The position numbers and the translations under genes were made by a program. From Planctomycetota bacterium (GTDB lineage: Bacteria; Planctomycetota; MHYJ01; WSZJ01), in assembly GCA_009773755.1 (NCBI GenBank), contig WSZJ01000005.1, positions 1 to 64,000 of the forward strand: 64,000 nucleotides of DNA, in the 5' to 3' direction. This document shows, piece by piece, positions 1 through 64,000 of this stretch. Each line of letters begins with the position of its first letter. Positions within the stretch are counted from its first letter, which is position 1. The notes beneath the pieces were generated by a model that saw nothing but the letters and a program-made list of their open reading frames with translations, did not search any database and was not told the DNA's origin.

Positions 1-195
1 CGGCAGCATCCCTATGCGGTGCCGCGCCGGCGCGCCGCCGCCCTCCGGCCGGAGCATCAGGCAGCTCTCGACGGGCTCCGCCTTCCCTCCCCACGCTTTC
101 ACCTGCCCGTCAATGAGGTATCGGAGCGACCCGTCGTACTCCGGCTGAAAGTGCGCAACCGGCACCTCTCCAGCCTTCGGATAAGCGAACGCCAT
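1..195 (-). CDS. GapN-like aldehyde dehydrogenase, N-terminal fragment
   Basis: Only the first 65 codons lie in the window; the gene runs off the left edge. The ATG at 195 is preceded by a strong AGGAGG ribosome binding site. The readable part contains a YLIDGQVKAWGG segment followed by a PVESC segment and RIGMLP. This resembles the N-terminus of NADP-dependent glyceraldehyde-3-phosphate dehydrogenases (GapN, aldehyde dehydrogenase family), where a YLxDGExxxWxG motif precedes the Rossmann domain. Catalytic residues lie outside the window, so the call rests on the N-terminus alone. Other aldehyde dehydrogenases or an unrelated protein cannot be excluded. It lies downstream of, and on the same strand as, tRNA-Gln, separated from it by a long inverted repeat. 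Confidence 0.45.
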   Translation of the reverse strand, partial: MAFAYPKAGEVPVAHFQPEYDGSLRYLIDGQVKAWGGKAEPVESCLMLRPEGGGAPARHRIGMLP

Positions 196-252
196 GGTCC
201 CTCCTGTGAGGCGCTGGTCGGACGAACGGAGCGAGCCCGCCGGCCGTACCGC

Positions 253-338
253 CAATTGAGAAGGGCCGGATTGCAAAACGCGGGGTGGCGCGGCCGTTCG
301 TGCCACCCCGCATTTTGCAATCCGGCCCTTCTCAATTG
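253..338. repeat. Long inverted repeat, 37-base arms, abutting the tRNA-Gln 3' end
   Basis: Arms at 253-289 and 302-338 are reverse complements with a single mismatch and a 12-base loop. The right arm includes the last bases of the tRNA gene. On the minus strand the hairpin follows the tRNA and precedes the GapN-like gene. It could terminate the tRNA transcript, but no T-run follows it. Confidence 0.85.
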
Positions 339-406
339 GGGAGCAAGGATTCGAACCTTGACAGGCAGATCCAGAGTCTGCAGTGCTACCGTTACACTAC
401 TCCCCA
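336..406 (-). tRNA. tRNA-Gln (anticodon CTG)
   Basis: The minus strand folds as a cloverleaf. A 7-bp acceptor stem TGGGGAG/CTCCCCA is followed by a D arm with AACGGTAGC, an anticodon stem GCAGA/TCTGC around the loop CTCTGGA (anticodon CTG), and a T arm containing GGTTCGAATCC. The discriminator base is A and CCA is not encoded. The TGGGG start and CTG anticodon indicate glutamine, codon CAG. A well-formed promoter lies just upstream at 418-446. Confidence 0.95.
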
Positions 407-417
407 CGGTCGAGCGG

Positions 418-446
418 ATTCTATCGGCGCCATTTTCGCGGCGCAA
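418..446 (-). promoter_or_regulatory. Sigma-70-type promoter of tRNA-Gln
   Basis: On the minus strand TTGCGC (441-446) and TAGAAT (418-423) are separated by exactly 17 bases. The -10 lies 11 bases before the mature tRNA start. Spacing and position fit a housekeeping promoter. Confidence 0.55.
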
Positions 447-607
447 GGACGCAGGCGCGCCTGCCCGTTCGGCCTCCCCGCTAACATTCGCCTACCCTCA
501 TTTCGCCCCCGGAGGAATATCCTTCAAACCCGAAAGCCGCTTCCCCCATAGAAAGTCCGTGCCTTGGACGTTATTATTTCAGGGTCCTGCAAGTGGTGGG
601 TCAGCAC

Positions 608-650
608 TGACTCCCCGGGTCGCGTCCGAAGGGCGCAACCCGGGGAATCA
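608..650. repeat. Stem-loop upstream of the HNH gene
   Basis: Arms at 608-625 and 633-650 pair with about three mismatches around a GC-rich core (CTCCCCGGGT with ACCCGGGGA). It lies 45 bases before the HNH start codon, in its probable leader. There is no T-tract, so simple terminator function is unlikely. The rest of the 407-694 gap holds the tRNA promoter and nothing else I can name. Confidence 0.65.
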
Positions 651-694
651 GGCGCGTCGAACCAACAGGGGATTCCCAGGAGGCCGTTGACCGG

Positions 695-1291
695 ATGAAT
701 ACCGCTCTCGACAGCCGTGCGCTCGTCCTGAACCGCTCGTGGGTCGCGATCGACACCACGACCGTGCGGAAGGCCCTCGTGTGGATGTACCGCGGGCTCG
801 CGCGCGCGATCGCCCCCGATTCCTACGAGACCTACGACTTCGAGTCCTGGACGGACCTGCGGGTGTCGAAGGGGGAGCCGTGCATCCACACGGTCAACAT
901 CCAGATCCGCGTCCCCGAAATCATCATCCTCGCCCTCTACAACGAAGTGCCGAAGAAGGAGGTCGTGTTCTCGCGGCGCAACCTCTACAAGCGCGACCAT
1001 TTCACCTGCCAGTACTGCTCCCACCAGCCCGGCTCGGAGGAGCTGACGATCGACCACATCCTGCCCCGGGCGCGCGGCGGCAAGTCGACGTGGGAGAACT
1101 GCGTCCTCGCGTGCGTCGACTGCAACCGTCGCAAGGCGAACCGCACGCCCGCCGAGGCCCTGATGATGCTCAGGAAGTCGCCGATCCGGCCGCCGTGGAC
1201 GCCGTTTATTTCTCTTCGGCTTGGCGCGAAGCGGGCGAGTTGGGAACGGTTTGTCAGCGAGAGGTACTGGGATGTGGAGCTGCATCCGTAA
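695..1291 (+). CDS. HNH endonuclease family protein
   Basis: A 198-aa protein with a complete HNH signature in its second half: a CQYC zinc knuckle at residues 105-108, the catalytic DH of the motif at 120-121 followed by a P and GG loop, an asparagine near 135, and a second CxxC knuckle at 140-143 followed by NRRK. The N-terminal 90 residues (VLNRSWVAID, then VRKALVWMYRG) match the stand-alone HNH family common in Planctomycetota and Cyanobacteria. The family is predicted to cut or nick DNA; the biological role of this subfamily is not established. An AGGAGG lies 12 bases before the ATG, slightly distant. It converges with the methyltransferase gene, with a hairpin terminator between. Confidence 0.88.
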   Translation: MNTALDSRALVLNRSWVAIDTTTVRKALVWMYRGLARAIAPDSYETYDFESWTDLRVSKGEPCIHTVNIQIRVPEIIILALYNEVPKKEVVFSRRNLYKRDHFTCQYCSHQPGSEELTIDHILPRARGGKSTWENCVLACVDCNRRKANRTPAEALMMLRKSPIRPPWTPFISLRLGAKRASWERFVSERYWDVELHP

Positions 1292-1332
1292 TGCGGTCGG
1301 GAGACGGGAGTCGGGAGTTCGGAGAATCGAGC

Positions 1333-1369
1333 AAAACAGCCGGCCGGGCGATGAGCCTGGCCGGTTTTA
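1333..1369. terminator. Bidirectional hairpin terminator
   Basis: An AAAA / GCCGGCC..GGCCGG / TTTT structure sits between two convergent genes. The GC-rich stem is flanked by A4 on the left and T4 on the right, so it can act in both directions. It overlaps the methyltransferase stop codon. Confidence 0.75.
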
Positions 1370-2230
1370 TCTGGCGGGCGGCTTGCGCGCCATCAGCGTG
1401 AAGGTCATCGGGAGATTTCGAAGCGTCGACTTGGGGACGCCGGGGAAGATGTCCCAATAGCCTTCCCGATGCTCGCCGAGAACTTCGAGGATGAGGCCGG
1501 CGCGACGGACCGCCATGGCCACCGACGAAATCGGCCATTGCTGCTCGTACTTCCACGACTGGTCGCGCGCGTCCCCGGACAGTTCGGGGATGTAGGAGGC
1601 GGGCCATCCTTTCGAGGCGACCGCGGCGTCGAAGTAGCTCGCGTCCCGCAGCGCGAGGTCTCCTTCCGCGACGTCGAAGACCCACAGGAAGGGATGGTCG
1701 TCCAGCAGGTGCAGCACGCCGCCGGGCTTGAGAAGCCGCGCGACGGTACGGGCCCAGCCATCGAGATCCTGGATCCAGTTGATCGCCCCGCCCCCCGTGT
1801 AGACGAGGTCCGCCGTGCCGTCGAGCTCCGCGGGCGCTTCCAGCACGTCGCACCGGTGCCACGTCGCCGGCGCGCCCAGCGCCTCGCCCTTCCGGCGCGC
1901 GTTCTCGATGTGGACGTCGCTGATGTCGATTCCCACGACCTCCGCCGCTCCCTCGAGCCAGAGCGAGAGGGTGTCCTGTCCCGACGCGCACTGGAGATGG
2001 ATCGCGCGGCGGCACCACGTTCGCAGATCCCCGAGATTCGCCCTCTCGAGCGGGCGGACAGTGCTCTTTCCCGCGCGCAATGAAGCGATGTCCTGGTCGA
2101 GTTTCCGCCTGTAAGACTCGGCCGCCTCGTTCCACGCGGCCCGGTTCGAGGCGTGCCGCGCGCGGACTTCCTCGCTCGTGTGCGCAGGTTCGACGCAGTG
2201 CTCGTCGTCTTCCTCGGGGGTGGCCGGCAT
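1367..2230 (-). CDS. Class I SAM-dependent methyltransferase
   Basis: A 287-aa protein with a Rossmann-type methyltransferase core. A motif I equivalent is HLQCASGQDTLSLWL (about residues 77-91), followed by the acidic strand end VVGIDIS, a motif IV region CDVLEAP, and a motif VI LLKPGGVLHLLD. A long N-terminal extension starts RAAWNEAAESYRRK, typical of small-molecule methyltransferases that begin with a helical cap. The classic GxGxG is degenerate (CASGQ), which is common in this group. The substrate cannot be inferred. It converges with the HNH gene and is divergent from the toxin-antitoxin pair. Confidence 0.8.
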   Translation of the reverse strand: MPATPEEDDEHCVEPAHTSEEVRARHASNRAAWNEAAESYRRKLDQDIASLRAGKSTVRPLERANLGDLRTWCRRAIHLQCASGQDTLSLWLEGAAEVVGIDISDVHIENARRKGEALGAPATWHRCDVLEAPAELDGTADLVYTGGGAINWIQDLDGWARTVARLLKPGGVLHLLDDHPFLWVFDVAEGDLALRDASYFDAAVASKGWPASYIPELSGDARDQSWKYEQQWPISSVAMAVRRAGLILEVLGEHREGYWDIFPGVPKSTLRNLPMTFTLMARKPPAR

Positions 2231-2314
2231 GGGAGCGAGAAGATACCGGGGGCCGCGCGCGTGTGCGATCGAAGTGTGTCCCGCTTCCGTATTCCGGCCA
2301 CTCTTCTTGACTTC

Positions 2315-2345
2315 TCACAGTCTCACAGTTACTGTGAATCTGTGA
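2315..2345. promoter_or_regulatory. Nested palindromic operator of the toxin-antitoxin pair
   Basis: TCACAGT-T-ACTGTGA (2323-2337) is a perfect inverted repeat centred on 2330. An outer TCACAG/CTGTGA pair (2315-2320 and 2340-2345) shares exactly the same centre. The outer right half overlaps the antitoxin GTG start. This is the geometry expected for co-operative binding of dimeric ribbon-helix-helix antitoxins that repress their own operon. Confidence 0.75.
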
Positions 2346-2587
2346 AAAACGTCACCCTGGCCCTCGACGACCAGACCTGGAAGTCCGCGCGCATCGCCGC
2401 CGCGGAGCGCGGCAAGTCGCTCAGCGCCCTCGTCCGCGAATACCTGAGGAGCCTGCGTCCCTCCGGCGATTCCCACGAAGAGAACGTCCGGCGCATGTTC
2501 GAGGCCATGGATCGTGCCCATCCGAAGGGCCGTGCATCCGATCGCCTGAGTCGCGACGAGGTCCATGATCGCCACCGCCTTCGTTGA
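2342..2587 (+). CDS. Type II antitoxin, ribbon-helix-helix family
   Basis: An 81-aa protein starting at GTG 2342. The start is chosen because VKNVTLALDDQTWKSARIAA opens the ribbon-helix-helix fold: a short basic beta strand, then two helices ending at LVREYL. The C-terminal tail is charged, as expected for the region that wraps the toxin. The start codon lies inside the palindromic operator, so translation may begin very near the transcript 5' end. Its 3' end overlaps the PIN toxin gene by 23 bases, giving coupled expression. In known pairs, this class binds and neutralises a PIN ribonuclease and represses its own transcription. Confidence 0.82.
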   Translation: MKNVTLALDDQTWKSARIAAAERGKSLSALVREYLRSLRPSGDSHEENVRRMFEAMDRAHPKGRASDRLSRDEVHDRHRLR

Positions 2588-2984
2588 CACCAACGTCCTG
2601 CTTTATTCGGTTTCCAGGCGCGCGGAAGAGCGCGCCAAACGGAATCGGGCAAGAGAAGTGCTCTCGCAGGACGGCCTCGCGATCTCCAGCCAGGTGCTTC
2701 AGGAGTTCTTCGTACAGGCAACTCGAAAGGGCGGCCTCGAACTGCCGCAGACCGAAGCGGTGGAAATCATGGGCCCCTTCAGGAAGCTCATCGTCGTTCC
2801 GATCACCGCCAATCTCGTTTTCGACGCGATTCAATTCCGCCTCAGGCACAGAATTTCATATTGGGACGCTGCCATCCTCGTCGCTGCGCGTGAAGCCGGC
2901 GCTGCGCGTCTGTACTCGGAAGACCTGGCGCACGGACACGACTACGAAGGCGTGGTCGTGGAAAACCCCTTCCGCCCCGAGTGA
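2565..2984 (+). CDS. PIN-domain ribonuclease toxin (VapC-like)
   Basis: A 139-aa PIN domain of normal family length. The acidic metal-binding residues are visible: D in AFVDTNVLLYS near residue 8, E in QVLQEFF near 46, D in SYWDAAILVAA near 100, and D in YSEDLAHG near 119. VapC-type toxins are magnesium-dependent endoribonucleases that cleave tRNA or rRNA. The overlapping upstream antitoxin supports that role. The 3' end overlaps by 43 bases the end of the convergent membrane-protein gene at 2942. Confidence 0.88.
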   Translation: MIATAFVDTNVLLYSVSRRAEERAKRNRAREVLSQDGLAISSQVLQEFFVQATRKGGLELPQTEAVEIMGPFRKLIVVPITANLVFDAIQFRLRHRISYWDAAILVAAREAGAARLYSEDLAHGHDYEGVVVENPFRPE

Positions 2985-3421
2985 CGCCTTCGCCGGGGCG
3001 TGCCGCGATCGACCTGGCGAGCATCGTCGCGGAGTCCGGAAGAGCGCCTCCCCGCCATGGCGCCGAGAATGCCGGGTAGAACGAGCGGCACGGAAATCAG
3101 CCAGGAAGCGTCGGCATACGGAAACAGGTTCGCGAAGCCCTGAAGCAGCAGCAGCGCAAAGGAACCCGCCGCGGCAGCAAGGGCTGTAGCCGGCGCCAGC
3201 CGCGGCCACAGGACCCCTACGATCGCCTGGAATAAGTAGGTTGCGAGGCCTGCGACGATCCATGCCCACGCACTCAGCACTCCAAGATCGCCAAACCACG
3301 CGGCCAGGCCGTAATTCAGCATGGGCCCAGCCGCCGCCACGATCGCGAGTGCACTCATCGCGGAAATTCGTCCGACACGCTCGATTGAAGGACTTTTCAG
3401 ATTTTCGCCGTCGCCTTGCAT
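2942..3421 (-). CDS. Small membrane protein, last gene of the TetR/radical-SAM operon
   Basis: About 159 aa with four hydrophobic segments (roughly residues 20-40, 48-68, 73-95 and 105-125) and a basic C-terminus. No family is recognised. ATG 3421 shares its first base with the TGA of the upstream GDYXXLXY gene (TGATG overlap); GTG 3424 is an alternative start. The last 40 codons are arginine-rich and partly antisense to the toxin gene, so the exact functional end is uncertain, though the reading frame is open to 2942. Confidence 0.6.
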   Translation of the reverse strand: MQGDGENLKSPSIERVGRISAMSALAIVAAAGPMLNYGLAAWFGDLGVLSAWAWIVAGLATYLFQAIVGVLWPRLAPATALAAAAGSFALLLLQGFANLFPYADASWLISVPLVLPGILGAMAGRRSSGLRDDARQVDRGTPRRRRHSGRKGFSTTTPS

Positions 3422-3945
3422 CACTCGATCCTCTCCCCGTTCACGATCAACGCCGTCAGGGTCGGCTTCCCGTCATCTCCCACGGCCACTTCCGCGAATA
3501 CGGCGCCGCTGCGGACTTCACGCTCAATCTCCGGCCCGCGGCCTTCGCGGACGTAGAACTCCTCGATGCCGAAGCGCGTCAACGCCGTGTTGCCGTTGAG
3601 ATACCCGCAGTGACCGCGCATCCACACGGCGCCGGGCTTCGGCTCGCCACGGGTCGATCGCGCCGCCGTTGCCGTCCAGGCACCTTCCCTCGGCTCGAGC
3701 CGAAGCCAGATCTCGCCGCCGTCCACGGGCCGCGGCCCTTCCCACATCTTTGTGAGATCGAGCCGCGAATGGTCGTAGCCGAGCCGGACGTACTGGCCGC
3801 GGAAGAGATCCTCGGGATCGATGGGGACGACGCGCATCGTGACGCGCGTGCCGTCGCGCACGGCGAGCGAGTGCGACCGCGTCATGGATGCGAGCACGGC
3901 GACCTGCAGGGCGACGGCGGCGGTGAAGAAGATGGGGCGCTTCAT
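3421..3945 (-). CDS. GDYXXLXY domain-containing protein
   Basis: A 174-aa protein with an N-terminal membrane anchor or signal (residues 1-22). The signature sits at RGQYVRLGY (about 50-58); the usual aspartate of GDYxxLxY is glutamine here. A downstream segment runs GAVWMRGHCGYL and the protein ends in beta strands. GDYXXLXY proteins are almost always encoded beside DUF2157 membrane proteins, as here, where the two genes overlap ATGA at 3942-3945. The molecular role is unknown; an envelope-associated complex with DUF2157 is the natural inference. Confidence 0.85.
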   Translation of the reverse strand: MKRPIFFTAAVALQVAVLASMTRSHSLAVRDGTRVTMRVVPIDPEDLFRGQYVRLGYDHSRLDLTKMWEGPRPVDGGEIWLRLEPREGAWTATAARSTRGEPKPGAVWMRGHCGYLNGNTALTRFGIEEFYVREGRGPEIEREVRSGAVFAEVAVGDDGKPTLTALIVNGERIE

Positions 3946-5297
3946 GCGTGGGCCTCCTGGATGGTGGCGGCGATGCGGCGGCGCTGGCGTTCGAGGGCCC
4001 AGCCTCCGGCGAGCAGGAGGAGGCCGCCGACCGTGAAGAAGAGAGAGCGGTCGAGACGGTCCCAGCCGAAATCGACGTACAGGGCGAAGAGGCCGATCGC
4101 GAACCAGCCGAGGCCCTGGTAGGCGAGGCGCGGGCGGCGGTCGTGCAGGCCGAGTGCGACGAGGCCGGCGCTTCCCGAGAACAGCGCGATGTTGAAGAGC
4201 AGCGCGACGGGGATCTCGGCGCCGCGGGTCCCGATCGCGAGCCAGGTCGCGCCGAGGCCGACGGCGCCGAGGGCGGCCCAGGCTTCGAGGCGCGCGAGGC
4301 GTTCGCTGGCGACGACGAGGGCCCATGCCGCAACGGCGGCGGCGACGGCGAGGACGGCCCAGACCCAGCCGATCGCCGGGCGAGCGCCTTCCTGCCACGA
4401 GAACTCGTGCGCGAAGAACCGGATGCACATGAGGAAGATCGCGAACATGCCGCCGCCGATGCCGAAGGTCCGCCAGGGCGCCTGCAAGTCGGGACGGCCC
4501 AGCGAGCGGTGGAGGACGCCGGCCGCGACCAGGAGCCCTGCGCCGGCGAGCCACGCCGTGGGCATCATTTCCTCGGTTTGATGCCACGCTCCCGGGACGA
4601 TGGAGAGCCACGCACCGAGCGCCATGACGGAAACCGCCAGGTGGCTCTTCGAGTTCCGCCAGTACGACACGGCGAAGAGTGCGCCGACGGCGGCGAGGCT
4701 CCAGAGGCCGGTCGCGTGGAATTCGGCCGCTTCCCCGATCCCCCAGACCGTGAGCGCGCCGGCTGCGAGGGTGAAGACGGGGACCGCTTCGACGGCGACG
4801 GCAACTGCGAGCGCGCCCAGCCCCCACGCGAGGAACGCGTTGGGCCAGTGGCCCGAGAGGTGGAAGATCTGTGCGACGAGGAAGATGCCGGCGCCGAAGG
4901 CGAGGTTGCCGATGAGGAGGAGGGCCTGCCCGAGGTGCGGGTGGCTGGCGCGGCGGAAGGCGAGTTCGTAGCCGCCCCACTGGAGGCCGATGACGGACGT
5001 GAAGATGAGGCCGAGCTTGAGCGGATCGCCGATGCCGTCCCAGTTGGCGGCGATCCACGTGAGGATCCCCGCGCCGACGAGGAGCGCGCCGAGCACGGAG
5101 AGCGCCTGGACGAAGCGTCCCGACCCGGCGCGCCGGTCGAGGTCGACCTCGGCAAAGTCGTAGCGGGCGCGGATGCGGCGGGCCTGGTCGTCGGTGAGGA
5201 GGCCGTCGCGGGTCCACGACGGGATTTCTTCGGCGAGCCAGGCGAGCTCGTGCGACGACGGCGCACGGCGAGGAGCAGTCTGTAATGTAGCGGTCAT
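3942..5297 (-). CDS. DUF2157 domain-containing membrane protein
   Basis: A 451-aa polytopic protein. The N-terminal DUF2157 region (residues 15-75) is a soluble helical segment containing LLTDDQARRIRARY. It is followed by about 12-14 predicted membrane spans with many tryptophans, including GAGIFLVAQIFHLSG, the family hallmark. ATG 5297 overlaps the upstream stop by ATGA and 3942 overlaps the next start by ATGA. Function is unknown; the fixed pairing with a GDYXXLXY protein is known from many genomes. Confidence 0.87.
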   Translation of the reverse strand: MTATLQTAPRRAPSSHELAWLAEEIPSWTRDGLLTDDQARRIRARYDFAEVDLDRRAGSGRFVQALSVLGALLVGAGILTWIAANWDGIGDPLKLGLIFTSVIGLQWGGYELAFRRASHPHLGQALLLIGNLAFGAGIFLVAQIFHLSGHWPNAFLAWGLGALAVAVAVEAVPVFTLAAGALTVWGIGEAAEFHATGLWSLAAVGALFAVSYWRNSKSHLAVSVMALGAWLSIVPGAWHQTEEMMPTAWLAGAGLLVAAGVLHRSLGRPDLQAPWRTFGIGGGMFAIFLMCIRFFAHEFSWQEGARPAIGWVWAVLAVAAAVAAWALVVASERLARLEAWAALGAVGLGATWLAIGTRGAEIPVALLFNIALFSGSAGLVALGLHDRRPRLAYQGLGWFAIGLFALYVDFGWDRLDRSLFFTVGGLLLLAGGWALERQRRRIAATIQEAHA

Positions 5298-5680
5298 ACC
5301 TGAGCTCCGATCCTGAGAGGAAGACGTTTGCGGTCGAGCCGCGGCCGGCGATCGAGGAGAACCGTGAAGACAAACATCACGGAGGGGAGAGCGAAGAGCG
5401 CCAGAACCGGCGCCAGCTCGAGGAACATTTCCTCTGCAGGGCCGAAGAGCATGAGCTCTCCCATGCGAACGGCCGGGCCGGGGGTGAAGGCGTCCTCCCA
5501 GCCGGCGCTCAGCCCCGCGAGGATCGCCAGCGGGCACAACGCGGGGAGCAGCGACAACAGGAACCAGAACACCGCGGTGGCTGGCCCTTTGCGTCGAACC
5601 GCCGTCAGGATCGGCAGCGCCAGCGGTTGAATCAAGATCACCGCCGTGAGCAGCGCAATGATGACCGCACAGTGATTCAT
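5294..5680 (-). CDS. Four-span membrane protein of unknown function
   Basis: A 128-aa protein with four hydrophobic stretches (about residues 5-30, 35-58, 75-90 and 92-112) and a basic tail RRPRLDRKRLPLRIG. No family is recognised. Both ends overlap neighbours by ATGA (5677-5680 and 5294-5297), so translation is probably coupled. It is encoded directly after the radical SAM enzyme. Confidence 0.7.
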   Translation of the reverse strand: MNHCAVIIALLTAVILIQPLALPILTAVRRKGPATAVFWFLLSLLPALCPLAILAGLSAGWEDAFTPGPAVRMGELMLFGPAEEMFLELAPVLALFALPSVMFVFTVLLDRRPRLDRKRLPLRIGAQV

Positions 5681-6987
5681 CCCGCCCTCCTTGCCCGCAC
5701 GATCGCCAGGAATCTGCGCTTGCGCTCGGCGACGGCGCGGTCGTTGTAGAGTTTCGCGAAGAGCCAGTTCATGCCTTCTTCGAGTTGCGCGAGGGTCATG
5801 TTCCTGGGGTGGAAGGTCGCGTCGAAAAGCGTGCAGCGGTCCCAGTACTTGCGCGTGATCAGGCGGCCCTCGGCGGCGAGGCGGGCGTGGAGGCGCGTGC
5901 CGGGGAAGGGCGTGAGCGCGGTGACCTGGACCTCGGCGAGCCCGGACTCGCGCACGAAGCGCTCGATTTCCTCGAAGACATCCGGCGTGTCGGCGTCCAG
6001 GCCGACGATGAACGTGCCGTTGACGCTCACGCCGCGCGACTGGATCGCTTCGATGTCGCGGCGGTAACCGTCGAGCTGGCGGAGCTTCCAGTTCTGCGCG
6101 TCGAGCCCCTTCAACGACGCCGCCCGCGGCGACTCGAAGCCGATCAGGAGCTGGCGGCACCCGGCGGGAGCGAGGAGGTCCAGCAGTTCAGGATGACGGC
6201 CGAGGGAAGAATCCGTTTCCGTGAACCAGCGGACTCCGCGCCCCGCCAGGCCGCGCAGAAGCGCCGTTCCCCACTGCGGGTCGGCGAACGTGTTGTCGTC
6301 GGCGAACTCGAGCATCGGGCGTTCCCAGCGGGCGCGGACGGCGTCGACGTCGCGCAGCACGAGGTCGACGGGTTTCCTCCGGTACCGTCCGAACAGCTTC
6401 GACGCCGCGCAGAATTCGCAGTCGTGCGGGCAGCCGCGCGAGGTCTGGACGGTGATGCGGTTGTAGCGCGACATGTCGAGGAGGTCGAAGCGGGGAAGCG
6501 GCGAGCGCGCGAGGTCGTACGTGCCGGGGGCGTCCTCGATGTAGAAGCGCTTAAGCGTCCCGCGCGCGGCGTCCTCGACGATGCGCGGCCAGAGGTCCTC
6601 GCCTTCGCCGACGGCGACGGCGTCCGCGTGGCGGGCGACTTCGCGCGGGAGCACCTTGGCGTGCAGGCCTCCGATGACGACTTTCGTGCCGCGGGCGCGG
6701 AGGGCGTCGGCGATCGCGTAGGCGACGTCGATCTTCGCGGTGAGAGCGCTGATGGCGGCGAGGTCGAAGTTCTCACCGTCGAGAACCGCGGTGTCGAGTT
6801 CAGGCATGTCGAAATAGCGCAGGTCGTGCTCCGCCGGCGTCAGCCCGGCGAGCGTCAGCAACCCGAGCGACGGCAGGCTCGCGATGGTCTTCCCGCGGTG
6901 CACGAATCCCGGAAGCGTCACCTTGTTCACGTCGAGCAGCGTGTTGCGGACGCGAACTCCCGAAACGGCGATGAGCGCAATCCTCAC
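5677..6987 (-). CDS. B12-binding domain radical SAM protein
   Basis: A 436-aa protein. Residues 1-145 form a cobalamin-binding-like Rossmann domain (SLGLLTLAGLTP, then KVVIGGLHAKVLP). The radical SAM core begins with the Cys cluster C186-x3-C190-x2-C193 in TSRGCPHDCEFC and continues through FADDNTF and the C-terminal barrel half (NGTFIVGLDADTPD). Such enzymes generate a 5'-deoxyadenosyl radical and often methylate unreactive carbons or remodel lipids, peptides or hopanoids. GTG 6987 was chosen because AGGAGG precedes it and it overlaps the upstream stop (GTGA); a longer frame to 7023 is possible. It sits among four small membrane proteins, so a lipid or envelope substrate is plausible but unproven. 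Confidence 0.85.
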   Translation of the reverse strand: MRIALIAVSGVRVRNTLLDVNKVTLPGFVHRGKTIASLPSLGLLTLAGLTPAEHDLRYFDMPELDTAVLDGENFDLAAISALTAKIDVAYAIADALRARGTKVVIGGLHAKVLPREVARHADAVAVGEGEDLWPRIVEDAARGTLKRFYIEDAPGTYDLARSPLPRFDLLDMSRYNRITVQTSRGCPHDCEFCAASKLFGRYRRKPVDLVLRDVDAVRARWERPMLEFADDNTFADPQWGTALLRGLAGRGVRWFTETDSSLGRHPELLDLLAPAGCRQLLIGFESPRAASLKGLDAQNWKLRQLDGYRRDIEAIQSRGVSVNGTFIVGLDADTPDVFEEIERFVRESGLAEVQVTALTPFPGTRLHARLAAEGRLITRKYWDRCTLFDATFHPRNMTLAQLEEGMNWLFAKLYNDRAVAERKRRFLAIVRARRAG

Positions 6988-7565
6988 GAGAGCCTCCTTT
7001 CCGCGGCCGGGCGCCCGGCCCACCGGCGCCAGGCGCCGGCCGCGGCGATCGTCATGGAGGAGGTGAGCGCCAGCGCGCCGGCGGGAAGCGCGTACTTCGC
7101 TTCCGGCTTAAACGCGGCGGCGGCGAGGACGAGCGTGAGTCCGGGCCACGCGGCGATCGCGAGCCAGGAGCAGGCGGATTTCCATTTCGGCGCGAGCGCG
7201 AGGCGGGGGAGCTCGCGGCCGAGAAGCACGTTGAGCGCGCCGACGGCGACGGCGGCGATGTGGGCGAGGCGGAGCAGGCGGCGGGGAAGGGCGTCGTAGG
7301 ATTCGAAGCCCTCGGGGGCGGGCATGGGACCTGAAAAGGCCCACATGCCGATCCAGAGGGCGGCGGCGAGGCCGAGGGCGATGCCGGTCCAGCCGATGGC
7401 GGCGTTGAGCGAGCCCCGGGGTGAGGTCGGCTTCGCTGCCTCCTGAAGTGAGTGAACGTTCACTCGCTCATGGGGCGAAAAAAATGCCCTCTTTCCAGCG
7501 CCATCGGCGCCTGAGCCAATTTGTGAGTGAACGTTCACCCGGAGATGTTTCCTCGTGTCCTTCAT
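6984..7565 (-). CDS. Membrane protein of unknown function, start uncertain
   Basis: The frame encodes up to 193 aa. The hydrophobic part (four spans beginning IGWTGIALGLAAALWIG, about residues 57-73) is convincing; the first 45 residues are not. They are translated from DNA containing two copies of the TetR operator, giving a repeated VNVHS. The true start is therefore probably downstream of 7463, although no ATG, GTG or TTG sits at good distance from the AGGAGG near 7440. Its stop overlaps the radical SAM start by GTGA. The family is not recognised. Confidence 0.6.
   Translation of the reverse strand: MKDTRKHLRVNVHSQIGSGADGAGKRAFFSPHERVNVHSLQEAAKPTSPRGSLNAAIGWTGIALGLAAALWIGMWAFSGPMPAPEGFESYDALPRRLLRLAHIAAVAVGALNVLLGRELPRLALAPKWKSACSWLAIAAWPGLTLVLAAAAFKPEAKYALPAGALALTSSMTIAAAGAWRRWAGRPAAERRLS
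7450..7465. promoter_or_regulatory. TetR operator copy 1
   Basis: GAGTGAACGTTCACTC is a perfect 16-base palindrome, identical to the copy in front of tetR at 8165. It lies upstream of or inside the start of the 6984-7565 membrane-protein gene, suggesting a second regulated promoter within the operon. Confidence 0.75.
7527..7538. promoter_or_regulatory. TetR operator copy 2
   Basis: GTGAACGTTCAC matches the core of the other two copies; the flank matches on one side only (GAG left, CCC right). Spaced 75 bases from copy 1, it could bracket a promoter or allow looping. Confidence 0.7.
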
Positions 7566-8150
7566 CTATTTTCCCTCCACCAGCCGCGCCAGCCGCCGCC
7601 CGACTTCCGGAGCCTTGTCGCGAAGATCGCCCTTCACTTCGCCATACGCCTTCGCAAGCAGAAGCCGCGAGCACGACCCGATGATCAGCGCCTGGAGAAG
7701 ATCAAGGTCGGCCCCGGCCGGCAACTCGCGCGCCGCCACCGCTTCCTTCAGGATGTCGTGCACGACGTGACGGGGAAGGCGCATGGATTTAGGAAGGCGC
7801 TCCATCTCGGCGGCGTGCGAAAAGAGAATGAAGCGAGCGAGGTCCTGGTTTTCTTCGTAGGCCTCGGCGAAGGCGCGGGCGAGTCCTTCGAGGCGGCCGG
7901 GCAGGGTCGACTTTTCGCGCGCCTTGCGCTCCATGAACTCGGAGAAGGTGGCGAGGTTTTTCTGGAGGATGTCGCGCGCGAGTTCTTCCTTGGAGTCGTA
8001 GTGGCGGTAGAGGGTGCCCTCGGCGACCTTGGCGGCCTTGGCGATGTCGCGGATGGTGGTGGAAGCGACGCCGCTTTCGACGAAGAGACGGACGGCGGCG
8101 TTCATGATGGCGGGGAGTTTGGTGTCCTGCTTGGATTCGTCGATGATCAT
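7566..8150 (-). CDS. TetR/AcrR family transcriptional regulator
   Basis: A 194-aa protein of normal length. The N-terminal DNA-binding domain spans residues 10-57 with a helix-turn-helix STTIRDIAKAAKVAEGTLYRHY, followed by SKEELARDIL. The remainder is the helical ligand-binding and dimerisation domain. It is the first gene of the overlapping operon down to 2942. A perfect operator sits over its predicted transcription start and two more lie after its stop, so negative autoregulation and control of the operon are the natural reading. The ligand is unknown. Confidence 0.9.
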   Translation of the reverse strand: MIIDESKQDTKLPAIMNAAVRLFVESGVASTTIRDIAKAAKVAEGTLYRHYDSKEELARDILQKNLATFSEFMERKAREKSTLPGRLEGLARAFAEAYEENQDLARFILFSHAAEMERLPKSMRLPRHVVHDILKEAVAARELPAGADLDLLQALIIGSCSRLLLAKAYGEVKGDLRDKAPEVGRRLARLVEGK

Positions 8151-8164
8151 GGGTTCCTTTTCGC

Positions 8165-8180
8165 GAGTGAACGTTCACTC
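8165..8180. promoter_or_regulatory. TetR operator copy 3, at the tetR promoter
   Basis: A second perfect GAGTGAACGTTCACTC, placed immediately downstream of the -10 box and 15 bases upstream of the tetR ATG. Binding here would block initiation. Confidence 0.8.
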
Positions 8181-8182
8181 AC

Positions 8183-8211
8183 ATCATAACCCGCGACCGG
8201 ACCCGGGTCAA
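8183..8211 (-). promoter_or_regulatory. Promoter of the tetR operon
   Basis: On the minus strand TTGACC (8206-8211), a 17-base spacer and TATGAT (8183-8188) form a near-consensus sigma-70 promoter. The operator at 8165-8180 covers the expected +1. Confidence 0.75.
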
Positions 8212-8278
8212 GCCGTTGCTGCAGGATTTCTGGCCTCCCGTCAGAAAGTACTGTCGCAACACATTGCAGCACAATCTG

Positions 8279-9037
8279 TTAGGTCGATCCATCAACTCGA
8301 AGAATCTTCAGCATCGCCCGAAAAACAGCCTTCACCGCTTCGTCCACTTCCTTCTTCTCAAAGCTCACCGCCACCACGCTCCCCGTCTCCCCCACCCCCT
8401 GCAGCGAGCTCTTCGCCCCCAATTCCTTCAGCAGCACGTCCTCCATCTGCGGAAACGGCCGCTTCGCCATCTCGTCCTTCAGGAACGGATCGCCCGCGTA
8501 GCCGGCCATCTGCCCGTTCGGGTCAAATAGGGCCACCGTGTCCATCCCGAGCCCGCCCGCGATCGCGAGCGCCGCATTGTCCCCCTCGGCCCCCATGATC
8601 AGCCGCGACAGCATCCGGCCGGAAGCGGCCTCGCCGTCTTCCTCCGGCGTGCGCCCCCAGAGCCGCCGCAGGTCGACGAGCACGCCCGCGATGCCCAGCG
8701 GCCGCCCCTCGGCGTCCTTGATCAGCGTCGTCGTCATCTGGCACGGAAACTCCGTCCCGTCCTTCGAGACGTTCATGATGTCCCCGCGCCAGCCGCCCGA
8801 CAGCGTCGCCTCGACGATTTCCTTCGAGAGCGCCGGCGAGTTGGAAGCGCTGTAGAGCATCATCACCGGCCGCCCGAGCATCTCGGTTTCCGCGTACCCG
8901 AACAGCGCCTGCGCACGGCGGTTCGCCCACGCCATCGTCCCGACGAGGTCCACCAGGATCAGCGCTTCGTCGATCTCCCACGCGCACTGGCGCACGAAGT
9001 CGGGCATGGGGGGAAGCGGAACGGGTTTGGGCGGCAT
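8279..9037 (-). CDS. PAS domain sensor-like protein
   Basis: A 252-aa protein. Residues 15-125 form a PAS domain: ALILVDLVGTMAWANRRAQ, FGYAETEMLGRP, then the PAC-like part DGTEFPCQMTTTLIKDAEG. Residues 145-250 form a second domain (ALAIAGGLGMDTVALFDPNGQMAG) resembling a roadblock-like or GAF-like ligand fold. There is no kinase, GGDEF or HTH output, so it probably acts as a partner protein. No membrane span is seen. It stands alone between two differently regulated units on the same strand. Confidence 0.75.
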   Translation of the reverse strand: MPPKPVPLPPMPDFVRQCAWEIDEALILVDLVGTMAWANRRAQALFGYAETEMLGRPVMMLYSASNSPALSKEIVEATLSGGWRGDIMNVSKDGTEFPCQMTTTLIKDAEGRPLGIAGVLVDLRRLWGRTPEEDGEAASGRMLSRLIMGAEGDNAALAIAGGLGMDTVALFDPNGQMAGYAGDPFLKDEMAKRPFPQMEDVLLKELGAKSSLQGVGETGSVVAVSFEKKEVDEAVKAVFRAMLKILRVDGST

Positions 9038-9131
9038 GGGAGCTTTCTATCGGAGGTGGTGACGGGAAGCAACAACTTGCGGGGGAGCGGGAGTCAGGGC
9101 GCTGAAACGGCCGCGGATACGACCATGCCTG

Positions 9132-9644
9132 TCACGGTTTCTCGAGAAGCTCGCTGACTTTCACCACCGTCCCCCACGACCGCGTCGTCGCCGGAACACC
9201 CAGCGCTTTCTCAACGACCTCGTTCGGATAGTGGCCGAGCTTTCCAAGGACCCGATAGCACCCGGGGACGAATGCTCCTTCGGTGCCTAAGAGTCTTACT
9301 TCCCACTTCGGCCCCTTCGGGACATCAAGGGGAAACGAAGTCTTCAGCTTCGGCTTGGCCGCAAGGAACGTGACGACCGGCTTCGCGCCCGGCGGCAGCT
9401 TCCGGAACGGCTCGCGCTTCACCAACGCCGCGATTTCGGCCGCGGCGACGACGATGATTTCGGTCTCGATCGGAAGCGCGTCCGCGAACTCCTTTTTCAC
9501 GGCCGCCGCTGAGGGCCGGTTCCGCGCCACGAACGTCCCCGCCGCGCCGATGTTCTCGACGCCGAGCTCGCGTGCGAGCGCGGCAGGCTTGAAGACGCGC
9601 GCGCCGCCGACATTGGCGCCGCGGAGGAATACTGCGAAGTTCAT
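9132..9644 (-). CDS. DUF1697 domain-containing protein
   Basis: A 170-aa protein starting MNFAVFLRGANVGG, the characteristic DUF1697 opening; residues 1-100 match the alternating beta-alpha pattern. ATG 9644 was chosen because the family begins exactly there; ten upstream codons are open but unlikely. The usual role is unknown. The sequence is shorter in the middle than some members but ends normally with a TRSWGTVVKVSELL segment, typical of the family (TxRxWxTVxKL). Confidence 0.85.
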   Translation of the reverse strand: MNFAVFLRGANVGGARVFKPAALARELGVENIGAAGTFVARNRPSAAAVKKEFADALPIETEIIVVAAAEIAALVKREPFRKLPPGAKPVVTFLAAKPKLKTSFPLDVPKGPKWEVRLLGTEGAFVPGCYRVLGKLGHYPNEVVEKALGVPATTRSWGTVVKVSELLEKP

Positions 9645-9831
9645 GCGTTTCTCCGAACGAAGCCTGTGGGTCATGAACTACGCCGCAGGGACGGACGCAG
9701 CTACCTGCTCGCGGATCGACCACCCGGAACGACAGGAAAAGCGCGGGATTCCTGGAACCGTCGCTGTCAGCGGATGCGCTTGGCTGCCGGACTGCTTCAG
9801 TCTCCGCGTCGCGGCGTTCCCGCAGGGGATA

Positions 9832-11463
9832 CTACTCTTTCGCGATCGGCAGCCTCAGCTCGCTCGCGCCGAAGTGCAAGGTGATCTTCACCGGCTGCGC
9901 CGTTTTCTCATCCCAGTGATCCGCGCCTGTGCCGGCATTGCGCTCGTACCGCGGCCAATTGGTGTTGGCGAGGTAGACCCTCAACTCGTGCCCCGCGGGG
10001 AACGTCGCGGCCGTAGCAGGGAACCGCAGCGTAAGCGAGTACGTCTGCCCGCCCTGGAGCAGCTTCGCCACCGCCGTCCCGTCGCGCAACTTCGCCCGCC
10101 CGGCCGCGTCGCCGATGAGGACCGGTTTGCCGTCCACTCCCGCGTCGCAGAGGCGCGCGGTGAAATCGCAGTCGGGGGCGTTCGCTTCGAGGGACACCGT
10201 GAGCTCGACGTTGCCGTTCACGCGAAGGGGTTTTTCCAGTTTCCCCGTCGTGAACCACGCGCCGTCTTTCCTTTCCGAGAGCGCCGACTGGTCGGTCGGC
10301 CCGTGCTTCATCGGCGGGAGGTTCGCGCCGCCGAGGGTCGGCGAAGGGTCGACCGGGTCGTAGGTCCACGTCCGCGTCGACTCCTGCTGCGGGCGCTCCG
10401 CGGCGAGGCGGCCCTCCGCGGTCAGGAAGAAACTCTGCGAGTCGCGCGCCACCGCCGTCCACGCCTCGCAGCTCTTCCAGGCTTCCTCATTCACCGGCCA
10501 GTACCGCACGCGCGCCACCTTGTCCCAACCGTTGTCCTTCATCCCGCGCAGCCAGTAGTCGAAGAACGCCTTCGCCGCGCGCGCCGACTCGAGCGACGCC
10601 TTCTCGAATTTCAGCGCGCCCTGCTCCGTGACGCCGATGCTCACGTGGTCCCACGGCCCGATGAGCAGCTTCGACCCCGACCGCGCCGCTTCGCCGCCCT
10701 TCGCTACGATGTCCTCGAAGGTCCGCACGATCGCGTCCGGGTAGTTGTCCCACCACCCGGTGATCATCAGGCACGGCACCTCGATCGCCTCCGGGTGGTA
10801 CGTCGCCTTCTCCGCAAACTTCCAGAGCGGCGTCCCCGACAGCGGCGCCGCGATCACCTTCTCGCTCACCCCGAACCCGAGCTGGTCGAGCCGCTTCACG
10901 TGCCCCTCCAGCATCACCCCGCCCTCGTAGTACGCCTCGTACCCCTGCCCCATCGCGGCGATCAACGGCGCGCAGCACACCAGGTGCGGCGGATGCTCCG
11001 CGGCCGTGTCCAGCTGCTGCTTTCCGAGCGCGCTCCCGCCCCACGTACCCACCTTCCCGTCGCTCCACGCCTGCCCCGCGATCCACTCGACGCAGTCGTA
11101 CCCGTCGAGCCCGCGCTTCGCCATCGGCTTCGTCGCCGCCTTCGACCCGTAGAACCCGCGCCAGTCCACGAAGACGTAGGCGTAATGCTCCCGGTCCATC
11201 AGCACCTTCATGTCGTTGGTCGAGCCGCGCCCTGTCTCCCCCGCGGGCACGTTCGCGAGAGTCATCACCGTCCCCATGTGCTTCTTGTTGTACGGCGTCT
11301 GCACCAGCACGCACGGATACTTCCCCTCCTTCGCCGGCAGATACACGTCCGCCGCCAGCCACTTGCCGTCACGCATCGGGATCTGGACGTCCTTCTGCTC
11401 GGAGTTCCAGCCTTCCGCGGCGACCGGCAGGGCAAGGGCGAGGGCAAGGGCAAGGGTCCGCAT
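9832..11463 (-). CDS. Secreted CocE/NonD family alpha/beta hydrolase
   Basis: A 543-aa protein with an N-terminal signal peptide (MRTLALALALALPVAAEG). The alpha/beta hydrolase domain covers residues 25-310: the nucleophile Ser144 lies in GTWGGSALG, the acid is the Asp of GWWDNYPDA and the histidine is in GPWDHVS. The C-terminal jelly-roll (X-Pro dipeptidyl-peptidase C-terminal domain) runs from about 330 to 543. Relatives hydrolyse esters, acylated peptides or beta-lactam side chains; the substrate here is not inferable. ATG 11463 gives a clean signal peptide. Upstream open codons are antisense to the divergent selenoprotein gene. Confidence 0.88.
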   Translation of the reverse strand: MRTLALALALALPVAAEGWNSEQKDVQIPMRDGKWLAADVYLPAKEGKYPCVLVQTPYNKKHMGTVMTLANVPAGETGRGSTNDMKVLMDREHYAYVFVDWRGFYGSKAATKPMAKRGLDGYDCVEWIAGQAWSDGKVGTWGGSALGKQQLDTAAEHPPHLVCCAPLIAAMGQGYEAYYEGGVMLEGHVKRLDQLGFGVSEKVIAAPLSGTPLWKFAEKATYHPEAIEVPCLMITGWWDNYPDAIVRTFEDIVAKGGEAARSGSKLLIGPWDHVSIGVTEQGALKFEKASLESARAAKAFFDYWLRGMKDNGWDKVARVRYWPVNEEAWKSCEAWTAVARDSQSFFLTAEGRLAAERPQQESTRTWTYDPVDPSPTLGGANLPPMKHGPTDQSALSERKDGAWFTTGKLEKPLRVNGNVELTVSLEANAPDCDFTARLCDAGVDGKPVLIGDAAGRAKLRDGTAVAKLLQGGQTYSLTLRFPATAATFPAGHELRVYLANTNWPRYERNAGTGADHWDEKTAQPVKITLHFGASELRLPIAKE

Positions 11464-11547
11464 CCGCAGCTTCCTTAATGAGAGAGAGTCTGGTAGGAAG
11501 TGCGGAGAAGAAACCCGACCCGCGCCCTCAAGTTTCGGAGGATTTCC

Positions 11548-12105
11548 ATGAAGTGGGCCCCATCGTACGACGAGGCCGTGAAGGAAGCCCAGGCGTCGAA
11601 GAAGCCGCTTCTCATCGACGCCTTCTCCCCCAACTGACCGGCCTGCGCGAAACTGGATGCGGATACGTATCCAACGGCGTCGGTGGCGGCGTTCGTGGAA
11701 GGGAACTACGTCGCGCTCAAGGTGAACGTGAAGGAGCAGCGCGACCTCGCGAAGAAGCTGCGCGTGATCTGGACGCCGACGGTCTTCGCCGCCCTGCCCG
11801 ACGGCACCGTCCTCCACCAGACCATCGGCTGGCTCCCGCCCTCCGACTTCCTCGCCGAATTCGGCTACGGCCTCGCCCGCGCCTCCCTCGAAAGCCGCGA
11901 CTTCGACGCCGCCAGCCGCCTCCTCCGCGACGCCGTCGCCCGCGCCCCCGGGCACGACCGCGCCCCCGAGGCCATGTACTGGCTCGGCGTCAGCGAGTTC
12001 CGCCGCACCGGCGGCATCGAAGCGGCGAAAGTCGCCTGGAAGGAGCTCGCCGACAAGTGGCCGGCGTCCGCGTGGGCGACGCGCGCGCGGTGGCTCGTCA
12101 CCTGA
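11548..12105 (+). CDS. Thioredoxin-like selenoprotein (UxxC) with TPR-like C-terminus
   Basis: Translated through an in-frame TGA at 11635-11637, the gene encodes 185 aa. The N-terminal half is a thioredoxin fold: helix SYDEAVKEAQASKKP, strand LLIDAF, then Sec30-Pro-Ala-Cys33 at the exact place of the CxxC, followed by strand YVALKVNVKE, and the cis-Pro region RVIWTPTVFAALPDG. Residues 110-185 are helical repeats (DFDAASRLLRDAVARAP), TPR-like. A GGAGG lies 7 bases before ATG 11548; starting after the TGA would delete the active site. The reading is strong because the fold is continuous across the TGA. A weak stem may follow the TGA, but a convincing SECIS was not resolved by eye. It is probably co-transcribed with the GNAT gene 4 bases downstream. 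Confidence 0.85.
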
Positions 12106-12109
12106 CCGC

Positions 12110-12616
12110 ATGCCCGCGCTCGCCTTCGCCAAAGCCGACGCCTCCGCCGCCCCCTCCCTCCGCGCGATCGCGGCCGCCTGCGCCGAGGACCTGACGAAAC
12201 GCTTCGGCCCCGGCCACGGGTCCGGCGTCCGCACGATCGAGACCATCCGCCGCAACTGCCGCCACAAGGACGTCTGGCTCGCCCGCGACGGCCCCGACAT
12301 CGTCGCCACGTTCCAGCTCGAGCCGAAGAAACCGGGGTTCGTGTCGCGGAAAAAGTTCACGCGCCCCGACGAGCCCTACCTCTGGCTCGTGAACTTCTTC
12401 GTCCACGCCACCCGGCAGCGCCGCGGCATCGGCCGGGCGTGCATCGAGGAGATGCGCCGGATCGCCGCGAAGCGCGCGGCCCGCTGGGTGAGATGGGACG
12501 CCTACAGCGCGCCGGCAGGGGCCTCGGCGTTTTATGAGAAATGCGGGGCGAAGCTCATCGATGCAACGACGGTTCGCGGGGTCGGGTTGGCGATTTTCGA
12601 GGTCGGCGCGAGTTGA
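12110..12616 (+). CDS. GNAT family N-acetyltransferase
   Basis: A 168-aa protein. The acetyl-CoA binding motif A is VHATRQRRGIGRACIEEM (about residues 98-115, pattern RxxGIG), preceded by strand YLWLVNFFV and followed by a motif B-like WVRWDAYSAPAGASAFYEKCGAK, in which AFYEKCGA is the usual end of the fold. The substrate is unknown. It starts four bases after the selenoprotein stop, so the two are probably one transcript. Confidence 0.85.
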   Translation: MPALAFAKADASAAPSLRAIAAACAEDLTKRFGPGHGSGVRTIETIRRNCRHKDVWLARDGPDIVATFQLEPKKPGFVSRKKFTRPDEPYLWLVNFFVHATRQRRGIGRACIEEMRRIAAKRAARWVRWDAYSAPAGASAFYEKCGAKLIDATTVRGVGLAIFEVGAS

Positions 12617-12715
12617 GTTCGAGTCCCGCTCGAGGAGCTTGGTGTTTTTATTTCGGAAGTAGAGTTCTGAGCTGAAGCAAGTGCGCGATCTCCGCTTCGC
12701 GCCAGCGGACGTAGG

Positions 12716-13252
12716 TTATTTCCCCGAAGCGGGTGGTCCGTCTGATAGAACGGCACCAAGCGCTTCCTGGAGTTCCAGCTGTCCACCGTCCGTGAGGACA
12801 AAGAGCCCGGAGATTCGGTTGGAAGCGCCCTCGGGCGACCGGGTTTCGACATCCGAAATCACAGCTCCATCTCCATAAATCGTGAGGGACATTTGGAATC
12901 CGTCCGTTTTGGTGAGCAGCACTTCTATTTCGGCCGGTGTCCGCAGGGCGCAGGTGGCATTTGGCGGAGGGAGGATCTCGAAGTTTTTTCCCATGACCAA
13001 GATCGCTCGTCGGCATTCAGCCGCGGGAATTTCTCTCCACTCGGTCGCACCGGACCGGCGAGCCTGAAACCGGGAGATTCTGGCGGGTACAGGGAGGACG
13101 AGGGATGGGCCGGTCGGAGATGCCATGGGAAGCCTGACTGTCGTTGGATGTGGTCTGGACAGCCAGAGACGAACTGGGATTGAGATGGCCAGCGCCAGCA
13201 GCAGTGCTCCCGGCACTGCGAGACGACGCATCCAGGGAAGGCTCGGGGTCAC
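12716..13252 (-). CDS. Membrane-anchored or exported protein of unknown function
   Basis: About 178 aa from GTG 13252, or 171 from ATG 13231, with one hydrophobic segment near the start (RRLAVPGALLLALAISIPV). The rest is soluble, with two cysteines near the middle that could form a disulfide (AAECRRA and NATCALR) and a beta-rich C-terminus. No family is recognised. A TAGAAT box ends only six bases before GTG 13252, so the GTG may be a leaderless start. This opens a stretch of visibly less GC-rich genes. Confidence 0.6.
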   Translation of the reverse strand: MTPSLPWMRRLAVPGALLLALAISIPVRLWLSRPHPTTVRLPMASPTGPSLVLPVPARISRFQARRSGATEWREIPAAECRRAILVMGKNFEILPPPNATCALRTPAEIEVLLTKTDGFQMSLTIYGDGAVISDVETRSPEGASNRISGLFVLTDGGQLELQEALGAVLSDGPPASGK

Positions 13253-13258
13253 GAAGCC

Positions 13259-13264
13259 ATTCTA
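13259..13264 (-). promoter_or_regulatory. -10 box of the 12716-13252 gene, leaderless geometry
   Basis: TAGAAT on the minus strand, six bases before GTG 13252. Transcription would start at or next to the start codon. No good -35 is visible. Confidence 0.45.
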
Positions 13265-13514
13265 CGAGTCTGGCGATCGGAACGGACTTCAGAGATGGGT
13301 GGAAGTGTCCGTCGTTCTAGAGAGGTCCCTCATCGCGCGGGGCACCCCGAGGGCGGGTGATATCCAGGTGGCAGACGTGAAGGGGTAGGAATTCATCCGT
13401 CGGGCCTACGCGCGAGCGAAGACGCTGGCTCGCAGTCTCGGCTAGTGGATCCGAAGCGGGTCGCGAAGAAGCAGAGGACGACAGGGGTGTCTCAGGTTCG
13501 GACCTTTCCTGCGC

Positions 13515-13520
13515 TAGAAT
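13515..13520 (+). promoter_or_regulatory. -10 box of the 13528 gene, leaderless geometry
   Basis: TAGAAT seven bases before ATG 13528, with no Shine-Dalgarno. The rest of the 13253-13514 interval is a divergent intergenic region with no gene I can support. Confidence 0.45.
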
Positions 13521-13527
13521 TACCCGT

Positions 13528-14448
13528 ATGTCTACTCTGGGATCGGACGGTCCTAAAAGAAAGTCGGGGTTGCTTCCCGGCATTTGCATTGCCGGAGTTC
13601 TCGCCGCGATCGGGGGCATCATCTTGGTTTCGAGACTGTGCGCAGCAGCCTTCCGCGGCTCGGCTGCCCCGAAGGACATGGCCATGGTTCACATTCGCGG
13701 ACTTCCCGTGGATACCACTTTCCTAACGATTATCACAGAATCCGGAGGCGCACCTCGGATCATGGGTCGGTGGGATCGGTCTGGAGGGGGGATGGACTGG
13801 AAGTGGGTACTCGTGGAACAGTGCGCGGGCGACCATGACTATCTCGTATTCAGCGGCGATGGGCTGAACTTGAGCACCCGCTATTTCGCGTGGCGGGACG
13901 CGCCGCGATACGGAGTCCTACGGCGGGACCTTCGTGGAAGGTGGTCACTGCTCTGGGTTGTTTCGGCTGAAGTTTCGAACGAAAACACCGCGAGCAGTGC
14001 ACCGCTCGGACGAAAGACAATTCCGTACCCGGCTTCCGCCACCACCGAGATCCCGACCACTGCGTTTCTTCAGTCCGTCGGGATCAGTTGGTGTCTTCCA
14101 GGAAGTGCGGAAGCTGAAAAGGCCTTGAGTGCTCCCGACGAAAAGTGCTGGGGCGATCGTGCGCTATCAGGACCCGCTCGCTTCCTGCCCTTAATCCTAG
14201 AAATCAGACGAGAGTGCGAAAACGAGGTGAATTGGGAGTCAGCCTGTTCTAACGCGAATCGCATCTGTTTCCAGGCACCCGTTGTTTTCGGGCAAGCTGT
14301 ATCCTTGTCACCCGACCAACTCACGGCGATCGAACAACTGGGTGCCTCCTACGACGCCTTCGTTGCTGCTCTTACACGAAGCCCGCAAGAAGCAAACTTG
14401 CTTCTCGATCGATGGGAGACCCATCTCCGGTTTCTGATCGGCAACTAG
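13528..14448 (+). CDS. Single-span membrane protein of unknown function
   Basis: A 306-aa protein with a basic N-terminus (GPKRKSG), one transmembrane segment (about residues 16-38) and a soluble C-terminal region of about 260 aa containing several cysteines (EQCAGD, KCWGD, NRICFQ) compatible with an exported domain. No family is recognised. Orientation is opposite to its neighbours on both sides. It has no Shine-Dalgarno and a -10-like box sits directly upstream. Base composition is lower in GC than the flanking housekeeping genes. Confidence 0.65.
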   Translation: MSTLGSDGPKRKSGLLPGICIAGVLAAIGGIILVSRLCAAAFRGSAAPKDMAMVHIRGLPVDTTFLTIITESGGAPRIMGRWDRSGGGMDWKWVLVEQCAGDHDYLVFSGDGLNLSTRYFAWRDAPRYGVLRRDLRGRWSLLWVVSAEVSNENTASSAPLGRKTIPYPASATTEIPTTAFLQSVGISWCLPGSAEAEKALSAPDEKCWGDRALSGPARFLPLILEIRRECENEVNWESACSNANRICFQAPVVFGQAVSLSPDQLTAIEQLGASYDAFVAALTRSPQEANLLLDRWETHLRFLIGN

Positions 14449-14515
14449 CCCTGTCGGGCGACCGAGCGTGACGAAATCCGACATGTGTTCGAGCAGGACC
14501 GAAGCGTCGACGGGG

Positions 14516-15346
14516 TTACCGCCCCAGAATCCCCTCCGCCGCGGAAAGCGCGCCTGACAGTTGGGCTTCGTCGGCCTTGTCCTCCTCCAGTTGTGTCTCC
14601 GCGTCAAACAACTTTCGGACGGCAAGTACTGTCTGTTCGTCAGGGATGCCAACGTCTGGTGGCGAGCCGATGCCAAGTTCCAACAGGATTCCACGAAGTT
14701 GGGAACACAATGCCGAGCGAGCTTCAAACTTGCTTCCCGTGTCTGCACTTCTGATCTGACGAATGATCGCTTGAGCAGACTCTCGGAGGACGTTCCTAGG
14801 TTTCCCCGTCACTGGAGAGTTCAGGAGCCTCTTGAGCACTCCGTCTCGATCAAGTCCGGCCGGAAGAGCCGGGTGTTCACTCAGCCACGCGAACCGAGAG
14901 GGCTCCACTGCTTCGAAAACCGTGGTCTTGTAACCATTCGGACCCGCGTCCGAGGTGGAGATCTCGCGAAGCCTTGTCGTGACCACGCGGGTATCGGGCT
15001 GAATTGCGATCAGGTAGTACTCCTTCGCGTCGATCCACTCGTCCACAGATTCCAGCGCCGACATCGAGCTGTCGCCCGGTGATGGGACGTGTTCCACGCC
15101 CATCGACACTCTTCCCCCCATGCTCATCTTGCTTCGTTGAAGACACGTGCCGCTCGTCGGTTCTCCGGCGACCACGAAGAATCGATCCGCGTACTGGGAT
15201 ACGCCGCGAATCGAAATAAGGCGCCAGGCTTCCCGACGCTCAGTGCAGCCACAAGCCGAAGCGAAAACGATGGCTGCGAGGATGCAGCGCTCGAATCCGC
15301 GCCTGTGCCCGGGAGCTCCCTGTGAGAGGCCGTTTTCACTTTCCAT
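14516..15346 (-). CDS. Putative lipoprotein or exported protein of unknown function
   Basis: About 276 aa from ATG 15346. A basic stretch (GHRRGFER) precedes a hydrophobic segment CILAAIVFASACGC with cysteines placed like a lipoprotein signal, though the lipobox is imperfect. The mature part is acidic at the C-terminus and helical (DEQTVLAVRKLFDAETQLEEDKADEAQ). No family is recognised. A longer frame to 15400 exists but would put extra residues before the signal. It converges with the 13528 gene; both look like exported partners of unknown role. Confidence 0.6.
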   Translation of the reverse strand: MESENGLSQGAPGHRRGFERCILAAIVFASACGCTERREAWRLISIRGVSQYADRFFVVAGEPTSGTCLQRSKMSMGGRVSMGVEHVPSPGDSSMSALESVDEWIDAKEYYLIAIQPDTRVVTTRLREISTSDAGPNGYKTTVFEAVEPSRFAWLSEHPALPAGLDRDGVLKRLLNSPVTGKPRNVLRESAQAIIRQIRSADTGSKFEARSALCSQLRGILLELGIGSPPDVGIPDEQTVLAVRKLFDAETQLEEDKADEAQLSGALSAAEGILGR

Positions 15347-15728
15347 TTCGAGCCCACTCCCTTGCGTTGCCCGAATGCATCTTACCGCTGGCGAGAGCAA
15401 AGCATTCCTCCGGCCACTTCCCCGACGACGATGCCATCACCCCCCGACTGGACTTCGACCTGCGGCCGCATCGTCCCCGGCGAGTTCGTCATGCGCATGA
15501 ACGCTCGTGTCCTCCTAACCACAACTGACCGACGCAACGGGCTGGAAATGGCGTGAATGGTCCCTCCTCCCGGAAGCCGGGGGCACCGGCAACGAGGAGG
15601 AAGTCATGTCGAGTTTCGATGAGAAGGACCACCGGACGGGACTGAGTACGAACTATCGATCGCGAGGCTGCGACGAGTTCCAGGTTCAGCTACCTGAACG
15701 CCCACCTCGAGTACGCTGCTACGCGGGT
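15347..15728. other. Intergenic region with a possible short or broken gene
   Basis: This 380-base gap has one notable signal: GAGGAGG seven bases before ATG 15606 on the plus strand. That frame soon runs antisense into the 15729 gene. A different plus frame just before 15733 reads SRFSYLNAHLEYAATRV followed by a stop, which looks protein-like. A small frameshifted gene remnant is possible but cannot be established. An inverted CCTCC/GGAGG pair lies around 15565-15602. Confidence 0.25.
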
Positions 15729-16715
15729 CTAGCGGATGAACTCCTGGTACTCCCGAACCTCGCTCCAGTTTTTCAATTGCTTTCGCTGGATCGTTGTCAG
15801 GGGGAGAGACTCGTCCATCCGAGTCTGGATCTCGACGAAGAGTTCGAGTCGAGGCACCGCGGCTTCATGGCCCCGAAGTGGCTCGCCGGAGCGAAACTTA
15901 TCCCATGCCTTGCCTTGGATGACCCTGTTGCGTTCGACGAACTCTTCCGCGAAGGCCCGAATCGCCGGTTCGAGTTTGTCCCAGTCCGACCACCTAAGAT
16001 CCGAAATCCAATCTTCGGTGACTTGCTTGACGATGGTCGAAGGGGAAGATCCCGAGAGGCCGATTCCCATTTCAAGGTCACCATCTCCGAAGATTCCAAG
16101 CGAGTCCAAAGACTCGACCTGAGGAGGCGTAGCCGCTTTGAACAGCTTCTGAATCGCCTCGTCCTCGATGCGATCTCGCTGAAGCTCGCGCTGAAACAGG
16201 GTCAGACTGTCGTCATCTACCTCAGCCGCTTCCGCCCGGTCAAAGTTAGCGAGGACTACGTCGAATGACGATCGCTGCGCCTCTGTCGGGGGAGGATTGA
16301 GCGTCTCAAGTTTTGCGATGGCGATTTGGATCAATCTGTGCGTAAGCCGGATTGACTGGTGGAACAACTTGCTGTGAGGACGACCTTCTTGGATCACTAA
16401 CATCCACGCGTCCGACTTCCGGATCTCAGCCACGAGAGATTCCCGCTCGGCGCGATACCGGGGATCGGGCGTTGCTTGATGGAGTGTGGATTCGAGAGTC
16501 ATCAACTCGACGCTGAGCCGGTTTCGTTCGCGTCGGGCTCCTGCAAGCTCCGCTCGAAGGCTGTCCGCGTCCCTGCGCTTGCTGGAAACCGCGGACTGTT
16601 CCTGATCCGGGTGAGGGGAACGGACACTTCGGAAGATGATCCATCCGCCGGCGGCTCCCAGCGCGAGACCGACCAGCAGCGCTCCTACCGACCGCGCGCG
16701 AAAATTCTGCATCAC
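15729..16715 (-). CDS. Membrane-anchored coiled-coil protein, paralogue A
   Basis: A 328-aa protein with an N-terminal transmembrane segment (SVGALLVGLALGAAGGWIIF, residues 9-28). A coiled-coil-prone region follows (RDADSLRAELAGARRERNRL), then a mostly helical soluble domain ending in a region with LTTIQRKQLKNW. The layout and the C-terminal LTxxQ motif parallel the upstream 16712-17854 gene, so the two are probably distant paralogues. ATG 16715 overlaps the stop of that gene by 4 bases. No family is assigned; LTxxQ-type helices occur in periplasmic Spy/CpxP proteins, but the match is only at motif level. Confidence 0.65.
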   Translation of the reverse strand: MMQNFRARSVGALLVGLALGAAGGWIIFRSVRSPHPDQEQSAVSSKRRDADSLRAELAGARRERNRLSVELMTLESTLHQATPDPRYRAERESLVAEIRKSDAWMLVIQEGRPHSKLFHQSIRLTHRLIQIAIAKLETLNPPPTEAQRSSFDVVLANFDRAEAAEVDDDSLTLFQRELQRDRIEDEAIQKLFKAATPPQVESLDSLGIFGDGDLEMGIGLSGSSPSTIVKQVTEDWISDLRWSDWDKLEPAIRAFAEEFVERNRVIQGKAWDKFRSGEPLRGHEAAVPRLELFVEIQTRMDESLPLTTIQRKQLKNWSEVREYQEFIR

Positions 16716-17854
16716 TCTTCCTCGTCCATCTCGACGACCCCCAGCTTCCCGCCTTCTTTGCGCGGTATGCGAATTTCATACAGAACCGCCCACTCCCTGA
16801 CTGCCTTTGACTGCGCATCGGTCAGTCGGAGGTCCCTTTGAATTCTCTGCTGCGCTCGAATCTGCGCCTCCATCGTCTTGCGGTACGCCTCCCCCAGTTC
16901 GGAATTCTTGACTACGCGGTCTTCTTCGAGCGGCGCATGAATCACCTGGTCTTCTTCGAGGAAGGCGTCGACCACAGGCTGGAGTTGACCCCGTTGGGAC
17001 TCCTCCAGCCCAAATTGCTTCATCCACAGGTCCGTGAGTGGGCCGCGTGCATTTGCCCAGGTGGTGTCAATGACCTCGAACGGATGGCCTCGGCCAGAAA
17101 TGAAATCCGGACGGCCATGGAGCTCGAACACCTCTCGCCGCTGGTCGCTGCTCAGCAGCGCGCGGAAGGAGGAAAAGAACCTCGTCCTGAAGGCATCCAT
17201 CTCCAGAAACTGCTCGAGGTGCGACTGTGAATCCCTCTTGGCCAAAAGCTCTTCCCAAGATGCAAATGTGTCGGTGAGCAGGCTCCCAATGGCAGTTATC
17301 AGTGCGACGTCTTGCGGAAGGTCCAACTCACGCAGAAAAGCTTCGGCCAGCCTCGGGAGCCCTTCTGAGTCCTGCATGACGTCGGATCGAGACATGCCCC
17401 GCGAATGCGCAAGTTCATCCAGGGATTTGTAGGCCCGATTCATTGAACGCTCCACAGCACTGGACTTCGCATCGCTCCAACTCCGGATTCCGCTGAGAGC
17501 TTCGTAGAGGTCCTTGACCTGATCGCGCCACTGCTTGAGGAGGCTGCGGGTCGTAGGTGCTGCTGGGACCTCCTTTCCAGGAACAGTCTTCGGAGCCTGT
17601 TTCAGCGCTGCGATCCTCGTCCGCAAATGATCCGACTCGAGGTTTACTTTGGAAATGTCTCGCTCGAGTTGCCCGGCAACGTTGTCCGGCTGCTTCTCGA
17701 TGTTGGCCCTCGACACCTGCGGCTGCGGTTTTTCGAATGCGCGTAGCGCGAGCGAAGTGATTGCGGCGCCGGCCACGGCTCCTGCCAGAACATTTCGCCA
17801 CATTTGCAGGCTTCTCCTGATGGCGGCCAAGTCCTTCGGCGAGTCTTGCTCCAT
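16712..17854 (-). CDS. Membrane-anchored coiled-coil protein, paralogue B
   Basis: A 380-aa protein starting at ATG 17854. Its N-terminal membrane segment is WRNVLAGAVAGAAITSLALRAF (about residues 19-40). A coiled coil follows (QLERDISKVNLESDHLRTRI), then a helical domain and a C-terminal LTDAQSKAVREW motif like that of the next gene. An upstream open extension to 17920 has no supporting signal. Unrecognised family; it forms a two-gene operon with 15729-16715. Confidence 0.65.
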   Translation of the reverse strand: MEQDSPKDLAAIRRSLQMWRNVLAGAVAGAAITSLALRAFEKPQPQVSRANIEKQPDNVAGQLERDISKVNLESDHLRTRIAALKQAPKTVPGKEVPAAPTTRSLLKQWRDQVKDLYEALSGIRSWSDAKSSAVERSMNRAYKSLDELAHSRGMSRSDVMQDSEGLPRLAEAFLRELDLPQDVALITAIGSLLTDTFASWEELLAKRDSQSHLEQFLEMDAFRTRFFSSFRALLSSDQRREVFELHGRPDFISGRGHPFEVIDTTWANARGPLTDLWMKQFGLEESQRGQLQPVVDAFLEEDQVIHAPLEEDRVVKNSELGEAYRKTMEAQIRAQQRIQRDLRLTDAQSKAVREWAVLYEIRIPRKEGGKLGVVEMDEEE

Positions 17855-18178
17855 GCGCGTGGGGTAGGGAAACGGAAAGAGTAGCACATCGCGCGGGGCA
17901 GCGTGGTGGCGGGACACCATGGCTCCAGACGGGTCAGCTCACTGCCGTGCCGGAGAGCTTTACGATCTTGCACATGTAAGCCCGACTGGGGATACGACCC
18001 ATCGCGGATTTGAAGAACGCTGCTCGGGATTTGAAGTTCCCCCCGTTTCTTGGACACCTGCCTAAGTAAAGATCTTAGCACAGTCGCCGTCTGAACCGGG
18101 GGGTCGGACATTGGAGTTTCGTAGCGCTGCTCGCTTCGTCCCTTTCAACTCGATGCGTGTGCTCGCCTGGCTCGCCGC
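17855..18178. other. Gene-free boundary between exported-protein genes and the defence operon
   Basis: No convincing reading frame. The segment 18031-18111 has C- and G-runs and an AAGATCTT palindrome reminiscent of IS3-type ends, but no matching terminal inverted repeats or target duplication were found. A repeated GGATTTGAAG (about 18006-18015 and 18027-18036) is present. Confidence 0.35.
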
Positions 18179-19966
18179 TCAAACATCCTTCCCCGCCGTC
18201 CGCGATTGACGGCGCAGTGTTTCGACCGCCGCGGCAACTGCGGCGGCATCTGGCGCCTTTTCGCCCCACTCCTGCCAAAAGTTCCGCGTCTGGCTCAGCG
18301 GTTCGATGTTCGGAAACTTCAGCTTGATGCGGGCGGGAAGGAGGATCGCGTCTCCCAGTAAGAGGGCTTCGCCCGTGTCGAGCAGAGGCAAGCCATCGAG
18401 GACACCCGCCAACGAGTCCGGCATGAGACGACGAACGACGTTTTGGTCCTGATCGTTGGTCAGCCGCAGAATGAGGAAGTTATTGCACTGGCTGAGGATG
18501 GTTCGACTCACGTCGGACGGACGCTGGCTTACGACGAGCAAGGAGACGCCATATTTGCGTCCTTCTTTGGCAATCCGCTCGAACGAGGAGAGGGCCTGCT
18601 TTTCGACTGCGTCTGCGTCTTCACGAACCGGCAAGTACAAATGGGCCTCGTCGCAGACAAAAACGAACGGGGTCCGCTTTTCATGCTGCATCCAGAACTG
18701 GACGTCATACAGGAGTCGAGCGAATACGCCCGTGACTACAGGGAGCACGTCCGAGGGCACCTCCGAGAAGTCAACGACCTTGATGCCGTGCTTCCCTGCA
18801 CCCGGGGAAAGCAACCGCACAATTTGCTTCGCGAGCCAGTCGTACTCAAGGGCTACCGCCGGAGGTTGGAACATGAAACCGTACCGACGGTCTTCCGCCT
18901 TGCCTTCGAGGCGGGAAATGAACCGTGTTAGTTTGCCGTTCCAGTCTCCCTTGATATCTCCGCCCTTCGCGCCAGTCTTTGTGCCCTTGTCGTCTTCCTC
19001 CAGTTTCTCAAGGAGTTCGCTGAGCTTGTAGGGCACGGGCGAGTCCACGGTAAATGTCGCGCGGACCGTCTCATGCTTCCCCTTTAGGGTCGCATCCTTG
19101 AGTTCGCGTACATGACTCGTAAATCGCGCCGCCTGGTTGGGCGCATTCTGATCGCTGCGGTCCAAGATCATCGAGAGCATCTCCTCTCGATTGAGGAGCC
19201 AGTACGGAAGGAAGAACGCGTTTTCCGGTGGCTTCGAGAGATCGCCCGGACCTGCAATCTTGAACCCGGAGGCAATCGGTTTTGGAACTGAGCCATCCTT
19301 GCGGGCGGGGGGGGCCGCGAGCGAGGCGTACTCGCCATGCATGTCGAAGACGACAATGTTTGCGTGTTTGCGGGCGTGCGCTCGTTCCAAGATCAACGAC
19401 ACTGCGCAGCTCTTGCCCGAACCGGTACTGCCCAGAATCGCAGCGTGTCTCTGGAAGAAGCGATCGCCGTTGGCTATCGCGGCGGCCGACTGGTCGATCG
19501 CGAAGTGACCTAGTTCTAGCCGCTGCGTCTCGTCCAGATCTTTCCCCAGCAATCCCATGAAACGCTGAAGATTCCCGCCTTCGATGAGAAAACACGCCCG
19601 GTCAATTTGCGGGAACGAGTCAGCACCTCGCTTGAATCGATTTCGAACGCTTCCCTGGATCGTTCTATAGGTTCCGAGCAAAATGGCCCGGAGCGCATCG
19701 TCCGGCACAACCTCCACGGCGAGAATCGTCGGCGCCATCGGATCTGGTTGCGCCGCTTGCTCGCGAAGCTGCCGAGTAACACGCTCTGTCATGCCGATCA
19801 GGAATTCCTGAGCAGTCGCGCCCTGAATTGCAATCAAACTCCCAACCGCAGCCCGCGGCAAGAGAACCGCGTTCTCAATCGCGATGAGAACACGGCTCGT
19901 GTCCACGGATGCGACCTTGCCGAGCCTGCTCGTTTCGTCGAACGTCAGAATGGAGGCATCGCTCAT
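18179..19966 (-). CDS. HerA-like ATPase of a SIR2-HerA defence system
   Basis: A 595-aa protein. Residues 1-60 look like a HAS-barrel. The RecA-like core holds Walker A GSTGSGKS (179-186), the strand IVVFDMHGEYASL and Walker B FVFVCDE (434-440), followed by SLLVVSQRPSDVS, the sensor region of HerA/FtsK ATPases. HerA proteins are hexameric DNA translocases; paired with SIR2 they form a large complex that depletes NAD and aborts phage infection. ATG 19966 overlaps the SIR2 stop by ATGA, confirming coupling and excluding the longer upstream frame. It is the last gene of the four-gene operon. Confidence 0.92.
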   Translation of the reverse strand: MSDASILTFDETSRLGKVASVDTSRVLIAIENAVLLPRAAVGSLIAIQGATAQEFLIGMTERVTRQLREQAAQPDPMAPTILAVEVVPDDALRAILLGTYRTIQGSVRNRFKRGADSFPQIDRACFLIEGGNLQRFMGLLGKDLDETQRLELGHFAIDQSAAAIANGDRFFQRHAAILGSTGSGKSCAVSLILERAHARKHANIVVFDMHGEYASLAAPPARKDGSVPKPIASGFKIAGPGDLSKPPENAFFLPYWLLNREEMLSMILDRSDQNAPNQAARFTSHVRELKDATLKGKHETVRATFTVDSPVPYKLSELLEKLEEDDKGTKTGAKGGDIKGDWNGKLTRFISRLEGKAEDRRYGFMFQPPAVALEYDWLAKQIVRLLSPGAGKHGIKVVDFSEVPSDVLPVVTGVFARLLYDVQFWMQHEKRTPFVFVCDEAHLYLPVREDADAVEKQALSSFERIAKEGRKYGVSLLVVSQRPSDVSRTILSQCNNFLILRLTNDQDQNVVRRLMPDSLAGVLDGLPLLDTGEALLLGDAILLPARIKLKFPNIEPLSQTRNFWQEWGEKAPDAAAVAAAVETLRRQSRTAGKDV

Positions 19967-20994
19967 GTCAGCAACTCCTTTGCGAGAACGCCAATATCCC
20001 ACAGCTCCTGTCCCTGTCGGTCGAATCTGCTTCCCTTGGTAACCATCGCAACTCCCTGCCACGCCGCCGGTTTCGACAGACAAACGCAGCGGGGTGAATC
20101 CTTGGCGAGTTTCTCGACCCTCGAATTCAGTGAGCGATTCACAATCAGGGTGGGAGTTCCGTCCTGAATTCGTTTGACCAGATGGTTCTGCAAGTGATCG
20201 TCGTTAAAGCCGTACCCAACAATCAACAAGCGCCCGGCTCGTTTGATGTAGTCGTTGGCCAATTCACGATGCTTGTCGAACGGCGAGTCATATCCCGCGC
20301 GGTACTTGTTGTTGCCAGGCGTGATCATGAGACGCTCGCCATCCAAGTCCAGCGCACAACGACGCGCGTCTCCTCCAGACTTGTACCAATCGAAGCTGCC
20401 GTGAGGTTTCAGCACGATTGCGCGTGGAAAGTGCTCGAGGACGACTGTCTTCCCGCGCACGGTAATTCCCCGACAGGATCCCATGCAGCTTCGGGCATGA
20501 TCGAACGCACCCGCGTAGTGCCCGGTAGCGGTCGAATCCACATGAAAGCCCGCCATCTCGCACGCCACTTCAATGAGCCGATCATAGTTCGGCGTAAGGA
20601 TGGGCAACCCGGTCGTTGGCTTCAGCACTCTGGCAAGGAGACTAGTCAAGCGAAGTGAATGCTTGCCCTGGAGAACCGCGCTCATGATCAGGCGCTCGCT
20701 CGGCATCAGGAGGTCGCACGTCAGTTTTGCGATCCAGACCTCAAGCGTGTCGGACGGCGAGTGCTTCAGCAACGCCGCCTCCAATCCGTCGCCGGCAGCG
20801 AGCATGGCCCCGATTCGCTTCCACAACGTGGCGTCGGTTCCCTTCAGCGTGCCAGCGGCATTGGTGAGATGCTTGGCGAGATCCGGCATTCCCGGAATCC
20901 CTTCCGCGGCCGAGAGGCCGGAACCAATCACCAATGCAAGACCGTCGGTGAAATGTTCCTGCACGAATTTGACTAGTTCATCGTAGTCCACCAT
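19963..20994 (-). CDS. SIR2-family NADase of a SIR2-HerA defence system
   Basis: A 343-aa SIR2-like protein. The NAD-binding motif GSGLSAAEGIPGMPDL starts at residue 24, the TPNYDR motif is at 134-139, the catalytic histidine region KPHGSFDW at 196-203 and VGYGFNDDH at 259-267. There is no zinc-binding Cys4 module, as in defence SIR2 proteins that act as NAD hydrolases rather than deacetylases. It overlaps HerA downstream by 4 bases and follows DUF5131 by 6 bases. The NADase role is known for the system, not shown here. Confidence 0.92.
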   Translation of the reverse strand: MVDYDELVKFVQEHFTDGLALVIGSGLSAAEGIPGMPDLAKHLTNAAGTLKGTDATLWKRIGAMLAAGDGLEAALLKHSPSDTLEVWIAKLTCDLLMPSERLIMSAVLQGKHSLRLTSLLARVLKPTTGLPILTPNYDRLIEVACEMAGFHVDSTATGHYAGAFDHARSCMGSCRGITVRGKTVVLEHFPRAIVLKPHGSFDWYKSGGDARRCALDLDGERLMITPGNNKYRAGYDSPFDKHRELANDYIKRAGRLLIVGYGFNDDHLQNHLVKRIQDGTPTLIVNRSLNSRVEKLAKDSPRCVCLSKPAAWQGVAMVTKGSRFDRQGQELWDIGVLAKELLT

Positions 20995-21000
20995 CGCCCC

Positions 21001-21732
21001 TCAAGCTCCTGCGGTAACCGCATCAGAACAAGGCATTTCGTCGTACGTTCGGCCATCGAGTTCGCGACCGGTCCGGCTCTTCTGAACGCCACCCCACTGC
21101 TTGAAGAAGAACGGCACGCGCGCGGACTGGCACTGATCGCGGATGTCCAGGACCCACTCGCGGTCCATCAGTCGCGCTCCCGGCCCCGACTCGCCGCCGA
21201 CGATGACCCAGTCGATGCCGCGCAGGTTCAGGCTGCGGAGCGGGCCGAGCAGCGGCTCGAGGGAGAGGAATTTCACCGCGGCGTTCGTCTGGCGCAGGCG
21301 GTCGATCCGGAACTTGTAGTCGTCGCTCTCGACGCTCACGCCCATCCAGAGGTGCGGCTCCCAGCGCAACCGGGCGTCGAGCTCCAGCAAGCGATCGGCT
21401 CGCTTCGTCAGGATCTGGTAGCGGTGCCAGTCGGCGCGCCTCATCACGGCGAAGACCTGCTGCACGAACTCCTCGGGGACTTCCTCCTGGAACAAGTCGC
21501 TCATCGAGTTCACGAAGATGAGCTGGGGGCGCTTCCAGTGGAGCGGCGCTTCGAGCATGTGCGGCTGGAGCGTGACATCGAAACCGTTCCGATAGTTCCG
21601 CTGACCCATCGCCTTGAGACGGCGCGCCATCCGCTCGGCGTAGCAGTGCTTGCACCCCGGGCTGATCTTGGTGCACCCGGTGACCGGATTCCAGGTGGTC
21701 TCGGTCCATTCGATGGCTGACTTCAGACCCAT
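21001..21732 (-). CDS. DUF5131 / phage Gp37-Gp68 family three-cysteine protein
   Basis: A 243-aa protein. The defining cluster is C20-x6-C27-x2-C30 in the segment GCTKISPGCKHCYAERMARR, preceded by IEWTETTWNPVTG. It is followed by the family motifs FVNSMSDLF, RYQILTKRADR, MGVSVES and VIVGGESGPGAR. The fold resembles radical SAM enzymes and the cysteines probably bind an iron-sulfur cluster; the reaction is unknown. It is the three-Cys-motif protein from which the neighbouring TcmP takes its name. It overlaps TcmP by 10 bases and is followed by SIR2 after 6 bases. Confidence 0.92.
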   Translation of the reverse strand: MGLKSAIEWTETTWNPVTGCTKISPGCKHCYAERMARRLKAMGQRNYRNGFDVTLQPHMLEAPLHWKRPQLIFVNSMSDLFQEEVPEEFVQQVFAVMRRADWHRYQILTKRADRLLELDARLRWEPHLWMGVSVESDDYKFRIDRLRQTNAAVKFLSLEPLLGPLRSLNLRGIDWVIVGGESGPGARLMDREWVLDIRDQCQSARVPFFFKQWGGVQKSRTGRELDGRTYDEMPCSDAVTAGA

Positions 21733-22820
21733 GCGAGTTTCACCTCATCCGGGAACGTGTTGGCACGACGCTTTTTCCCGTCTGATTTCAACGCTTGCAC
21801 GTGAATTGTCGCCGACTGTTCCAGCTGTTTGAGCGCTCCGGTCATGTGCTTCTTCAAGTAGGCCGTCTGGTTTTCGACAAAAGCGCGAACATCGCCTCCC
21901 GTAACCGTCCCTTTCCCGAGGAACTGCTTGTTGAGTTGTCCGACGAGGAGAGGCGTCGCGTCGGCGTCTGAGGCGAACATCGCACGCTGATCCGGATTTG
22001 TCGCGTCCGAAAACCGAAACTCACCGTCCGGGTCGACCCTCCACATCGCTTCCTTCATCTTAAGGTGACCCGTCTCGTTATTCGTGGCGAAGAACAGGTA
22101 GTACTGGACGCGATTTTCATGATCGCGCATTTCGAAGTAGCGAACGTACCTGGCGACCTTCGCCAGCTTCGCCTGGTAAAGCCCTCGCAGTGCTTCGACT
22201 CGATCGCCCTCACCCTTGGCAATCCGGACGGCTTCATCGCCCCCGAATGCCTCGACGATGTGCTGCTGAACCTTGTCGTCGGGATGCTCAAGGAACCGAT
22301 TGATGGCATCCACCATGAAGGTCACGAGGACCTCGCACCTCCTCACCTTCATGAGACGCTCGATGAGCGAGAGCGGAATGCCCGAAAAACCAAAGGGGTC
22401 AATGAACGCAAAGGTCGGGGCGAGCGCGCCGTTTCCCTCATCGATCGAATTCAGAACTGCGCTGAACTTCTCGTGAAACCTGCCCGAGTCGGCGATGACG
22501 CGGAAGTGACTCGGAATCGTTCGTGCAGCCAACTCTTTGCGCAGCTGTTCAAGACGATCCTCGCGTTCTTCGATGAACCAGAAGATCACCTCTCCAGCGA
22601 TGGTCTTGCGATGGTTCAAGGCGACGTCGAGCGCGATGAGCGGCGAACCCGCTTCTCCATTCTTGTAGCGGCCCGGTCCTGAGAACCCGTCGATGTAGAC
22701 CACTCGAGTGTGGTGCGTGCTGAGAATTGGAAACCACGCTTCGAGGTAGCGCCGGAGAATTTCGTGCTTCGCCTTACTGTGAGGATCCAAAGGCCAGATT
22801 GTTTCTTTCGGTATGGTCAT
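21723..22820 (-). CDS. tcmP: Three-Cys-motif partner protein TcmP
   Basis: About 365 aa. It opens IWPLDPHSKAKHEILRRYLEAWFPIL, then VVYIDGFSGPGRY, AFIDPFGF and EVLVTFMVDAINRF, the conserved order of the TcmP family, which resembles a methyltransferase-like Rossmann fold. TcmP proteins are found beside three-Cys-motif (Gp37/Gp68) proteins, as here. The function is unknown; the phage and mobile-element distribution suggests nucleic-acid modification or defence. ATG 22820 has an AGG-like site 3-8 bases upstream and fits the family; ATG 22850 is an alternative without a Shine-Dalgarno. A TTGACA box at 22853-22858 favours the shorter form. It is the first gene of the operon. Confidence 0.88.
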   Translation of the reverse strand: MTIPKETIWPLDPHSKAKHEILRRYLEAWFPILSTHHTRVVYIDGFSGPGRYKNGEAGSPLIALDVALNHRKTIAGEVIFWFIEEREDRLEQLRKELAARTIPSHFRVIADSGRFHEKFSAVLNSIDEGNGALAPTFAFIDPFGFSGIPLSLIERLMKVRRCEVLVTFMVDAINRFLEHPDDKVQQHIVEAFGGDEAVRIAKGEGDRVEALRGLYQAKLAKVARYVRYFEMRDHENRVQYYLFFATNNETGHLKMKEAMWRVDPDGEFRFSDATNPDQRAMFASDADATPLLVGQLNKQFLGKGTVTGGDVRAFVENQTAYLKKHMTGALKQLEQSATIHVQALKSDGKKRRANTFPDEVKLAWV

Positions 22821-22970
22821 TCCTGCCTCAAAAATCTTGCCGACCCTCATCTTGTCAAGATCACCCAGCTCAAATGAGCCGGCGACTCTGCGAGAAGTCT
22901 AGGAAACACGTCACCCCTCCGCAACCGTCCCCCGCCGCTGCCCTTCAGTGGCACCGGTCATGATTCCACG

Positions 22971-23435
22971 CTACTTCCCCTTCTCATATGTCCCCACGAT
23001 CTCCACCTTCTCCACCACCTTCCCCTTCATCGCCGCTTCCAGCTCCGCCTTCGTCGGCTTCTTGAGATCCGGCAGCATCGCGTCGAGCGCGTACAGCTTG
23101 AAGAAGTACCGGTGCCTCCCGATCGGGGGGCACGGCCCGCCCCAGCCGGTGCGTTTCCAGTCGTTGAGGCCGGCGAGGGCGCCGGCGGGCGAGCTGCCTT
23201 CGGGGAAGCCGGCGCTTCCCGGGGGGATGTTGAAGAGGACCCAGTGGACCCAGGTCATCTTGGGGGCCTTGGGGTCGGGGGCGTCGGGGTCATCGACGAT
23301 GAGGGCGAGGGATTTGGCGGCGGCGGGGACGCCGGACCAGGCGAGGGCGGGGGAGACGTCGGGGCCTTCGCAGGTGTGTTTGCGCGGGATGGAAGCGCCG
23401 TTCTGGAATGCGGGGGAGGAGAGGGAGAGGGGCAT
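22971..23435 (-). CDS. YbhB/YbcL family PEBP-like protein 1
   Basis: A 154-aa phosphatidylethanolamine-binding-protein fold. Family motifs are visible: LSLSSPAFQNGASIPRKHTC, then SPALAWSGVP, LALIVDDPDAPDP, WVHWVLFNIPP and GGPCPP, with RYFFKLYALD near residue 110. The DPDAP and GxPxPP/HRY loops form the anion-binding pocket in PEBPs. The bacterial function is unknown. It lies 19 bases downstream of a second PEBP gene, a tandem pair that has diverged considerably. Confidence 0.9.
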   Translation of the reverse strand: MPLSLSSPAFQNGASIPRKHTCEGPDVSPALAWSGVPAAAKSLALIVDDPDAPDPKAPKMTWVHWVLFNIPPGSAGFPEGSSPAGALAGLNDWKRTGWGGPCPPIGRHRYFFKLYALDAMLPDLKKPTKAELEAAMKGKVVEKVEIVGTYEKGK

Positions 23436-23454
23436 GGGGGGCTCCTGCGGGGGC

Positions 23455-23919
23455 TTAAAGCAGCTTTCGCTTCTTCGTGTACGTGCCGATCAGCAGCGCG
23501 TGGGCGAGCACGTGGCCTTTCATCGCCGCTTCGACCTGCGCGAGCGGCGGCTGGCGGAGGCCCTTGAGGGCGATGTCGAGGGCGTAGAGCTTGAACTGGT
23601 AGCGGTGCTCGGTGTCGGTGGGCATCGGGCCGGTGTAGCACGACTTGCCGAAATCGTTCATTCCCTCGGAAGAGCCCGGCGGGGGGAGGCCGCTGGGGCC
23701 GATGCCGCCGGCGGTAGCGGGGATGTCGTAGACGATCCAGTGGGCGACCGGCGCGCCTTTGGCCGCGGACTGGTCGGTCACCGTCAGGACGAGCGAGACG
23801 GTCTCCGGGGGCGCGCCGCGGAAATCGAGGAGGGGCGGGAGGCCCTTGTCCTCGCTGGTGTGCTTCGCGGGGATTTCGTGACCGGATTTGAAGGCGGGGG
23901 ACAAGAGAGCGAAGGCCAT
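23455..23919 (-). CDS. YbhB/YbcL family PEBP-like protein 2
   Basis: A 154-aa homologue of the next gene. Conserved stretches are LLSPAFKSGHEIPAKHTSEDKG, SLVLTVTDQSAAKGAPVAHWIVYDIP, CYTGPMP and HRYQFKLYALD. The usual DPDAP of the ligand site is replaced by DQSAA and the GGPCPP by YTGPMP, so ligand preference may differ from its partner. Same length and spacing suggest an old tandem duplication. Confidence 0.88.
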   Translation of the reverse strand: MAFALLSPAFKSGHEIPAKHTSEDKGLPPLLDFRGAPPETVSLVLTVTDQSAAKGAPVAHWIVYDIPATAGGIGPSGLPPPGSSEGMNDFGKSCYTGPMPTDTEHRYQFKLYALDIALKGLRQPPLAQVEAAMKGHVLAHALLIGTYTKKRKLL

Positions 23920-23957
23920 GACTTGAAATTCTATGCGCTATCGAGTGTAACGGCGGC

Positions 23958-24146
23958 TCAGGGCTGCGATTTCTGGAAAACCTTGTGCATCCCAAGCCTC
24001 TGGTGCCCGGGCGGCGCGACGACGTGCAGCGGCACGTTGTTCTTCGGCCCGGCGATCGACTCCGTGAATTCGCGAAGGCCTTTCCAGATGCGGTCCTGCT
24101 CAAGCTGCGCGAGATCAGGCTCCAGTCTCACTTCGACGTCGGGCAT
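23958..24146 (-). CDS. Small protein of unknown function (62 aa)
   Basis: Starts at ATG 24146 with GGAGAG at good distance. The first 40 residues look helical and charged (DLAQLEQDRIWKGLREFTES). No family is recognised. The frame stays open upstream into a repeat-rich region, but that extension is low-complexity translation of the inverted repeat and was not used. Possibly co-transcribed with the two PEBP genes. Confidence 0.55.
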   Translation of the reverse strand: MPDVEVRLEPDLAQLEQDRIWKGLREFTESIAGPKNNVPLHVVAPPGHQRLGMHKVFQKSQP

Positions 24147-24189
24147 GCACACTCTCCGGGCAAGAAGCCCGTTGGGGTTTGGGGTTGCG

Positions 24190-24418
24190 AGTTGTTGGGG
24201 AGATTGGGGTTTCGAGTTCCGGATGTTGAGTTCCGGGCTCCGGGTTCCGACTTCCGGGTGGGGTTCCGGGTTGGGAATTCCGTGTCGGCGTCGCGCGCCA
24301 ACCCGGCTCGTCTCGCTCGGTTGGCCGCAACGCGAAACCAGCCACTCCCAACCCCACGCGGAACCCGGAACCCGGAACTCCGAACTCAACATCCGGAACT
24401 CCCAACCCCCAACTCCCC
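24190..24418. repeat. Large imperfect inverted repeat in a divergent promoter region
   Basis: The left arm (about 24190-24275) and right arm (about 24345-24418) are imperfect reverse complements, built on TTCCGG/CCGGAA units; the core GAGTTCCGGATGTTGAGTTC is matched closely in the other arm. It fills the space between the divergent 24146 and 24448 genes, so it is not a terminator. Confidence 0.75.
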
Positions 24419-24428
24419 GCCAAGCCAC

Positions 24429-24434
24429 TATAAT
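24429..24434 (+). promoter_or_regulatory. -10 box of the ABC-F gene
   Basis: A perfect TATAAT ending 13 bases before ATG 24448. The leader would be only about 6-8 bases, with no Shine-Dalgarno. No clear -35 is seen; that position lies at the edge of the inverted repeat. Confidence 0.5.
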
Positions 24435-24447
24435 CCGCCCCCCTCAT

Positions 24448-26328
24448 ATGCCCGTCGCCGTCCTCAACGGAGTCACCAAGGCCTACCCCGGAAAGGTGGT
24501 CCTCGACCTCGTCGACTTCCAGGTCGACGCGGGGCAGCGTGTCGGCCTCGTCGGCGCGAACGGCGCGGGGAAGACGACGCTTCTGCGCATCCTCGCAAGG
24601 GAAATAGAGCCCGACTTCGGCGAGATCCAGATCGCCCGCGGGATGCGCCTCGGGTACGTGCGCCAGACCGACCAGCTCGGCGGCGCGCACACTCTGGAGG
24701 AAGCGCTTCTCGAGCCGTTCGAGGAGCTGCTCAAGCTCCACGAGCGGATGGAGCTGGTGGCGCACGAGATGGAGACCGCTTCCACGCCCGCGCTCCTCGA
24801 GGAGTGGGGCGAGCTGCAGCACCAGTACGAGGCGGGCGGCGGGTACGAGTACGAGACGGAGATGCGGGTGGTGTCGCACGGGCTGGGATTTGAGGAAGTG
24901 GACCTCAAGAAGCACGTCGCGACGATGAGCGGCGGCGAGCGGAGCCGCGCGGCGCTGGCGCGCGAGCTGCTGGCGAAGCCGAATCTGCTGCTGCTCGACG
25001 AGCCCACGAACCACATCGACATCGCGGGGATCGAATGGCTCGAGGATTACCTGAACGGTTTCGCCGGCGCGGTCATCGTCGTCTCGCACGACCGCTATTT
25101 TCTCGACCGCGTCACGAACCGCACGGTGGAAGTCGGCGGCGGAAAAACCGAAGCGTACGACGGGTCGTTCAGCAACTACGTCGAAGAAAAGGAAATCCGG
25201 CGCGAGGCGAAGCGCGTCGCGTTCGCGAAGCAGCAGGAGCACATCGAGAAGACCGAGGAGTACATCCGGCGGTTCGGCGCCGGGCAGCGCGCGCGGCAGG
25301 CGAAGGGCCGCAAGCGCCGGCTCGAGCGCCTCGAGCGGCTCGACCGCCCGGACGGCTCGGGGAAAATCCTGCGCGTGCGCTTCGGCCCGGTGCACCGCAG
25401 TTCGCTCTCGGCGATCAGGGTGCGCGGCGTAGCCAAGTCGTACGGCAAGCGCGAGCTGTTCCGCGACGTGACGTTCACGATCGAGCGCGGCGAGCGCGTC
25501 GGGCTGATCGGCCCCAACGGCTCCGGCAAGACAACGCTCTTCAGGCTCATCGTCGGCCAGGAAAAACCCGACGCGGGCGAAGCGGTGCTGGGTTCGTCGG
25601 TGGAAGTCGGTTACTACGATCAGAATCTCGGCGGCCTCAACCTGACCAAGTCAGTGATGGACGAGATCTGGAACGTCGACCTCTCGCTGACGCGCGAGCA
25701 GCTCCAGTCGTGGCTCGCCCTGTTCCTCTTCCCCGCCGACGACGTCCACCGCATCGTCGGCACCCTCTCCGGCGGCGAGAAATCCCGCGTCGTCCTCGCG
25801 AAACTCCTCCTCACGCGCCCCAATACGCTCTTCCTCGACGAGCCCACCAACCACCTCGACATCCCTTCGCGCCAGTCCGTCGAAGAAGCCCTCGACGGCT
25901 ACGAAGGCACGATCGTCACGATCTCCCACGACCGCTACTTCCTCGACCGAGTCTGCGACCGCATCCTCGCGATCGAGGACGGGCGCGTCGTCGACTATCC
26001 GACCGACTACACGGGGATGATGGAGAAGCGGGAGCAGCGCGCGGGCAAGGCGCCGGCCGTCAAGCCTGTCGCGGCCCCGCTTCCGCCCGCGGCCGCGCAC
26101 CAGGAGGACCACAAGGAGCAGCGACGTCGGTGGAAGCGCATCGAGCGGGTGCAGGAAGAAATCACCTCGCTCGAGCGGCAGATCGAGGACGTGACGGCGA
26201 AGCAGTGCGAGCCGGAGATCGCGACCAATCGCCGGAAGCTGAACGAGCTCGAGAAGGAGAAGACGTCTTTGAAGAAGAAGTGCGAGGAGTTATATGCTGA
26301 ATGGGAGGGATTGGAAGCGGGAAAGTGA
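24448..26328 (+). CDS. ABC-F family ATP-binding protein
   Basis: A 626-aa soluble protein with two ABC domains and no membrane spans. Domain 1: Walker A GANGAGKTT (about residue 35), signature MSGGERSRAALA, Walker B LLLLDEPTNHID and switch HDRYF. The inter-domain linker of about 80 aa is highly charged (KRRLERLERLDRP), as in ribosome-binding ABC-F proteins. Domain 2: GPNGSGKTT, LSGGEKSRVVLA, LFLDEPTNHLD and HDRYFLDRV. A C-terminal coiled coil (about 545-626) resembles Uup/EttA-type extensions. ABC-F proteins act on the ribosomal E site to relieve stalling, or confer antibiotic resistance. ATG 24448 is fixed by the domain start; no natural Shine-Dalgarno is seen. Confidence 0.93.
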   Translation: MPVAVLNGVTKAYPGKVVLDLVDFQVDAGQRVGLVGANGAGKTTLLRILAREIEPDFGEIQIARGMRLGYVRQTDQLGGAHTLEEALLEPFEELLKLHERMELVAHEMETASTPALLEEWGELQHQYEAGGGYEYETEMRVVSHGLGFEEVDLKKHVATMSGGERSRAALARELLAKPNLLLLDEPTNHIDIAGIEWLEDYLNGFAGAVIVVSHDRYFLDRVTNRTVEVGGGKTEAYDGSFSNYVEEKEIRREAKRVAFAKQQEHIEKTEEYIRRFGAGQRARQAKGRKRRLERLERLDRPDGSGKILRVRFGPVHRSSLSAIRVRGVAKSYGKRELFRDVTFTIERGERVGLIGPNGSGKTTLFRLIVGQEKPDAGEAVLGSSVEVGYYDQNLGGLNLTKSVMDEIWNVDLSLTREQLQSWLALFLFPADDVHRIVGTLSGGEKSRVVLAKLLLTRPNTLFLDEPTNHLDIPSRQSVEEALDGYEGTIVTISHDRYFLDRVCDRILAIEDGRVVDYPTDYTGMMEKREQRAGKAPAVKPVAAPLPPAAAHQEDHKEQRRRWKRIERVQEEITSLERQIEDVTAKQCEPEIATNRRKLNELEKEKTSLKKKCEELYAEWEGLEAGK

Positions 26329-26423
26329 ACGGGACGACGGGTTGCTTTCGCGCATCGCCTTCGGAAGCGCGCGCTTCTCGATCGGCGTCCGACCGCAACC
26401 GTGTAGACTACGGGCCTGAATCC

Positions 26424-26975
26424 ATGAAAACCTCGACCCCCGTCACCGCCGATCAGTTCGAGCGGCTCGCCGCATCCATCGGCTCATGCGAGCTCGTGAA
26501 AGGAGAACTCGTCGCGATGTCACCGGGCGGAGTGGAACACAGCCGGATCGTCACAAACTTCGTGCTGCACCTGGGAACGTGGGCTTCGAAATCGAAGGGA
26601 GGCCGGGTGCTGAGCGGCGAAGCCGGCGTCATCGTCGGCCGAGATCCTGACACCGTGCGCGGCGCCGATGTCCTGTACATCTCGTACAAGAGGCTTCCCA
26701 AGGGACAGAAGTGGTCCGGATTCCTCACGCAGCGGCCGGAGCTGATCGTCGAGGTTCTCGGCCTGAAGGACACTTGGGCGGACATGGAAACCAAGCTGGC
26801 CGAATACCGGGGCTTCGGCGTCGACCTCGTCTGGATCGGCGACCCCCAGACCCAGACCGTGCGCGTCCACCCGCGCGGCGGCAAGCCTGCGACGTTTCAT
26901 GGAGACGATGAGCTGTCCTCGCCGAAGCTCCTTCCCGGTTTTCGCTGCAAGGCGAAGGAGTTTTTCGAAGAGTAG
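26424..26975 (+). CDS. Uma2 family endonuclease (DUF820)
   Basis: A 183-aa protein of the PD-(D/E)XK-like Uma2 family. Visible motifs are ELVKGELVAMSPGGVEHSRIV, GEAGVIVG, VRGADVLYISY (catalytic D), PELIVEVLG (catalytic E, then downstream K in METKLAEYRGFGV) and LVWIGDPQTQTVRVH. The function is unknown; copies multiply in Planctomycetota and Cyanobacteria. ATG 26424 matches the family start; the open extension to 26301 is unlikely. A TAGACT box at 26404-26409 would give a leader shorter than 10 bases. Confidence 0.88.
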   Translation: MKTSTPVTADQFERLAASIGSCELVKGELVAMSPGGVEHSRIVTNFVLHLGTWASKSKGGRVLSGEAGVIVGRDPDTVRGADVLYISYKRLPKGQKWSGFLTQRPELIVEVLGLKDTWADMETKLAEYRGFGVDLVWIGDPQTQTVRVHPRGGKPATFHGDDELSSPKLLPGFRCKAKEFFEE

Positions 26976-27053
26976 AAGGGTGCGGCTTCACCGCAAATTC
27001 GCGCCGCGACGGATTGATGAACTGGCGCTCCACTTCTCTTGAGGGATTCGGTC

Positions 27054-28271
27054 ATGCGCCGCCTGCCCCTTTTCCTCCTGGCCACTTCCGCCGCCTTCGC
27101 CCAGGAGCTGACGGACAGTTCTTACGCGGCCATCCGCGACCACGTCCTCCCTTCAGCGGATGAACTCCGGTGGACCGCCGTCGACTGGCGCGCTTCATTC
27201 TGGGACGCCGTCGTCGAGGCGCAGAAGGCCGACAAGCCGATCCTTCTCTGGGCGATGAACGGCCACCCGCTCGCCTGCACGTGAAACAACGGCGTTTCCG
27301 CCCGGCGGTCCGTCTGGGGCGACGCGAAGGTGCAGGAGCTGGCGAAGGAGTTCGTGGCGTGCGCGGACGAGGTGAATCACCTGCAGACCGTCAAAGGACC
27401 GGAGGCCGACCTGTTCAGGAAAGTCGCCGAGCAGGGTCACTACGCCGGACGCGTGAAGCCGACGAGCACCCGGCAGGGAATCTACGCCTGCGCCCCCAAC
27501 GGCGTCTTTCTCGCGTCGATCAACACTACGAACGCCGCCGCGATGGCCGGGATGATGGAGAAGGCGCTCGCGAAGTGGAAAGAGCTCAAGCCGGAAGACC
27601 GCCTGATGAAAGAGGCGCCGGGCGCCGATCCGGGCGGACGCACGCGCTGGGAACGCCTCTTTCCGGCGGACGGCCTCGTCCTCAAGGACTGGTCGCGCGA
27701 CCTCCCTCGCGAAGGTCCCGCCCGCGCCGCGTGGAACCTCGACTTCGCCTGGTTCCGCAAAGAGGAAGCCCGCCGATTCCTCCCCGACACGATCGAGGAA
27801 GGCGCGCTTCACGAAGTCCCTCGCGAGATCGTCCTCCGGCTGGCCCGCTTCCACTTCGTCGACAACGTTCGCGGGCAGACATACCCGTGGCAGGAAGCGG
27901 AGATTGCGACGGCGGAACTGGCGGCGATCGTCGACGAGGTGAACGGCGGCCGCGCGCGGATCCGCTTCGCCGGGAAAACGAAAGCGACCGCGGTCGGCAA
28001 ATGGCGCGTGAACGGATTCGACCCGACGACGGTCGACCAGAAGCGTGGGTTCGACGCGAAGATCCTGGGGAGCGCGACGTGGGATCTCGCGAAGGAACGC
28101 TTCGTCGAATTCGAGCTCATCGCAGCCGGAACGCGGTGGGGCGGCACGCAGTACAACGGGCGGCCGGACGACCTGGGTGAAGCTCCGATGGCGCACTTGT
28201 TGCGGCTTGCGGGGGACACGCCGGCCGAGCGGGTGGCGCCGGCTTCGATCTGGGGGTATGGGTGGAAGTAG
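27054..28271 (+). CDS. Secreted selenoprotein with Cys-Thr-Sec motif
   Basis: Read through an in-frame TGA at 27282-27284, the gene encodes 405 aa. A signal peptide (RRLPLFLLATSAAFAQ) precedes a thioredoxin-like helix-strand (FWDAVVEAQKADKPILLWAMNGHPLA) ending in C75-T76-Sec77-N-N-G, a CxU redox motif at the active-site loop. The frame then continues without interruption through KEFVACADEVNHLQ for another 328 codons. The C-terminal two thirds look like a beta-rich domain (LARFHFVDNVRGQTYPW, then GFDAKILGSATWDL). Neither half would be stable alone, and the C-terminal half has no start site, so readthrough fits better than two genes or a pseudogene. ATG 27054 gives a clean signal peptide. The family is not one I can name; a periplasmic oxidoreductase is the inference. 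Confidence 0.82.
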
Positions 28272-28430
28272 AGCAAGCTGGCGGAGGCTGAGGGACGCTG
28301 GCGAAGGCTGGCGGAAGCTAACTTCTTCCGCAGCCTTCGCCAGCCTCCGCAGCCTTCGCCAGCCTCCGCAGCCTTCGCCAGCCTCCGCAGCCTCCGCCAG
28401 CCTCCGCCAGCCTCCGCCAGCCCCTTCGCC
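28272..28430. repeat. Inverted repeat with short tandem repeats
   Basis: The left arm (28272-28318, GCTGGCGGAGG-type units) is the complement of a right arm (28325-28430) made of about ten 9-10-base CAGCCTCCG / CAGCCTTCGC units in a 19-base alternating pattern. It fills the gap between two same-strand genes. Confidence 0.8.
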
Positions 28431-28487
28431 GCAATTTCCCCGTTTATTCACGAATCCCCAACACTCCCCGGATACTCTCGCCGCCCC

Positions 28488-29999
28488 ATGAAAGTCGCCG
28501 CCATCGACATCGGCGCCAACAGCGTCCACCTCGTCGTCTCGAGGCTCTTTGCTCCCGGAATCCGGGAGGTGCTGGATCGCTCGAAGGAGATGCTGCAGCT
28601 GGGGCGCGCGACGTTCCGGAACGGGTCGATTCCTGCGGCGGACATGGACCGTGCGATCGGAGTGCTGCGACGGTTCCGCGCGATCGCCGAAGCGCAGGGA
28701 GTTGAAGCGGTGCTGGCGGTCGCGACCTCGGCGGTGAGAGACGCGCGGAATCGTGGAGAGTTCGTGAAGCGCGTCGAGAAGGAGGCGCGGCTGGCGGTGC
28801 GCGTGGTTTCGGGAGAAGAGGAAGGCCGCCTGATTTATGCCGGCGTGCGCGAAGGGCTGCCTCCGGACGCCGGCCGGATCGGGGTGATCGACATCGGCGG
28901 CGGAAGCGCGGAGGTGATTGTCGGCGAGGGGGAGAAGCCGTCTTTGGTGAGGAGCCTGAAGCTGGGCGTGCTCCGGCTCGTGGAGAAGTTCCCGAGGCCG
29001 AAAGACCGCCGCGACATGGAGGATCACGTCCTCGAGGAAATCAAGCCCGTTGCGAAGGAGGTGAAACGGCGCGCGCCCGCTTCCGTATTCGGGACGAGCG
29101 GGACGATCCTGACGCTGGCCAAGCTCCTCGGCGTCCGGGGCGAAGGCGAGTCGATCCGGCGCGAGCCGCTCGAAGACCTGTCGCACCGGCTGATCGCTTC
29201 TTCGCGCAAGGAGCTGGCGGCGCTCGGACCCGTGGGCGATGCGCGCGCCGACACGATCGGGCCGGGATCGCTGGTGATACGCACCTTCATGGAAGAAGCG
29301 GACCTGGAGGAGTTGATCCCGTGCGACCGCGCGCTCCGCGAGGGCGTCGTCGCCGATTACGCGGCGCGCAACGCGGCCCGCCTCTCGATCCGCGAGGACG
29401 AAATCGCCGACCCGCGCCGCCGCAGCGTCCACGTCCTCGCCCGTCGCCTCGGCGCGCTCGACCTCCACGCGACGCACACGACCCGCCTCGCGCTCCGCAT
29501 GTTCGACGACCTCGCGCCGCTTCATCGCCTCGCCGCCGGAGACCGCGAGATTCTCGAATATGCGTCGCTGCTTCACGACGCCGGCTACTGGATCAGCGCC
29601 GAGAAGCACCACAAGCACGCCTACTACCTGATCATGAACGGCGCGATCGAGGGATTCACGGACGAAGAACGCCTCCTGATCGCGCTCGTCGCCCGTTACC
29701 ACCGGGGCTCGCTTCCAAGTCCCGACCACGAGGGGTACTCGAAGCTCGGCAAGGGGCAGCGCCGACGCGTCGATCTTCTGAGCGGAATTCTGCGGGTCGC
29801 CGACGGGCTCGACCGGAGCCACGCGGCGATCGTGGACGAGATCCGGCTGATTCCGGAGGGCGGCGACATCACGCTTGAGATCCGGGCCTCGTCCGATCCC
29901 GAGCTCGAGCTCTACACCGCCGCGCGCAGATCGGACCTCTTCCGAAAGGCCTTCGAGCGGGAGCTGAAGCTTCGGGTCGTGCGAAGGGAAGAGCGATGA
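28488..29999 (+). CDS. Ppx/GppA phosphatase with HD domain
   Basis: A 503-aa protein. The N-terminal actin-fold half holds VAAIDIGANSVHLVV (phosphate 1 loop), AVATSAVRDARN, the catalytic region VVSGEEEG and the glycine loop IDIGGGSAEVI. From about residue 315 there is an HD-type domain with LLHDAGYWISAEKHHKHAYY. This matches exopolyphosphatase / pppGpp phosphohydrolase enzymes of the longer two-domain type. It hydrolyses terminal phosphates of polyphosphate or converts pppGpp to ppGpp. The stop overlaps the CHAD gene by ATGA, giving a ppx-CHAD-sixA operon centred on phosphate polymers. Confidence 0.9.
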   Translation: MKVAAIDIGANSVHLVVSRLFAPGIREVLDRSKEMLQLGRATFRNGSIPAADMDRAIGVLRRFRAIAEAQGVEAVLAVATSAVRDARNRGEFVKRVEKEARLAVRVVSGEEEGRLIYAGVREGLPPDAGRIGVIDIGGGSAEVIVGEGEKPSLVRSLKLGVLRLVEKFPRPKDRRDMEDHVLEEIKPVAKEVKRRAPASVFGTSGTILTLAKLLGVRGEGESIRREPLEDLSHRLIASSRKELAALGPVGDARADTIGPGSLVIRTFMEEADLEELIPCDRALREGVVADYAARNAARLSIREDEIADPRRRSVHVLARRLGALDLHATHTTRLALRMFDDLAPLHRLAAGDREILEYASLLHDAGYWISAEKHHKHAYYLIMNGAIEGFTDEERLLIALVARYHRGSLPSPDHEGYSKLGKGQRRRVDLLSGILRVADGLDRSHAAIVDEIRLIPEGGDITLEIRASSDPELELYTAARRSDLFRKAFERELKLRVVRREER

Positions 30000-30835
30000 G
30001 CCGGCTCCCGCCAGGTCCGCGCGCGGCGCTGGCGCCCCTGGCAGCCCGGCTCCTGGCGGAGCTCCGGCGTGTGCGCAAGAACCCCGCTGACGTCGGAGCG
30101 ATCCACGACGCGCGCGTCGCGGCGAGACGCCTCTCGGCGGCGGGGGAGATCTGGCTCGAAGCCGGAAAGCCCCTCGACAGGCTGCAGGGCCGGCTCGAAA
30201 AATGCCTGCGGCGCCTCGGGCGCGTGCGAAACGCGGACGTGGCGCTCGAATTCCTCGCGGATGGCCCTGCTCCTGAAGCCGCGGCGCGCACGGCCCTGTC
30301 GAAAGGCCTGCGCCGGAAACTTAAGTTCCGGCGAAAACAGCTCGCGGCCTGGCTGACGGTCCAGCGCTTCAAGCGTCTGAAGTCGACGCTGTCGCGCGCG
30401 ATTCCGGAAGCGCGGGACGGCGCTGAGCCTCCCGGCCCGCGCACGCTGGGCCGCCAACTCCAGACAGTGCTGGGCCTTTCCATTCGAGGCCGGCCGATGG
30501 CCGACCCGGCGAAGGCGCACGAGCTCCGTCGCAAGATCCGGATTCTCCGCTACCAGCAGGAGTCCATCGCCGCCGCGTATTCGGAGAATGACACCGCCGC
30601 GCTGCGTGACCTCTTCATCCATCTCCAGGACGCGGCCGGCGGCTGGCACGACCGCTTCCAGCTCGACCGTCTCGCCGCCGCGATCGAGCAAAAACCGAAA
30701 TACCGTCGCGCTGCCGGCCTGCTTCGCCGCCGGCTGGCCTCGGAAATGAAGGAGGCCAGCGCGCGATTCGTGGAAGCGCTTCAGAATCTGAATCGATTGA
30801 AGGCGATCCTGCTCGGACAGGCAGGGCGAGCATGA
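29996..30835 (+). CDS. CHAD domain-containing protein
   Basis: A 279-aa helical protein with the conserved-histidine alpha-helical domain: IHDARVAARRLSAAGEIW (residues 37-54) carries the hallmark H and RR, then KLRRVRNADVALEF-like GRVRNADVA and HELRRKIRILRYQQE (about 162-176), again with paired basic residues. CHAD domains bind polyphosphate and coat polyphosphate granules. The overlap with ppx upstream and sixA downstream (ATGA on both sides) supports a joint polyphosphate role. Confidence 0.9.
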   Translation: MSRLPPGPRAALAPLAARLLAELRRVRKNPADVGAIHDARVAARRLSAAGEIWLEAGKPLDRLQGRLEKCLRRLGRVRNADVALEFLADGPAPEAAARTALSKGLRRKLKFRRKQLAAWLTVQRFKRLKSTLSRAIPEARDGAEPPGPRTLGRQLQTVLGLSIRGRPMADPAKAHELRRKIRILRYQQESIAAAYSENDTAALRDLFIHLQDAAGGWHDRFQLDRLAAAIEQKPKYRRAAGLLRRRLASEMKEASARFVEALQNLNRLKAILLGQAGRA

Positions 30836-31329
30836 AAAACGTCTGCTTTTTCCGCCACGGAGTCGCCGTCGAGTCCGGCACGCCGGGCGTAGTCGAGAAA
30901 GCCCGCACGCTGACGGAGGATGGACGGCAGAAGACGCGCCAGGCAGCCCTGGGCCTGAAGCGGCTCAACCTGGGGCTCGACTCGGTCTTCACAAGCCCGC
31001 TTCCACGCGCCCTCGAGACCGCGGAGATCGTCGCGGAGGTCCTGGAGTTGCCACGGCCGCGGCTCACGGATCGGCTGCTCCCGGGAACGTCGGCGGCGCG
31101 GTTGTTGGAGATACTGAAGGAGATTGAAGGGAGTGCGCCGGTGCTGGTGGGTCACGAGCCGGCGCTTTCGTCCGCCGTATCGCTGTTCGTATCAGCGGCC
31201 GATACAGGGGATTTCCGGCTCAAGAAGGCAGGGATGGCGTTCGCGAAGGTGAAGACGCTTGCTCCGCGGCCGCGCGGATCGCTGCTGCTTCTTCTCACGC
31301 CGGGAGCGCTGCGGACGCTGGGGAAGTGA
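30832..31329 (+). CDS. sixA: SixA-type phosphohistidine phosphatase
   Basis: A 165-aa member of the histidine phosphatase superfamily. RHG (CFFRHGVAVE, residues 6-15) carries the catalytic histidine, FTSPLPRALETAEI the second arginine, and LVGHEPALS the second histidine. The length is that of SixA, which dephosphorylates histidine-containing phosphotransfer proteins. Its fixed place after CHAD and ppx suggests a phosphate-related role instead of, or besides, two-component control. Confidence 0.88.
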   Translation: MKNVCFFRHGVAVESGTPGVVEKARTLTEDGRQKTRQAALGLKRLNLGLDSVFTSPLPRALETAEIVAEVLELPRPRLTDRLLPGTSAARLLEILKEIEGSAPVLVGHEPALSSAVSLFVSAADTGDFRLKKAGMAFAKVKTLAPRPRGSLLLLLTPGALRTLGK

Positions 31330-31798
31330 GAATTCGGAGATCGGTGCTGCAACACCAAGCAAGATGAAAAGCTCAGCTCAACAGTCTTGGGGGAATTCCG
31401 TGGGTCGCCTGGTGCGGGCCTCCGGTTCTATTCTCTTTCATTCGCTTTTATTCGCGACTCGTCTTTGTTTTTCACCGTTGGCTCGGGGAGAAACCGGGAA
31501 AACAAAGACTGGTCGCGAATAAAGGAGAATAAAGACGAATGGAGCCGAGAGCTGTTTCAGGATTCCTGCCTGGAGCGACCCGCGAAATCCCCGGATGAGC
31601 CATTCAAAATGTGAAATGGCTGGCGGGTGCGGTGCAGTGGCACGTAGGAGGAAACCTCCGGGTCGCCACACGCTCCGGAATGACTCGTACTTCATTTCAT
31701 ATTACACATTTCATATTAAGTCGTTTTTCGCGACTCCCGCCCCCTCCGTGACTCTTCCCCAGCGCGGTTTGCCTCCCTCCGCCCCGCCGCAAACCCAA
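31330..31798. repeat. Convergent intergenic region with an inverted repeat
   Basis: Arms at 31446-31472 and 31499-31523 pair (TTTATTCGCGAC / GTCGCGAATAAA, then TCTTTGTTTT / AAAACAAAGA) around a 26-base loop. The AT-rich arm ends could serve as a bidirectional terminator. The right part (31560-31798) holds no gene; two TTTCATATTA copies around 31695-31719 are the only other repeat. Confidence 0.7.
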
Positions 31799-31826
31799 CA
31801 AAAAAGGCCGCCCCGGAGGGCGGCCT
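31799..31826 (-). terminator. Rho-independent terminator of the porin gene
   Basis: On the minus strand an 8-bp perfect GC stem (GGCCGCCC / GGGCGGCC, loop TCCG) is followed directly by TTTTTTG. It sits 18 bases past the porin stop. Confidence 0.92.
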
Positions 31827-31844
31827 CTTCAGTTCCGGTCCAGT

Positions 31845-33173
31845 CTAGAAATCGACCTGCGCCCGGACGATCAGGGCGTCTTCACGGTCGAGGCGATGGC
31901 CATTGGCCGTGAGAAGTCTGCGCGAATCTTCACGGTCGTACCGGTAGTTCACGTACATGAGAGAAACGCGGACGTGGGCGTTCGGATAGTAGTTCACCCC
32001 GAGCGACCACTCCGTCACGTTCTTGCTTCCGGCGAGGCCGGCATGCTCTTCGTACGTGTCGCTCATCCGGAGAGACGCGTACCGTCCGATCAGCTGGATG
32101 TCGCCGAATCCGCCCTTTTCGCCGAACAGCGGCTTCTTGATGTCGGGCCGATGGTTGTCCAGCCGTGTGCTGCCCAGAATCCAGAAACCGACCTGCGCGT
32201 ACCACGCCTTCGCCCTGAAGGTCTCGTGGTCCACGTCGTTGAACTCGACCTTGTTCTTCCAGGCAGTCATTTCGGACTTCAACGACAACGGACCCCAGTT
32301 CCACGACAGGTCCGCGCCAAGCCGCTGCACCGTGTTGTTGTTCTCCCAGTTGGCCGCGGCTCCACCCGTCGGGACGCCGTTCCAGACCGTGCCCGTCCCG
32401 GGCGACTCGAAATCGAAGGGCGTCTGGTTGTCGTTTTCCGCATTGCCCCAGGTCAGGCTGCCGCCGATTGACAGGTGCTTGATGATGTCGCTTTCCATCT
32501 TCGCACCCGGCCGCAGAGCCACGCGCGCCGCGATGTCCTTGTCGCTGTTCTCGTCGCCGCCAACGCCATTGCCGTTGAACACGCCGACCGCGTAATTCAC
32601 GATTCCGTCGAACGGCGAGCCGTGGACCATCAAGCCCAGGTCCCGACCCGGCGTCATGATGCTCAGGATGGAATCTTCGTTCATGTCCATCCAACGGACG
32701 TCCTCAAGCCGCTCACGGGAGTACGGCTCCTTGAAGAGCCCCGCGCGGACCTTCAGGCAGTCCCACTTGTTGAACTCGACCCACCCGTAGTACAGGTCGG
32801 TTCCGCCCGGGCCGACCCGCGCCCGGACATACGCTTCCCACGCGCCCCAGAGGCGGCCGTACAGGTCCACCGCGGCTTCCCGGATCGAGAAGTTCTCGGT
32901 GTACCCGTCTCCCTCATTGAAGCGGGGGAAACTCGTGTAATGCACGATCGCAAACGCCCCGATACGGCCCTCGAACGAGCCGTTATCGGTCTTGAGGCGC
33001 AAGCCGTCGTCGAAGTAGGCGCCGACGGCGTCTCCTCCGGCCGGCTTGGCCTTCTCCTCCGATTTCATCTCGAGCGCTTTCACGCGGTCCTCGAGACTGC
33101 CCGTCTGGGCGGGGGCCTGTGAGGCGGCGAGCAGGACAGCAAGCGCCGCGGCAGGCCAGGTCAGAAGTCGCAT
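31845..33173 (-). CDS. Outer-membrane porin, phosphate-selective OprO/OprP type
   Basis: A 442-aa protein. A signal peptide ends at about residue 23 (LLAASQAPAQ). A short coiled-coil segment follows (SLEDRVKALEMKSEE), as in trimeric OprP/OprO proteins, then a 16-strand-like beta barrel with alternating aromatic residues (AEAAVDLYGRLWGAWEAYVRA-type strands). The C-terminus ends in an aromatic residue (RAQVDF), the usual barrel-assembly signal. ATG 33173 follows a GGGAGGAG site. The implied outer membrane is Gram-negative-like. Its place beside ppx-CHAD-sixA hints at phosphate or polyphosphate uptake, but selectivity cannot be read from the sequence alone. Confidence 0.85.
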   Translation of the reverse strand: MRLLTWPAAALAVLLAASQAPAQTGSLEDRVKALEMKSEEKAKPAGGDAVGAYFDDGLRLKTDNGSFEGRIGAFAIVHYTSFPRFNEGDGYTENFSIREAAVDLYGRLWGAWEAYVRARVGPGGTDLYYGWVEFNKWDCLKVRAGLFKEPYSRERLEDVRWMDMNEDSILSIMTPGRDLGLMVHGSPFDGIVNYAVGVFNGNGVGGDENSDKDIAARVALRPGAKMESDIIKHLSIGGSLTWGNAENDNQTPFDFESPGTGTVWNGVPTGGAAANWENNNTVQRLGADLSWNWGPLSLKSEMTAWKNKVEFNDVDHETFRAKAWYAQVGFWILGSTRLDNHRPDIKKPLFGEKGGFGDIQLIGRYASLRMSDTYEEHAGLAGSKNVTEWSLGVNYYPNAHVRVSLMYVNYRYDREDSRRLLTANGHRLDREDALIVRAQVDF

Positions 33174-33311
33174 GGACTCCTCCCGAAAAACCAATCCGTT
33201 GATCCGAAAGGACGGCGTGCGGCCAATGCCGCGCAGAGACTCCGGGATTGGAACGGAGTCTCTCTTCCCCATACCGTCCTTTTCCCTTATCGACCCCACG
33301 TCGGGGCGGAG

Positions 33312-33356
33312 TTTACACAAAGTTCATGTTCAGTTAGTAATATGTTCAGCGCTTCA
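33312..33356 (-). promoter_or_regulatory. AT-rich direct repeats upstream of the porin
   Basis: The hexamers TTTACA, TTCATG, TTAGTA and TTCAGC start at 33312, 33323, 33334 and 33345, exactly 11 bases apart. ATGTTCAG occurs twice 16 bases apart. The 11-base periodicity is that of PhoB boxes, although the match to the known consensus is weak. The 33174-33496 gap between porin and selD otherwise contains nothing recognisable. Confidence 0.35.
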
Positions 33357-33496
33357 AGTTCGAAATTTTTGAAGGGGCTGAGAGGCGGTATCGGCGCTCA
33401 GGCCGGTTTCGGCGCCGCAACTTCGGCCGATCGCCACTTCCGCCCCGCAGCCGCGCCCGCTACAGTTCGGGTGTCCGAAACATCGGAGGCAAAACC

Positions 33497-34555
33497 ATGG
33501 CGCTCTTCAGCAAGACCCGCCCGCGGCTGACCGACATGTCCAGCTGCGCCGGCTGAGCGTCGAAACTGGGTCCGGCGGACCTGCACAAGGCCCTGGAAGG
33601 GCTGACGGCGCCGACTGACGCGAACGTTCTCGTGAATGCGGGGACGTTCGACGATGCGGGCGTGTATCGACTGGACGCGGAGCGGGCGCTGGTGCAGACG
33701 GTGGATTTCTTCACGCCGATCGTGGACGACCCGCGGTCGTACGGGCGGATTGCGATCGCCAACGCGCTGTCGGACGTGTACGCGATGGGCGGGCGTCCGA
33801 TCAACGCGCTGAACATCCTGTGCTACCCGATGGAAGCGCTGGGGCACGAAGTGCTGCACGAAATTCTCGCGGGCGGAAACGACAAGTACACGGAAGCGAA
33901 ATGTGTGCTGCTGGGCGGGCACAGCGTGACGGACCAGGAGCTGAAATTCGGCGCGGCGGTGACGGGGCTCGTGCATCCGGACCGGATCTGGACGAACGCC
34001 GGGGCAAAGGCGGGGGATGTGCTGGTGCTGTCGAAGCGGCTGGGAACGGGGATCCTGACGACGGCGCTGAAGGCGAAGAAAATGAGTGAAGCGGACGCGA
34101 AAGAGGTCGTGGCGCAGATGGAGCAACTGAACGCCGGCGGCGTCGCGGCCGCGGAAGGAAAGGAAGTGCACGCGGCAACGGACATCACGGGCTTCGCGCT
34201 GGCGGGGCACGGGTCGGGAATGGCGGAGGCATCAGGCGTGACGCTCGTGATCCAGACGTCGAAGGTTCCCGTGCTGCCTGAGGCCGAGAAATTCGCGGCG
34301 AAAGGGCAGAAAACGCGCGGGGACGTTTCGAATCGCGAGTGGCTCGGCCCGAAGTACCGGACGGCCGCGGGAGTGCGGAAATCGCTCGAGGACATCATGT
34401 TCGACCCGCAGACGTCCGGCGGCCTCTTCTTCAGCGTCCGCCCCGACCACGCCGACGCGCTCGCGCGCGATCTGAAAAAAAACGGGTTCGAATACGCGGC
34501 GATCGTCGGCGAGGTGAAGGCGAAATCGGAGCGGCTGATCGAGTTTGTCCCATGA
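33497..34555 (+). CDS. selD: Selenide, water dikinase SelD, itself a selenoprotein
   Basis: A 352-aa protein read through TGA 33554-33556 as Sec20. Sec occupies the active-site position in SCAGUASKLGP, where other SelD proteins have Cys or Sec (GCxCK or GUxCK type). The rest is typical: AGVYRLDAERALVQTVDFFTPIVDDP, YAMGGRPINALNI, LLGGHSVTDQELKFG and DPQTSGGLFFSV. SelD makes selenophosphate from selenide and ATP, the donor for Sec-tRNA synthesis. GGAGG lies upstream of ATG 33497. A 5-bp stem with a GGC loop follows the TGA at 33569-33581. The TGA overlap (ATGA, 34552-34555) couples it to the next gene. Length is normal for the family. Confidence 0.95.
33569..33581 (+). promoter_or_regulatory. 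Candidate bacterial SECIS hairpin of selD
   Basis: GGTCC-GGC-GGACC forms a perfect 5-bp stem. The loop starts 18 bases after the Sec TGA and begins with GG. This satisfies the usual bacterial SECIS rules: apical loop 16-37 bases downstream, G among its first two bases. Confidence 0.65.
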
Positions 34556-35622
34556 AAGAATGCCTCCTCTACGAGCCCCTTCCCCAGGGGAACATCAAAT
34601 GCAACCTCTGCCAGGTGCGCTGCACGGTGCGCCCGGGCAAGGCGGGGTTCTGCAATACGCGCCTGAACCGCGACGGAAAGCTCTGGTCGCTCATCTACGG
34701 CGTGACGAGCGCGATCGCCGTTGACCCGATCGAGAAGAAGCCGATCAACCACGCGTACCCGGGGACGAAGATCCTCTCGGCGGGAACGCGCGGGTGCAAT
34801 TTCCACTGCCCCGGCTGCCAGAACTGGGAGATCTCCCACGACAAGCCGAGCGAGGACGGCTCGAACCTCGAGAAGATGTCTCCGCTCGAGTCGGTCGAGA
34901 TGGCGATCCGCGAGGGGTGCGACGGGATCTGCTGGACCTATAACGAGCCGACGATCTGGTTTGAGCACACGCTGGAGGCGGCGCAGGAAGCCAGGAAGCG
35001 CGGGCTCTACACCGCCTACATCACCAACGGCTACATCACGCCGGAAGCGCTCAAGATCATCGCCCCGTTCCTCGACATCTACCGCCTCGACCTCAAGGCT
35101 TTCAACCGCAAGGCCTACCACAAGATCAGCGGCGGCCTCGCGCGGTTCGACGAGCTCCTCGCCGTCGCCGAAATGGCGAAGTTCCGCTATCGCATGCACG
35201 TCGAGGTCGTGACCAACGTCACCCCGACCGTGAACGACGACGACGAGCAGCTCAACGGCATGGCGAACTGGATCGCGACGAAGCTCGGCCGGGAGACGCC
35301 CTGGCATGTCACGCGCTTCATCCCCTACCTCGATCTCGCTCACCTGCCGGCGACGCCTGTGAAGCGGCTCGAGGAAGCGCACGCAATCGGGAAGCAGCAC
35401 GGGCTGGAGTACGTGTACGTGGGGAACGTCCACGGTCATCCGCTGGAGAATACGTACTGCCCGAAATGCAGCGCGACGCTCGTCGACAGGTCGGGATACG
35501 AAATTTCGCGGATCCGGATCCGCGATTCGAAATGCCCCGACTGCGGCTACCCGATCTTCGGACGGTGGGAGCGCATGAAGCTGGGAGACGGAAGGCGCTA
35601 CAGCGTTCGCGCCCGCCGATGA
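34552..35622 (+). CDS. amrS: AmrS-like radical SAM protein (AmmeMemoRadiSam type)
   Basis: A 356-aa protein. Residues 15-35 carry a cysteine-rich entry (C17, C20, C24, C34). The radical SAM cluster is C82-x3-C86-x2-C89 in GCNFHCPGCQNWEIS. Core motifs YNEPTIWFEH and YITNGYITPEAL follow, then RLDLKAFN. The C-terminus has a zinc-ribbon-like CPKC...CPDC pair. This is the AmmeMemoRadiSam radical SAM architecture; its partners MEMO1 and AMMECR1 are not in the window. It overlaps selD and lgt by ATGA on both sides, so the three form one operon. The substrate is unknown. Confidence 0.85.
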   Translation: MKECLLYEPLPQGNIKCNLCQVRCTVRPGKAGFCNTRLNRDGKLWSLIYGVTSAIAVDPIEKKPINHAYPGTKILSAGTRGCNFHCPGCQNWEISHDKPSEDGSNLEKMSPLESVEMAIREGCDGICWTYNEPTIWFEHTLEAAQEARKRGLYTAYITNGYITPEALKIIAPFLDIYRLDLKAFNRKAYHKISGGLARFDELLAVAEMAKFRYRMHVEVVTNVTPTVNDDDEQLNGMANWIATKLGRETPWHVTRFIPYLDLAHLPATPVKRLEEAHAIGKQHGLEYVYVGNVHGHPLENTYCPKCSATLVDRSGYEISRIRIRDSKCPDCGYPIFGRWERMKLGDGRRYSVRARR

Positions 35623-36344
35623 GATCGATCCTTTTCGAAATCCTCGGGCTCCCCGTCTACGCCTTCGGCGCCGGGATCGCCATCGCGTTTGCGTTCGCGG
35701 CGTGGCACATCCGCAAGCTCGCGATGAAAGAGGGAATGTTCTTTGTGTTCCAGCCGACCGAATGGACCACGCACTTCAGCCGCGCGCCGCTCGAAATTGT
35801 GAAGATCTGGGAGGGGGGACTGACTTTCTACGGAGGCCTCATCGCGTGTTTCATCACGGTCCCCTTCGTCTTCCGCCACCACAAGATGCCCTTCTGGCCC
35901 GTCGCCGACTGTTTCGCGCCGTCGCTGGCGATCGGTCACGGGATCGTCCGCCTCGGCTGTTTCATGAACGGCTGCTGTTACGGGAAGCCGGCGACGTGGG
36001 GGATCGTGATGCCGGAGGTAGACGCGCTCGCGCGGCAGCCGAGCCAGCTGTACGAATCCGGAGCAGGGATTCTCATCTTCGGATTCCTCCTCTGGCTGCA
36101 CCCGCGCCGCCGCTTCGTCGGCCAGACGATTCTCAGTTACCTGCTCCTCTACGCCGTCTCGCGCTTCCTCATCGAGATGTCGCGGGGCGACGCTGAGCGC
36201 GGGGGCCTGGGGCCCTTTTCAACATCGCAGTGGGTGGCGGTCGGCGTCGCGGTGATCGCGGGGGCGCTGTGGCCGTGGCTGAAGCGGACGCGGGCACGGG
36301 AAGTCGCGACGGAAGAGGGGAACGCCGCGTCGACGGCCGCGTGA
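35619..36344 (+). CDS. lgt: Prolipoprotein diacylglyceryl transferase-like protein
   Basis: A 241-aa polytopic protein, somewhat short for Lgt. The signature region HGIVRLGCFMNGCCYGKP (about residues 107-124) matches the Lgt core; GGLTFYGGLIACF provides the upstream glycine-rich loop and QPSQLYESGAGI the conserved P(S/T)QLYE motif. Lgt attaches diacylglycerol to lipobox cysteines of prolipoproteins at the inner membrane. It is the third gene of the selD operon, an unusual partner. The stop is two bases from the convergent GAF gene. Confidence 0.85.
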   Translation: MRSILFEILGLPVYAFGAGIAIAFAFAAWHIRKLAMKEGMFFVFQPTEWTTHFSRAPLEIVKIWEGGLTFYGGLIACFITVPFVFRHHKMPFWPVADCFAPSLAIGHGIVRLGCFMNGCCYGKPATWGIVMPEVDALARQPSQLYESGAGILIFGFLLWLHPRRRFVGQTILSYLLLYAVSRFLIEMSRGDAERGGLGPFSTSQWVAVGVAVIAGALWPWLKRTRAREVATEEGNAASTAA

Positions 36345-36346
36345 GG

Positions 36347-36823
36347 TTACTTCGCGCCGTTGAGGTGATCGGCGACGATTCTCTCGAGTGCTTTCTGATC
36401 GGTGACGCCGAACGCGCCCACCTGGTGAGAGTCGACATCGAGGACGCCGACGACGCTTCCGTCCTCTCCGCGCACCGGGACGACGATCTCGGAGCGGTCG
36501 CGCGGGTCGCACGCGACGTAGTTGTCGCCGAGGTCCTTGACGTCGCGGACGACGAGAGTCTTCCCGGAGATCGCGGCCTGGCCGCAGGCGCCGTGAAGGC
36601 CGATGGGGGAACACGCAGGCTTGTTGCGCCGCGGACCGAGCGTCATTTCGTCGGCGCCGAGAAAATAAAAGCCGACCCAGGAGAAGGGGCGATGGTCGCC
36701 GAACTCCGCCCAGAGTTCGTCGGAGACGGTCTTCATTCGCTCGGAGAGATCGTCGCCCGGCCGAAGCGCGTTGGAGATTGAGATGTTGACGCGCGTGTAG
36801 CGATTTGCGAGTTCGTGGCTCAC
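36347..36823 (-). CDS. GAF protein, free methionine-(R)-sulfoxide reductase-like
   Basis: A 158-aa single GAF domain. Three cysteines match those of free-Met-(R)-sulfoxide reductase (fRMsr): one in KPACSPIG, one in HGACGQAA and the catalytic one in NYVACDPRDRSEIVVPV. The ACDxxSxSEIVxPL signature is close to complete (RD replaces SN). The reaction reduces free methionine sulfoxide using thioredoxin. A purely sensory GAF is the alternative, but the cysteine pattern favours the enzyme. It stands alone, convergent with lgt. Confidence 0.82.
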   Translation of the reverse strand: MSHELANRYTRVNISISNALRPGDDLSERMKTVSDELWAEFGDHRPFSWVGFYFLGADEMTLGPRRNKPACSPIGLHGACGQAAISGKTLVVRDVKDLGDNYVACDPRDRSEIVVPVRGEDGSVVGVLDVDSHQVGAFGVTDQKALERIVADHLNGAK

Positions 36824-37115
36824 GGGAGCGAACTCTACTCGCGAACGAGCAAGTCAGCAGTGGTGGAAGTGATTTCGGGAAGTGGGGAAACCGAGAGGGT
36901 TCAGGCAAATCCGCGTTGCCCGGCGTCAAAAAGCTGCTCAAAAGTGCAATGCTGCACAAGCTTAAAAATCAGAAAGTCGTAACCCCTTGTGAACAAATGC
37001 TTTGCATCGTCAGCGGAATTATTGATTTTTCGGTCCATAACTTCAAGATTCTTATGGTGTTTTGACCCCCGGATTGCCAACATTCGCCGCTTAATAACCG
37101 ATAGGGAGTGCCTTC
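36824..37115. other. AT-rich gap upstream of the REC-PilZ pair
   Basis: This is the most AT-rich stretch in the window (about 36945-37065). It contains no supported gene. Several TTGACC/TATAAC-like boxes occur but none at correct spacing. It must hold the divergent promoters of the GAF gene and the REC-PilZ pair. Confidence 0.5.
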
Positions 37116-37865
37116 ATGGCAAGAACCGTTCTCGTCGCCGATCCTAACTCGGTCGCAGCCGTTTCCTTCGCGACCCTTCTCCGCGGCACGCCGTACTCTT
37201 TCCAGGGCTCCGTCGCCCACGGGAAAGCGCTCGTCGATGCCGTGTGGCGACTCACTCCCTGGGCCGTTGCCCTCGATCTCTCCCTCCCCGATCATCCCGA
37301 AACTCCCGGCGTCGGCTGGGTCGCCGCCACCGCTCATCTCCGCGAAATCGCTCCGTGGCTCAAGATCGCCGTCACCTGCACGCCCGAAACGCGCAACCTC
37401 GTCCCCGCGGCCCTCGCGGCCGGCGCCTGCGCTTACATCGAGAAACCTTTCGCCCGCGGTGAAATCCTCCAGGCCCTCAATCACCTGCACGCCGACGCGC
37501 CGCCCATGACCTTCTACGTCCGCGCGCGCCGCCTCAGCCGCAAACTCCCCGCACGCTACAGCGCTTCCAACCAGAATCCTCCCACGCGCCACGTCGCCCT
37601 CGTCCAGAACCTGAGCGAAACCGGCGTCTGTCTCAAGAGCGCCGAGGAGATGCCCGTGCGCAGCGTCGTCGCGCTCGAGATCGATCTCCCTGATCGCGTC
37701 GCCATCCGCGGGCGCGCCCAGATCGTCCGCGCTTCCCGCCACGACGACGGCCAGACCGAACACGGCCTCGCCTTCGTCGACCTCGACGCCCCTGCGCGCG
37801 ACCGGCTCAAGCAGTTCATCGCGCGAGCCCTTGCGTCCGAGCAGTATTCCTCGGCCGTGAGCTAG
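37116..37865 (+). CDS. Receiver-like + PilZ domain protein 1
   Basis: A 249-aa protein. Residues 1-125 form a receiver fold: TVLVADPN opens it, the phosphoacceptor aspartate lies in AVALDLSLPDHP and the conserved lysine in AYIEKPF. Residues 140-240 form a PilZ domain (RKLPARYSA, then NLSETGVCLKS, LPDRVAIRGRAQIV), where RxxxR and (D/N)xSxxG bind c-di-GMP; the second motif is NLSETG and the first RRLSRKLPAR. It couples phosphorelay input to c-di-GMP binding. Thirteen bases separate it from a tandem duplicate. Confidence 0.82.
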   Translation: MARTVLVADPNSVAAVSFATLLRGTPYSFQGSVAHGKALVDAVWRLTPWAVALDLSLPDHPETPGVGWVAATAHLREIAPWLKIAVTCTPETRNLVPAALAAGACAYIEKPFARGEILQALNHLHADAPPMTFYVRARRLSRKLPARYSASNQNPPTRHVALVQNLSETGVCLKSAEEMPVRSVVALEIDLPDRVAIRGRAQIVRASRHDDGQTEHGLAFVDLDAPARDRLKQFIARALASEQYSSAVS

Positions 37866-37878
37866 ACGGGAGCCGCGC

Positions 37879-38682
37879 ATGCCGCTCAGCGTCCTGGTCG
37901 CCGATCCTGACGACCGCGCCGCTGTTGCCTTCGGAAGCGCGCTGAGGGGGACCGAGTTCTCCTTCGCCGGAAGCGTCTCGCACGGCAAGGCTCTCCTCGA
38001 CGCGCTCTTCACGTATTCCCCCTGGGCGGTCGCGCTTGACCTCTCTCTCCCGGATCACCCCGCCGCTCCCAACGTGGGCTGGGCCTCGACGGTCCCCCAG
38101 CTGATCGAGATCGCCCCGCAGCTTCGCATGATCGTCACGTTCCGGCCTGAGTTCGCCGGCCTCGTCCCCGGAACCCTCCGCGCCGGCGCGCGTTCCTTCG
38201 CCGAAAAGCCCTCTCTCCGCGAGGAAATCCTGGCCGCACTTCGCCACGCCGGTTCGGAAGCGCCCGCGCAGAAATTCCACGCGCGCTCCCGCCGCATTCC
38301 GCGCCCGCTCGCCCTCCGCTACCGCGTCTCGAGCGGCTCGAATACTTCCGTGACCCGCGTCGGCCTCTCGCGCAACGTGAGCGAGACCGGACTCCTGGCG
38401 AGCGTGACGGAAAAACTGCCGCTGCGAAGCGTCGTCAACGTCGACCTCGAGCTGCCGGACCGCTCGACGATCCGGGGCCGCGGCCAGGTCGTGCGCGACG
38501 CGGGCGCCGCTCCCGGCGCCGCCTTCGACTACGGCGTCGCCCTTTTTGAAATGGACGGCGTCAACCGCGACCGGCTGAAAGACTTCATCGGGCGCGTTCT
38601 CGCGGGAGACCCTTCGGTGTCGACCGACACGCGCCGGATCGCGATCGAACCTGGCCCCGCCGTGCTGCGCTCCGCGCGCTAG
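37879..38682 (+). CDS. Receiver-like + PilZ domain protein 2
   Basis: A 267-aa tandem paralogue of the previous gene, same layout: VLVADPDDRAAVAFG, AVALDLSLPDHPAAP with the acceptor aspartate, SFAEKPSLRE with lysine, then PilZ with RRIPRPLALRYR and NVSETGLLA. The shared phrase AVALDLSLPDHP shows recent duplication. Its TAG stop (38680-38682) interlocks with the TAG of the convergent kinase gene in a single CTAG. Confidence 0.82.
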   Translation: MPLSVLVADPDDRAAVAFGSALRGTEFSFAGSVSHGKALLDALFTYSPWAVALDLSLPDHPAAPNVGWASTVPQLIEIAPQLRMIVTFRPEFAGLVPGTLRAGARSFAEKPSLREEILAALRHAGSEAPAQKFHARSRRIPRPLALRYRVSSGSNTSVTRVGLSRNVSETGLLASVTEKLPLRSVVNVDLELPDRSTIRGRGQVVRDAGAAPGAAFDYGVALFEMDGVNRDRLKDFIGRVLAGDPSVSTDTRRIAIEPGPAVLRSAR

Positions 38683-41603
38683 GCCGGCCGAAGCGTAAGC
38701 CGCAAGCCGTAAAACCTGTATGCGATCGTCGGATGAAACGCCAGACGATAGGCCGACTGAGCGCGTTCAGGAGTGGTAGCCCACGAGCCCCCGCGCATGC
38801 AGCAGTATTCTCGTTGAGGAGCTTCGGGGGCGTTGAGAAGCCACGTCACAACTCCTCCCGCCATGTCCCGGACGCCATACGGAGACTCGTCCACGGAATA
38901 CGTCCCCACCGGAAGCGGCTTCATGCCTGTCGGCACTGACAGATTCGTGTGCGAGTACGTCCCGTCGTAGCGGTCGCCGTACGGGTGGATTCTCGCGTCC
39001 ACTCCCCGGGCCGCCTTCTCCCATTCCTCCTCGTGCAACAGCGAATGCGTCAAGCCGTCCCGCTTCGCGCGCCAACTTGCGTACGCGATGGAGTCCACCC
39101 ATGAAACTCCGAAAACGGGGTACCCCGGGCCTTTCAGAAGGGACTTCGGATCTTCAGCCGATGGCAGCGAGAACCCGGACGCAGTTTCCGCGAAATACCG
39201 CGCTTCTCCTTCGCGAGGCTGTCGCTGGAGCGCCTCCTCCCGCCGGCCCGAGGTCGAGAGGTCGTTAAGGAACTCCAGGTACTCGCCCGCGGTCACGGGA
39301 AAGCGCGCCACGAACGTGTCTTCCGTGACTTTCGACTCCTCCGGGTAGCCGGCCGCGTTTCGGAGACCGCCGAACACGAACGGCCCGCCCGGGACGTAGC
39401 AGAAGCCGGGCGGGATCTCGTCCGGGCGATAGAGGTGGACGTCCTGCGTCCAGGCGCCGCCGCGGTCCACGCGCACCGGGAGCAGCGTCTCCGCAAAGCC
39501 GTCCGCCTTCAGCGTGCAGCGCCAGGATCCCTGCGGCAGCTCGAACTCAACGAGCGGCGTCATTCCGAGACGCTTCATCTCGCCCAGCTGGAGCCGCTTG
39601 TCGCGCTCCTCGTACTGCGCGATCCAGACCTCGGCCCCGCGAATCTCGTGATGAATGCAAGCGCCGGAGTGGCCCCAGCGCACGCCTTCCGGGTGCGTCC
39701 TGACGGCGGGCGTCGGTCGATCTCTGTCCGTGAGCACGAGGTCCGGACGCGCCCGGCCGTCGCGCCAGGGGACCGTGCATTTCTCCGCGATCTCGACGCG
39801 CCACTCCGGGTGGCGAACCGGCTTCAGGCAGTCGCAGCCGTACGCGAACGTCCGGATCGACAGCTTGCCCGGCGCGTCCAGCTTTGCCCGATACCGGCCC
39901 TGCCGGTCGTACGTCTCCAGAGTCCGGCGATTCAGCAGCATCTCCTCGTGGTCCCGCTTCTTCTCAGCCTCCACAAAGCGGTCCAGCAATAGATCGCACT
40001 TACCGTCCAGCGCTTCGACCGAATCCCCATTCACAACCAGCGCCTGCCCGAATTCGGCGGAGGCCGAAGAGAACGCGATGATCCTCTCCTCGCGAAGCCG
40101 CGTGAGACGCTGTTCCGCTTCCCAGAGCGGGCGCTTCTCCTCGATCGGCAAGTGAAGATGGGTCTTTTCGGACAGCTCTTTGACGGCCCTCGATTGCTCC
40201 TCGATCTCGCCCGCCAGAGCGCGGTAGCGCCCGAGCTGCGCCCTCCCTTTCTCGACGCGCTCCCGCGCTTCCTTCTCGGTCCTCTCGCGCTCCTTGACTC
40301 CTTCGAGGAAGAGCTGGATCTCCCGGTGCAATTCCAGGGCGGTCCGGAAGCGGTCTTGCTTGCGGAAAGCCAGCGCCTTGAGGCAGATCGCGTCGAGTTC
40401 CGCAGGAAGAACCGCGGCGGAGGGAGAGTGATTCTTCAGCGCCGTGGACGGAGGCACGATTCCGCCGGCACGGACTTTCCGGAGGATCTCGCGGGGGGTG
40501 CGGCCCTGGAAGGGCGTCCGGAGCGTGAGGATCTGGTAGAGAATCACGCCGAGCGAATAGATGTCGCTGCGCGCGTCGCAATCGCGGATCCAGCCTTCGG
40601 CCTGCTCGGGGGACATATACGCGGGAGTGCCGAGGACTTCGCCGTCGAGGGTCAGCGCGGTCGCCGCCGAGTCACGCGTCGCGGAATGGGAGGTTCCCGA
40701 GGGCGGCAGTGCGATCGTGGCGTCGGGATCGAGCGGCCCGTCCGGGGCCGGCGCTGCGATCTCCGGCGTGTTTTCCCCCTCCGCCCGCCTATCGTCCATC
40801 ACGCGCGCGAGCCCCCAGTCCACGATCAGCACTTCGCCATAGTCCCCCAGCATGACGTTCGCGGGCTTGAGGTCGCGATGGATCACGCCGCGGTCGTGCG
40901 CAAACGCCGCCCCGAGGCAGATGTCCTGGAAGACCTGCAGCAGCTTCGTCCGCGAGTACTCGCTCTTCGCCTGCTCGTCACCGTCTGAAAGCGCCTCCAG
41001 CACCTGCCCGAGATCCCGCCCGCGAACGCGCTTCATCGCAAGGAAGAGTCTTCTGCCGTGCCCACCGAGAGTTCCGAAATCATGCACGGGGACGATATTC
41101 GGATGGTCAAGCCGGCCCGCCAGCTTCGCTTCCCTCACGAACCGCTCGGCGAGCTCCCCGCTGGCTCCGTCGAGCAGCATCTTGATCGCGACCTCGCGTT
41201 CGAGGTTTGCGTCGAATGCCTCGACGACGGTCCCGAGGCCGCCGTGGCCGAGTTCCTTGCCCAGCCGGTAGCGGCCGCCCTCTGCGACTCCGGGCGCCGG
41301 CGAGGACTTCGCGCCATCAATCCCCCTCAGGCCCATCAGGCTGTCCCGCACTGAGCTGTCGACGGACGCCGCGGCCAGCGAGCTCGCCGGGTCGCCGCCG
41401 TGAGAACGAAGCTGGGCGTCCACCATCGCCGAGACCGCGGCGCGCTGGAATTCCTTGAGGTGCCCGCGCTCGAGGAGCATCCGGTCGAGCCGGCGCGCAG
41501 GATCGCTCGTCCACAGGGGCGCACACTCGAGAAGCTGGTCCCGGGAGACGAAATTCATCTGAAGGGCGAGCAGACCGAACAGGAGGTCGGATTCGCGGGG
41601 CAT
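38679..41603 (-). CDS. Ser/Thr kinase-FGE (SUMF1) fusion A
   Basis: A 974-aa soluble protein with four parts. Residues 1-95 are a conserved helical N-domain (RESDLLFGLLALQMNF opening). Residues 112-420 form a Hanks-type kinase: glycine loop GHGGLGTVVEA, Lys141, HRDLKPAN at 242-249, DWG at 262-264, activation segment GTPAYMSPEQAEG. Residues 425-540 form coiled coils (RVEKGRAQLGRYRALAGEIEE), then a beta-rich linker. Residues about 700-974 are an FGE-like domain ending MRGGSWATT...GLRLTLRP. FGE-like domains without the full active-site pair act as binding modules. No membrane span. It starts 7 bases after the GAF-PAS gene, forming an operon. Confidence 0.92.
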   Translation of the reverse strand: MPRESDLLFGLLALQMNFVSRDQLLECAPLWTSDPARRLDRMLLERGHLKEFQRAAVSAMVDAQLRSHGGDPASSLAAASVDSSVRDSLMGLRGIDGAKSSPAPGVAEGGRYRLGKELGHGGLGTVVEAFDANLEREVAIKMLLDGASGELAERFVREAKLAGRLDHPNIVPVHDFGTLGGHGRRLFLAMKRVRGRDLGQVLEALSDGDEQAKSEYSRTKLLQVFQDICLGAAFAHDRGVIHRDLKPANVMLGDYGEVLIVDWGLARVMDDRRAEGENTPEIAAPAPDGPLDPDATIALPPSGTSHSATRDSAATALTLDGEVLGTPAYMSPEQAEGWIRDCDARSDIYSLGVILYQILTLRTPFQGRTPREILRKVRAGGIVPPSTALKNHSPSAAVLPAELDAICLKALAFRKQDRFRTALELHREIQLFLEGVKERERTEKEARERVEKGRAQLGRYRALAGEIEEQSRAVKELSEKTHLHLPIEEKRPLWEAEQRLTRLREERIIAFSSASAEFGQALVVNGDSVEALDGKCDLLLDRFVEAEKKRDHEEMLLNRRTLETYDRQGRYRAKLDAPGKLSIRTFAYGCDCLKPVRHPEWRVEIAEKCTVPWRDGRARPDLVLTDRDRPTPAVRTHPEGVRWGHSGACIHHEIRGAEVWIAQYEERDKRLQLGEMKRLGMTPLVEFELPQGSWRCTLKADGFAETLLPVRVDRGGAWTQDVHLYRPDEIPPGFCYVPGGPFVFGGLRNAAGYPEESKVTEDTFVARFPVTAGEYLEFLNDLSTSGRREEALQRQPREGEARYFAETASGFSLPSAEDPKSLLKGPGYPVFGVSWVDSIAYASWRAKRDGLTHSLLHEEEWEKAARGVDARIHPYGDRYDGTYSHTNLSVPTGMKPLPVGTYSVDESPYGVRDMAGGVVTWLLNAPEAPQREYCCMRGGSWATTPERAQSAYRLAFHPTIAYRFYGLRLTLRPA

Positions 41604-41610
41604 CGGTCGC

Positions 41611-42462
41611 TCACTCCAGCCGCTTCAGCAGGAACGGAAACGGCGGCCGTTCCTCCTCTACCGGAAATGCCTGCCAGGCGCCGTCCAGGACGCGATCGCG
41701 CCATTTGAGAGTGAGGGAGACTTCCTGGCGCTTCGCCGGCGAAGAGCCGCGCACGCTCTCCCAGCGCGCGCGACTGGCGGCATCCATGAGGTCCGCGAGC
41801 GGCTTTCCCTCCAGCTCGGCATTTTTGACGCCCAGAATCTCGCATGCGGACCGGTTGACGAACGCGATGCGGTCGCCGACGTCGACCTTGAGTATCGGTG
41901 TCTTGAGGGTGTCGACGACGTCGCGCAGCGTGTTCTCCGCGGCGGTCCCGGCGTTCGTCAGCACGGAGGCCCGGTTTCCCGGCGCCGCAAGCCGGTCGTG
42001 AACCATGCTGTTGTGCACGGCGTTGGCGAGCTGGTCGGCGAGGATCTCGAAGAACTCGACGTCCTCAGGGGGAAAGGCGTTCTTTCGGCGGCTCTCGAAG
42101 TTCATCACCGCCATGACTTCCTCGTCGACACGGATCGGCACGCACAGCTCGCTTCGAGTGACCGTATAGACCGCGCTGTGATAGTGCAGATCGTTCAGCA
42201 CGTCCTTGGACAGGTATGTGCGCCGCGTCTTCCACGCCTGCCCGAGCAGGCCGGCATCCAGGCTCTGCGTGTACCCGCCGGGATACTTTTCGACGAAGAT
42301 TTCCGGGTCCTCCCCGGCGATCGGCTGGATCGCGTCGACCACGCCGCGGAAGAGCACTTTCGGGTCCAGCGTCGAGGTCGCGACACGGAGAATCCGCAGG
42401 ATGCGGCGAAGCGAAGGGATTCCGATCCGTGACTGGGGCGGCTTGCTCGGCGTGCGGGGCAT
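41611..42462 (-). CDS. GAF-PAS sensor-like protein
   Basis: A 283-aa protein. The GAF domain (about residues 15-155) contains LFRGVVDAIQPIAGEDP, LCVPIRVDEEVMAVMNFES and EDVEFFEILADQLANAVHNS. The PAS domain (about 175-283) contains ILKVDVGDRIAFVNRSACEILG and a C-terminal LKWRDRVLDGAW segment. There is no output domain. ATG 42462 is chosen because the GAF helix begins soon after; the longer open frame is unsupported. It directly precedes kinase A, so it may feed a signal to it. Confidence 0.82.
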   Translation of the reverse strand: MPRTPSKPPQSRIGIPSLRRILRILRVATSTLDPKVLFRGVVDAIQPIAGEDPEIFVEKYPGGYTQSLDAGLLGQAWKTRRTYLSKDVLNDLHYHSAVYTVTRSELCVPIRVDEEVMAVMNFESRRKNAFPPEDVEFFEILADQLANAVHNSMVHDRLAAPGNRASVLTNAGTAAENTLRDVVDTLKTPILKVDVGDRIAFVNRSACEILGVKNAELEGKPLADLMDAASRARWESVRGSSPAKRQEVSLTLKWRDRVLDGAWQAFPVEEERPPFPFLLKRLE

Positions 42463-42645
42463 TTTTCGGGCTCTCCGGTCGGCGACGAGACGGATGCTAA
42501 GCGAAGTTCGGAGAGTCCTTTCGAACTTTCGCGGCGCGAGACGCAGGACGGCCCTGGACCCCCGTCGCGGAGAGGTCCCGTCACCACTTCCCAGTCCGCA
42601 TCCTCCCGGTATGATGTCCGCCCCATATAACTCGGAGCCCCACGG

Positions 42646-43089
42646 ATGCGCCGCGCCATCACCAAGCAGAAGCTCCTCGAGCACCTCGACCAGGACCTCG
42701 GCCGCGAACTCCAGGCAATCCTCCTTTACCTCTGGATGCGCTCGATTGCGTTCGGAATCCGCGGCCACGAGCTGCGCGAAATCCTCGAGCCGGAGATCCA
42801 CGCGGAGATCAAGCACGTCGAGTTCCTCGCCGACAAGATCATTGCCCTCGGCGGCGTCCCGTCGTTCAACGTGCCGGCCTGGAAGCGCCCCACCAAGCTG
42901 CGCGAAATGCTCGAGTACGCGCTCCAGATCGAGCGGGACGCCGTAAACGCCTACACCGAGCGCGTCGATGAGGCCTCCGAACTGGGAGAGACGGCGCTTC
43001 AGGTGAAACTGGAAGAGCTGATCACGGACGAGACGGAGCACCTGGAGCTGCTTCAGCGGCTGGTGAAGGGCGTGACGCCGGATATGTAA
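42646..43089 (+). CDS. Ferritin-like diiron protein (bacterioferritin family)
   Basis: A 147-aa four-helix bundle. The diiron ligands are visible: E in RELQAILLYLW, then ExxH-type EPEIHAEIKHVEFL, then ERDAVNAYTERV and DETEHLELL. It resembles ferritin-like proteins of the bacterioferritin/DPS superfamily that lack a heme methionine. Iron storage or peroxide detoxification is likely. It stands alone, divergent from the GAF-PAS gene. Confidence 0.85.
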   Translation: MRRAITKQKLLEHLDQDLGRELQAILLYLWMRSIAFGIRGHELREILEPEIHAEIKHVEFLADKIIALGGVPSFNVPAWKRPTKLREMLEYALQIERDAVNAYTERVDEASELGETALQVKLEELITDETEHLELLQRLVKGVTPDM

Positions 43090-43214
43090 TCCGCGGAGAG
43101 TGAAGGGGAGGTGCGCGGGTCGGACTGCGTCGGCCAGGTCCTGTTACTCGCATGGATTTGGGTAGAAGGGCCGACTCCGCCCGACCCGCACACCTCCCCT
43201 TCACTCTCCGCGGA
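43090..43214. repeat. Long inverted repeat between convergent genes
   Basis: Arms at 43090-43123 and 43181-43214 are complementary over 34 bases with one mismatch, starting at the base next to the ferritin-like stop; partial pairing continues inward. There is no T-run, but a convergent terminator role is possible. Confidence 0.88.
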
Positions 43215-43269
43215 GGAAAACGGCGCTTCTCAGAAACGAGGTGATCCTGCGGAGAGACTCCGCGACCAC

Positions 43270-46200
43270 CTACGGACTGAGGATGCTCGCCGGGGCCGTC
43301 TGATCGGGCCAGCGGAACGCGTTCACGCAGAGCCGGATCCCGAGGGCCCAGGAGGTCCGGGTCGGGACATTGCCGATGCGCAGGCCTGCGCGGCCGCCGG
43401 GGCCGGTGGTGGACCAGGAGCCGCCCCGTATCGACCGCCACTCGCGGTAGGGCGCGGGCGCCGAATTGAGGCACCAGGTCCCGACGCCGCCGGTCATGTC
43501 CCGGACGCCGTACGGGGACTCGTCGGCGGGGAATGACCCGACGGGGAGAGGAGTGAGCTTCCCTTTCAGGGAGGCGTTGCAGTGGGCGTAGGCGGCGTCG
43601 TGCTCGTCGCCGAACGCATAGATTCGGGCGTCCACGCCGCGGATCGCCTTCTCGTACTGCTCCTCATGGGCAAGAGTGTAAAGACGTCCCTCCCGCGCCG
43701 ATCGCCAGGCGCAGTACGCCAGCGCGTCCAGCCAGGATACGCCCAGAATCGGCCAGTTCGGGTCCCACGCAAATCGCGCGTCCTCGCCCTCGTTGGGGAT
43801 GCGGACCCCGGCCGCGTCCTGAATCCAGAAGCGCTTGTCGCCTTCGCGAGGGGAGCGCAAGTGGGCTTCCTCGCTCGGAAGCGACCGGAGAAACTCGAGG
43901 TACTCGGAGCAGGTCACCGGAAACTGGGCGAGGAAAAAATCCTGCCCCGTGGCCGATTCGGCGATGTAGCCGCCCGCGATCTCGCCGCCGAACGTGAAGG
44001 GTCCGCCGGCGACGAAACGGAATCCCGGGGGCATGTCGGCGGCGGCGGGGAGGTGAACATCCTGCTCCCAGCGGCCTCCACGCTCTATTTTCACGGGAAC
44101 AAGAACCTCCGGTCTACCGGGAGGGCGGAGAATGCAGCGGTAGGAGCCGATGGGAAGCCGCACCCCGGCAATGGGCGTCACGCCGATTTCCCGCTCGGGC
44201 CCGGGGAGAATCCGCCTCTCTCTCTCCTCGTAGCGCGCCAGAAAAACCGGGACACCCTTCGCCTCGTGCCGCGGGCAGTCTGCGACGTGGCCGAATCCGG
44301 CGCCTTCGGGAAAGGTCGTGACCCTGGGAACGGCCCGGTCCTTGTCCCGGAGAGGACGGCCGCGCGCCGGGCCGCCCTTTTCCCACGGCATGTCGGCAGG
44401 AACCCCGAATTCCACGCGCCACCCCGGGACCGTCACCGGACGAAGACAAGCGCAATCGTAAATATGCGCCTTGAGCTCCAGCATCCCCGGCGCTTCCAGC
44501 CTCGCCGCGAACTCCCCGCGCCGGTCGTGGTGGAAGAGCGTCTTGCGGGCCAGCAGGAGCGCCTTGCGGTCGCGTGCAGCCTCCGCCTCGAGGCACCGCT
44601 CGAACAGCAGTTCGCAGGTTCCGTCCGCCGCCGCGTCGCACGACGGGTCCGCGACCAGTGCCTGCCCATAGGCCGCAAGCGCCTGCGCTTCCAGCTCAAC
44701 GCGCTCGTCCTCCATCGCGCGAAGCCGGGTTTCCGCCTCCCACAACGGAATCTTTTCCCGCGCGGGCCGCCAGTCCTCGATCTTGTCCGCCAGATCCTCG
44801 AACACCTGCGATTGAGCCTGGATCTCCTTCGCCAGCTCCGCGCGCCGCGTCTGCCATTTCATTCCTTCGGCGAGGCGATCCGCCGCTTCGCGCGCCTTGC
44901 GCTCGCGCTCCTTGACGCCTTCGAGGAAGAGCTGGATTTCGTGGTGGAGTTCGAGGGCGGATGTAAAGCGTGCAGCGGGGCTGAAGGCGAGGGCTTTGAG
45001 GCAGATGGCGTCGAGCTCAGGGGGGATCGGCTCGGGCCCCTGCGACTCGCTTCGCTCGCCCAGGGACTTCGATGCGCGGGCGGATGGCGCGGCGGGGGAG
45101 ATGCCGGTGAGGATGGTCGCGGCGAGGCGCGTCGACGGCGCGGAGAGGCGGCCGGCGCGGACGTTAAGGAGAACGGCTGTTGCGGTATCGCCTTCCCACG
45201 GAGGCTGAAGCGTCAGCATGGCGTAGAGGATCGAGCCCAGCGCAAAGATGTCGCTGCGCTCGTTGACCTCGGCGGTCCGACCCTCGGCCTGCTCCGGCGC
45301 CATGTAGGCCGGCGTGCCGACGACGTCTCCGTCCGACGTGATGGCGCCGCTGCGGACGCCGCTTTTCGGTTTGCGCACCATCCGCTTCGTTTCGCCGCCG
45401 TCCGGCGGACCGCCGATTTCTTTCGCGAGCCCCCAGTCGACGATCAGCGTTTCGCCGAAGTCCCCGATCATGATGTTGGCGGGCTTGAGGTCGCGGTGGA
45501 TCACGCCTTTCGAATGCGCGTACGCCATCCCGAGACAGATGTCCTGGAATACGCCAAGCAGGCGCGCCCGCGTCCATTTCTTCCGCAGCTCCTCGTTCCC
45601 GTCCGCCAGCCCCTGCAGAATCGCCCCGAGATCGCGCCCCCGGATCCGCTTCATGCACAAAAACAGCCTCGCCTTCCCGTCCGCCCCCACCAGGCTGCCG
45701 AAGTCGTGGATCGGCACCACCGCCGGGTGGTCCAGCCGCGCCGTCAGCTTCGCCTCCCTCGCAAACCGCGCCGCCGCCTCGGGCGCCACGTCGTCCAGCA
45801 CCAGCTTCACCGCGACGTCGCGCTCGAGATCCTTGTCCTGTGCTTCCAGCACCACTCCCAGCCCGCCCCGCGCGATCTCCGCGCCGAGCTCATAGCGGCC
45901 TTCGCGTGAAGCGGCTTTCGGCGGCGTCGGCGGAGCCGCTTTGCGGTCGTGCAGGCGGTTCAGCCACTGCTTGATCTCGATCGGCGGGCGAAGGGCGATG
46001 AGCGACTGGCGCACTTCGAGGTCGATCGAAGTCGCCCGCTCCATCGCCGTGTCGCTTCCCGAAGGCGCCTTATGCATCTCGACCGCTTCGAGGAGAAGCG
46101 CGACCTCGTCCGGCCCGATGTGTCCGAGCTCCTGCATCAACTCGCCCATCGGCCGCGCAGGGTCCTCGATCCAGAGGTTCGCGGCCTCCAGGAGCTGGTC

Positions 46201-46278
46201 GCGCGAGATGAGCGCCATCTGGTGCGCGAGGAGGGCAAAGAGCAGGTCGGACTTGCGGTGGCGGGTGCCGGTGGGCAT
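43270..46278 (-). CDS. Ser/Thr kinase-FGE fusion B
   Basis: A 1002-aa protein, the most divergent member of the set. The N-domain opens KSDLLFALLAHQMALIS. The kinase has ARGGLGVVLEA, VAVKLVL, HRDLKPAN, IVDWGLAKEI and GTPAYMAPEQAEG. The C-terminal region has RGGSWSTTGPGGRAG in place of the ATTPERAQS of A. A coiled coil (KEIQAQSQVFEDLADKIED) lies between. The FGE-like domain keeps GVSWLDALAYCAWR and YEKAIRGVDARIYAFG. Gap to kinase C upstream is 31 bases on the same strand. Confidence 0.92.
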   Translation of the reverse strand: MPTGTRHRKSDLLFALLAHQMALISRDQLLEAANLWIEDPARPMGELMQELGHIGPDEVALLLEAVEMHKAPSGSDTAMERATSIDLEVRQSLIALRPPIEIKQWLNRLHDRKAAPPTPPKAASREGRYELGAEIARGGLGVVLEAQDKDLERDVAVKLVLDDVAPEAAARFAREAKLTARLDHPAVVPIHDFGSLVGADGKARLFLCMKRIRGRDLGAILQGLADGNEELRKKWTRARLLGVFQDICLGMAYAHSKGVIHRDLKPANIMIGDFGETLIVDWGLAKEIGGPPDGGETKRMVRKPKSGVRSGAITSDGDVVGTPAYMAPEQAEGRTAEVNERSDIFALGSILYAMLTLQPPWEGDTATAVLLNVRAGRLSAPSTRLAATILTGISPAAPSARASKSLGERSESQGPEPIPPELDAICLKALAFSPAARFTSALELHHEIQLFLEGVKERERKAREAADRLAEGMKWQTRRAELAKEIQAQSQVFEDLADKIEDWRPAREKIPLWEAETRLRAMEDERVELEAQALAAYGQALVADPSCDAAADGTCELLFERCLEAEAARDRKALLLARKTLFHHDRRGEFAARLEAPGMLELKAHIYDCACLRPVTVPGWRVEFGVPADMPWEKGGPARGRPLRDKDRAVPRVTTFPEGAGFGHVADCPRHEAKGVPVFLARYEERERRILPGPEREIGVTPIAGVRLPIGSYRCILRPPGRPEVLVPVKIERGGRWEQDVHLPAAADMPPGFRFVAGGPFTFGGEIAGGYIAESATGQDFFLAQFPVTCSEYLEFLRSLPSEEAHLRSPREGDKRFWIQDAAGVRIPNEGEDARFAWDPNWPILGVSWLDALAYCAWRSAREGRLYTLAHEEQYEKAIRGVDARIYAFGDEHDAAYAHCNASLKGKLTPLPVGSFPADESPYGVRDMTGGVGTWCLNSAPAPYREWRSIRGGSWSTTGPGGRAGLRIGNVPTRTSWALGIRLCVNAFRWPDQTAPASILSP

Positions 46279-46309
46279 CGCGGTTGATTCTATGCTCGGT
46301 TCGCCCTTC

Positions 46310-49300
46310 TCACGAACGGCTCGTCGCCCTGGTGAGACGGCACGGGGCGGCCAGGCGAGCTCCGTGGTACCAATTCACCATCCGGCACGAGTGGCCCCCA
46401 CGGATTGCGGTTCGGGAGTAGATTCCCGTAACAGTCCAGTAGCCCCCGCGGAACGGCCGCCAGTTCGGGTATTCGCGCCCTGGAGAATTCAGGCATGCGT
46501 CCCGGCTGTTCCCGCCGAGGCCGCGAACGCCATAGGGAGATTCGTCGGCGACGAATTCCTGCACCCGCACCGGCCTCGATCCCTCCGGATGCGACCACTG
46601 AACGTTCTGCCATCGCGCGTCTTCGTGATTTCCGAACGGGAAGTACCGACGGTCGGTCCCGCGCGACGCCTTCTCCCAGGCTTCTTCGTGGGGAGGCGTC
46701 TTGAGCCAGGCCACCTTTCCCCGCCTCCATGCGCAGAACGCCATCGCGTCTTCCCAGGACACGCCGAGCACCGGCCAGTCTTCCTCCCAGTCCACGGAGC
46801 ACCTCTGGGGAAGTTTCACTGTTGCCTTCTGCTCCGTCGTCGCAGTCGCGAGCCAGCCGGACGTCGGCACAACGTACGGCGGGCCGGGCCAGCAGAATTC
46901 CGCGTCCTCGACCCGCCGCGGCGCTCGCTTCGCCGCTTGCCCCGGATCAGACTTGAAAACGTCGTTCAGGAACTCGCAGTACTCCCTGCATGTCACCGGG
47001 TGCCGTGCGATGAAGACGTCGTCCAGGACCTTCGTTTCGGCGGGAAACGTATGCGGGTCGCCGCCATCCCCCTGGTATCCGAACGGTCCCGAGGGGATCA
47101 CGATGAAGCCGGGTGGAACCTCCTCTGGAAAAAAGAGCGTCACATCCTGCTCCCATACGCTGCAGCGAGGGATTGTCACGGGAACTCGAAGCGGCGCGCG
47201 GCCCTGGTGGGAAACGAGCAGAAGGTAGGAGCCCATGGGCAAAGCGCGCTCTTTAATGGGAGTCCGGCCGAGCCAGACCCCGGCACCCTGCGGGCGATAC
47301 GGGGAGCCTGGCTCGAATACGGCGTCTATCAGCTCCCTTGGAGCCGCTCGAGCGGAGGGCAGGTCGGGGGTCACCGGGAACAACCGCCGCTCGATCTGCT
47401 CGTAGCGGAACAGCCACACGTCCGCGCCTTCGACGGACAGCGGCTCGCAGTCGGGACCGTGCACCTTGAGCCTCACCGGCCCGTTCGACTCCAGATCTGG
47501 AAGTCCCTCCGCCCCCGCGATTCCGCTGAGCTCACGCCCCGAGAACGGGTGGTGCCCCATCCAGTTCAATTCAGCGGGCTCGACCATCTTTCCGTCCAGA
47601 AGACATCGGCACGGGTACGCACGCGTCCGCACGGTCAGTCTGCCGTCACCCTTCAGCAGGGCGTCCAACGGTCCGTCGTTGTATCGCTCTACGATCGCAC
47701 GGTTGACCCGCTGCTCCTTTTCGTCGTCCGCTTCCTCCGCGTCAAGGTACCGCTTCCAATACAACTCGGCCCGCATCCTCCGCGCCTCTGCATGTCCGGA
47801 CTCGTGCGTCAGCGCGCTCGACAACGCCGCGTCCGCTTCGCTGAATGAATCTACCGCCGCGCGCTCCAGATTTCTGGCCTGGTCCTCGGCCGCCCACAAG
47901 GCGCTCTTTTCGAGGTGCGGCTTCACGTCACCCCACAAATCCCTCATGGCAACTGTCGCGGCCTTGGCTTCCTTCTCCAACCGCCCCTGCCGCTCCATGG
48001 CCTCTTTCGCCCTCGAAACCGCCGCTTCGGCACGACGGTGGTTTCGCTCGCGTTCCTTGACGCCTTCGAGGAAGAGCTGGATTTCCGCATGCAGTTCCTG
48101 CGCCGACCGGTACCGGTCCTCTCGGCGAAACGCCAACGCTTTCAGGCAGATTGCATCCAGTTCCGGCGGAATCGGAGCGACGGAAACCTCAGTCGAAGGC
48201 GCTCTCAGGACCGTGCGCTCCGGGTCGGCAGGCCAGGACCTCACGCGGCCGGACGGCGGGGTGATCCTGCCGGTTCGCACCTTGCTGATGATCTCAGCGG
48301 CGGTCTTTCCCTCAAATGGGGTCTTGAGCGTCAGAATCTCGTACAGGATTGCCCCCAGGGAGTAGATGTCGCTTCGCGCGTCCATCTCGTTGAGCTTCCC
48401 CTCGGCTTGCTCTGGCGGCATGTACGCCGGCGTCCCTACGACCTCGCCATCAAGGGTAAGCTCCGTCCCTGCCGCCACGGTTGAGCGTCTTCCTGTCTCC
48501 GCGAGCCCGATCACTTTCGCAAGCCCCCAGTCCACAATCAGTACTTCTCCGTAGTCGCCGATCATCACGTTTGCCGGTTTCAGGTCGCGGTGAATGACTC
48601 CCCGGAAGTGCGCGTAGGCGACGCCGTGGCAAATGTCCTGAAAGATCTGCAGAAGTCTCGGCCGGGACCACGATTCATTGCTCTCACACTTCGCGACACC
48701 CTCCAGCACCTTCCCGAGGTCGCGCCCACTTACCCGCTTCATCGCCAGAAAGAGCTTCTTCCCGGGCAGCGCGCCAAAGTCGTGAACCGGGACGATATTG
48801 GGGTGCTCCAGCCGTCCCGCCAGCTTCGCCTCGCGAACAAATCGGTCCGCGACCTCCGCTGAAGTGCCTTCCATCGCGAGCTTGATGGCGATTTCACGCT
48901 CGAGGCTGGAGTCGAATGCCGCGACGACCCTCCCCAGACCTCCTCGTCCAAGCTCCGCGCCAAGCCGGTAGCGCCCCTCGGCGGAAGGTGGAGCGGCGAC
49001 GAGTCGGACGGAGGCTGCGCCGCGTGCCTGCACCCATGCGAGAGATTGCCTCAAATCGGGTGGAACATTCAGGGCCAGAAGCGACCTGCGCAAGTCCTGG
49101 TCGATCGTCGCGGCCGCCAGAGATCGCCCGGGATCGCCACCGTGGAGGTCCAGCTGCGCTTCTACCATCGCCGCGACGCCGGCTTGCTGCTTTGGCTTCA
49201 GGTAGCCGCGCGCCAGGAAGAGTTTTTCAAGATCGGCCTTCGGATCGTTCATCCAGACGGCGGCACATTCGAGAAGTTGCTCTTTTGAAATGAAGTTCAT

Positions 49301-49345
49301 TTGAAGCGACAGCAGGCCGAACAGCAGGTCGGATTCGCGGGACAA
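46310..49345 (-). CDS. Ser/Thr kinase-FGE fusion C, TTG start
   Basis: A 1011-aa protein. There is no ATG at the homologous start; TTG 49345 follows a GGGAGAG site and opens LSRESDLLFGLLSLQMNF exactly as in the ATG-started paralogues, so TTG is chosen. The kinase has GRGGLGRVVAA, HRDLKPAN, IVDWGLAKVIG and GTPAYMPPEQAEG. The FGE-like C-terminus shares RGLGGN and DACLN with kinase D, its closest relative here, but ends RGGYWTV. The upstream reading frame continues but is antisense translation of the neighbouring lyase gene. Confidence 0.9.
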   Translation of the reverse strand: MSRESDLLFGLLSLQMNFISKEQLLECAAVWMNDPKADLEKLFLARGYLKPKQQAGVAAMVEAQLDLHGGDPGRSLAAATIDQDLRRSLLALNVPPDLRQSLAWVQARGAASVRLVAAPPSAEGRYRLGAELGRGGLGRVVAAFDSSLEREIAIKLAMEGTSAEVADRFVREAKLAGRLEHPNIVPVHDFGALPGKKLFLAMKRVSGRDLGKVLEGVAKCESNESWSRPRLLQIFQDICHGVAYAHFRGVIHRDLKPANVMIGDYGEVLIVDWGLAKVIGLAETGRRSTVAAGTELTLDGEVVGTPAYMPPEQAEGKLNEMDARSDIYSLGAILYEILTLKTPFEGKTAAEIISKVRTGRITPPSGRVRSWPADPERTVLRAPSTEVSVAPIPPELDAICLKALAFRREDRYRSAQELHAEIQLFLEGVKERERNHRRAEAAVSRAKEAMERQGRLEKEAKAATVAMRDLWGDVKPHLEKSALWAAEDQARNLERAAVDSFSEADAALSSALTHESGHAEARRMRAELYWKRYLDAEEADDEKEQRVNRAIVERYNDGPLDALLKGDGRLTVRTRAYPCRCLLDGKMVEPAELNWMGHHPFSGRELSGIAGAEGLPDLESNGPVRLKVHGPDCEPLSVEGADVWLFRYEQIERRLFPVTPDLPSARAAPRELIDAVFEPGSPYRPQGAGVWLGRTPIKERALPMGSYLLLVSHQGRAPLRVPVTIPRCSVWEQDVTLFFPEEVPPGFIVIPSGPFGYQGDGGDPHTFPAETKVLDDVFIARHPVTCREYCEFLNDVFKSDPGQAAKRAPRRVEDAEFCWPGPPYVVPTSGWLATATTEQKATVKLPQRCSVDWEEDWPVLGVSWEDAMAFCAWRRGKVAWLKTPPHEEAWEKASRGTDRRYFPFGNHEDARWQNVQWSHPEGSRPVRVQEFVADESPYGVRGLGGNSRDACLNSPGREYPNWRPFRGGYWTVTGIYSRTAIRGGHSCRMVNWYHGARLAAPCRLTRATSRS

Positions 49346-49377
49346 ACGAAACTCTCCCTCTGCGCGCGTGGGCGCCC

Positions 49378-50394
49378 TCAGAATCCCGTCGAGTGCTTCG
49401 GAACCCGCCCGCTCTTTACGCTCTCGCTGCGCAGCTTGCGGCCGACGATGCGCTCGACCATCCTGCCGGTGGCGAGGATGCGGTCGACGTCGAGGCCGTG
49501 CTCGATCCCCATTTCGTCGAGCATGACGACGAGATCCTCGGTGGAGATGAGGCCGACGTTGTTGGGGTCCTGGTAGTAGTACTTGCCGGTGCCGCCGATC
49601 GGGGAGCCTTCGAAGAAATTCGCGGGTTGGCCGCCGATGCCGCCGAGCGTGCTTTCGTAGCGCGTGATGCCGGCCTGGAGGGCGGCGACGACGTTGGCGA
49701 GCCCCCAGCCGCGCGTGACGTGGAAATGCGCGACATGTTTCTTCGGGTCGGGCATTTCTTCGAGCACCATCGCGAAGTAGTCGTGCACCTTGTTCGGCGG
49801 CGCCGAGCCGTCGTGGTCCGCGTGCTCGACGTCGTCGGCGCCGATCTCGAACCACCGCCGCGTGAATGTCACCGCGTCTTCGAGTTTCGTGGGCCCCTCG
49901 ATCGGGCACCCCCAGATCGTGCTCACCGTGCCGTTCACCTTCACCCCGGCCGCGTGCGCCTTCTTGATCACGCGCTCCGCTTCCGCCCAGTAGTCCTTGT
50001 GGTCCAGTCCCGAGTTCTTCTTCATGTGCGACGGCGACGTCGACACCATCATGAGAATGCGCTCGGGACCGTACCCCTTGAGCTTCGCCTCGATCGCCCG
50101 CTCGGCCGACTTCTCGCGGATCGTCACCGCCGTCAGCTCGACGTGGGACATTTTCTGCGCGAGACGCTTGCTCTCGCGGATCCCCTTCAAGACCTCGTCA
50201 GAATCCACAAACTGGGGCATCGACTTCGGGTTGCCGTAGTTCGTCGCCTCGATACGCGTGTACCCGGCGAGAATCAGCTCTTCGACGACCCAGATCTTGG
50301 CGTTCGTCGGGATCCACTTCTCTTCGTGCTGAAACCCGTCCCGCACGGTGATGTCGGCGAGCTCAACCTTCTTCGGAACCTTCTTCCAGCTCAC
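49378..50394 (-). CDS. HMG-CoA lyase-like DRE-TIM metallolyase
   Basis: A 338-aa TIM barrel. Metal-ligand motifs are visible: ADITVRDGFQHEEKW (RDG with the metal aspartate), the strand ILMMVSTSPSHMKKN, and the HxH motif AHFHVTRGWGLANVVAALQ, followed by YESTLGGIGGQP. HMG-CoA lyase and related pyruvate-carboxyltransferase-fold enzymes use this metal site to cleave or condense acyl groups. The usual catalytic Cys loop near the C-terminus was not clearly identified. GTG 50394 overlaps the upstream small gene by GTGA. Its place inside the kinase array is unexplained. Confidence 0.82.
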   Translation of the reverse strand: MSWKKVPKKVELADITVRDGFQHEEKWIPTNAKIWVVEELILAGYTRIEATNYGNPKSMPQFVDSDEVLKGIRESKRLAQKMSHVELTAVTIREKSAERAIEAKLKGYGPERILMMVSTSPSHMKKNSGLDHKDYWAEAERVIKKAHAAGVKVNGTVSTIWGCPIEGPTKLEDAVTFTRRWFEIGADDVEHADHDGSAPPNKVHDYFAMVLEEMPDPKKHVAHFHVTRGWGLANVVAALQAGITRYESTLGGIGGQPANFFEGSPIGGTGKYYYQDPNNVGLISTEDLVVMLDEMGIEHGLDVDRILATGRMVERIVGRKLRSESVKSGRVPKHSTGF

Positions 50395-50642
50395 TCGACG
50401 AGTTCCTCGCCCATCAGCCGCTCGCGGGCGGCCTCAACGGTGAAGGCGTGCGTCTGGAACGCGGCCGACACGCTGTCCAGCGACCCCTGCGACAGAAACT
50501 CGGTCCCGAGCGGGTGGTTCTTCGCGCGGTCGATCAGCGCGTCCACAACCCGCGGATCCGTATGGCCGGCGCCGTGATGCGCCCCGTGACTCTTCGCCTT
50601 CGCCCGACCCGATCGCTTGCCGGCAACGCGGGACTCGCTCAT
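50391..50642 (-). CDS. Small protein of unknown function, coupled to the lyase
   Basis: An 83-aa protein with a basic N-terminus rich in Lys, Arg and His (RVAGKRSGRAKAKSHGAHHG) and a helical C-terminal half (VDALIDRAKNHPLGTEFLS). An AGGGAG site precedes ATG 50642. The stop overlaps the lyase start (GTGA), so translation is coupled and it may be a subunit or regulator of that enzyme. No family is recognised. Confidence 0.65.
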   Translation of the reverse strand: MSESRVAGKRSGRAKAKSHGAHHGAGHTDPRVVDALIDRAKNHPLGTEFLSQGSLDSVSAAFQTHAFTVEAARERLMGEELVE

Positions 50643-50726
50643 TCGGGAACTCCCTCTGGGAAGCGGGAAAAGACGCTCGGCCCGGGATCGCGAACCGGGA
50701 ATCCTAGTCTGGAGCGGGGGGCGGTG

Positions 50727-53700
50727 TCAATCGACGCGTCGAGCGAGGCGGACGGCGCAGGCCACTCGAATCCCGTTGGTGTGGTACACGTCGCGCGCTG
50801 TGTTGCCCGTTCGCCCCGCGGCCCTTGAATGGACGCCGGCATGATTCCAGTTGCCGCCGCGACAGAGCCGCCAGCCGGGATTCTCCGGCCCCGGGTCGTT
50901 CAGACAGGCGTCCTTGCTGTTGCCGCCCAGCCCGCGGACGCCGTACGGCGAGTCGTCTGATTCGAACTCTTCTACCCGCACGGGACGCGCTCCGCCGTGA
51001 TTCGAGCGGCTCCCGTTCGACCAGCGGTCGTCCCAGTGGCGCCCCCACGGAAAGAACCGCCGGTCCGTCCCGCGGGCCGATTTCTCCCACTCCACCTCGT
51101 GCGGCAGCATCGTGAACGTCGCGTCCTTCGCGCGTCTCCACGCGGCGTAGGCCATCCCGTCCTCCCAGGAGATCCCGAACACCGGCCAGTCCGCTTCCCA
51201 ATCCACGGAGCACGTCATGAGCCGTCGCGCCTTCGCTTTTGGTTCGACGGGTGCGGTCGCCAGCCAGGCCGTCGTGGGAACGGCGTACGGCGGCCCCGGC
51301 CAGTAGAATCCGGCCTCCTCCGCTTGTCGGGGAACGCGGCGTGCCGCCTGCTCCGGGTTGGAATTCGCGAGCCCGTTCAGAAACTCGCAGTACTCCCGGC
51401 AGGTCACCGGATGCCGCGCGATGAACACGTCGTCCACAACCTTCGATTCCGCCGGGCCTGAGTATGGATTCTCAGGATCGCCCTGGTAGCCGAAGGGCCC
51501 CGCGGACATGACCACGAATCCCGCCGGAATTTCCTCGGGCCGAAACAACGTCATTTCCTGCTCCCAGTGGCCGCACCGCGGCACGGTCACCGGCACCCGG
51601 AGCGGCGCGCGCCCCTCGAGCGCAACGAGCAACAGGTACGAACCCATCGGCAAGGAGCGCTTCTCGAGCGGCGTCCGGCCCAGCCAGACCCCCGGCCCTT
51701 GCGGTCGATACGGCGAGGCCGGATCGAAGATCCCGTCGACCGCTTCGACTCGGGCGCCATCGGCGCCCTCGCTCACGGCAGAGCCGCGCAAATCGGGTGT
51801 CACGGGGATCAGCCGCCGGCCGATCTCCTCGTACCGGAACAGCCACACGTCCGCGCCTCCGATCGCCGCCGGCTCGCAACTCGAGGCGTGAACTTTAAGC
51901 CGCAACGGCTCCTTTGGCTCCAGCTCCGGCAACCCCTCGGCGCCCTTATGACCATCCAGGGGCCTGCCCGAAAACGGGTGATATCCCTGCCACGCGAGCT
52001 CCTCCGGCTTCAACATCCGCCCATCCAGCAGGCACCGGCACGCATAGGCCCGCGTCCGCACCGTCAACGTCCCGTCACCTCTCAACAGCGCGTCCAGTGG
52101 CCCGTCGTTGTACTGCTCCACCACAGCGCGGTTCAGCTGCTGCTCCTTCTCGTCCCCCGCCGCCTCCGCATCCATAGTCCGCTTCCAGTACAACTCCGCC
52201 CTCAGCCTCCGCGCCTCGCGGTGCCCGCTCTCATGCGTCAGCGCCGAGGACAACGCCGCGTCCGCCTCGCTGAACGCGTTCACAGCGTCGCGAGCGAGCT
52301 GCTTCGCCCTGTCCTCCGCCGCCCACAGAGCCGAAGTGTCGGCCAGCAGCTCCAGGCCCTTTGCCGCCTGCTTCGCCGCTTCCTCCGCGACCTTCGCCTC
52401 CTCCAGCAGCCGCGCCTGAAGCGCCACCGCCTCCTTCGCCCTCGCCACCGCTTCTTCCGCAAGGCGATGGTTCCGCCGGCGCTCTTTCACGCCGTCGAGG
52501 AAGAGCTGCATTTCCTGTTGCAGCTCCTTCACGCTCTGGAAGCGGTCTTCGCGCCGGAACGCCAGGGCCTTGAGACAGATTGCGTCCAACTCCGGCGGAA
52601 GCGGCGGGGGTGCGTCGGAGGAGGACGGCAAGCTCCTGAGCGTGCGCACGGTGTCGTCCTTCGGCCGATGGACGGAGGCATTGTGGGAAGGAGGAGCGAT
52701 TCTCCCGGTTCGCACCTGGCTGATGATGTCGCCGGCCGTCAGCCCGTCGAACGGCGGCTTGAGAGTCAGGATTTCGTAGAGAATGGCCCCGAGGGAGTAG
52801 ATGTCGCTCCTCTGATCCATTTCCTGAAGCCGCCCTTCCGCCTGCTCGGGCGGCATGTAGGCCGGCGTGCCGACCACCTCGCCTTCGAGCGTCAGCTGCG
52901 CGTGCGCCGCCGGCTCGCTGCTCGAGTGGGCGCTTCGGCGGTCGCCCTCGTGCTCGTTGAGCACCCGGGCGAGCCCCCAGTCCACGATGTGCACTTCGCC
53001 GTAGTCCCCCAGCATGACGTTCGCCGGCTTCAGGTCCCGATGTATGACACCCAGGTCGTGCGCGAACGCCATCCCATTGCAGATGTCCTGGAAAACCTGC
53101 AACAGGCGCGTCCTCGACCACCGCTCCCGCGCCTCCGCGTCCCCGCTTCCGATCGACGCCAGCACTTTGCCCAGGTCCCGGCCACGCACGCGCTTCATGG
53201 CGAGGAAGAGTTGCTTCTTTTCATTTCCTAGAGTTCCAAAATCGAAAACCGGCACGATGTTCGGATGATCCAGCCGGCCCGCCAGCTTCGCCTCTCGCAC
53301 AAACCGGTCCGCCACTTCCGCCGAAGCGCCGTCCAGCGCCAGCTTCACGGCGATCTGGCGTTCGAGGCTTCCGTCGAAGGCCTCGACGACCTGGCCGAGT
53401 CCGCCCCTGCCCAGCTCGGCGCCCAGCCGGTAGCGTCCCTCTGCGGCGGGAGTGACTTCGGCGGCCCTGACCTCGCCTTTCCCGCGCGCCTGCACCCAGG
53501 CGAGGGACTGTCGCAAGTCCGGCGGGACATTCAGCGCCAGGAGCGACTCCCGGAGATCGCGGTCCATTTTCAGCGCCGAGAGAGACCTGGCCGGATCGCC
53601 CGCGTGGGCGTCCAAATGCGCTTCCACCATCGCCGCGACTGCTGCGTGCTGCTTCGGCGTCAGGTGCCCTCGATCCAGGAAGAGCTTCCCCATGTCCAGC

Positions 53701-53807
53701 TTCGGGTCGTTCATCCAGACAGCGGCGCACTCGAGGAGATGTTCCTTCGAGACGAAGTTCATCTGAAGGGCGAGCAGGCCGAACACCAGGTCGGATTCGC
53801 GGGGCAT
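50727..53807 (-). CDS. Ser/Thr kinase-FGE fusion D
   Basis: A 1026-aa protein, the longest of the six. The N-domain opens RESDLVFGLLALQMNF. The kinase has GRGGLGQVVEA, HRDLKPANVMLGDYGEVHIV, DWG and GTPAYMPPEQAEG. The coiled-coil region is unusually Ala/Glu-rich (EAVARAKEAVALQARLLEEA). The FGE-like domain is close to kinase C: GFVVMSAGPFGYQGD versus GFIVIPSGPFGYQGD, and RGLGGNSKDACLN. It lies 84 bases before the small protein gene. Confidence 0.92.
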   Translation of the reverse strand: MPRESDLVFGLLALQMNFVSKEHLLECAAVWMNDPKLDMGKLFLDRGHLTPKQHAAVAAMVEAHLDAHAGDPARSLSALKMDRDLRESLLALNVPPDLRQSLAWVQARGKGEVRAAEVTPAAEGRYRLGAELGRGGLGQVVEAFDGSLERQIAVKLALDGASAEVADRFVREAKLAGRLDHPNIVPVFDFGTLGNEKKQLFLAMKRVRGRDLGKVLASIGSGDAEARERWSRTRLLQVFQDICNGMAFAHDLGVIHRDLKPANVMLGDYGEVHIVDWGLARVLNEHEGDRRSAHSSSEPAAHAQLTLEGEVVGTPAYMPPEQAEGRLQEMDQRSDIYSLGAILYEILTLKPPFDGLTAGDIISQVRTGRIAPPSHNASVHRPKDDTVRTLRSLPSSSDAPPPLPPELDAICLKALAFRREDRFQSVKELQQEMQLFLDGVKERRRNHRLAEEAVARAKEAVALQARLLEEAKVAEEAAKQAAKGLELLADTSALWAAEDRAKQLARDAVNAFSEADAALSSALTHESGHREARRLRAELYWKRTMDAEAAGDEKEQQLNRAVVEQYNDGPLDALLRGDGTLTVRTRAYACRCLLDGRMLKPEELAWQGYHPFSGRPLDGHKGAEGLPELEPKEPLRLKVHASSCEPAAIGGADVWLFRYEEIGRRLIPVTPDLRGSAVSEGADGARVEAVDGIFDPASPYRPQGPGVWLGRTPLEKRSLPMGSYLLLVALEGRAPLRVPVTVPRCGHWEQEMTLFRPEEIPAGFVVMSAGPFGYQGDPENPYSGPAESKVVDDVFIARHPVTCREYCEFLNGLANSNPEQAARRVPRQAEEAGFYWPGPPYAVPTTAWLATAPVEPKAKARRLMTCSVDWEADWPVFGISWEDGMAYAAWRRAKDATFTMLPHEVEWEKSARGTDRRFFPWGRHWDDRWSNGSRSNHGGARPVRVEEFESDDSPYGVRGLGGNSKDACLNDPGPENPGWRLCRGGNWNHAGVHSRAAGRTGNTARDVYHTNGIRVACAVRLARRVD

Positions 53808-53896
53808 CGGTGACTCTCCGTGGCGCTGGAGACTTCGTCCTCGGACCGGCGATCATAGGCAGCGCCTCATTGCAGTGCCTACCTGGAAGAGCCGGC

Positions 53897-56833
53897 TCAG
53901 GCATTCGGCGAGAGGGCCAGACGGATACCGAGTTCGGAACTGACGACCGTCACGAGGTTTCCATGGCGTGCGGAGGCATGACCGATCATCCAGGTGTTGG
54001 TCCAGGAGCCGCTTCGCATGCACCGAACCGCTCTGTAAGGCGTCTCCTGGGCGTTCCAGCACCACGTCGAGGTGTTTCCGGCGAGATCCAGGATTCCATA
54101 CGGAGATTCGTCAACCGGGAACGAGCCCGGTTCGCGGAGTCTGCACCCCTCGGCGTGCGAAATCGAGGTGTTCGCGAAGCTGCCGTCGTATCCGTCCCCC
54201 CACGGAAACATGCGCGCGTCGACGCCTCTGACGGCCTTCTCCCATTCCTGCTCGTGAAGCAGGCGGTAGGGCCGGCCCTCGCGGCTCGAATGCCACGCGA
54301 TGTAGGCCTGGGCGTCGATGCAGGACACTCCGATTACAGGCAGCTTCGGCGAAGTGAGTACGGCGTTCTTCTCCGATGGCGGCATGAGCTGGAATTGTCC
54401 GCGGCTTTCTCGAAAGTGCTTTTCGCCACCTTGCCTGGGCTGCTGCTTCCGCGCCTCGTTCGCGCGGCCAGTGGAGAAGAGGTCGTTGAGATACGCCAGG
54501 TACTCGCCCGCGGTGACCGGAATGCCGGACACGAACACATCGCAGGTGAACTTCGTTTCCTCAATGCGGTTACCCGCGAATTCCCCGAAAATGAACGGCC
54601 CGCCGGGGACAAAGTGGAAGCCGGGCGGGATCTCGTCAGGGCGATACAGATTGACCTCTTGCGACCAGACAGCGCCGCGGTCGATCCGGACTGGCAACAG
54701 TGTCTCGGCGAATCCGCTTCCCCTGAGCAGGCAGCGATAGGAGCCTTGAGGCAGCTCGACCTCGGCGAGGGGGGTCTTGCCGAGCGTCTTCAGCTCGCCC
54801 AGCAGGAGCCGCTTGCCGAGTTGCTGGTACCGGGCGATGAAGACTTCGACTCCCGGAACTTCCTGCCGTGGACAGTCCGCGCGGTGTCCCCAATGCACTC
54901 CCTCCGGATACGTCCGGATCTGAGGCACAGGGCCGTCTTCGTCGGTCAGAGGCAGGTCGGGCCGGGGCCTTCCGTCGCGCCACGGAATCTCACATGCTTC
55001 CGAAAACTCCACGCGCCACGCGGGATCCCGGACTGGCATCAGACAGTTGCACCCATAGGCCATCGTCCGGATCGCCAGTCTCCCGGGTGCATCCAGCTTC
55101 GCCTGATACCGCCCCGCGGCGTCGAACGTCTCCAGCGTTCTCCGATTCAGCAGCATTTCCTTCCGGTCGCGCCGCCTTTCCGCCTCCAGGAAACGGTCCA
55201 GAAACAGTTCGCATTTCCCGTCCCTGGCCGCGGCCAGATCGCCTTTCACGGACAACGCGTGCCCGAATTCCGCGCTCGCCGCCGCGAACGACTCAATCCT
55301 CTCTTCCTGCAGGCTTTGAAGGCGCGCCTCGGCATCCCAGAGCGGCTGTTTCTCCTCCGCCCGATGATGCGACTTGATTCGCTTCGACAGTTCCTTCACC
55401 GACTTCGCCTGTGCGTCGATCTCGCCGGCAAACTCGAGATGCCGTTTCAGGGAGGCCCGCCCTCTCTCCAGCCAATCCTGTGCTTCCTTCTCCGCGCGCT
55501 CTCGCTCCCTGGCTCCCTCCAGGAAGACCATGATCTCGTGATGCAGTTCAAGCGCCGTTTGAAACCGGTCCTGCTTCCGGTACGCGAGCGCCTTGAGGCA
55601 GATTACGTCGAGTTCGGAAGGGATGTTGGCCGCCGCGACGGCGGCGGGGTCGGCCACGGCCGTGCGATCGGGATCGTCCGCATTCACGCGGTATCGGCCG
55701 GACGGAGCCACGACCTTTCCCGTCCGGACGCTCTTGAGGATTTCATGGGCGTTCTTCCCTTCGAAGGGCGGCCGAAGAGTCAGAATCTCGTAGAGAATGG
55801 CCCCGAGCGAGTAGATGTCGCTCCTCTGATCCAGGTCCTGAAGTTGCCCCCCGGCCTGCTCCGGAGGCATGTACGCGGGCGTTCCGACGACTTCGCCATC
55901 CAGCGTCAGCGCTGCGTTCGCGGAATCCATCGAAAGTCCACCTCCAGTCACCGGCGCCCCCGTCCCCAGTACCTTTGCCAGCCCCCAGTCCACGATGTGC
56001 ACCTCGCCGAAATCGCCCAGCATGACGTTCGCCGGCTTCAGGTCCCGATGAATCACCCCGTGGTCGTGCGCAAACGCCATCCCATTGCAGATCTCCAGGA
56101 AGACCTGCAACAGATGCCTGCGCGACCACTTCTCCCGTGCCTCGGAGTTCCCCGCTGCGATCGACGCAAGCACCTTCCCCAGATCCTGGCCCCGCACGCG
56201 CTTCATGGCCAGAAACAGTCTCTTCTTCTGCTTCGTGTCTGTCGAAGGGCCATCCAGAGTTCCGAAATCGAACACGGGCACGATGTTCGGATGATCCAGC
56301 CGGCCCGCCAGCTTCGCTTCCCGAGTGAAGCGGTCCGACGAATCCACCGAATCGCCGTCCAAAGTCAGCTTCACGGCGATCTCGCGTTCGAGGCTCTCAT
56401 CAAAGGCTTCGACGACCCTTCCAAGCCCGCCTTTTCCGAGCTCTGCGCCGAGTCGGTAGCGTCCCTCTGCCGCAGGCGCCACGGTGACCGGGCGAGCCTC
56501 CCTCTTGCCCCGAGCCTGCACCCAGGCCAGGGACTGCCTCAGGTCTGGGGGAACATTCAGCGCCAGAAGTGACTCTCTGAGATCCTGGTCCATCTTCAGC
56601 GCGGCAAGCGAGCGCGCCGGGTCGCCCTCGTGAGCGTCCACCTGCGCGTCCACCATCGCTGCGACCCCCGCGTGCTGCTTCGGCTTCAGGTAACCGCGGT
56701 CCAGGAAGAGCTTCCCCAGCACCGCCTGCGGGTCGTTCATCCAGACCGCGGAACATTCGAGGAGCTGCTCTTTCGAAACGAAGTTCATCTGAAGGGCCAG
56801 AAGGCCGAACAGCAGGTCGGACTCACGCGACAT
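53897..56833 (-). CDS. Ser/Thr kinase-FGE fusion E
   Basis: A 978-aa protein opening RESDLLFGLLALQMNF. The kinase has GKGGLGRVVEA, HRDLKPAN, HIVDWGLAKVLG and GTPAYMPPEQAGG. The FGE-like part shares GGPFIFGEFA, GVDARMFPWGDGYDGSF and NTSTWCWN with kinase F, its nearest relative. The RGGSW motif has drifted to RSGSW. It follows kinase F by 13 bases on the same strand. Confidence 0.92.
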   Translation of the reverse strand: MSRESDLLFGLLALQMNFVSKEQLLECSAVWMNDPQAVLGKLFLDRGYLKPKQHAGVAAMVDAQVDAHEGDPARSLAALKMDQDLRESLLALNVPPDLRQSLAWVQARGKREARPVTVAPAAEGRYRLGAELGKGGLGRVVEAFDESLEREIAVKLTLDGDSVDSSDRFTREAKLAGRLDHPNIVPVFDFGTLDGPSTDTKQKKRLFLAMKRVRGQDLGKVLASIAAGNSEAREKWSRRHLLQVFLEICNGMAFAHDHGVIHRDLKPANVMLGDFGEVHIVDWGLAKVLGTGAPVTGGGLSMDSANAALTLDGEVVGTPAYMPPEQAGGQLQDLDQRSDIYSLGAILYEILTLRPPFEGKNAHEILKSVRTGKVVAPSGRYRVNADDPDRTAVADPAAVAAANIPSELDVICLKALAYRKQDRFQTALELHHEIMVFLEGARERERAEKEAQDWLERGRASLKRHLEFAGEIDAQAKSVKELSKRIKSHHRAEEKQPLWDAEARLQSLQEERIESFAAASAEFGHALSVKGDLAAARDGKCELFLDRFLEAERRRDRKEMLLNRRTLETFDAAGRYQAKLDAPGRLAIRTMAYGCNCLMPVRDPAWRVEFSEACEIPWRDGRPRPDLPLTDEDGPVPQIRTYPEGVHWGHRADCPRQEVPGVEVFIARYQQLGKRLLLGELKTLGKTPLAEVELPQGSYRCLLRGSGFAETLLPVRIDRGAVWSQEVNLYRPDEIPPGFHFVPGGPFIFGEFAGNRIEETKFTCDVFVSGIPVTAGEYLAYLNDLFSTGRANEARKQQPRQGGEKHFRESRGQFQLMPPSEKNAVLTSPKLPVIGVSCIDAQAYIAWHSSREGRPYRLLHEQEWEKAVRGVDARMFPWGDGYDGSFANTSISHAEGCRLREPGSFPVDESPYGILDLAGNTSTWCWNAQETPYRAVRCMRSGSWTNTWMIGHASARHGNLVTVVSSELGIRLALSPNA

Positions 56834-56846
56834 TCGGAGTTTCCCC

Positions 56847-59792
56847 TTATCCCGGTGAGAGCGCCAGGCGGAACCCCAATACCCGAGTGGTTATGGCGGG
56901 ATCGTTACCCTTGCGTCCGGCCGCCTGACTTGGCCGGTTATTGGCCCAGGAACCGATTCGAATGCTACGCCACATCCGGTACGGCGACTCCAGGGCATTC
57001 CAGCACCATGTCTCCATGTTCCCACCGAGGTCGGCGATACCGTAGGGCGACTCATCCACCGGATACGATCCTGGTTCGCAGATCCTTGCTCCTTCCGCAT
57101 GCGAAAGCGACGAGTTCGAGAAGCTCCCGTCGTATCCGCTTCCCCAGGGAAATCTTCGAGCATCGACGCCGCGGGCAGCCTTTTCCCATTCCTGCTCGTG
57201 AAGCAGGCGGTACGGCCTGCCGTCGCGCCCCGAATGCCACGCGATCCAGGCCTGGGCGGAGTTCCAGGACATCCCCATCGCCGGCAATTTCTGAGAGGTC
57301 AGCAGGGCGCCCTTTTCCGATTCGGGCATCACTTCGAATCGCCCTCCGACTTCGCGGAAATACGTGACGTTCCCCTCCCTGGGCTGCCGGGAGCGCGCCT
57401 CGTCCGCGCGACCTTCCGCACACAATTCGTTCAGGAACTCCAGATACTCGCCGGCGATGACAGGAAACCGGCTCACAAACACGTCTTCGGTCACTTGAGT
57501 CCTCTCGACGCCGCCAAAAGCAAATTCCCCGAAAATGAACGGCCCTCCAGGGACGTAACGAAAGCCGGGCGGGATTTCGTCCGGGCGATACAGATTGACC
57601 ACCTGGGTCCAAACGCCACCGCGGTCGATCCGGACGGGCAGAAGCGTCTCGGTGAATCCGCTTCCGCGGAGCGTGCAGCGGTAGGAGCCCTGCGGCAACT
57701 CGATGTCCTTGAGGGGAGTCGTTCCGAGCAGTTTCAGCTCGCCGAGGTGCAGCCGCTTGCCGCGTTCCTCGTAGCGGCCGAGAAACACCTCCACTCCGGA
57801 AATCTCGCGCCGTGGACAACCGGCGCGGTGTCCCCAGCGCGCGCCCTTCGGATACGTCCGGACGGCAGGCACAGGACAGTCTTCGTCCGTCAGAGGCAGA
57901 TCGGGCCGCGGCCTTCCGTCACGCCATGGAACCTCGCAGGAATCTGAAAACTCCACTCGCCAGGCACGATCCGGGACCGGCTTCAGGCAGTCGCACTCGT
58001 ACGCCATCGTGCGGATCGACAGGTAACCTGGCGCGTCCAGCCTCGCCCGTTTCCGGCCCGCAGCGTCGAAAGACTCCAGCGTCCGCCGGTTCAGCAGCAT
58101 CTCCTTCCGGTCACGCCGCTTTTCCGCCGCCAGGAATTGATCGAGAAACAGCTCGCACATGCCATCCCGCGCTTCCGTCATATCGCCTTTCAGGGATAAC
58201 GCATGTCCGAATTCCGCACTCGCCGCCGCGAACGCCTCGATTTGCTCGTCCTGAAGTCTCCGATGCCGTTCTTCGGCATTCCAGAGAGGCTGTTTCTCCT
58301 CGGCCCCCAGGTGGGGCTTGATGCGCTCCGATAGTTCCTCGACGAGCTTCGCCTGCGCGTCGATTTCGCCTTTCAGCACGCCAAATCGATGCAGCGAAAA
58401 TCGCCCCTTCTGCAGCCACTCCCGCGCCTCTTTCTCCACCCGCGCGGCCTCCTTCACTCCTTCCAGGAAGAGCCGGATTTCCCGGTGAAGTTCCATCACC
58501 GTCTGAAATCGGTCCTCCCGCCGATAGGCAAGCGCCTTGAGACAGATCGTGTCGAGTTCCCTCGGAATGGCGTCCGTGTCGAGGGGAGCTGTTCGTCCGC
58601 CTGCCACCGTGCGACCGGAATCCTCAGCGTTCGCGCGGAAAAGGCCGGAGGGAGACACAATCCCGCCTGTGCGGACTTTGTCGAGAATCTCCTTCGCGCT
58701 TCCGCCTTCGAAAGGCGGCTTGAACGTCAGAATCTCGTAGAGAATCGCCCCGAGCGAATAGATGTCGCTCCTCCTGTCCATGCCCGAAAGCCGCCCCTCC
58801 GCCTGCTCCGGCGGCATGTACGCCGGGGTGCCGATGACTTCGCCTTCGAGCGTCAGCGCAGTCTCGAGTTTCTCCTGCGGACGACTTCGCTCGACGGAGC
58901 GGGTGCGGACGTCCTCCTGCCCGTTGAGGACCCTGGCGAGCCCCCAGTCCACGATGTGCACCTCGCCGTAGTCCCCCAGCATCACATTGGCGGGCTTCAG
59001 GTCCCGATGAATCACCCCGCGATCGTGCGCGAATGCCATCCCGTTGCAGATCTCAAGGAACACCTGCAGCAGGATTGTCCGCGACCACCGCTCGCGCGCC
59101 TCGGCGTCGCCGCGCCCGAGCATCGCCAGCACCTTCCCCAGATCCCGGCCGCGCACGCGCTTCATCGCCATGAACAGACGACCCCCTTGCCCGGGACTCG
59201 TCGAAGCGCCGCCAAGAGTCCCGAAATCGAAAATCGGCACGATGTTCGGATGATCCAGCCGCCCGGCCAGCTTCGCTTCGCGCACGAATCGGTCCGCCAC
59301 TTCCGCGGAAACGCCATCGAGAGCGAGCTTCACCGCGATTTCGCGCTCGAGGCTCGCATCGAAGGCCGTGACGACCTGCCCGAGCCCGCCCCGGCCGAGT
59401 TCTTCGCCGAGCCTGTATCGTCCTTCGGCTGCCGGCGCGACGGTGAACGGTCGTGCAGCGCTCTTTCCGCGCGCCTGAACCCACGCAAGCGATTGGCGCA
59501 GATCCGGCGGCACGTTCAGCGCCAGGAGCGATTGCCTCAGGTCCATGTCCACCTCGACTGCGGCCAGCGATTGCGCCGCATCGCCGTCGTGGGCGTCCAC
59601 CTGCGCCGCAACCATGGCCGCAACCCCGGCGTGCTGCTTCTGCTTGAGGTAGCCGCGGTCCAGGAAGAGCTTTCCCAGCACCGCCTTGGAATCGTTCATC
59701 CACAGCGCGGCGCATTCCAGAAGCTGGCCCTTCGAGATGAAGTTCATCTGAAGCGCAAGCAGGCCGAACAGAAGGTCGGACGCGCGCGTCAT
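56847..59792 (-). CDS. Ser/Thr kinase-FGE fusion F
   Basis: A 981-aa protein from ATG 59792, opening RASDLLFGLLALQMNF. The kinase has GRGGLGQVVTA, HRDLKPAN, HIVDWGLARVLNG and GTPAYMPPEQAEG. Coiled coil EWLQKGRFSLHRFGVLKGEI; FGE-like C-terminus GGPFIFGEFA, WEKAARGVDARRFPWG, RIGSW. An upstream open frame to 59960 is not used because the paralogues all start at this methionine. It is the first gene of a possible kinase operon; a 285-base gap with a hairpin separates it from parA. Confidence 0.92.
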   Translation of the reverse strand: MTRASDLLFGLLALQMNFISKGQLLECAALWMNDSKAVLGKLFLDRGYLKQKQHAGVAAMVAAQVDAHDGDAAQSLAAVEVDMDLRQSLLALNVPPDLRQSLAWVQARGKSAARPFTVAPAAEGRYRLGEELGRGGLGQVVTAFDASLEREIAVKLALDGVSAEVADRFVREAKLAGRLDHPNIVPIFDFGTLGGASTSPGQGGRLFMAMKRVRGRDLGKVLAMLGRGDAEARERWSRTILLQVFLEICNGMAFAHDRGVIHRDLKPANVMLGDYGEVHIVDWGLARVLNGQEDVRTRSVERSRPQEKLETALTLEGEVIGTPAYMPPEQAEGRLSGMDRRSDIYSLGAILYEILTFKPPFEGGSAKEILDKVRTGGIVSPSGLFRANAEDSGRTVAGGRTAPLDTDAIPRELDTICLKALAYRREDRFQTVMELHREIRLFLEGVKEAARVEKEAREWLQKGRFSLHRFGVLKGEIDAQAKLVEELSERIKPHLGAEEKQPLWNAEERHRRLQDEQIEAFAAASAEFGHALSLKGDMTEARDGMCELFLDQFLAAEKRRDRKEMLLNRRTLESFDAAGRKRARLDAPGYLSIRTMAYECDCLKPVPDRAWRVEFSDSCEVPWRDGRPRPDLPLTDEDCPVPAVRTYPKGARWGHRAGCPRREISGVEVFLGRYEERGKRLHLGELKLLGTTPLKDIELPQGSYRCTLRGSGFTETLLPVRIDRGGVWTQVVNLYRPDEIPPGFRYVPGGPFIFGEFAFGGVERTQVTEDVFVSRFPVIAGEYLEFLNELCAEGRADEARSRQPREGNVTYFREVGGRFEVMPESEKGALLTSQKLPAMGMSWNSAQAWIAWHSGRDGRPYRLLHEQEWEKAARGVDARRFPWGSGYDGSFSNSSLSHAEGARICEPGSYPVDESPYGIADLGGNMETWCWNALESPYRMWRSIRIGSWANNRPSQAAGRKGNDPAITTRVLGFRLALSPG

Positions 59793-59961
59793 AGGAGCTC
59801 CGCTTGACCGGCGGGAACGACTTCCCCAAGATCGCGGATGATATGGAAACCCGGATGCGACGTGCCTGCATATTGCTGCGAATTTATCAGGGCCGGTTGG
59901 AGTTTTTCGTTCTCCACGGAAGTGCGAGATTGTCCCTGGGCCCGCGCTGGAAGGAGGCATG

Positions 59962-60083
59962 GCGTAGAGGGCGGGAAAGACACGGCGGGTCGGGCGGAGT
60001 CGGCCCGGATTGCCAGAAGCCTCCCGAAATCCATGAGGGGGCCGACGGAGCCTGACCCGCCGTGTCTCTCCCGCCCTCTACGC
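59962..60083. repeat. Long inverted repeat overlapping the parA 3' end
   Basis: Arms 59962-59992 and 60053-60083 pair over 31 bases with about two mismatches. The right arm covers the parA stop codon. On the minus strand it follows parA and precedes the kinase F gene, so a terminator role is possible although no T-run is present. Confidence 0.85.
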
Positions 60084-60878
60084 AGTTTCCTGTTTCGGCA
60101 TCTCCGCGACCGGCGGTCTGGCGTCTTCCGCAAGCCCGAGGACCTCGCGGGCGAGGGAGAGGTAATCGAGAGCACCGTTGCAGTTCGGGTCGTACTCGAG
60201 CACCGGCTTGCCGAAGCTCGGCGCCTCCGCAAGGCGGACGTTGGAGCGGATGCGGGTGCGGTAGACCTTTTCGCCGAAGTGCCCCTTGATCTCTTCCAGC
60301 ACTTCCTTCGAAAGCGTCGTGCGCCCGTCGAACATACAGGGCAGCACCCCGGTGATCTTCAGGCGCGGGTTGACGCGCTTCTGCACAAGGTCGATCGTCT
60401 TGAGCAGCAGCGAGATCCCCTGCAGCGCGAAGAACTGGCACTGCATCGGAATGATGATTTCTTCGACGTAGACCAGAACGTTCACGTTGATGAGCCCGAG
60501 CGTCGGCGGACAATCGACGAGGACGAAGTCGTACCCGGTCAGGCCGGACAGCGCCTGCTTGAGCGCCTGGCCGCGCGAGGCCGCCGGAGATTTTTCAGCT
60601 TCGCCGCCCGCAAGATCCGGCGTCGCAGGAATGACGTGAAGCCGGTCGGAGTAGCGCACGATCACTTCCGGCGCGCTCGCTTCGCCCGTGAAAATGTCGT
60701 AGACCGTCGCGTCGAGCTTCGCCGGGTTGATCCCGAACGAAAGCGTCGCATTCGTCTGCGCGTCGCAGTCGACGATGAGCACGCGGCGGCCGAAATGAGC
60801 GAGGGAAGCGGCGAGATTGACGGCGGTCGTCGTTTTGCCGACGCCGCCTTTCTGGTTTGTGACCGCGATCGTGCGCAC
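60078..60878 (-). CDS. parA: ParA/Soj family partition ATPase
   Basis: A 266-aa protein of normal Soj length. The deviant Walker A is KGGVGKTTTAVNLA (residues 10-23), the Walker A' strand VLIVDCDAQTN, Walker B FVLVDCPPTLG and the switch IRSNVRLAEAPSFGKPVLEYD is characteristic of chromosomal ParA/Soj. It forms ATP-dependent dimers on DNA to move origins or other cargo. GTG 60878 with a GAGAGGGG site is chosen because translation opens directly at the first strand (RTIAVTNQ). No parB follows in the window. Confidence 0.93.
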   Translation of the reverse strand: MRTIAVTNQKGGVGKTTTAVNLAASLAHFGRRVLIVDCDAQTNATLSFGINPAKLDATVYDIFTGEASAPEVIVRYSDRLHVIPATPDLAGGEAEKSPAASRGQALKQALSGLTGYDFVLVDCPPTLGLINVNVLVYVEEIIIPMQCQFFALQGISLLLKTIDLVQKRVNPRLKITGVLPCMFDGRTTLSKEVLEEIKGHFGEKVYRTRIRSNVRLAEAPSFGKPVLEYDPNCNGALDYLSLAREVLGLAEDARPPVAEMPKQETA

Positions 60879-60911
60879 GGGGATTCCCCTCTCAAGGGAG
60901 GCCGATGAGAA

Positions 60912-61010
60912 CGGCGAACGGCAAATCCCAACTCCAACTCCAACCCCGAATCCCAAGGCGTTACCTTGGAATTTGGGGTTGGAGTTGGAGTTGCGGTTTG
61001 CTGTTGGCCG
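60912..61010. repeat. Long inverted repeat in the parA divergent promoter region
   Basis: Arms 60912-60958 and 60964-61010 are reverse complements over 47 bases with about seven mismatches and a 5-base loop, built on CCAACTCCAACTCC. It lies 33 bases upstream of parA and faces the divergent 61132 gene. Confidence 0.9.
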
Positions 61011-61131
61011 TCCCCGACCGACGACAATCTTCGTGTAATTTTAGCACATCTAAAAGTTAAGTCAAGGTGGGGCCCGCCGGAAGCCGAGGATAGAAGCGGA
61101 CTTTGGTCGATTCCAACCAAGGAGAACCGAA

Positions 61132-61836
61132 GTGGACAACATCCTCATTCTCGACCGCGAGCGCACTTCCGGCTTCCTGATCAAGTCCATCCTTCTTGGA
61201 AGGGGCTGCAACGTCTCGATCAGCCCGACGCTCAAAGACGCCCGTGCCAAGCTGCACACGGGGCTGTTTGACGCCCTGGTTCTCGATGTCGGCGAGCCTG
61301 AGCTGGAAATGCCTCTGATCGACGAGGTCCAGCAACTCCTCCCCGGCTTTCCGATGGTCGCGCTGTTCCGCGAAGAACCCGCCTCCGGCCCGTTCGTCGC
61401 CCTCCGCAAACCCGTCCGCGTCGCCTCCATGTCCGATGCCCTCCGTCAGGCCCTCGGCCGCTCGCCCGCCGCCTGGAACCGCCACAACATCGACGTCCCC
61501 GCGCTCGTCCAGATCGGCGCCGAGTTCACCGAGATCCGCGTCTCCGCCCTCTCGCGCCACGGCGTCCTCGTCGCGCCCAGACACGACTTCGAAGCGATGC
61601 GCCGCTTCCATGAGTTCTTCCACTCGAAGCTCGACCGCGAATTCGACGGCCGCATCAACTTCCCGACCGGCGAAGAGAAGTTCCACGCGCGCGCGGTCTA
61701 CAGCGAGCAGACCCCCGACCTGAAGCTGCGCCACGTCGGCCTGATTTTCGACTCGGACCACGAGTGGTTCGACAGGCTGGCGGTTGCGGCGCCGGCGGCG
61801 GAAGCGGTTGCCGCGCCGGTGGCCGAGTCCGCCTGA
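61132..61836 (+). CDS. Receiver-like + PilZ-like protein
   Basis: A 234-aa protein from GTG 61132. The first half is receiver-like: ILILDRERTSGFLIKSILL, with LVLDVGEPELEMP in place of the phosphoacceptor region. The second half has a beta-rich domain (IDVPALVQIGAEFTEIRVSALSRHGVLVAP), a degenerate PilZ layout. It relates to the REC-PilZ pair at 37116-38682 in architecture. A Shine-Dalgarno GGAGAA precedes the GTG. Function is signalling, otherwise undefined. Confidence 0.7.
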   Translation: MDNILILDRERTSGFLIKSILLGRGCNVSISPTLKDARAKLHTGLFDALVLDVGEPELEMPLIDEVQQLLPGFPMVALFREEPASGPFVALRKPVRVASMSDALRQALGRSPAAWNRHNIDVPALVQIGAEFTEIRVSALSRHGVLVAPRHDFEAMRRFHEFFHSKLDREFDGRINFPTGEEKFHARAVYSEQTPDLKLRHVGLIFDSDHEWFDRLAVAAPAAEAVAAPVAESA

Positions 61837-61884
61837 GACAGTAGGGGCTAGAATCGGGACGATCCCGACACCGGAGCGTCGCCG

Positions 61885-62613
61885 ATGCCCGAGGCAGGCA
61901 AGTCACCCGACATCCCGGGCGATGCTCCGTCCAGCGCGAACCCGTCCGCGGCCTCGTGCCGCCGAAAGTGGATTGAGATCGCGATTGTGGTCCTGCTGAC
62001 GATCGTTCCGGCCGTTCGTCTTGGCCTTTTGCAGATTTCAGAAGGTGAGTCCGATCAAGATCTCTGGCGATTCGACTATGCGTTCCTGGCCATGGAGTTT
62101 GCACTCGCTCTGCTGTGGATCCTGCCGGCAGGAGTCCTGATCCTCGTCGCTCCGGAGGGACTCGGGAACTTCGGCGTGCGCAAACTGAAATGGAAGGCCG
62201 ATTTCGGACTTGGGGTCGTCGGCACGCTCCTCTGCCTCGCAGCCTGGTACGGACTCAATCCCCTCTTCGCGAAATGGGGATGGCAGCAGCAGGGCAACTT
62301 CATGGCCCCCGTCGAGGACGTCTGGGAAGCCATCTTTTGTGTCCTCTCGACGATCATCAGTTGCTTCGGGCAGGAATTGAGCTGCCGAGCTCATCTCCAG
62401 ACCCGGCTGTCGGAAGCGCTGCGACCCTGGATCGGGATCCCGGTGGCTGTCGCACTCTTCACTTCCTTCCACATTTATCAGGGAGCTGCCGGCGTGGCGC
62501 ATGCCGCCGTGTTCGGCCTGATTCTGGCCCTGCTTTTCCGGTTCTCGAAATGCGTCTGGCCCTGCATCGTGGCCCACACCCTATGGAACCTCGCCGTCTA
62601 CCTCGTACCTTAG
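61885..62613 (+). CDS. CPBP family intramembrane glutamic protease homologue
   Basis: A 242-aa polytopic protein. The ABI/CPBP core spans motif 1 FGQELSCRAHLQTRL (normally EExxxR; here QE), motif 2 FTSFHIYQGAAG (FxxxH) and motif 3 CIVAHTLWN (HxxxN/D). The first glutamate of motif 1 is glutamine, which may affect activity. CPBP proteases process membrane proteins, including prenylated proteins in eukaryotes and bacteriocin leaders in some bacteria. A TAGAAT box (61849-61854) lies 30 bases before the ATG. Confidence 0.82.
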   Translation: MPEAGKSPDIPGDAPSSANPSAASCRRKWIEIAIVVLLTIVPAVRLGLLQISEGESDQDLWRFDYAFLAMEFALALLWILPAGVLILVAPEGLGNFGVRKLKWKADFGLGVVGTLLCLAAWYGLNPLFAKWGWQQQGNFMAPVEDVWEAIFCVLSTIISCFGQELSCRAHLQTRLSEALRPWIGIPVAVALFTSFHIYQGAAGVAHAAVFGLILALLFRFSKCVWPCIVAHTLWNLAVYLVP

Positions 62614-62712
62614 CCGGGCTGCCGAAGCCCCCAGGTCGGTCGGCCTTTCCTCAAATCTCAACACTCACCCCTCCCCCCTGCAGGATCGTACAATGGCCTT
62701 CAAGAGACCCCC

Positions 62713-62889
62713 ATGCGCGAATCCCACCTGGACCACCTCGAGAAGGAAAAAGCCGCTCTCATCGCGCGCTTCCTTGAGCTTCAGGAACTGGCCGAGAAGA
62801 CCAACGACCAGATCTACCAGCTCACGATCGAGATCGAGCGCCTCAACGCGAAGATCGGGCAGGCGCGGCAGGGCGCACCGGCGCGATGA
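62713..62889 (+). CDS. Small coiled-coil protein (58 aa)
   Basis: A charged helical protein: SHLDHLEKEKAALIARFLEL, then a second helix YQLTIEIERLNAKI, predicted coiled coil. No family is recognised. Its TGA overlaps the ATG of the HEAT-repeat gene (62886-62889), so the two are coupled. Confidence 0.65.
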   Translation: MRESHLDHLEKEKAALIARFLELQELAEKTNDQIYQLTIEIERLNAKIGQARQGAPAR

Positions 62890-64000
62890 GCCAGCGCTTT
62901 CCCCGGCGCGCACGGCCGCTCGTTGCGGTCGCCGCCATCACGTTCGCCTCGTTCGGGGTTGCGGCGGCGTCGCATGTGGCGAAGCGTGGACCGGACCTGT
63001 ACGCGCGGCTGGCGGTGCTCCAGGTCGTGCTCGCGCCGCCGGACAAGCTGCCTGAGGACGCGCTGGCGTTCCTGAAGAAATTCGGGCCGCGCGGGGTTCC
63101 GGCGATCGCTTCCCGCGCCCGGGAAGGACCCATCCCCGACGAGTTGTTCGCAATCCTTGCGGCGTCGGCGGGAGCGGCGGAGATCGAACTCCTGGCGGCC
63201 AGCGTCGTGGGGGCCGCGGAGGCGCGCCGGAAAGATGCGCTCCAGGCCCTCGCGCGGATCCACTCCGAAGCGGCCGCGCGCGCGGCGGGACCCGCGCTCG
63301 CCGACACGTCCCCGGACGTCCGCAACGCCGCGCGGGAAGCGCTTCGAGGCCACCCCGAAAGCGTTCTCAGCGCCGCGGTCGCCGACTGCATGGGCTCCAG
63401 TTCCTTCTCGCCGGAATTCGTCGCCGAAGTGCTGGTCGACGAGGGCCTGGTCAGCGCCGCGGTCGGTCCAGTTTCGGCAGGTCTCCGGAGCGGCGAGCCG
63501 ATCCGTGTGTACAACGCGCTCTACCTCGCCCGCGCCACATTCCCGCGCTTCCCGCCCGGCGCCGGACGCGAAGCCGCCCTGGTGCTCGGTATTTCGACGG
63601 CCCTTCCGCGTTTTGAACCCGGCGCCCAGTTGCTCTCGATCGAGGTGCTGGCCGCGTTGTCGGGACCTGCGGCGCTGGAGGCGCTCTGCGAGGTGGCGGC
63701 CTCGAGGAAAATGTCGGTTCCGGCACGGCTGCAGGCCATCGAAGCGCTGGGGGGGCGTCGCGACCCTCGCGTATCCGACACGCTCGACAAGCTCGTCCGC
63801 GTTGAACGAAGTGAAATGCGCGTTGCCGCGGCGGAAGCTCTGGGGCGCGTCGGGACGGAAGAGGACGCGGCACGCTGGCTGGAAAAGATCGAGCACGGGG
63901 AAGTGGACGTTGAGGAACGGGAAGCGCTCTTGCGCGCGATTTCGGTCACCGGCGCCGTGGCTCTGGCTCCGCGTCTCCTCGTTCTGTCCCGCACGGTGGA
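62886..64000 (+). CDS. HEAT-repeat protein, C-terminus outside the window
   Basis: At least 371 codons; the gene continues past the right edge. A short basic N-terminus (QRFPRRARPL) and hydrophobic segment (VAVAAITFASFGVAAA) suggest a signal anchor. The rest is a series of helical pairs rich in Ala/Leu/Arg with repeating DP/NxxxRxxAxEAL patterns, for example DVRNAAREALRGHPES, RLQAIEALGGRRDPRVS and MRVAAAEALGRVGTEED, typical HEAT/PBS-lyase-like repeats. These form protein-interaction scaffolds. It starts inside the stop of the small coiled-coil gene. Confidence 0.82.
   Translation, partial: MSQRFPRRARPLVAVAAITFASFGVAAASHVAKRGPDLYARLAVLQVVLAPPDKLPEDALAFLKKFGPRGVPAIASRAREGPIPDELFAILAASAGAAEIELLAASVVGAAEARRKDALQALARIHSEAAARAAGPALADTSPDVRNAAREALRGHPESVLSAAVADCMGSSSFSPEFVAEVLVDEGLVSAAVGPVSAGLRSGEPIRVYNALYLARATFPRFPPGAGREAALVLGISTALPRFEPGAQLLSIEVLAALSGPAALEALCEVAASRKMSVPARLQAIEALGGRRDPRVSDTLDKLVRVERSEMRVAAAEALGRVGTEEDAARWLEKIEHGEVDVEEREALLRAISVTGAVALAPRLLVLSRTV

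Follow-up and report, generated by a model that had tools for sequence, protein, structure and literature searches.

A predicted selenocysteine-containing thioredoxin-TPR protein with a covarying SECIS hairpin in Planctomycetota

The combination of an N-terminal thioredoxin (Trx) domain with a C-terminal tetratricopeptide repeat (TPR) tail is known from CnoX/YbbN, of which the Caulobacter representative is described, in the accessible part of the source, as a CXXC-containing, active oxidoreductase and constitutive holdase (PMC8129009). Among selenoproteins, the nearest counterpart in a 2026 catalogue covering 119 prokaryotic families is a thiol:disulfide interchange protein of PF13098 (PMC13188914, Table 1); it shares the Pfam domain and the UxxC motif with the protein described here, while the table entry, on which the comparison is based, names neither a TPR tail nor Planctomycetota. 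The terms TPR, tetratricopeptide or Planctomycet- do not occur in the main text of that catalogue. Similarly, the available text of a 2016 survey of selenoprotein-rich phyla does not name Planctomycetota (PMC5029168), and that of an anammox metagenome paper contains the word "selenocysteine" in the reference list only (PMC3655542); another paper of 2016 reports on selenoproteins in two planctomycetes, with six having antioxidant activity in one of them (PMC4807772). A Trx-TPR fusion with a UxxC active site is thus new as far as the literature was searched, with the reservation that Table S9 of PMC4807772, which holds planctomycete selenoprotein candidates, could contain a relative.

The window, i.e., the whole stretch of 64,000 nucleotides that was analyzed, represents contig C224 of the host assembly (genome G000; 5.78 Mb, 302 contigs). 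The gene under study and its elements are the following.

11537-11542, + strand: Shine-Dalgarno sequence GGAGGA, spacer to the ATG 5 nt (sequence)
11548-12105, + strand: predicted Trx-TPR selenoprotein gene, 185 amino acids (frame read through TGA, Pfam, homologue alignment)
11635-11637, + strand: UGA, predicted selenocysteine (Sec) 30 of the UPAC active site (sequence, homologue column)
11644-11646, + strand: predicted resolving Cys33 (UPAC motif)
11654-11673, + strand: predicted bacterial SECIS stem-loop UGGAUGCG[GAUA]CGUAUCCA (folding, covariation)
11860-12102, + strand: C-terminal TPR helices, residues 105-185 (Pfam, model, fold matches)

The frame starts with the ATG at 11548, contains the in-frame TGA at 11635-11637 (residue 30) and ends with the stop codon TGA at 12103-12105. 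A sequence-only reading had proposed a start at a well-placed Shine-Dalgarno sequence, Sec instead of the first cysteine of a CxxC motif, a complete Trx fold and a TPR-like tail, and these proposals were borne out. U30 is the first residue of U-P-A-C and stands at the place of the first CxxC cysteine; when the TGA is read through, the window protein lies above the Pfam cut-offs (23.5-27) of four Trx-type models, namely Thioredoxin_2 (40.7 bits), Thioredoxin_7 (38, cut-off 27), Thioredox_DsbH (32.4) and Thioredoxin (28.5). Proline 77 occupies the cis-Pro place of the Trx fold and is conserved, and Cys33 is the sole cysteine of the protein; none of the curated NCBIfam models is reached at its cut-off. 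The frame 11548-12105 is very probably a genuine selenoprotein gene encoding a Trx fold and a TPR tail.

Regarding the tail, TPR models match residues 105-174 of the window protein below the Pfam cut-offs (TPR_6, 23.1 bits versus 26.3), and TPR_6 is above its cut-off in the 68%-identical homologue P0003 (29.0 versus 26.3 bits). The AlphaFold2 model of the window protein (pLDDT 77.6, pTM 0.64; low confidence at residues 31-35) comprises a Trx-like part followed by five helices at the C-terminus. Only this protein and that of locus L014 were folded, from a two-row alignment, with four other models at pLDDT 59-64, and the weakness of the fold matches of the Trx part is attributed to this narrow basis. 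Best Foldseek matches were the TPR domain of YbgF (2e-4) and E. coli YbbN/CnoX (3qou; 7.4e-4, TMq 0.35, rmsd 12.5), the latter being the only two-domain match among four hits at E<=0.001. In VIA-align, the list of which tests mostly residues 79-185, chain 2xev_B gave a Z-score of 14.4 and an rmsd of 4.3 over 109 residues. By sequence and predicted fold, residues 105-185 are a TPR tail of the YbgF type, the YbgF/CpoB TPR domain (2xev) being closest in both respects. YbgF is not known to have a Trx domain.

The layout, which the same reading had called non-standard, is so in comparison with a classical thioredoxin; as a Trx-TPR fusion, however, it has a precedent in CnoX/YbbN (PMC8129009, accessible part). 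The window protein differs from CnoX/YbbN in having Sec where these have Ser or Cys, and in its shorter tail. TPR_20 (PF14561), the CnoX tail family, is absent from the Pfam matches of the window protein at E<=1 and was not matched in the host genome either, with the E. coli and Caulobacter controls being positive. By analogy, the window protein plausibly works like CnoX, yet by TPR_20 and by sequence it falls outside CnoX. Weak matches over the Trx part were also obtained with three related families of Trx-like selenoprotein domains, Trx7/PDZ (NF041199, 22.8 bits), VPGUxxT (NF041383, 13.3) and TsoB (NF045694, 28.7), all missing their cut-offs of 300, 275 and 805, respectively; the tails of these three families differ from the TPR tail, and for Trx7/PDZ the motif given in Table 1 of PMC13188914 is CxxU instead of UxxC.

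From sequence, the gene very probably encodes a cytosolic Sec-containing thiol-disulfide oxidoreductase, acting as a reductase, in which UGA30 is read by means of the SECIS element and SelB, and the TPR tail docks a client or partner. In established Trx chemistry, the nucleophilic attack comes from the N-terminal residue of the motif, and the second cysteine acts as the resolving one. When the ribosome arrives at UGA30, SelB loaded with Sec-tRNA would bind the hairpin, resulting in insertion of Sec. The selenolate of Sec30 would then attack a disulfide or an oxidised cysteine of a client docked, directly or via a partner, to the TPR tail, and Cys33 would resolve the mixed selenenylsulfide; the likely act would be the rapid reduction of a disulfide or sulfenic acid in the client via the selenenylsulfide.

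A special case of this explanation, which we regard as possible though rather unlikely, is a CnoX-like seleno-chaperedoxin, whose TPR tail would hold unfolded or oxidised clients while Sec would reduce or protect the client cysteines; the clients might then be passed on to GroEL. It would agree with the Trx-TPR layout, with 3qou as the sole two-domain fold match, with the CXXC motif and oxidoreductase activity of Caulobacter CnoX (PMC8129009, accessible part), and with the missing TPR_20 match in the genome, from which it follows that the role of CnoX may be vacant. It is opposed by a BLAST comparison with YbbN of E. coli, which showed no similarity (E 0.81, for a provisional YbbN sequence), by the shorter tail of the YbgF/TPR_6/TPR_16 type, and by Cys33 being the only cysteine, so that an equivalent of CnoX Cys63 is missing; furthermore, signal-like N-terminal stretches, recognized by eye in part of the family, would be ill-suited to GroEL.

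The reading as a Sec oxidoreductase with a docking tail is in line with the conservation of the protein. Homologues (E <= 1e-10) were found in 80 of 392 Planctomycetota genomes, and the UGA form was verified in at least 50 of the 392. Among 70 of the 109 matches listed, the column of residue 30 holds TGA in 68 cases and Cys in three (71 readable homologues; one match does not extend to the column); the three cysteine homologues, which had been expected to support Sec, are a full-length member (L041) and two proteins of other architectures (L064, L077). Of the 60 full-length members, 59 have U at position 30 and one has Cys; Cys33, Pro77 and Gly94 are kept in all 60, Trp3 in 58, and in the tail Glu141 in 58, Tyr144 in 57, Gly147 in 54 and Trp176 in 55. 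Since catalytic and tail residues are kept alike, conservation extends to the whole two-domain protein, beyond the Trx part alone. The two closest relatives (genomes G222 and G131) are 75% and 68% identical and share the ATG start. Upstream of the UGA the homologues have W3, A10, A14 and P28 in common, and none of them needs a start downstream of it. For three sequence pairs, dN/dS is 0.18, 0.26 and 0.39 downstream and 0.20, 0.47 and 0.67 upstream, the upstream values covering 29 codons only and being weak for the window versus G222 (0.50/0.75); in-frame constraint is thus present on both sides of the UGA, with the upstream stretch being short. A scan of genome contigs yielded one locus, L014 of Planctomycetota, which is identical to L017 and was counted once; tblastn against plasmids gave no match to the Trx-TPR protein. 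In L018-L029 and L045-L047, mostly of genome family f50, forms with a signal-like N-terminus (by eye) occur beside shorter ones without it and together with tandem copies, which suggests, from sequence, exported and cytosolic paralogues. Tandem UGA copies are found in L025, L027 and L065.

A SECIS element had been proposed to be sought in the bases after 11637, and the hairpin at 11654-11673 was found there. Its stem of 8 bp carries the apical loop GAUA, which starts 24 nt after the UGA. With a folding energy of -11.2 kcal/mol, the hairpin conforms to the published bSECIS model, i.e., a loop of 3-9 nt, a stem of 4-16 bp, the loop 16-37 nt from the UGA, G in the first two loop bases and MFE <= -7.5 (PMC13188914). 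The 56-nt stretch after the UGA folds better than its shuffles (z -2.5). In the 68-sequence alignment (64 distinct rows), seven stem pairs hold in 90.0% of the cells, compared with 16-48% in slid controls; cells changed on both sides number 21 versus 4.2 expected in shuffles (kinship of the sequences inflates such pair counts), the covariation score was matched by none of 500 shuffles, and unaided RNAalifold returned the same helix minus the outermost pair. A good hairpin is absent in two of the 68 UGA forms (L043 and the first of the L065 genes), and 20 of the 68 are weaker than -7.5 kcal/mol when only a contiguous stem is scored. At gathering thresholds, Rfam reports only tRNA in the window; the SECIS element therefore lies below every Rfam gathering score.

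That the conserved bases after the UGA would merely reflect a peptide constraint (DxxTYPD) instead of an RNA signal is very improbable. TYP and D/G are indeed conserved as peptides, and part of the stretch is common to Thioredoxin_7 relatives. Column pair 23-36, however, is A-U in 44 rows, G-C in 14, G-U in two, C-G in one and other in three, where the change in column 23 converts Asp to Gly and column 36 falls on the synonymous third position of a Tyr codon. GAT is accompanied by TAT, and GGT by TAC (45/1 vs 2/15; p 2e-11, a value overstated because the sequences are related), which means that the exchange between Asp and Gly has its counterpart in a silent change of the Tyr codon needed by the RNA alone. 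In L076, in which Tyr is replaced by Cys, the stem pair is retained through a silent change of the Asp codon. Furthermore, the hairpin energy of the window gene was reached by none of 200 synonymous-codon shuffles (at or below 5% in 43 of 68 family members), and in the full-length cysteine form L041 no hairpin was found.

Reading of UGA30 as Sec would be served by a full set of components in the host genome, comprising SelA (450 bits), SelB (311 bits for its N-terminal part, rising to 344 when the in-frame C-terminal part is included), tRNA-Sec (71.9 bits, above the gathering score; ARAGORN tRNA-SeC, anticodon tca) and a single SelD (370 bits), which would supply selenophosphate and is encoded in the window itself.

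33497-34555, + strand: selD with in-frame UGA at 33554-33556 (SSCAGUASK; profile match and motif, start approximate)

The UGA in SSCAGUASK stands at the usual Sec site of SelD; its bSECIS-like hairpin is UGGGUCC[GGC]GGACCUG, with the loop 17 nt after the UGA. As a UGA gene in the same window, selD provides a positive control for Sec decoding. Across the phylum, SelA was found in 244 of 392 genomes and co-occurs with the UGA form, namely in 47 of the 50 genomes whose UGA form was verified versus 197 of 342 others (p = 8e-8, hand-counted genomes, with kinship inflating the counts); the three UGA-form genomes in which no SelA match was found are all fragmented MAGs. Among Thioredoxin_7 matches listed from twenty hand-picked genomes, ten per group, TGA occurs in 64 of 115 from SelA-positive and in none of 35 from SelA-negative genomes (p = 9e-11, hand-counted matches). 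The cysteine homologue L041 belongs to genome G377, which is without a SelA match.

Two further explanations of the TGA codon were rejected. Reassignment of UGA to Trp or another residue in this lineage, or its read-through without selenium, would account for the open frame only and is hardly credible, given that both the Trx-TPR gene and selD terminate in TGA, that the replaced residue is the catalytic cysteine, and that the SelA-negative genomes lack TGA among the Thioredoxin_7 matches listed. A true stop, frameshift or assembly error, leaving a pseudogene or the 140-amino acid ORF 11683-12105 that standard annotation would give from GTG 11683, has a negligible probability in view of the same-column TGA in 68 of 71 readable homologues and 50 genomes, the open frame with conserved residues upstream of the UGA in full-length members, and the covarying hairpin after it.

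The gene is not the only one of its kind in the host. TGA is present in 22 of 32 Thioredoxin_7 matches of this genome, and at least 21 Trx-like UxxC UGA genes were counted (27 automatic hits minus six dropped by eye), 20 of which are followed, at 19-26 nt, by a hairpin with a folding energy of -6 kcal/mol or lower. The Trx-like UGA genes (L092-L136) are distributed over genome G000 as follows.

Contigs C10, C18, C29 (four), C36, C52, C61, C70
Contigs C145, C224, C251, C258, C259, C262 (two), C281 (two), C293, C294

A SECIS covariance model detects seven places at E < 1e-4, of which six fall in Trx-like UxxC frames and the seventh in a frame where Gly takes the place of Cys; from its sequence, the host seems to represent a planctomycete lineage rich in selenoproteins. 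Many Trx-like UGA genes are also present in its relatives of the same genus. Several loci deserve mention in their own right. L098 (G000 C4:54008) is a strong match to the SECIS model (28.3 bits) in a Trx-like frame with Gly three after U. At G000 C29:12389-20898, four Trx-like genes with UGA form a cluster together with a Thioredoxin_7 match that has no stop. The Thioredoxin_7 matches at C242:15269 and C242:16727 carry two in-frame TGAs each and are possible double-Sec proteins. L001:339-778 (G000 C145), a Trx-like UGA gene (FWADD-U-GAC) with a signal-like N-terminal stretch, adjoins the tRNA-Sec gene.

The neighbours of the Trx-TPR gene are the following.

9832-11463, - strand: Peptidase_S15/PepX_C (CocE-like) hydrolase, divergent neighbour (profile match)
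12110-12616, + strand: GNAT acetyltransferase, start 4 nt after the stop of the Trx-TPR gene (above two GNAT Pfam cut-offs)

Coupling to the GNAT gene, pointed out in the sequence-only reading, is real in the window but local, since in G222 and G131 no GNAT gene was found next to the Trx-TPR gene. The downstream genes differ in these two closest relatives, so that a GNAT operon as a conserved unit was rejected, and the absence of GNAT at that place puts it outside the system. A similar S15-type hydrolase ORF lies at the same place in both relatives and is regarded as a neighbour only. Across the homologues, no recurring neighbour family was found beyond close kin; genome family f50 shares LOG-like and SdhB-like ORFs (assigned by eye) on the opposite strand, which are clade-specific. 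Scans of 11300-12800 for sigma-70 promoters and terminators returned none of either, a result that is uninformative for Planctomycetota.

It is a tentative and rather improbable proposal that a so far undescribed class of seleno-chaperedoxins exists in Planctomycetota, in which the Sec Trx-TPR protein would replace CnoX and would be a widespread member of a radiation of Trx-fold selenoproteins, several of them with near-identical SECIS elements, with RNA constraint having fixed part of the protein sequence (the TYP motif). Since annotation readily mistakes such UGA genes for truncated ORFs, a redox family that occurs in at least 50 of 392 sampled genomes could be overlooked. The predicted family, which is phylum-wide, combines a selenium-based active site with a helical domain for docking, and its RNA signal is well conserved. 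It would provide a natural experiment, in which the influence of the SECIS element on codons, and even on amino acids, is visible and a cysteine form lacks the element, and it makes the recruitment of Sec into client-handling Trx-TPR proteins testable.

Follow-up and report, generated by a model that had tools for sequence, protein, structure and literature searches.

The gene at 27054-28271 of the window (the whole stretch of 64,000 nucleotides analysed here) encodes a selenoprotein and belongs, in the sampled genomes, to a large and so far uncatalogued Planctomycetota selenoprotein family. Its most unusual feature is the near-absence of forms with Cys in place of selenocysteine (Sec, U). Translated with TGA as U, the gene gives 405 residues with U at position 77, a single in-frame TGA with 328 codons beyond it and a TAG stop, in agreement with the preliminary description of this DNA, which had proposed a secreted, thioredoxin-like selenoprotein. 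Judging from its N-terminus, the protein is exported, as had been claimed: the residues MRRLPLFLLATSAAFA, followed by QE, resemble a type I signal peptide, and hydrophobic N-termini are found in most homologues. The features discussed below are collected in Table 1.

Table 1. Positions in the window of the selenoprotein gene, its parts and selD
Feature	Position	Strand	Evidence
Selenoprotein CDS, 405 aa and TAG stop	27054..28271	+	Translation, homologues
Probable signal peptide, cleavage expected after AFA (residue 16)	27054..27101	+	Sequence reading; hydrophobic N-termini of homologues
Thioredoxin-like domain, residues 24-180	27123..27593	+	AlphaFold; Foldseek 3ira, 2lst, 3ph9; HMMER register to 3f9u, 3ira
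Cys75-Thr76-Sec77 active-site motif, TGA at 27282-27284	27276..27284	+	Translation, homologue alignment
Candidate bSECIS-like hairpin, apical loop GUC 23 nt after the TGA	27297..27322	+	Moderate support
C-terminal beta-rich domain, residues 208-385, without confident PDB fold match	27675..28208	+	AlphaFold, fold search
selD with its own in-frame TGA (Sec20, C-A-G-U), Sec machinery	33497..34555	+	Pfam AIRS and AIRS_C

Conservation of the reading frame across the TGA

Mechanical ORF calling breaks the selenoprotein gene in two, an ORF of 81 aa that the TGA terminates and, after it, one of 313 aa that begins with GTG. Such a split would be expected if the TGA really terminated translation and what follows were either the remnant of a pseudogene or a gene started on its own. 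The homologues speak against this. The first five relatives were found via peptide patterns in genome contigs, and all four covering the site carry TGA there, one of them in a MAG labelled Armatimonadaceae. A protein search gave matches in 17 of 59 related genomes, with several paralogues per genome, and a profile built from 29 members found matches in 110 of 294 Planctomycetota genomes; strong profile matches (E<=1e-30) occur in 95 of 392 Planctomycetota genomes, the largest sample searched, which is about a quarter, and some of these hold multiple copies. A search of a plasmid collection returned no family match. Altogether, 131 distinct homologues have TGA at the Sec column (115 in a first set and 16 in a second), and 113 of them are nearly full length (>=300 profile columns). 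In comparison with an 85%-identical orthologue (L001), dN/dS is 0.09/0.58 (~0.16) before the TGA and 0.08/0.70 (~0.11) after it. Because the aligned TGA is shared by 131 homologues and the sequence is under purifying selection both before and after it, its presence is not due to chance; moreover, none of the sampled homologues stops at this TGA or begins after it as a separate gene. Sequence comparison thus establishes a frame conserved across the TGA under purifying selection, with the codon evidently decoded as a residue, and since the TGA also falls within a predicted folded domain, we regard a true stop as practically negligible. Two homologues (L051, L196) have a second TGA, but this one is at their C-terminal end and is the ordinary stop. 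The long ORFs of two further genomes (G254, G137), which gave weak C-terminal-like matches (E 1e-4), were not accepted as family members; a Pfam scan of one of them produced a sub-cutoff PKD match only.

Identity of the encoded residue

The assignment of the decoded residue as Sec is well supported, although it rests on comparison, and to this extent a standard amino acid, inserted through a reassigned code or programmed readthrough, has to be weighed against it. Some family genes in relatives terminate at TGA, which is therefore still a stop for them, arguing that the code is not reassigned. The source genome encodes the full Sec machinery: tRNA-Sec (71.9 bits, contig C145), SelA (450 bits, C148), SelB (C23) and, 5 kb downstream of the selenoprotein gene, selD, itself with an in-frame TGA. 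Known Sec-containing SelD proteins likewise carry an in-frame TGA in such a motif; standard ORF calling places the start of this selD late, at 33632. Across genomes, SelA was found in 72 of 75 with the TGA form versus 138 of 219 others (Fisher p=1.5e-9, the genomes being related and phylogeny uncorrected); in the three remaining TGA-form genomes (67-91% complete) SelA was not detected. In alignments, the TGA position also corresponds to the catalytic Cys in proteins with CxxC and to a Cys in a distant relative (L171, see below). Insertion of a standard amino acid is thus very improbable, and the conserved TGA, the complete machinery and the association with SelA together uphold the selenoprotein of the preliminary description.

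A bacterial SECIS element (bSECIS) after the TGA is likely, with moderate support. The 54 bases following the TGA can fold into a hairpin; in most members of the main family its apical loop begins 22-23 nt beyond the TGA, and G stands within the first two positions of the loop site in 125 of 130 members. Most members lie within the published bSECIS limits, a loop at 16-37 nt and G in the first two loop positions (PMC13188914). With synonymous reshuffles as control, the hairpin has a mean z of -0.72 and covariation is confined to part of the stem, a loop pair A-U/G-C covarying in 24 of 34. The codon of Arg84 is AGA in 11 of 39 members, compared with 2% of Arg codons (p=1.4e-10, related sequences). 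From a 35-sequence alignment RNAalifold predicted no more than a weak hairpin of 3 pairs, which lies in another register and shows no compensatory changes, and an Rfam scan of 20000-36000 returned no SECIS family, only sub-threshold matches.

Fold and active site

Given the family alignment, AlphaFold yielded a model with a mean pLDDT of 93, consisting of a thioredoxin-like domain and a beta-rich domain, in which U77 immediately precedes a helix. Foldseek retrieved the thioredoxin-fold chains 3ira, 2lst and 3ph9 (probability 1.00 for 3ira and 2lst, best E 8.6e-3, TMt up to 0.66), so that the thioredoxin-like character suggested earlier is borne out. HMMER alignments with 3f9u and 3ira place U77 on the first Cys of the CxxC motif and G80 on the second; in this register CxxC has been turned into U-N-N-G, the second Cys having become Gly, while a new Cys (Cys75) stands two residues upstream of Sec, giving C-T-U-N-N-G. 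The idea that the TGA sits where a redox cysteine pair is expected holds insofar as Sec takes the position of the first CxxC Cys, but the pair is not the standard one, its second Cys being replaced and the partner lying upstream. Cys at -1 or -2 was found in 120 of 131 Sec forms as against none of eight non-Sec forms (p=3e-8, phylogeny uncorrected); since 11 Sec forms have no Cys at either position, the partner Cys is not obligatory.

The beta domain folded alone reached a pLDDT of 92.5. Neither with the whole model nor with the beta domain alone did a search of PDB folds give a confident match for this domain, the C-terminal region that the preliminary description had called unexplained; barrel and lipoprotein chains reached a probability of at most 0.57.

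Sec, Cys and loss

In the sampled genomes, no member of the full-length family has a Cys codon where Sec is expected; the homologue comparison that had been suggested thus brought TGA at the site in abundance and next to no Cys. Eight non-Sec forms (L027, L071, L072, the second L073 gene, L074, L181, L182 and L183) carry Asp, Ser or Pro at the site, the alignment being uncertain where the loop has an insertion; an apparent decayed copy with frame breaks (L070, in genome G101) was excluded from this count. In a tree of 104 rows, which takes in the first five of the eight, these are nested among Sec forms at three distinct points, some of the forks being modestly supported. SelA was not found in two genomes in which only non-Sec forms were found (G116, G188), in the genome with the decayed copy or in G298 (61% complete); G309 and G374 have a Ser form, yet SelA is present too. 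At L073 (G128) and at L079 (G009), a single contig carries a Sec form with a non-Sec form close by.

A single form with Cys in the place of Sec was met with in a distant subfamily, where the Cys of L171 aligns with the Sec of L177 (34% identity, E=4e-32); SelA was not detected in the genome of L171. Distant exported thioredoxin-like relatives (L081, L082, L085-L089, L168, L177, L178) have Cys adjoining Sec (RCU, HCU, NCU, ECU) and varied C-terminal parts, and two of them, L081 and L082, are encoded in the selenoprotein gene's own genome. Distant canonical thioredoxins with CxxC are also present. These observations may describe a phylum-scale superfamily of exported thioredoxin-like selenoproteins in which Cys cannot take over the function of Sec: a protein would either retain Sec or, on giving up its chemistry, lose it along with the partner Cys. 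We put this forward tentatively, rating its chances slightly below even.

Genomic surroundings

Clustering of gene neighbours at 25 loci revealed no conserved neighbours except in one family (f30), where in five genomes an ORF of the ECF sigma-factor type and a second conserved ORF stand directly upstream of the selenoprotein. This pair was examined in L105 (6064-8198): the first ORF has matches to Sigma70 regions 2 and 4; the other, of 521 residues, resembles a FecR-like or membrane anti-sigma protein when judged only by reading its sequence, its Pfam match being sub-cutoff. The selenoprotein start lies within about a dozen bases of the pair, which suggests an operon in this family. In the window, a gene for a Uma2-family putative nuclease (26301-26975) lies directly upstream of the selenoprotein gene and is not linked to it in relatives. 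The intergenic stretch after the selenoprotein gene (28277-28422) consists of two adjoining tandem-repeat stretches with 10- and 19-base units, which contain the near-complementary motifs GCTGGCGGAG and TCCGCCAGCC.

Relation to known families

The preliminary description did not recognise the family. The selenoprotein gave nothing relevant against Pfam (E<=1), NCBIfam and PDB sequences in single-protein searches, and the family is absent from Pfam, from NCBIfam 20.0 and from the list of 119 prokaryotic selenoprotein families in a 2026 review (PMC13188914, Table 1). No description of it was found in the literature searched, subscription papers and preprints being outside its scope. Closest in fold are Thioredoxin_7 (PF13899) and Thioredox_DsbH (PF03190), represented by 3f9u and 3ira, which have in common with the family the KP-[IV]-L-L strand before the active site; unlike them, the selenoprotein has C-T-U-N-N-G without CxxC, an additional C-terminal beta domain and no Pfam match. 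Thioredoxin_7 was matched by 3 of 29 members only (best E 0.0011). The Trx7/PDZ selenoprotein NF041199 and the VPGUxxT thioredoxin-like NF041383, whose catalogue motifs are CxxU and VPGU (PMC13188914), show weak similarity to one or two members (E 0.098 and 0.018), and the selenoprotein itself matches neither.

The adjacent Cys-Sec of the distant subfamily (RCU, HCU, NCU) recalls the C-terminal Cys-Sec pair of mammalian thioredoxin reductase, but fold, location and protein differ and the likeness is one of analogy only. In a screen of nearly 200 genomes, glycine reductase selenoprotein A (GrdA) stood out as the only clear case of a selenoprotein lacking Cys homologues (PMC1914089). It resembles the family in this respect, but differs from it as a CxxU protein of glycine reduction (PMC13188914); its Pfam model (PF04723) was matched neither by the selenoprotein nor by family members.

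Proposed function

We consider it probable that the protein is an exported selenol oxidoreductase of the envelope, working with a Cys75-Sec77 pair and using the beta domain for its substrate. In the exported protein, Sec77, placed at the N-terminal end of a helix of the thioredoxin fold, would act as the redox nucleophile, Cys75 would resolve it with formation of a Cys75-Sec77 selenenylsulfide, and a thiol donor of the envelope would then reduce the latter. Binding or positioning of the substrate is probably the task of the C-terminal beta domain. The most likely putative activity is that of a reductase or peroxidase on an envelope substrate, and the rarity of Cys forms suggests a step for which thiol chemistry is insufficient. 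This rarity may also be read differently: Sec could serve a reaction other than thiol-disulfide exchange, such as reductive dehalogenation or the binding of a metal or metalloid, in which Cys75 would help or act as a co-ligand. That Cys never substitutes in the full-length family, that non-Sec forms lose both residues, that CxU is not a standard thioredoxin motif and that genomes hold several paralogues would all fit such a role, but the thioredoxin fold and the placement of Sec at the usual nucleophile position favour ordinary selenol redox chemistry, and we hold such a different reaction to be unlikely.

Implications

Current selenoprotein finders depend on Cys homologues, and the family lies in their blind spot, its genes being likely annotated as truncated. 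The authors of deep-Sep state that their method may miss selenoproteins without Cys homologues (PMC12013277), and such proteins were called scarce in the 2007 screen (PMC1914089). Should Sec indeed be irreplaceable by Cys in the superfamily outlined above, it would be a second large family of selenoproteins that lack Cys homologues and would catalyse an envelope reaction beyond the reach of thiols. The family offers a test case for the question why some proteins keep Sec though Cys is one base change away.
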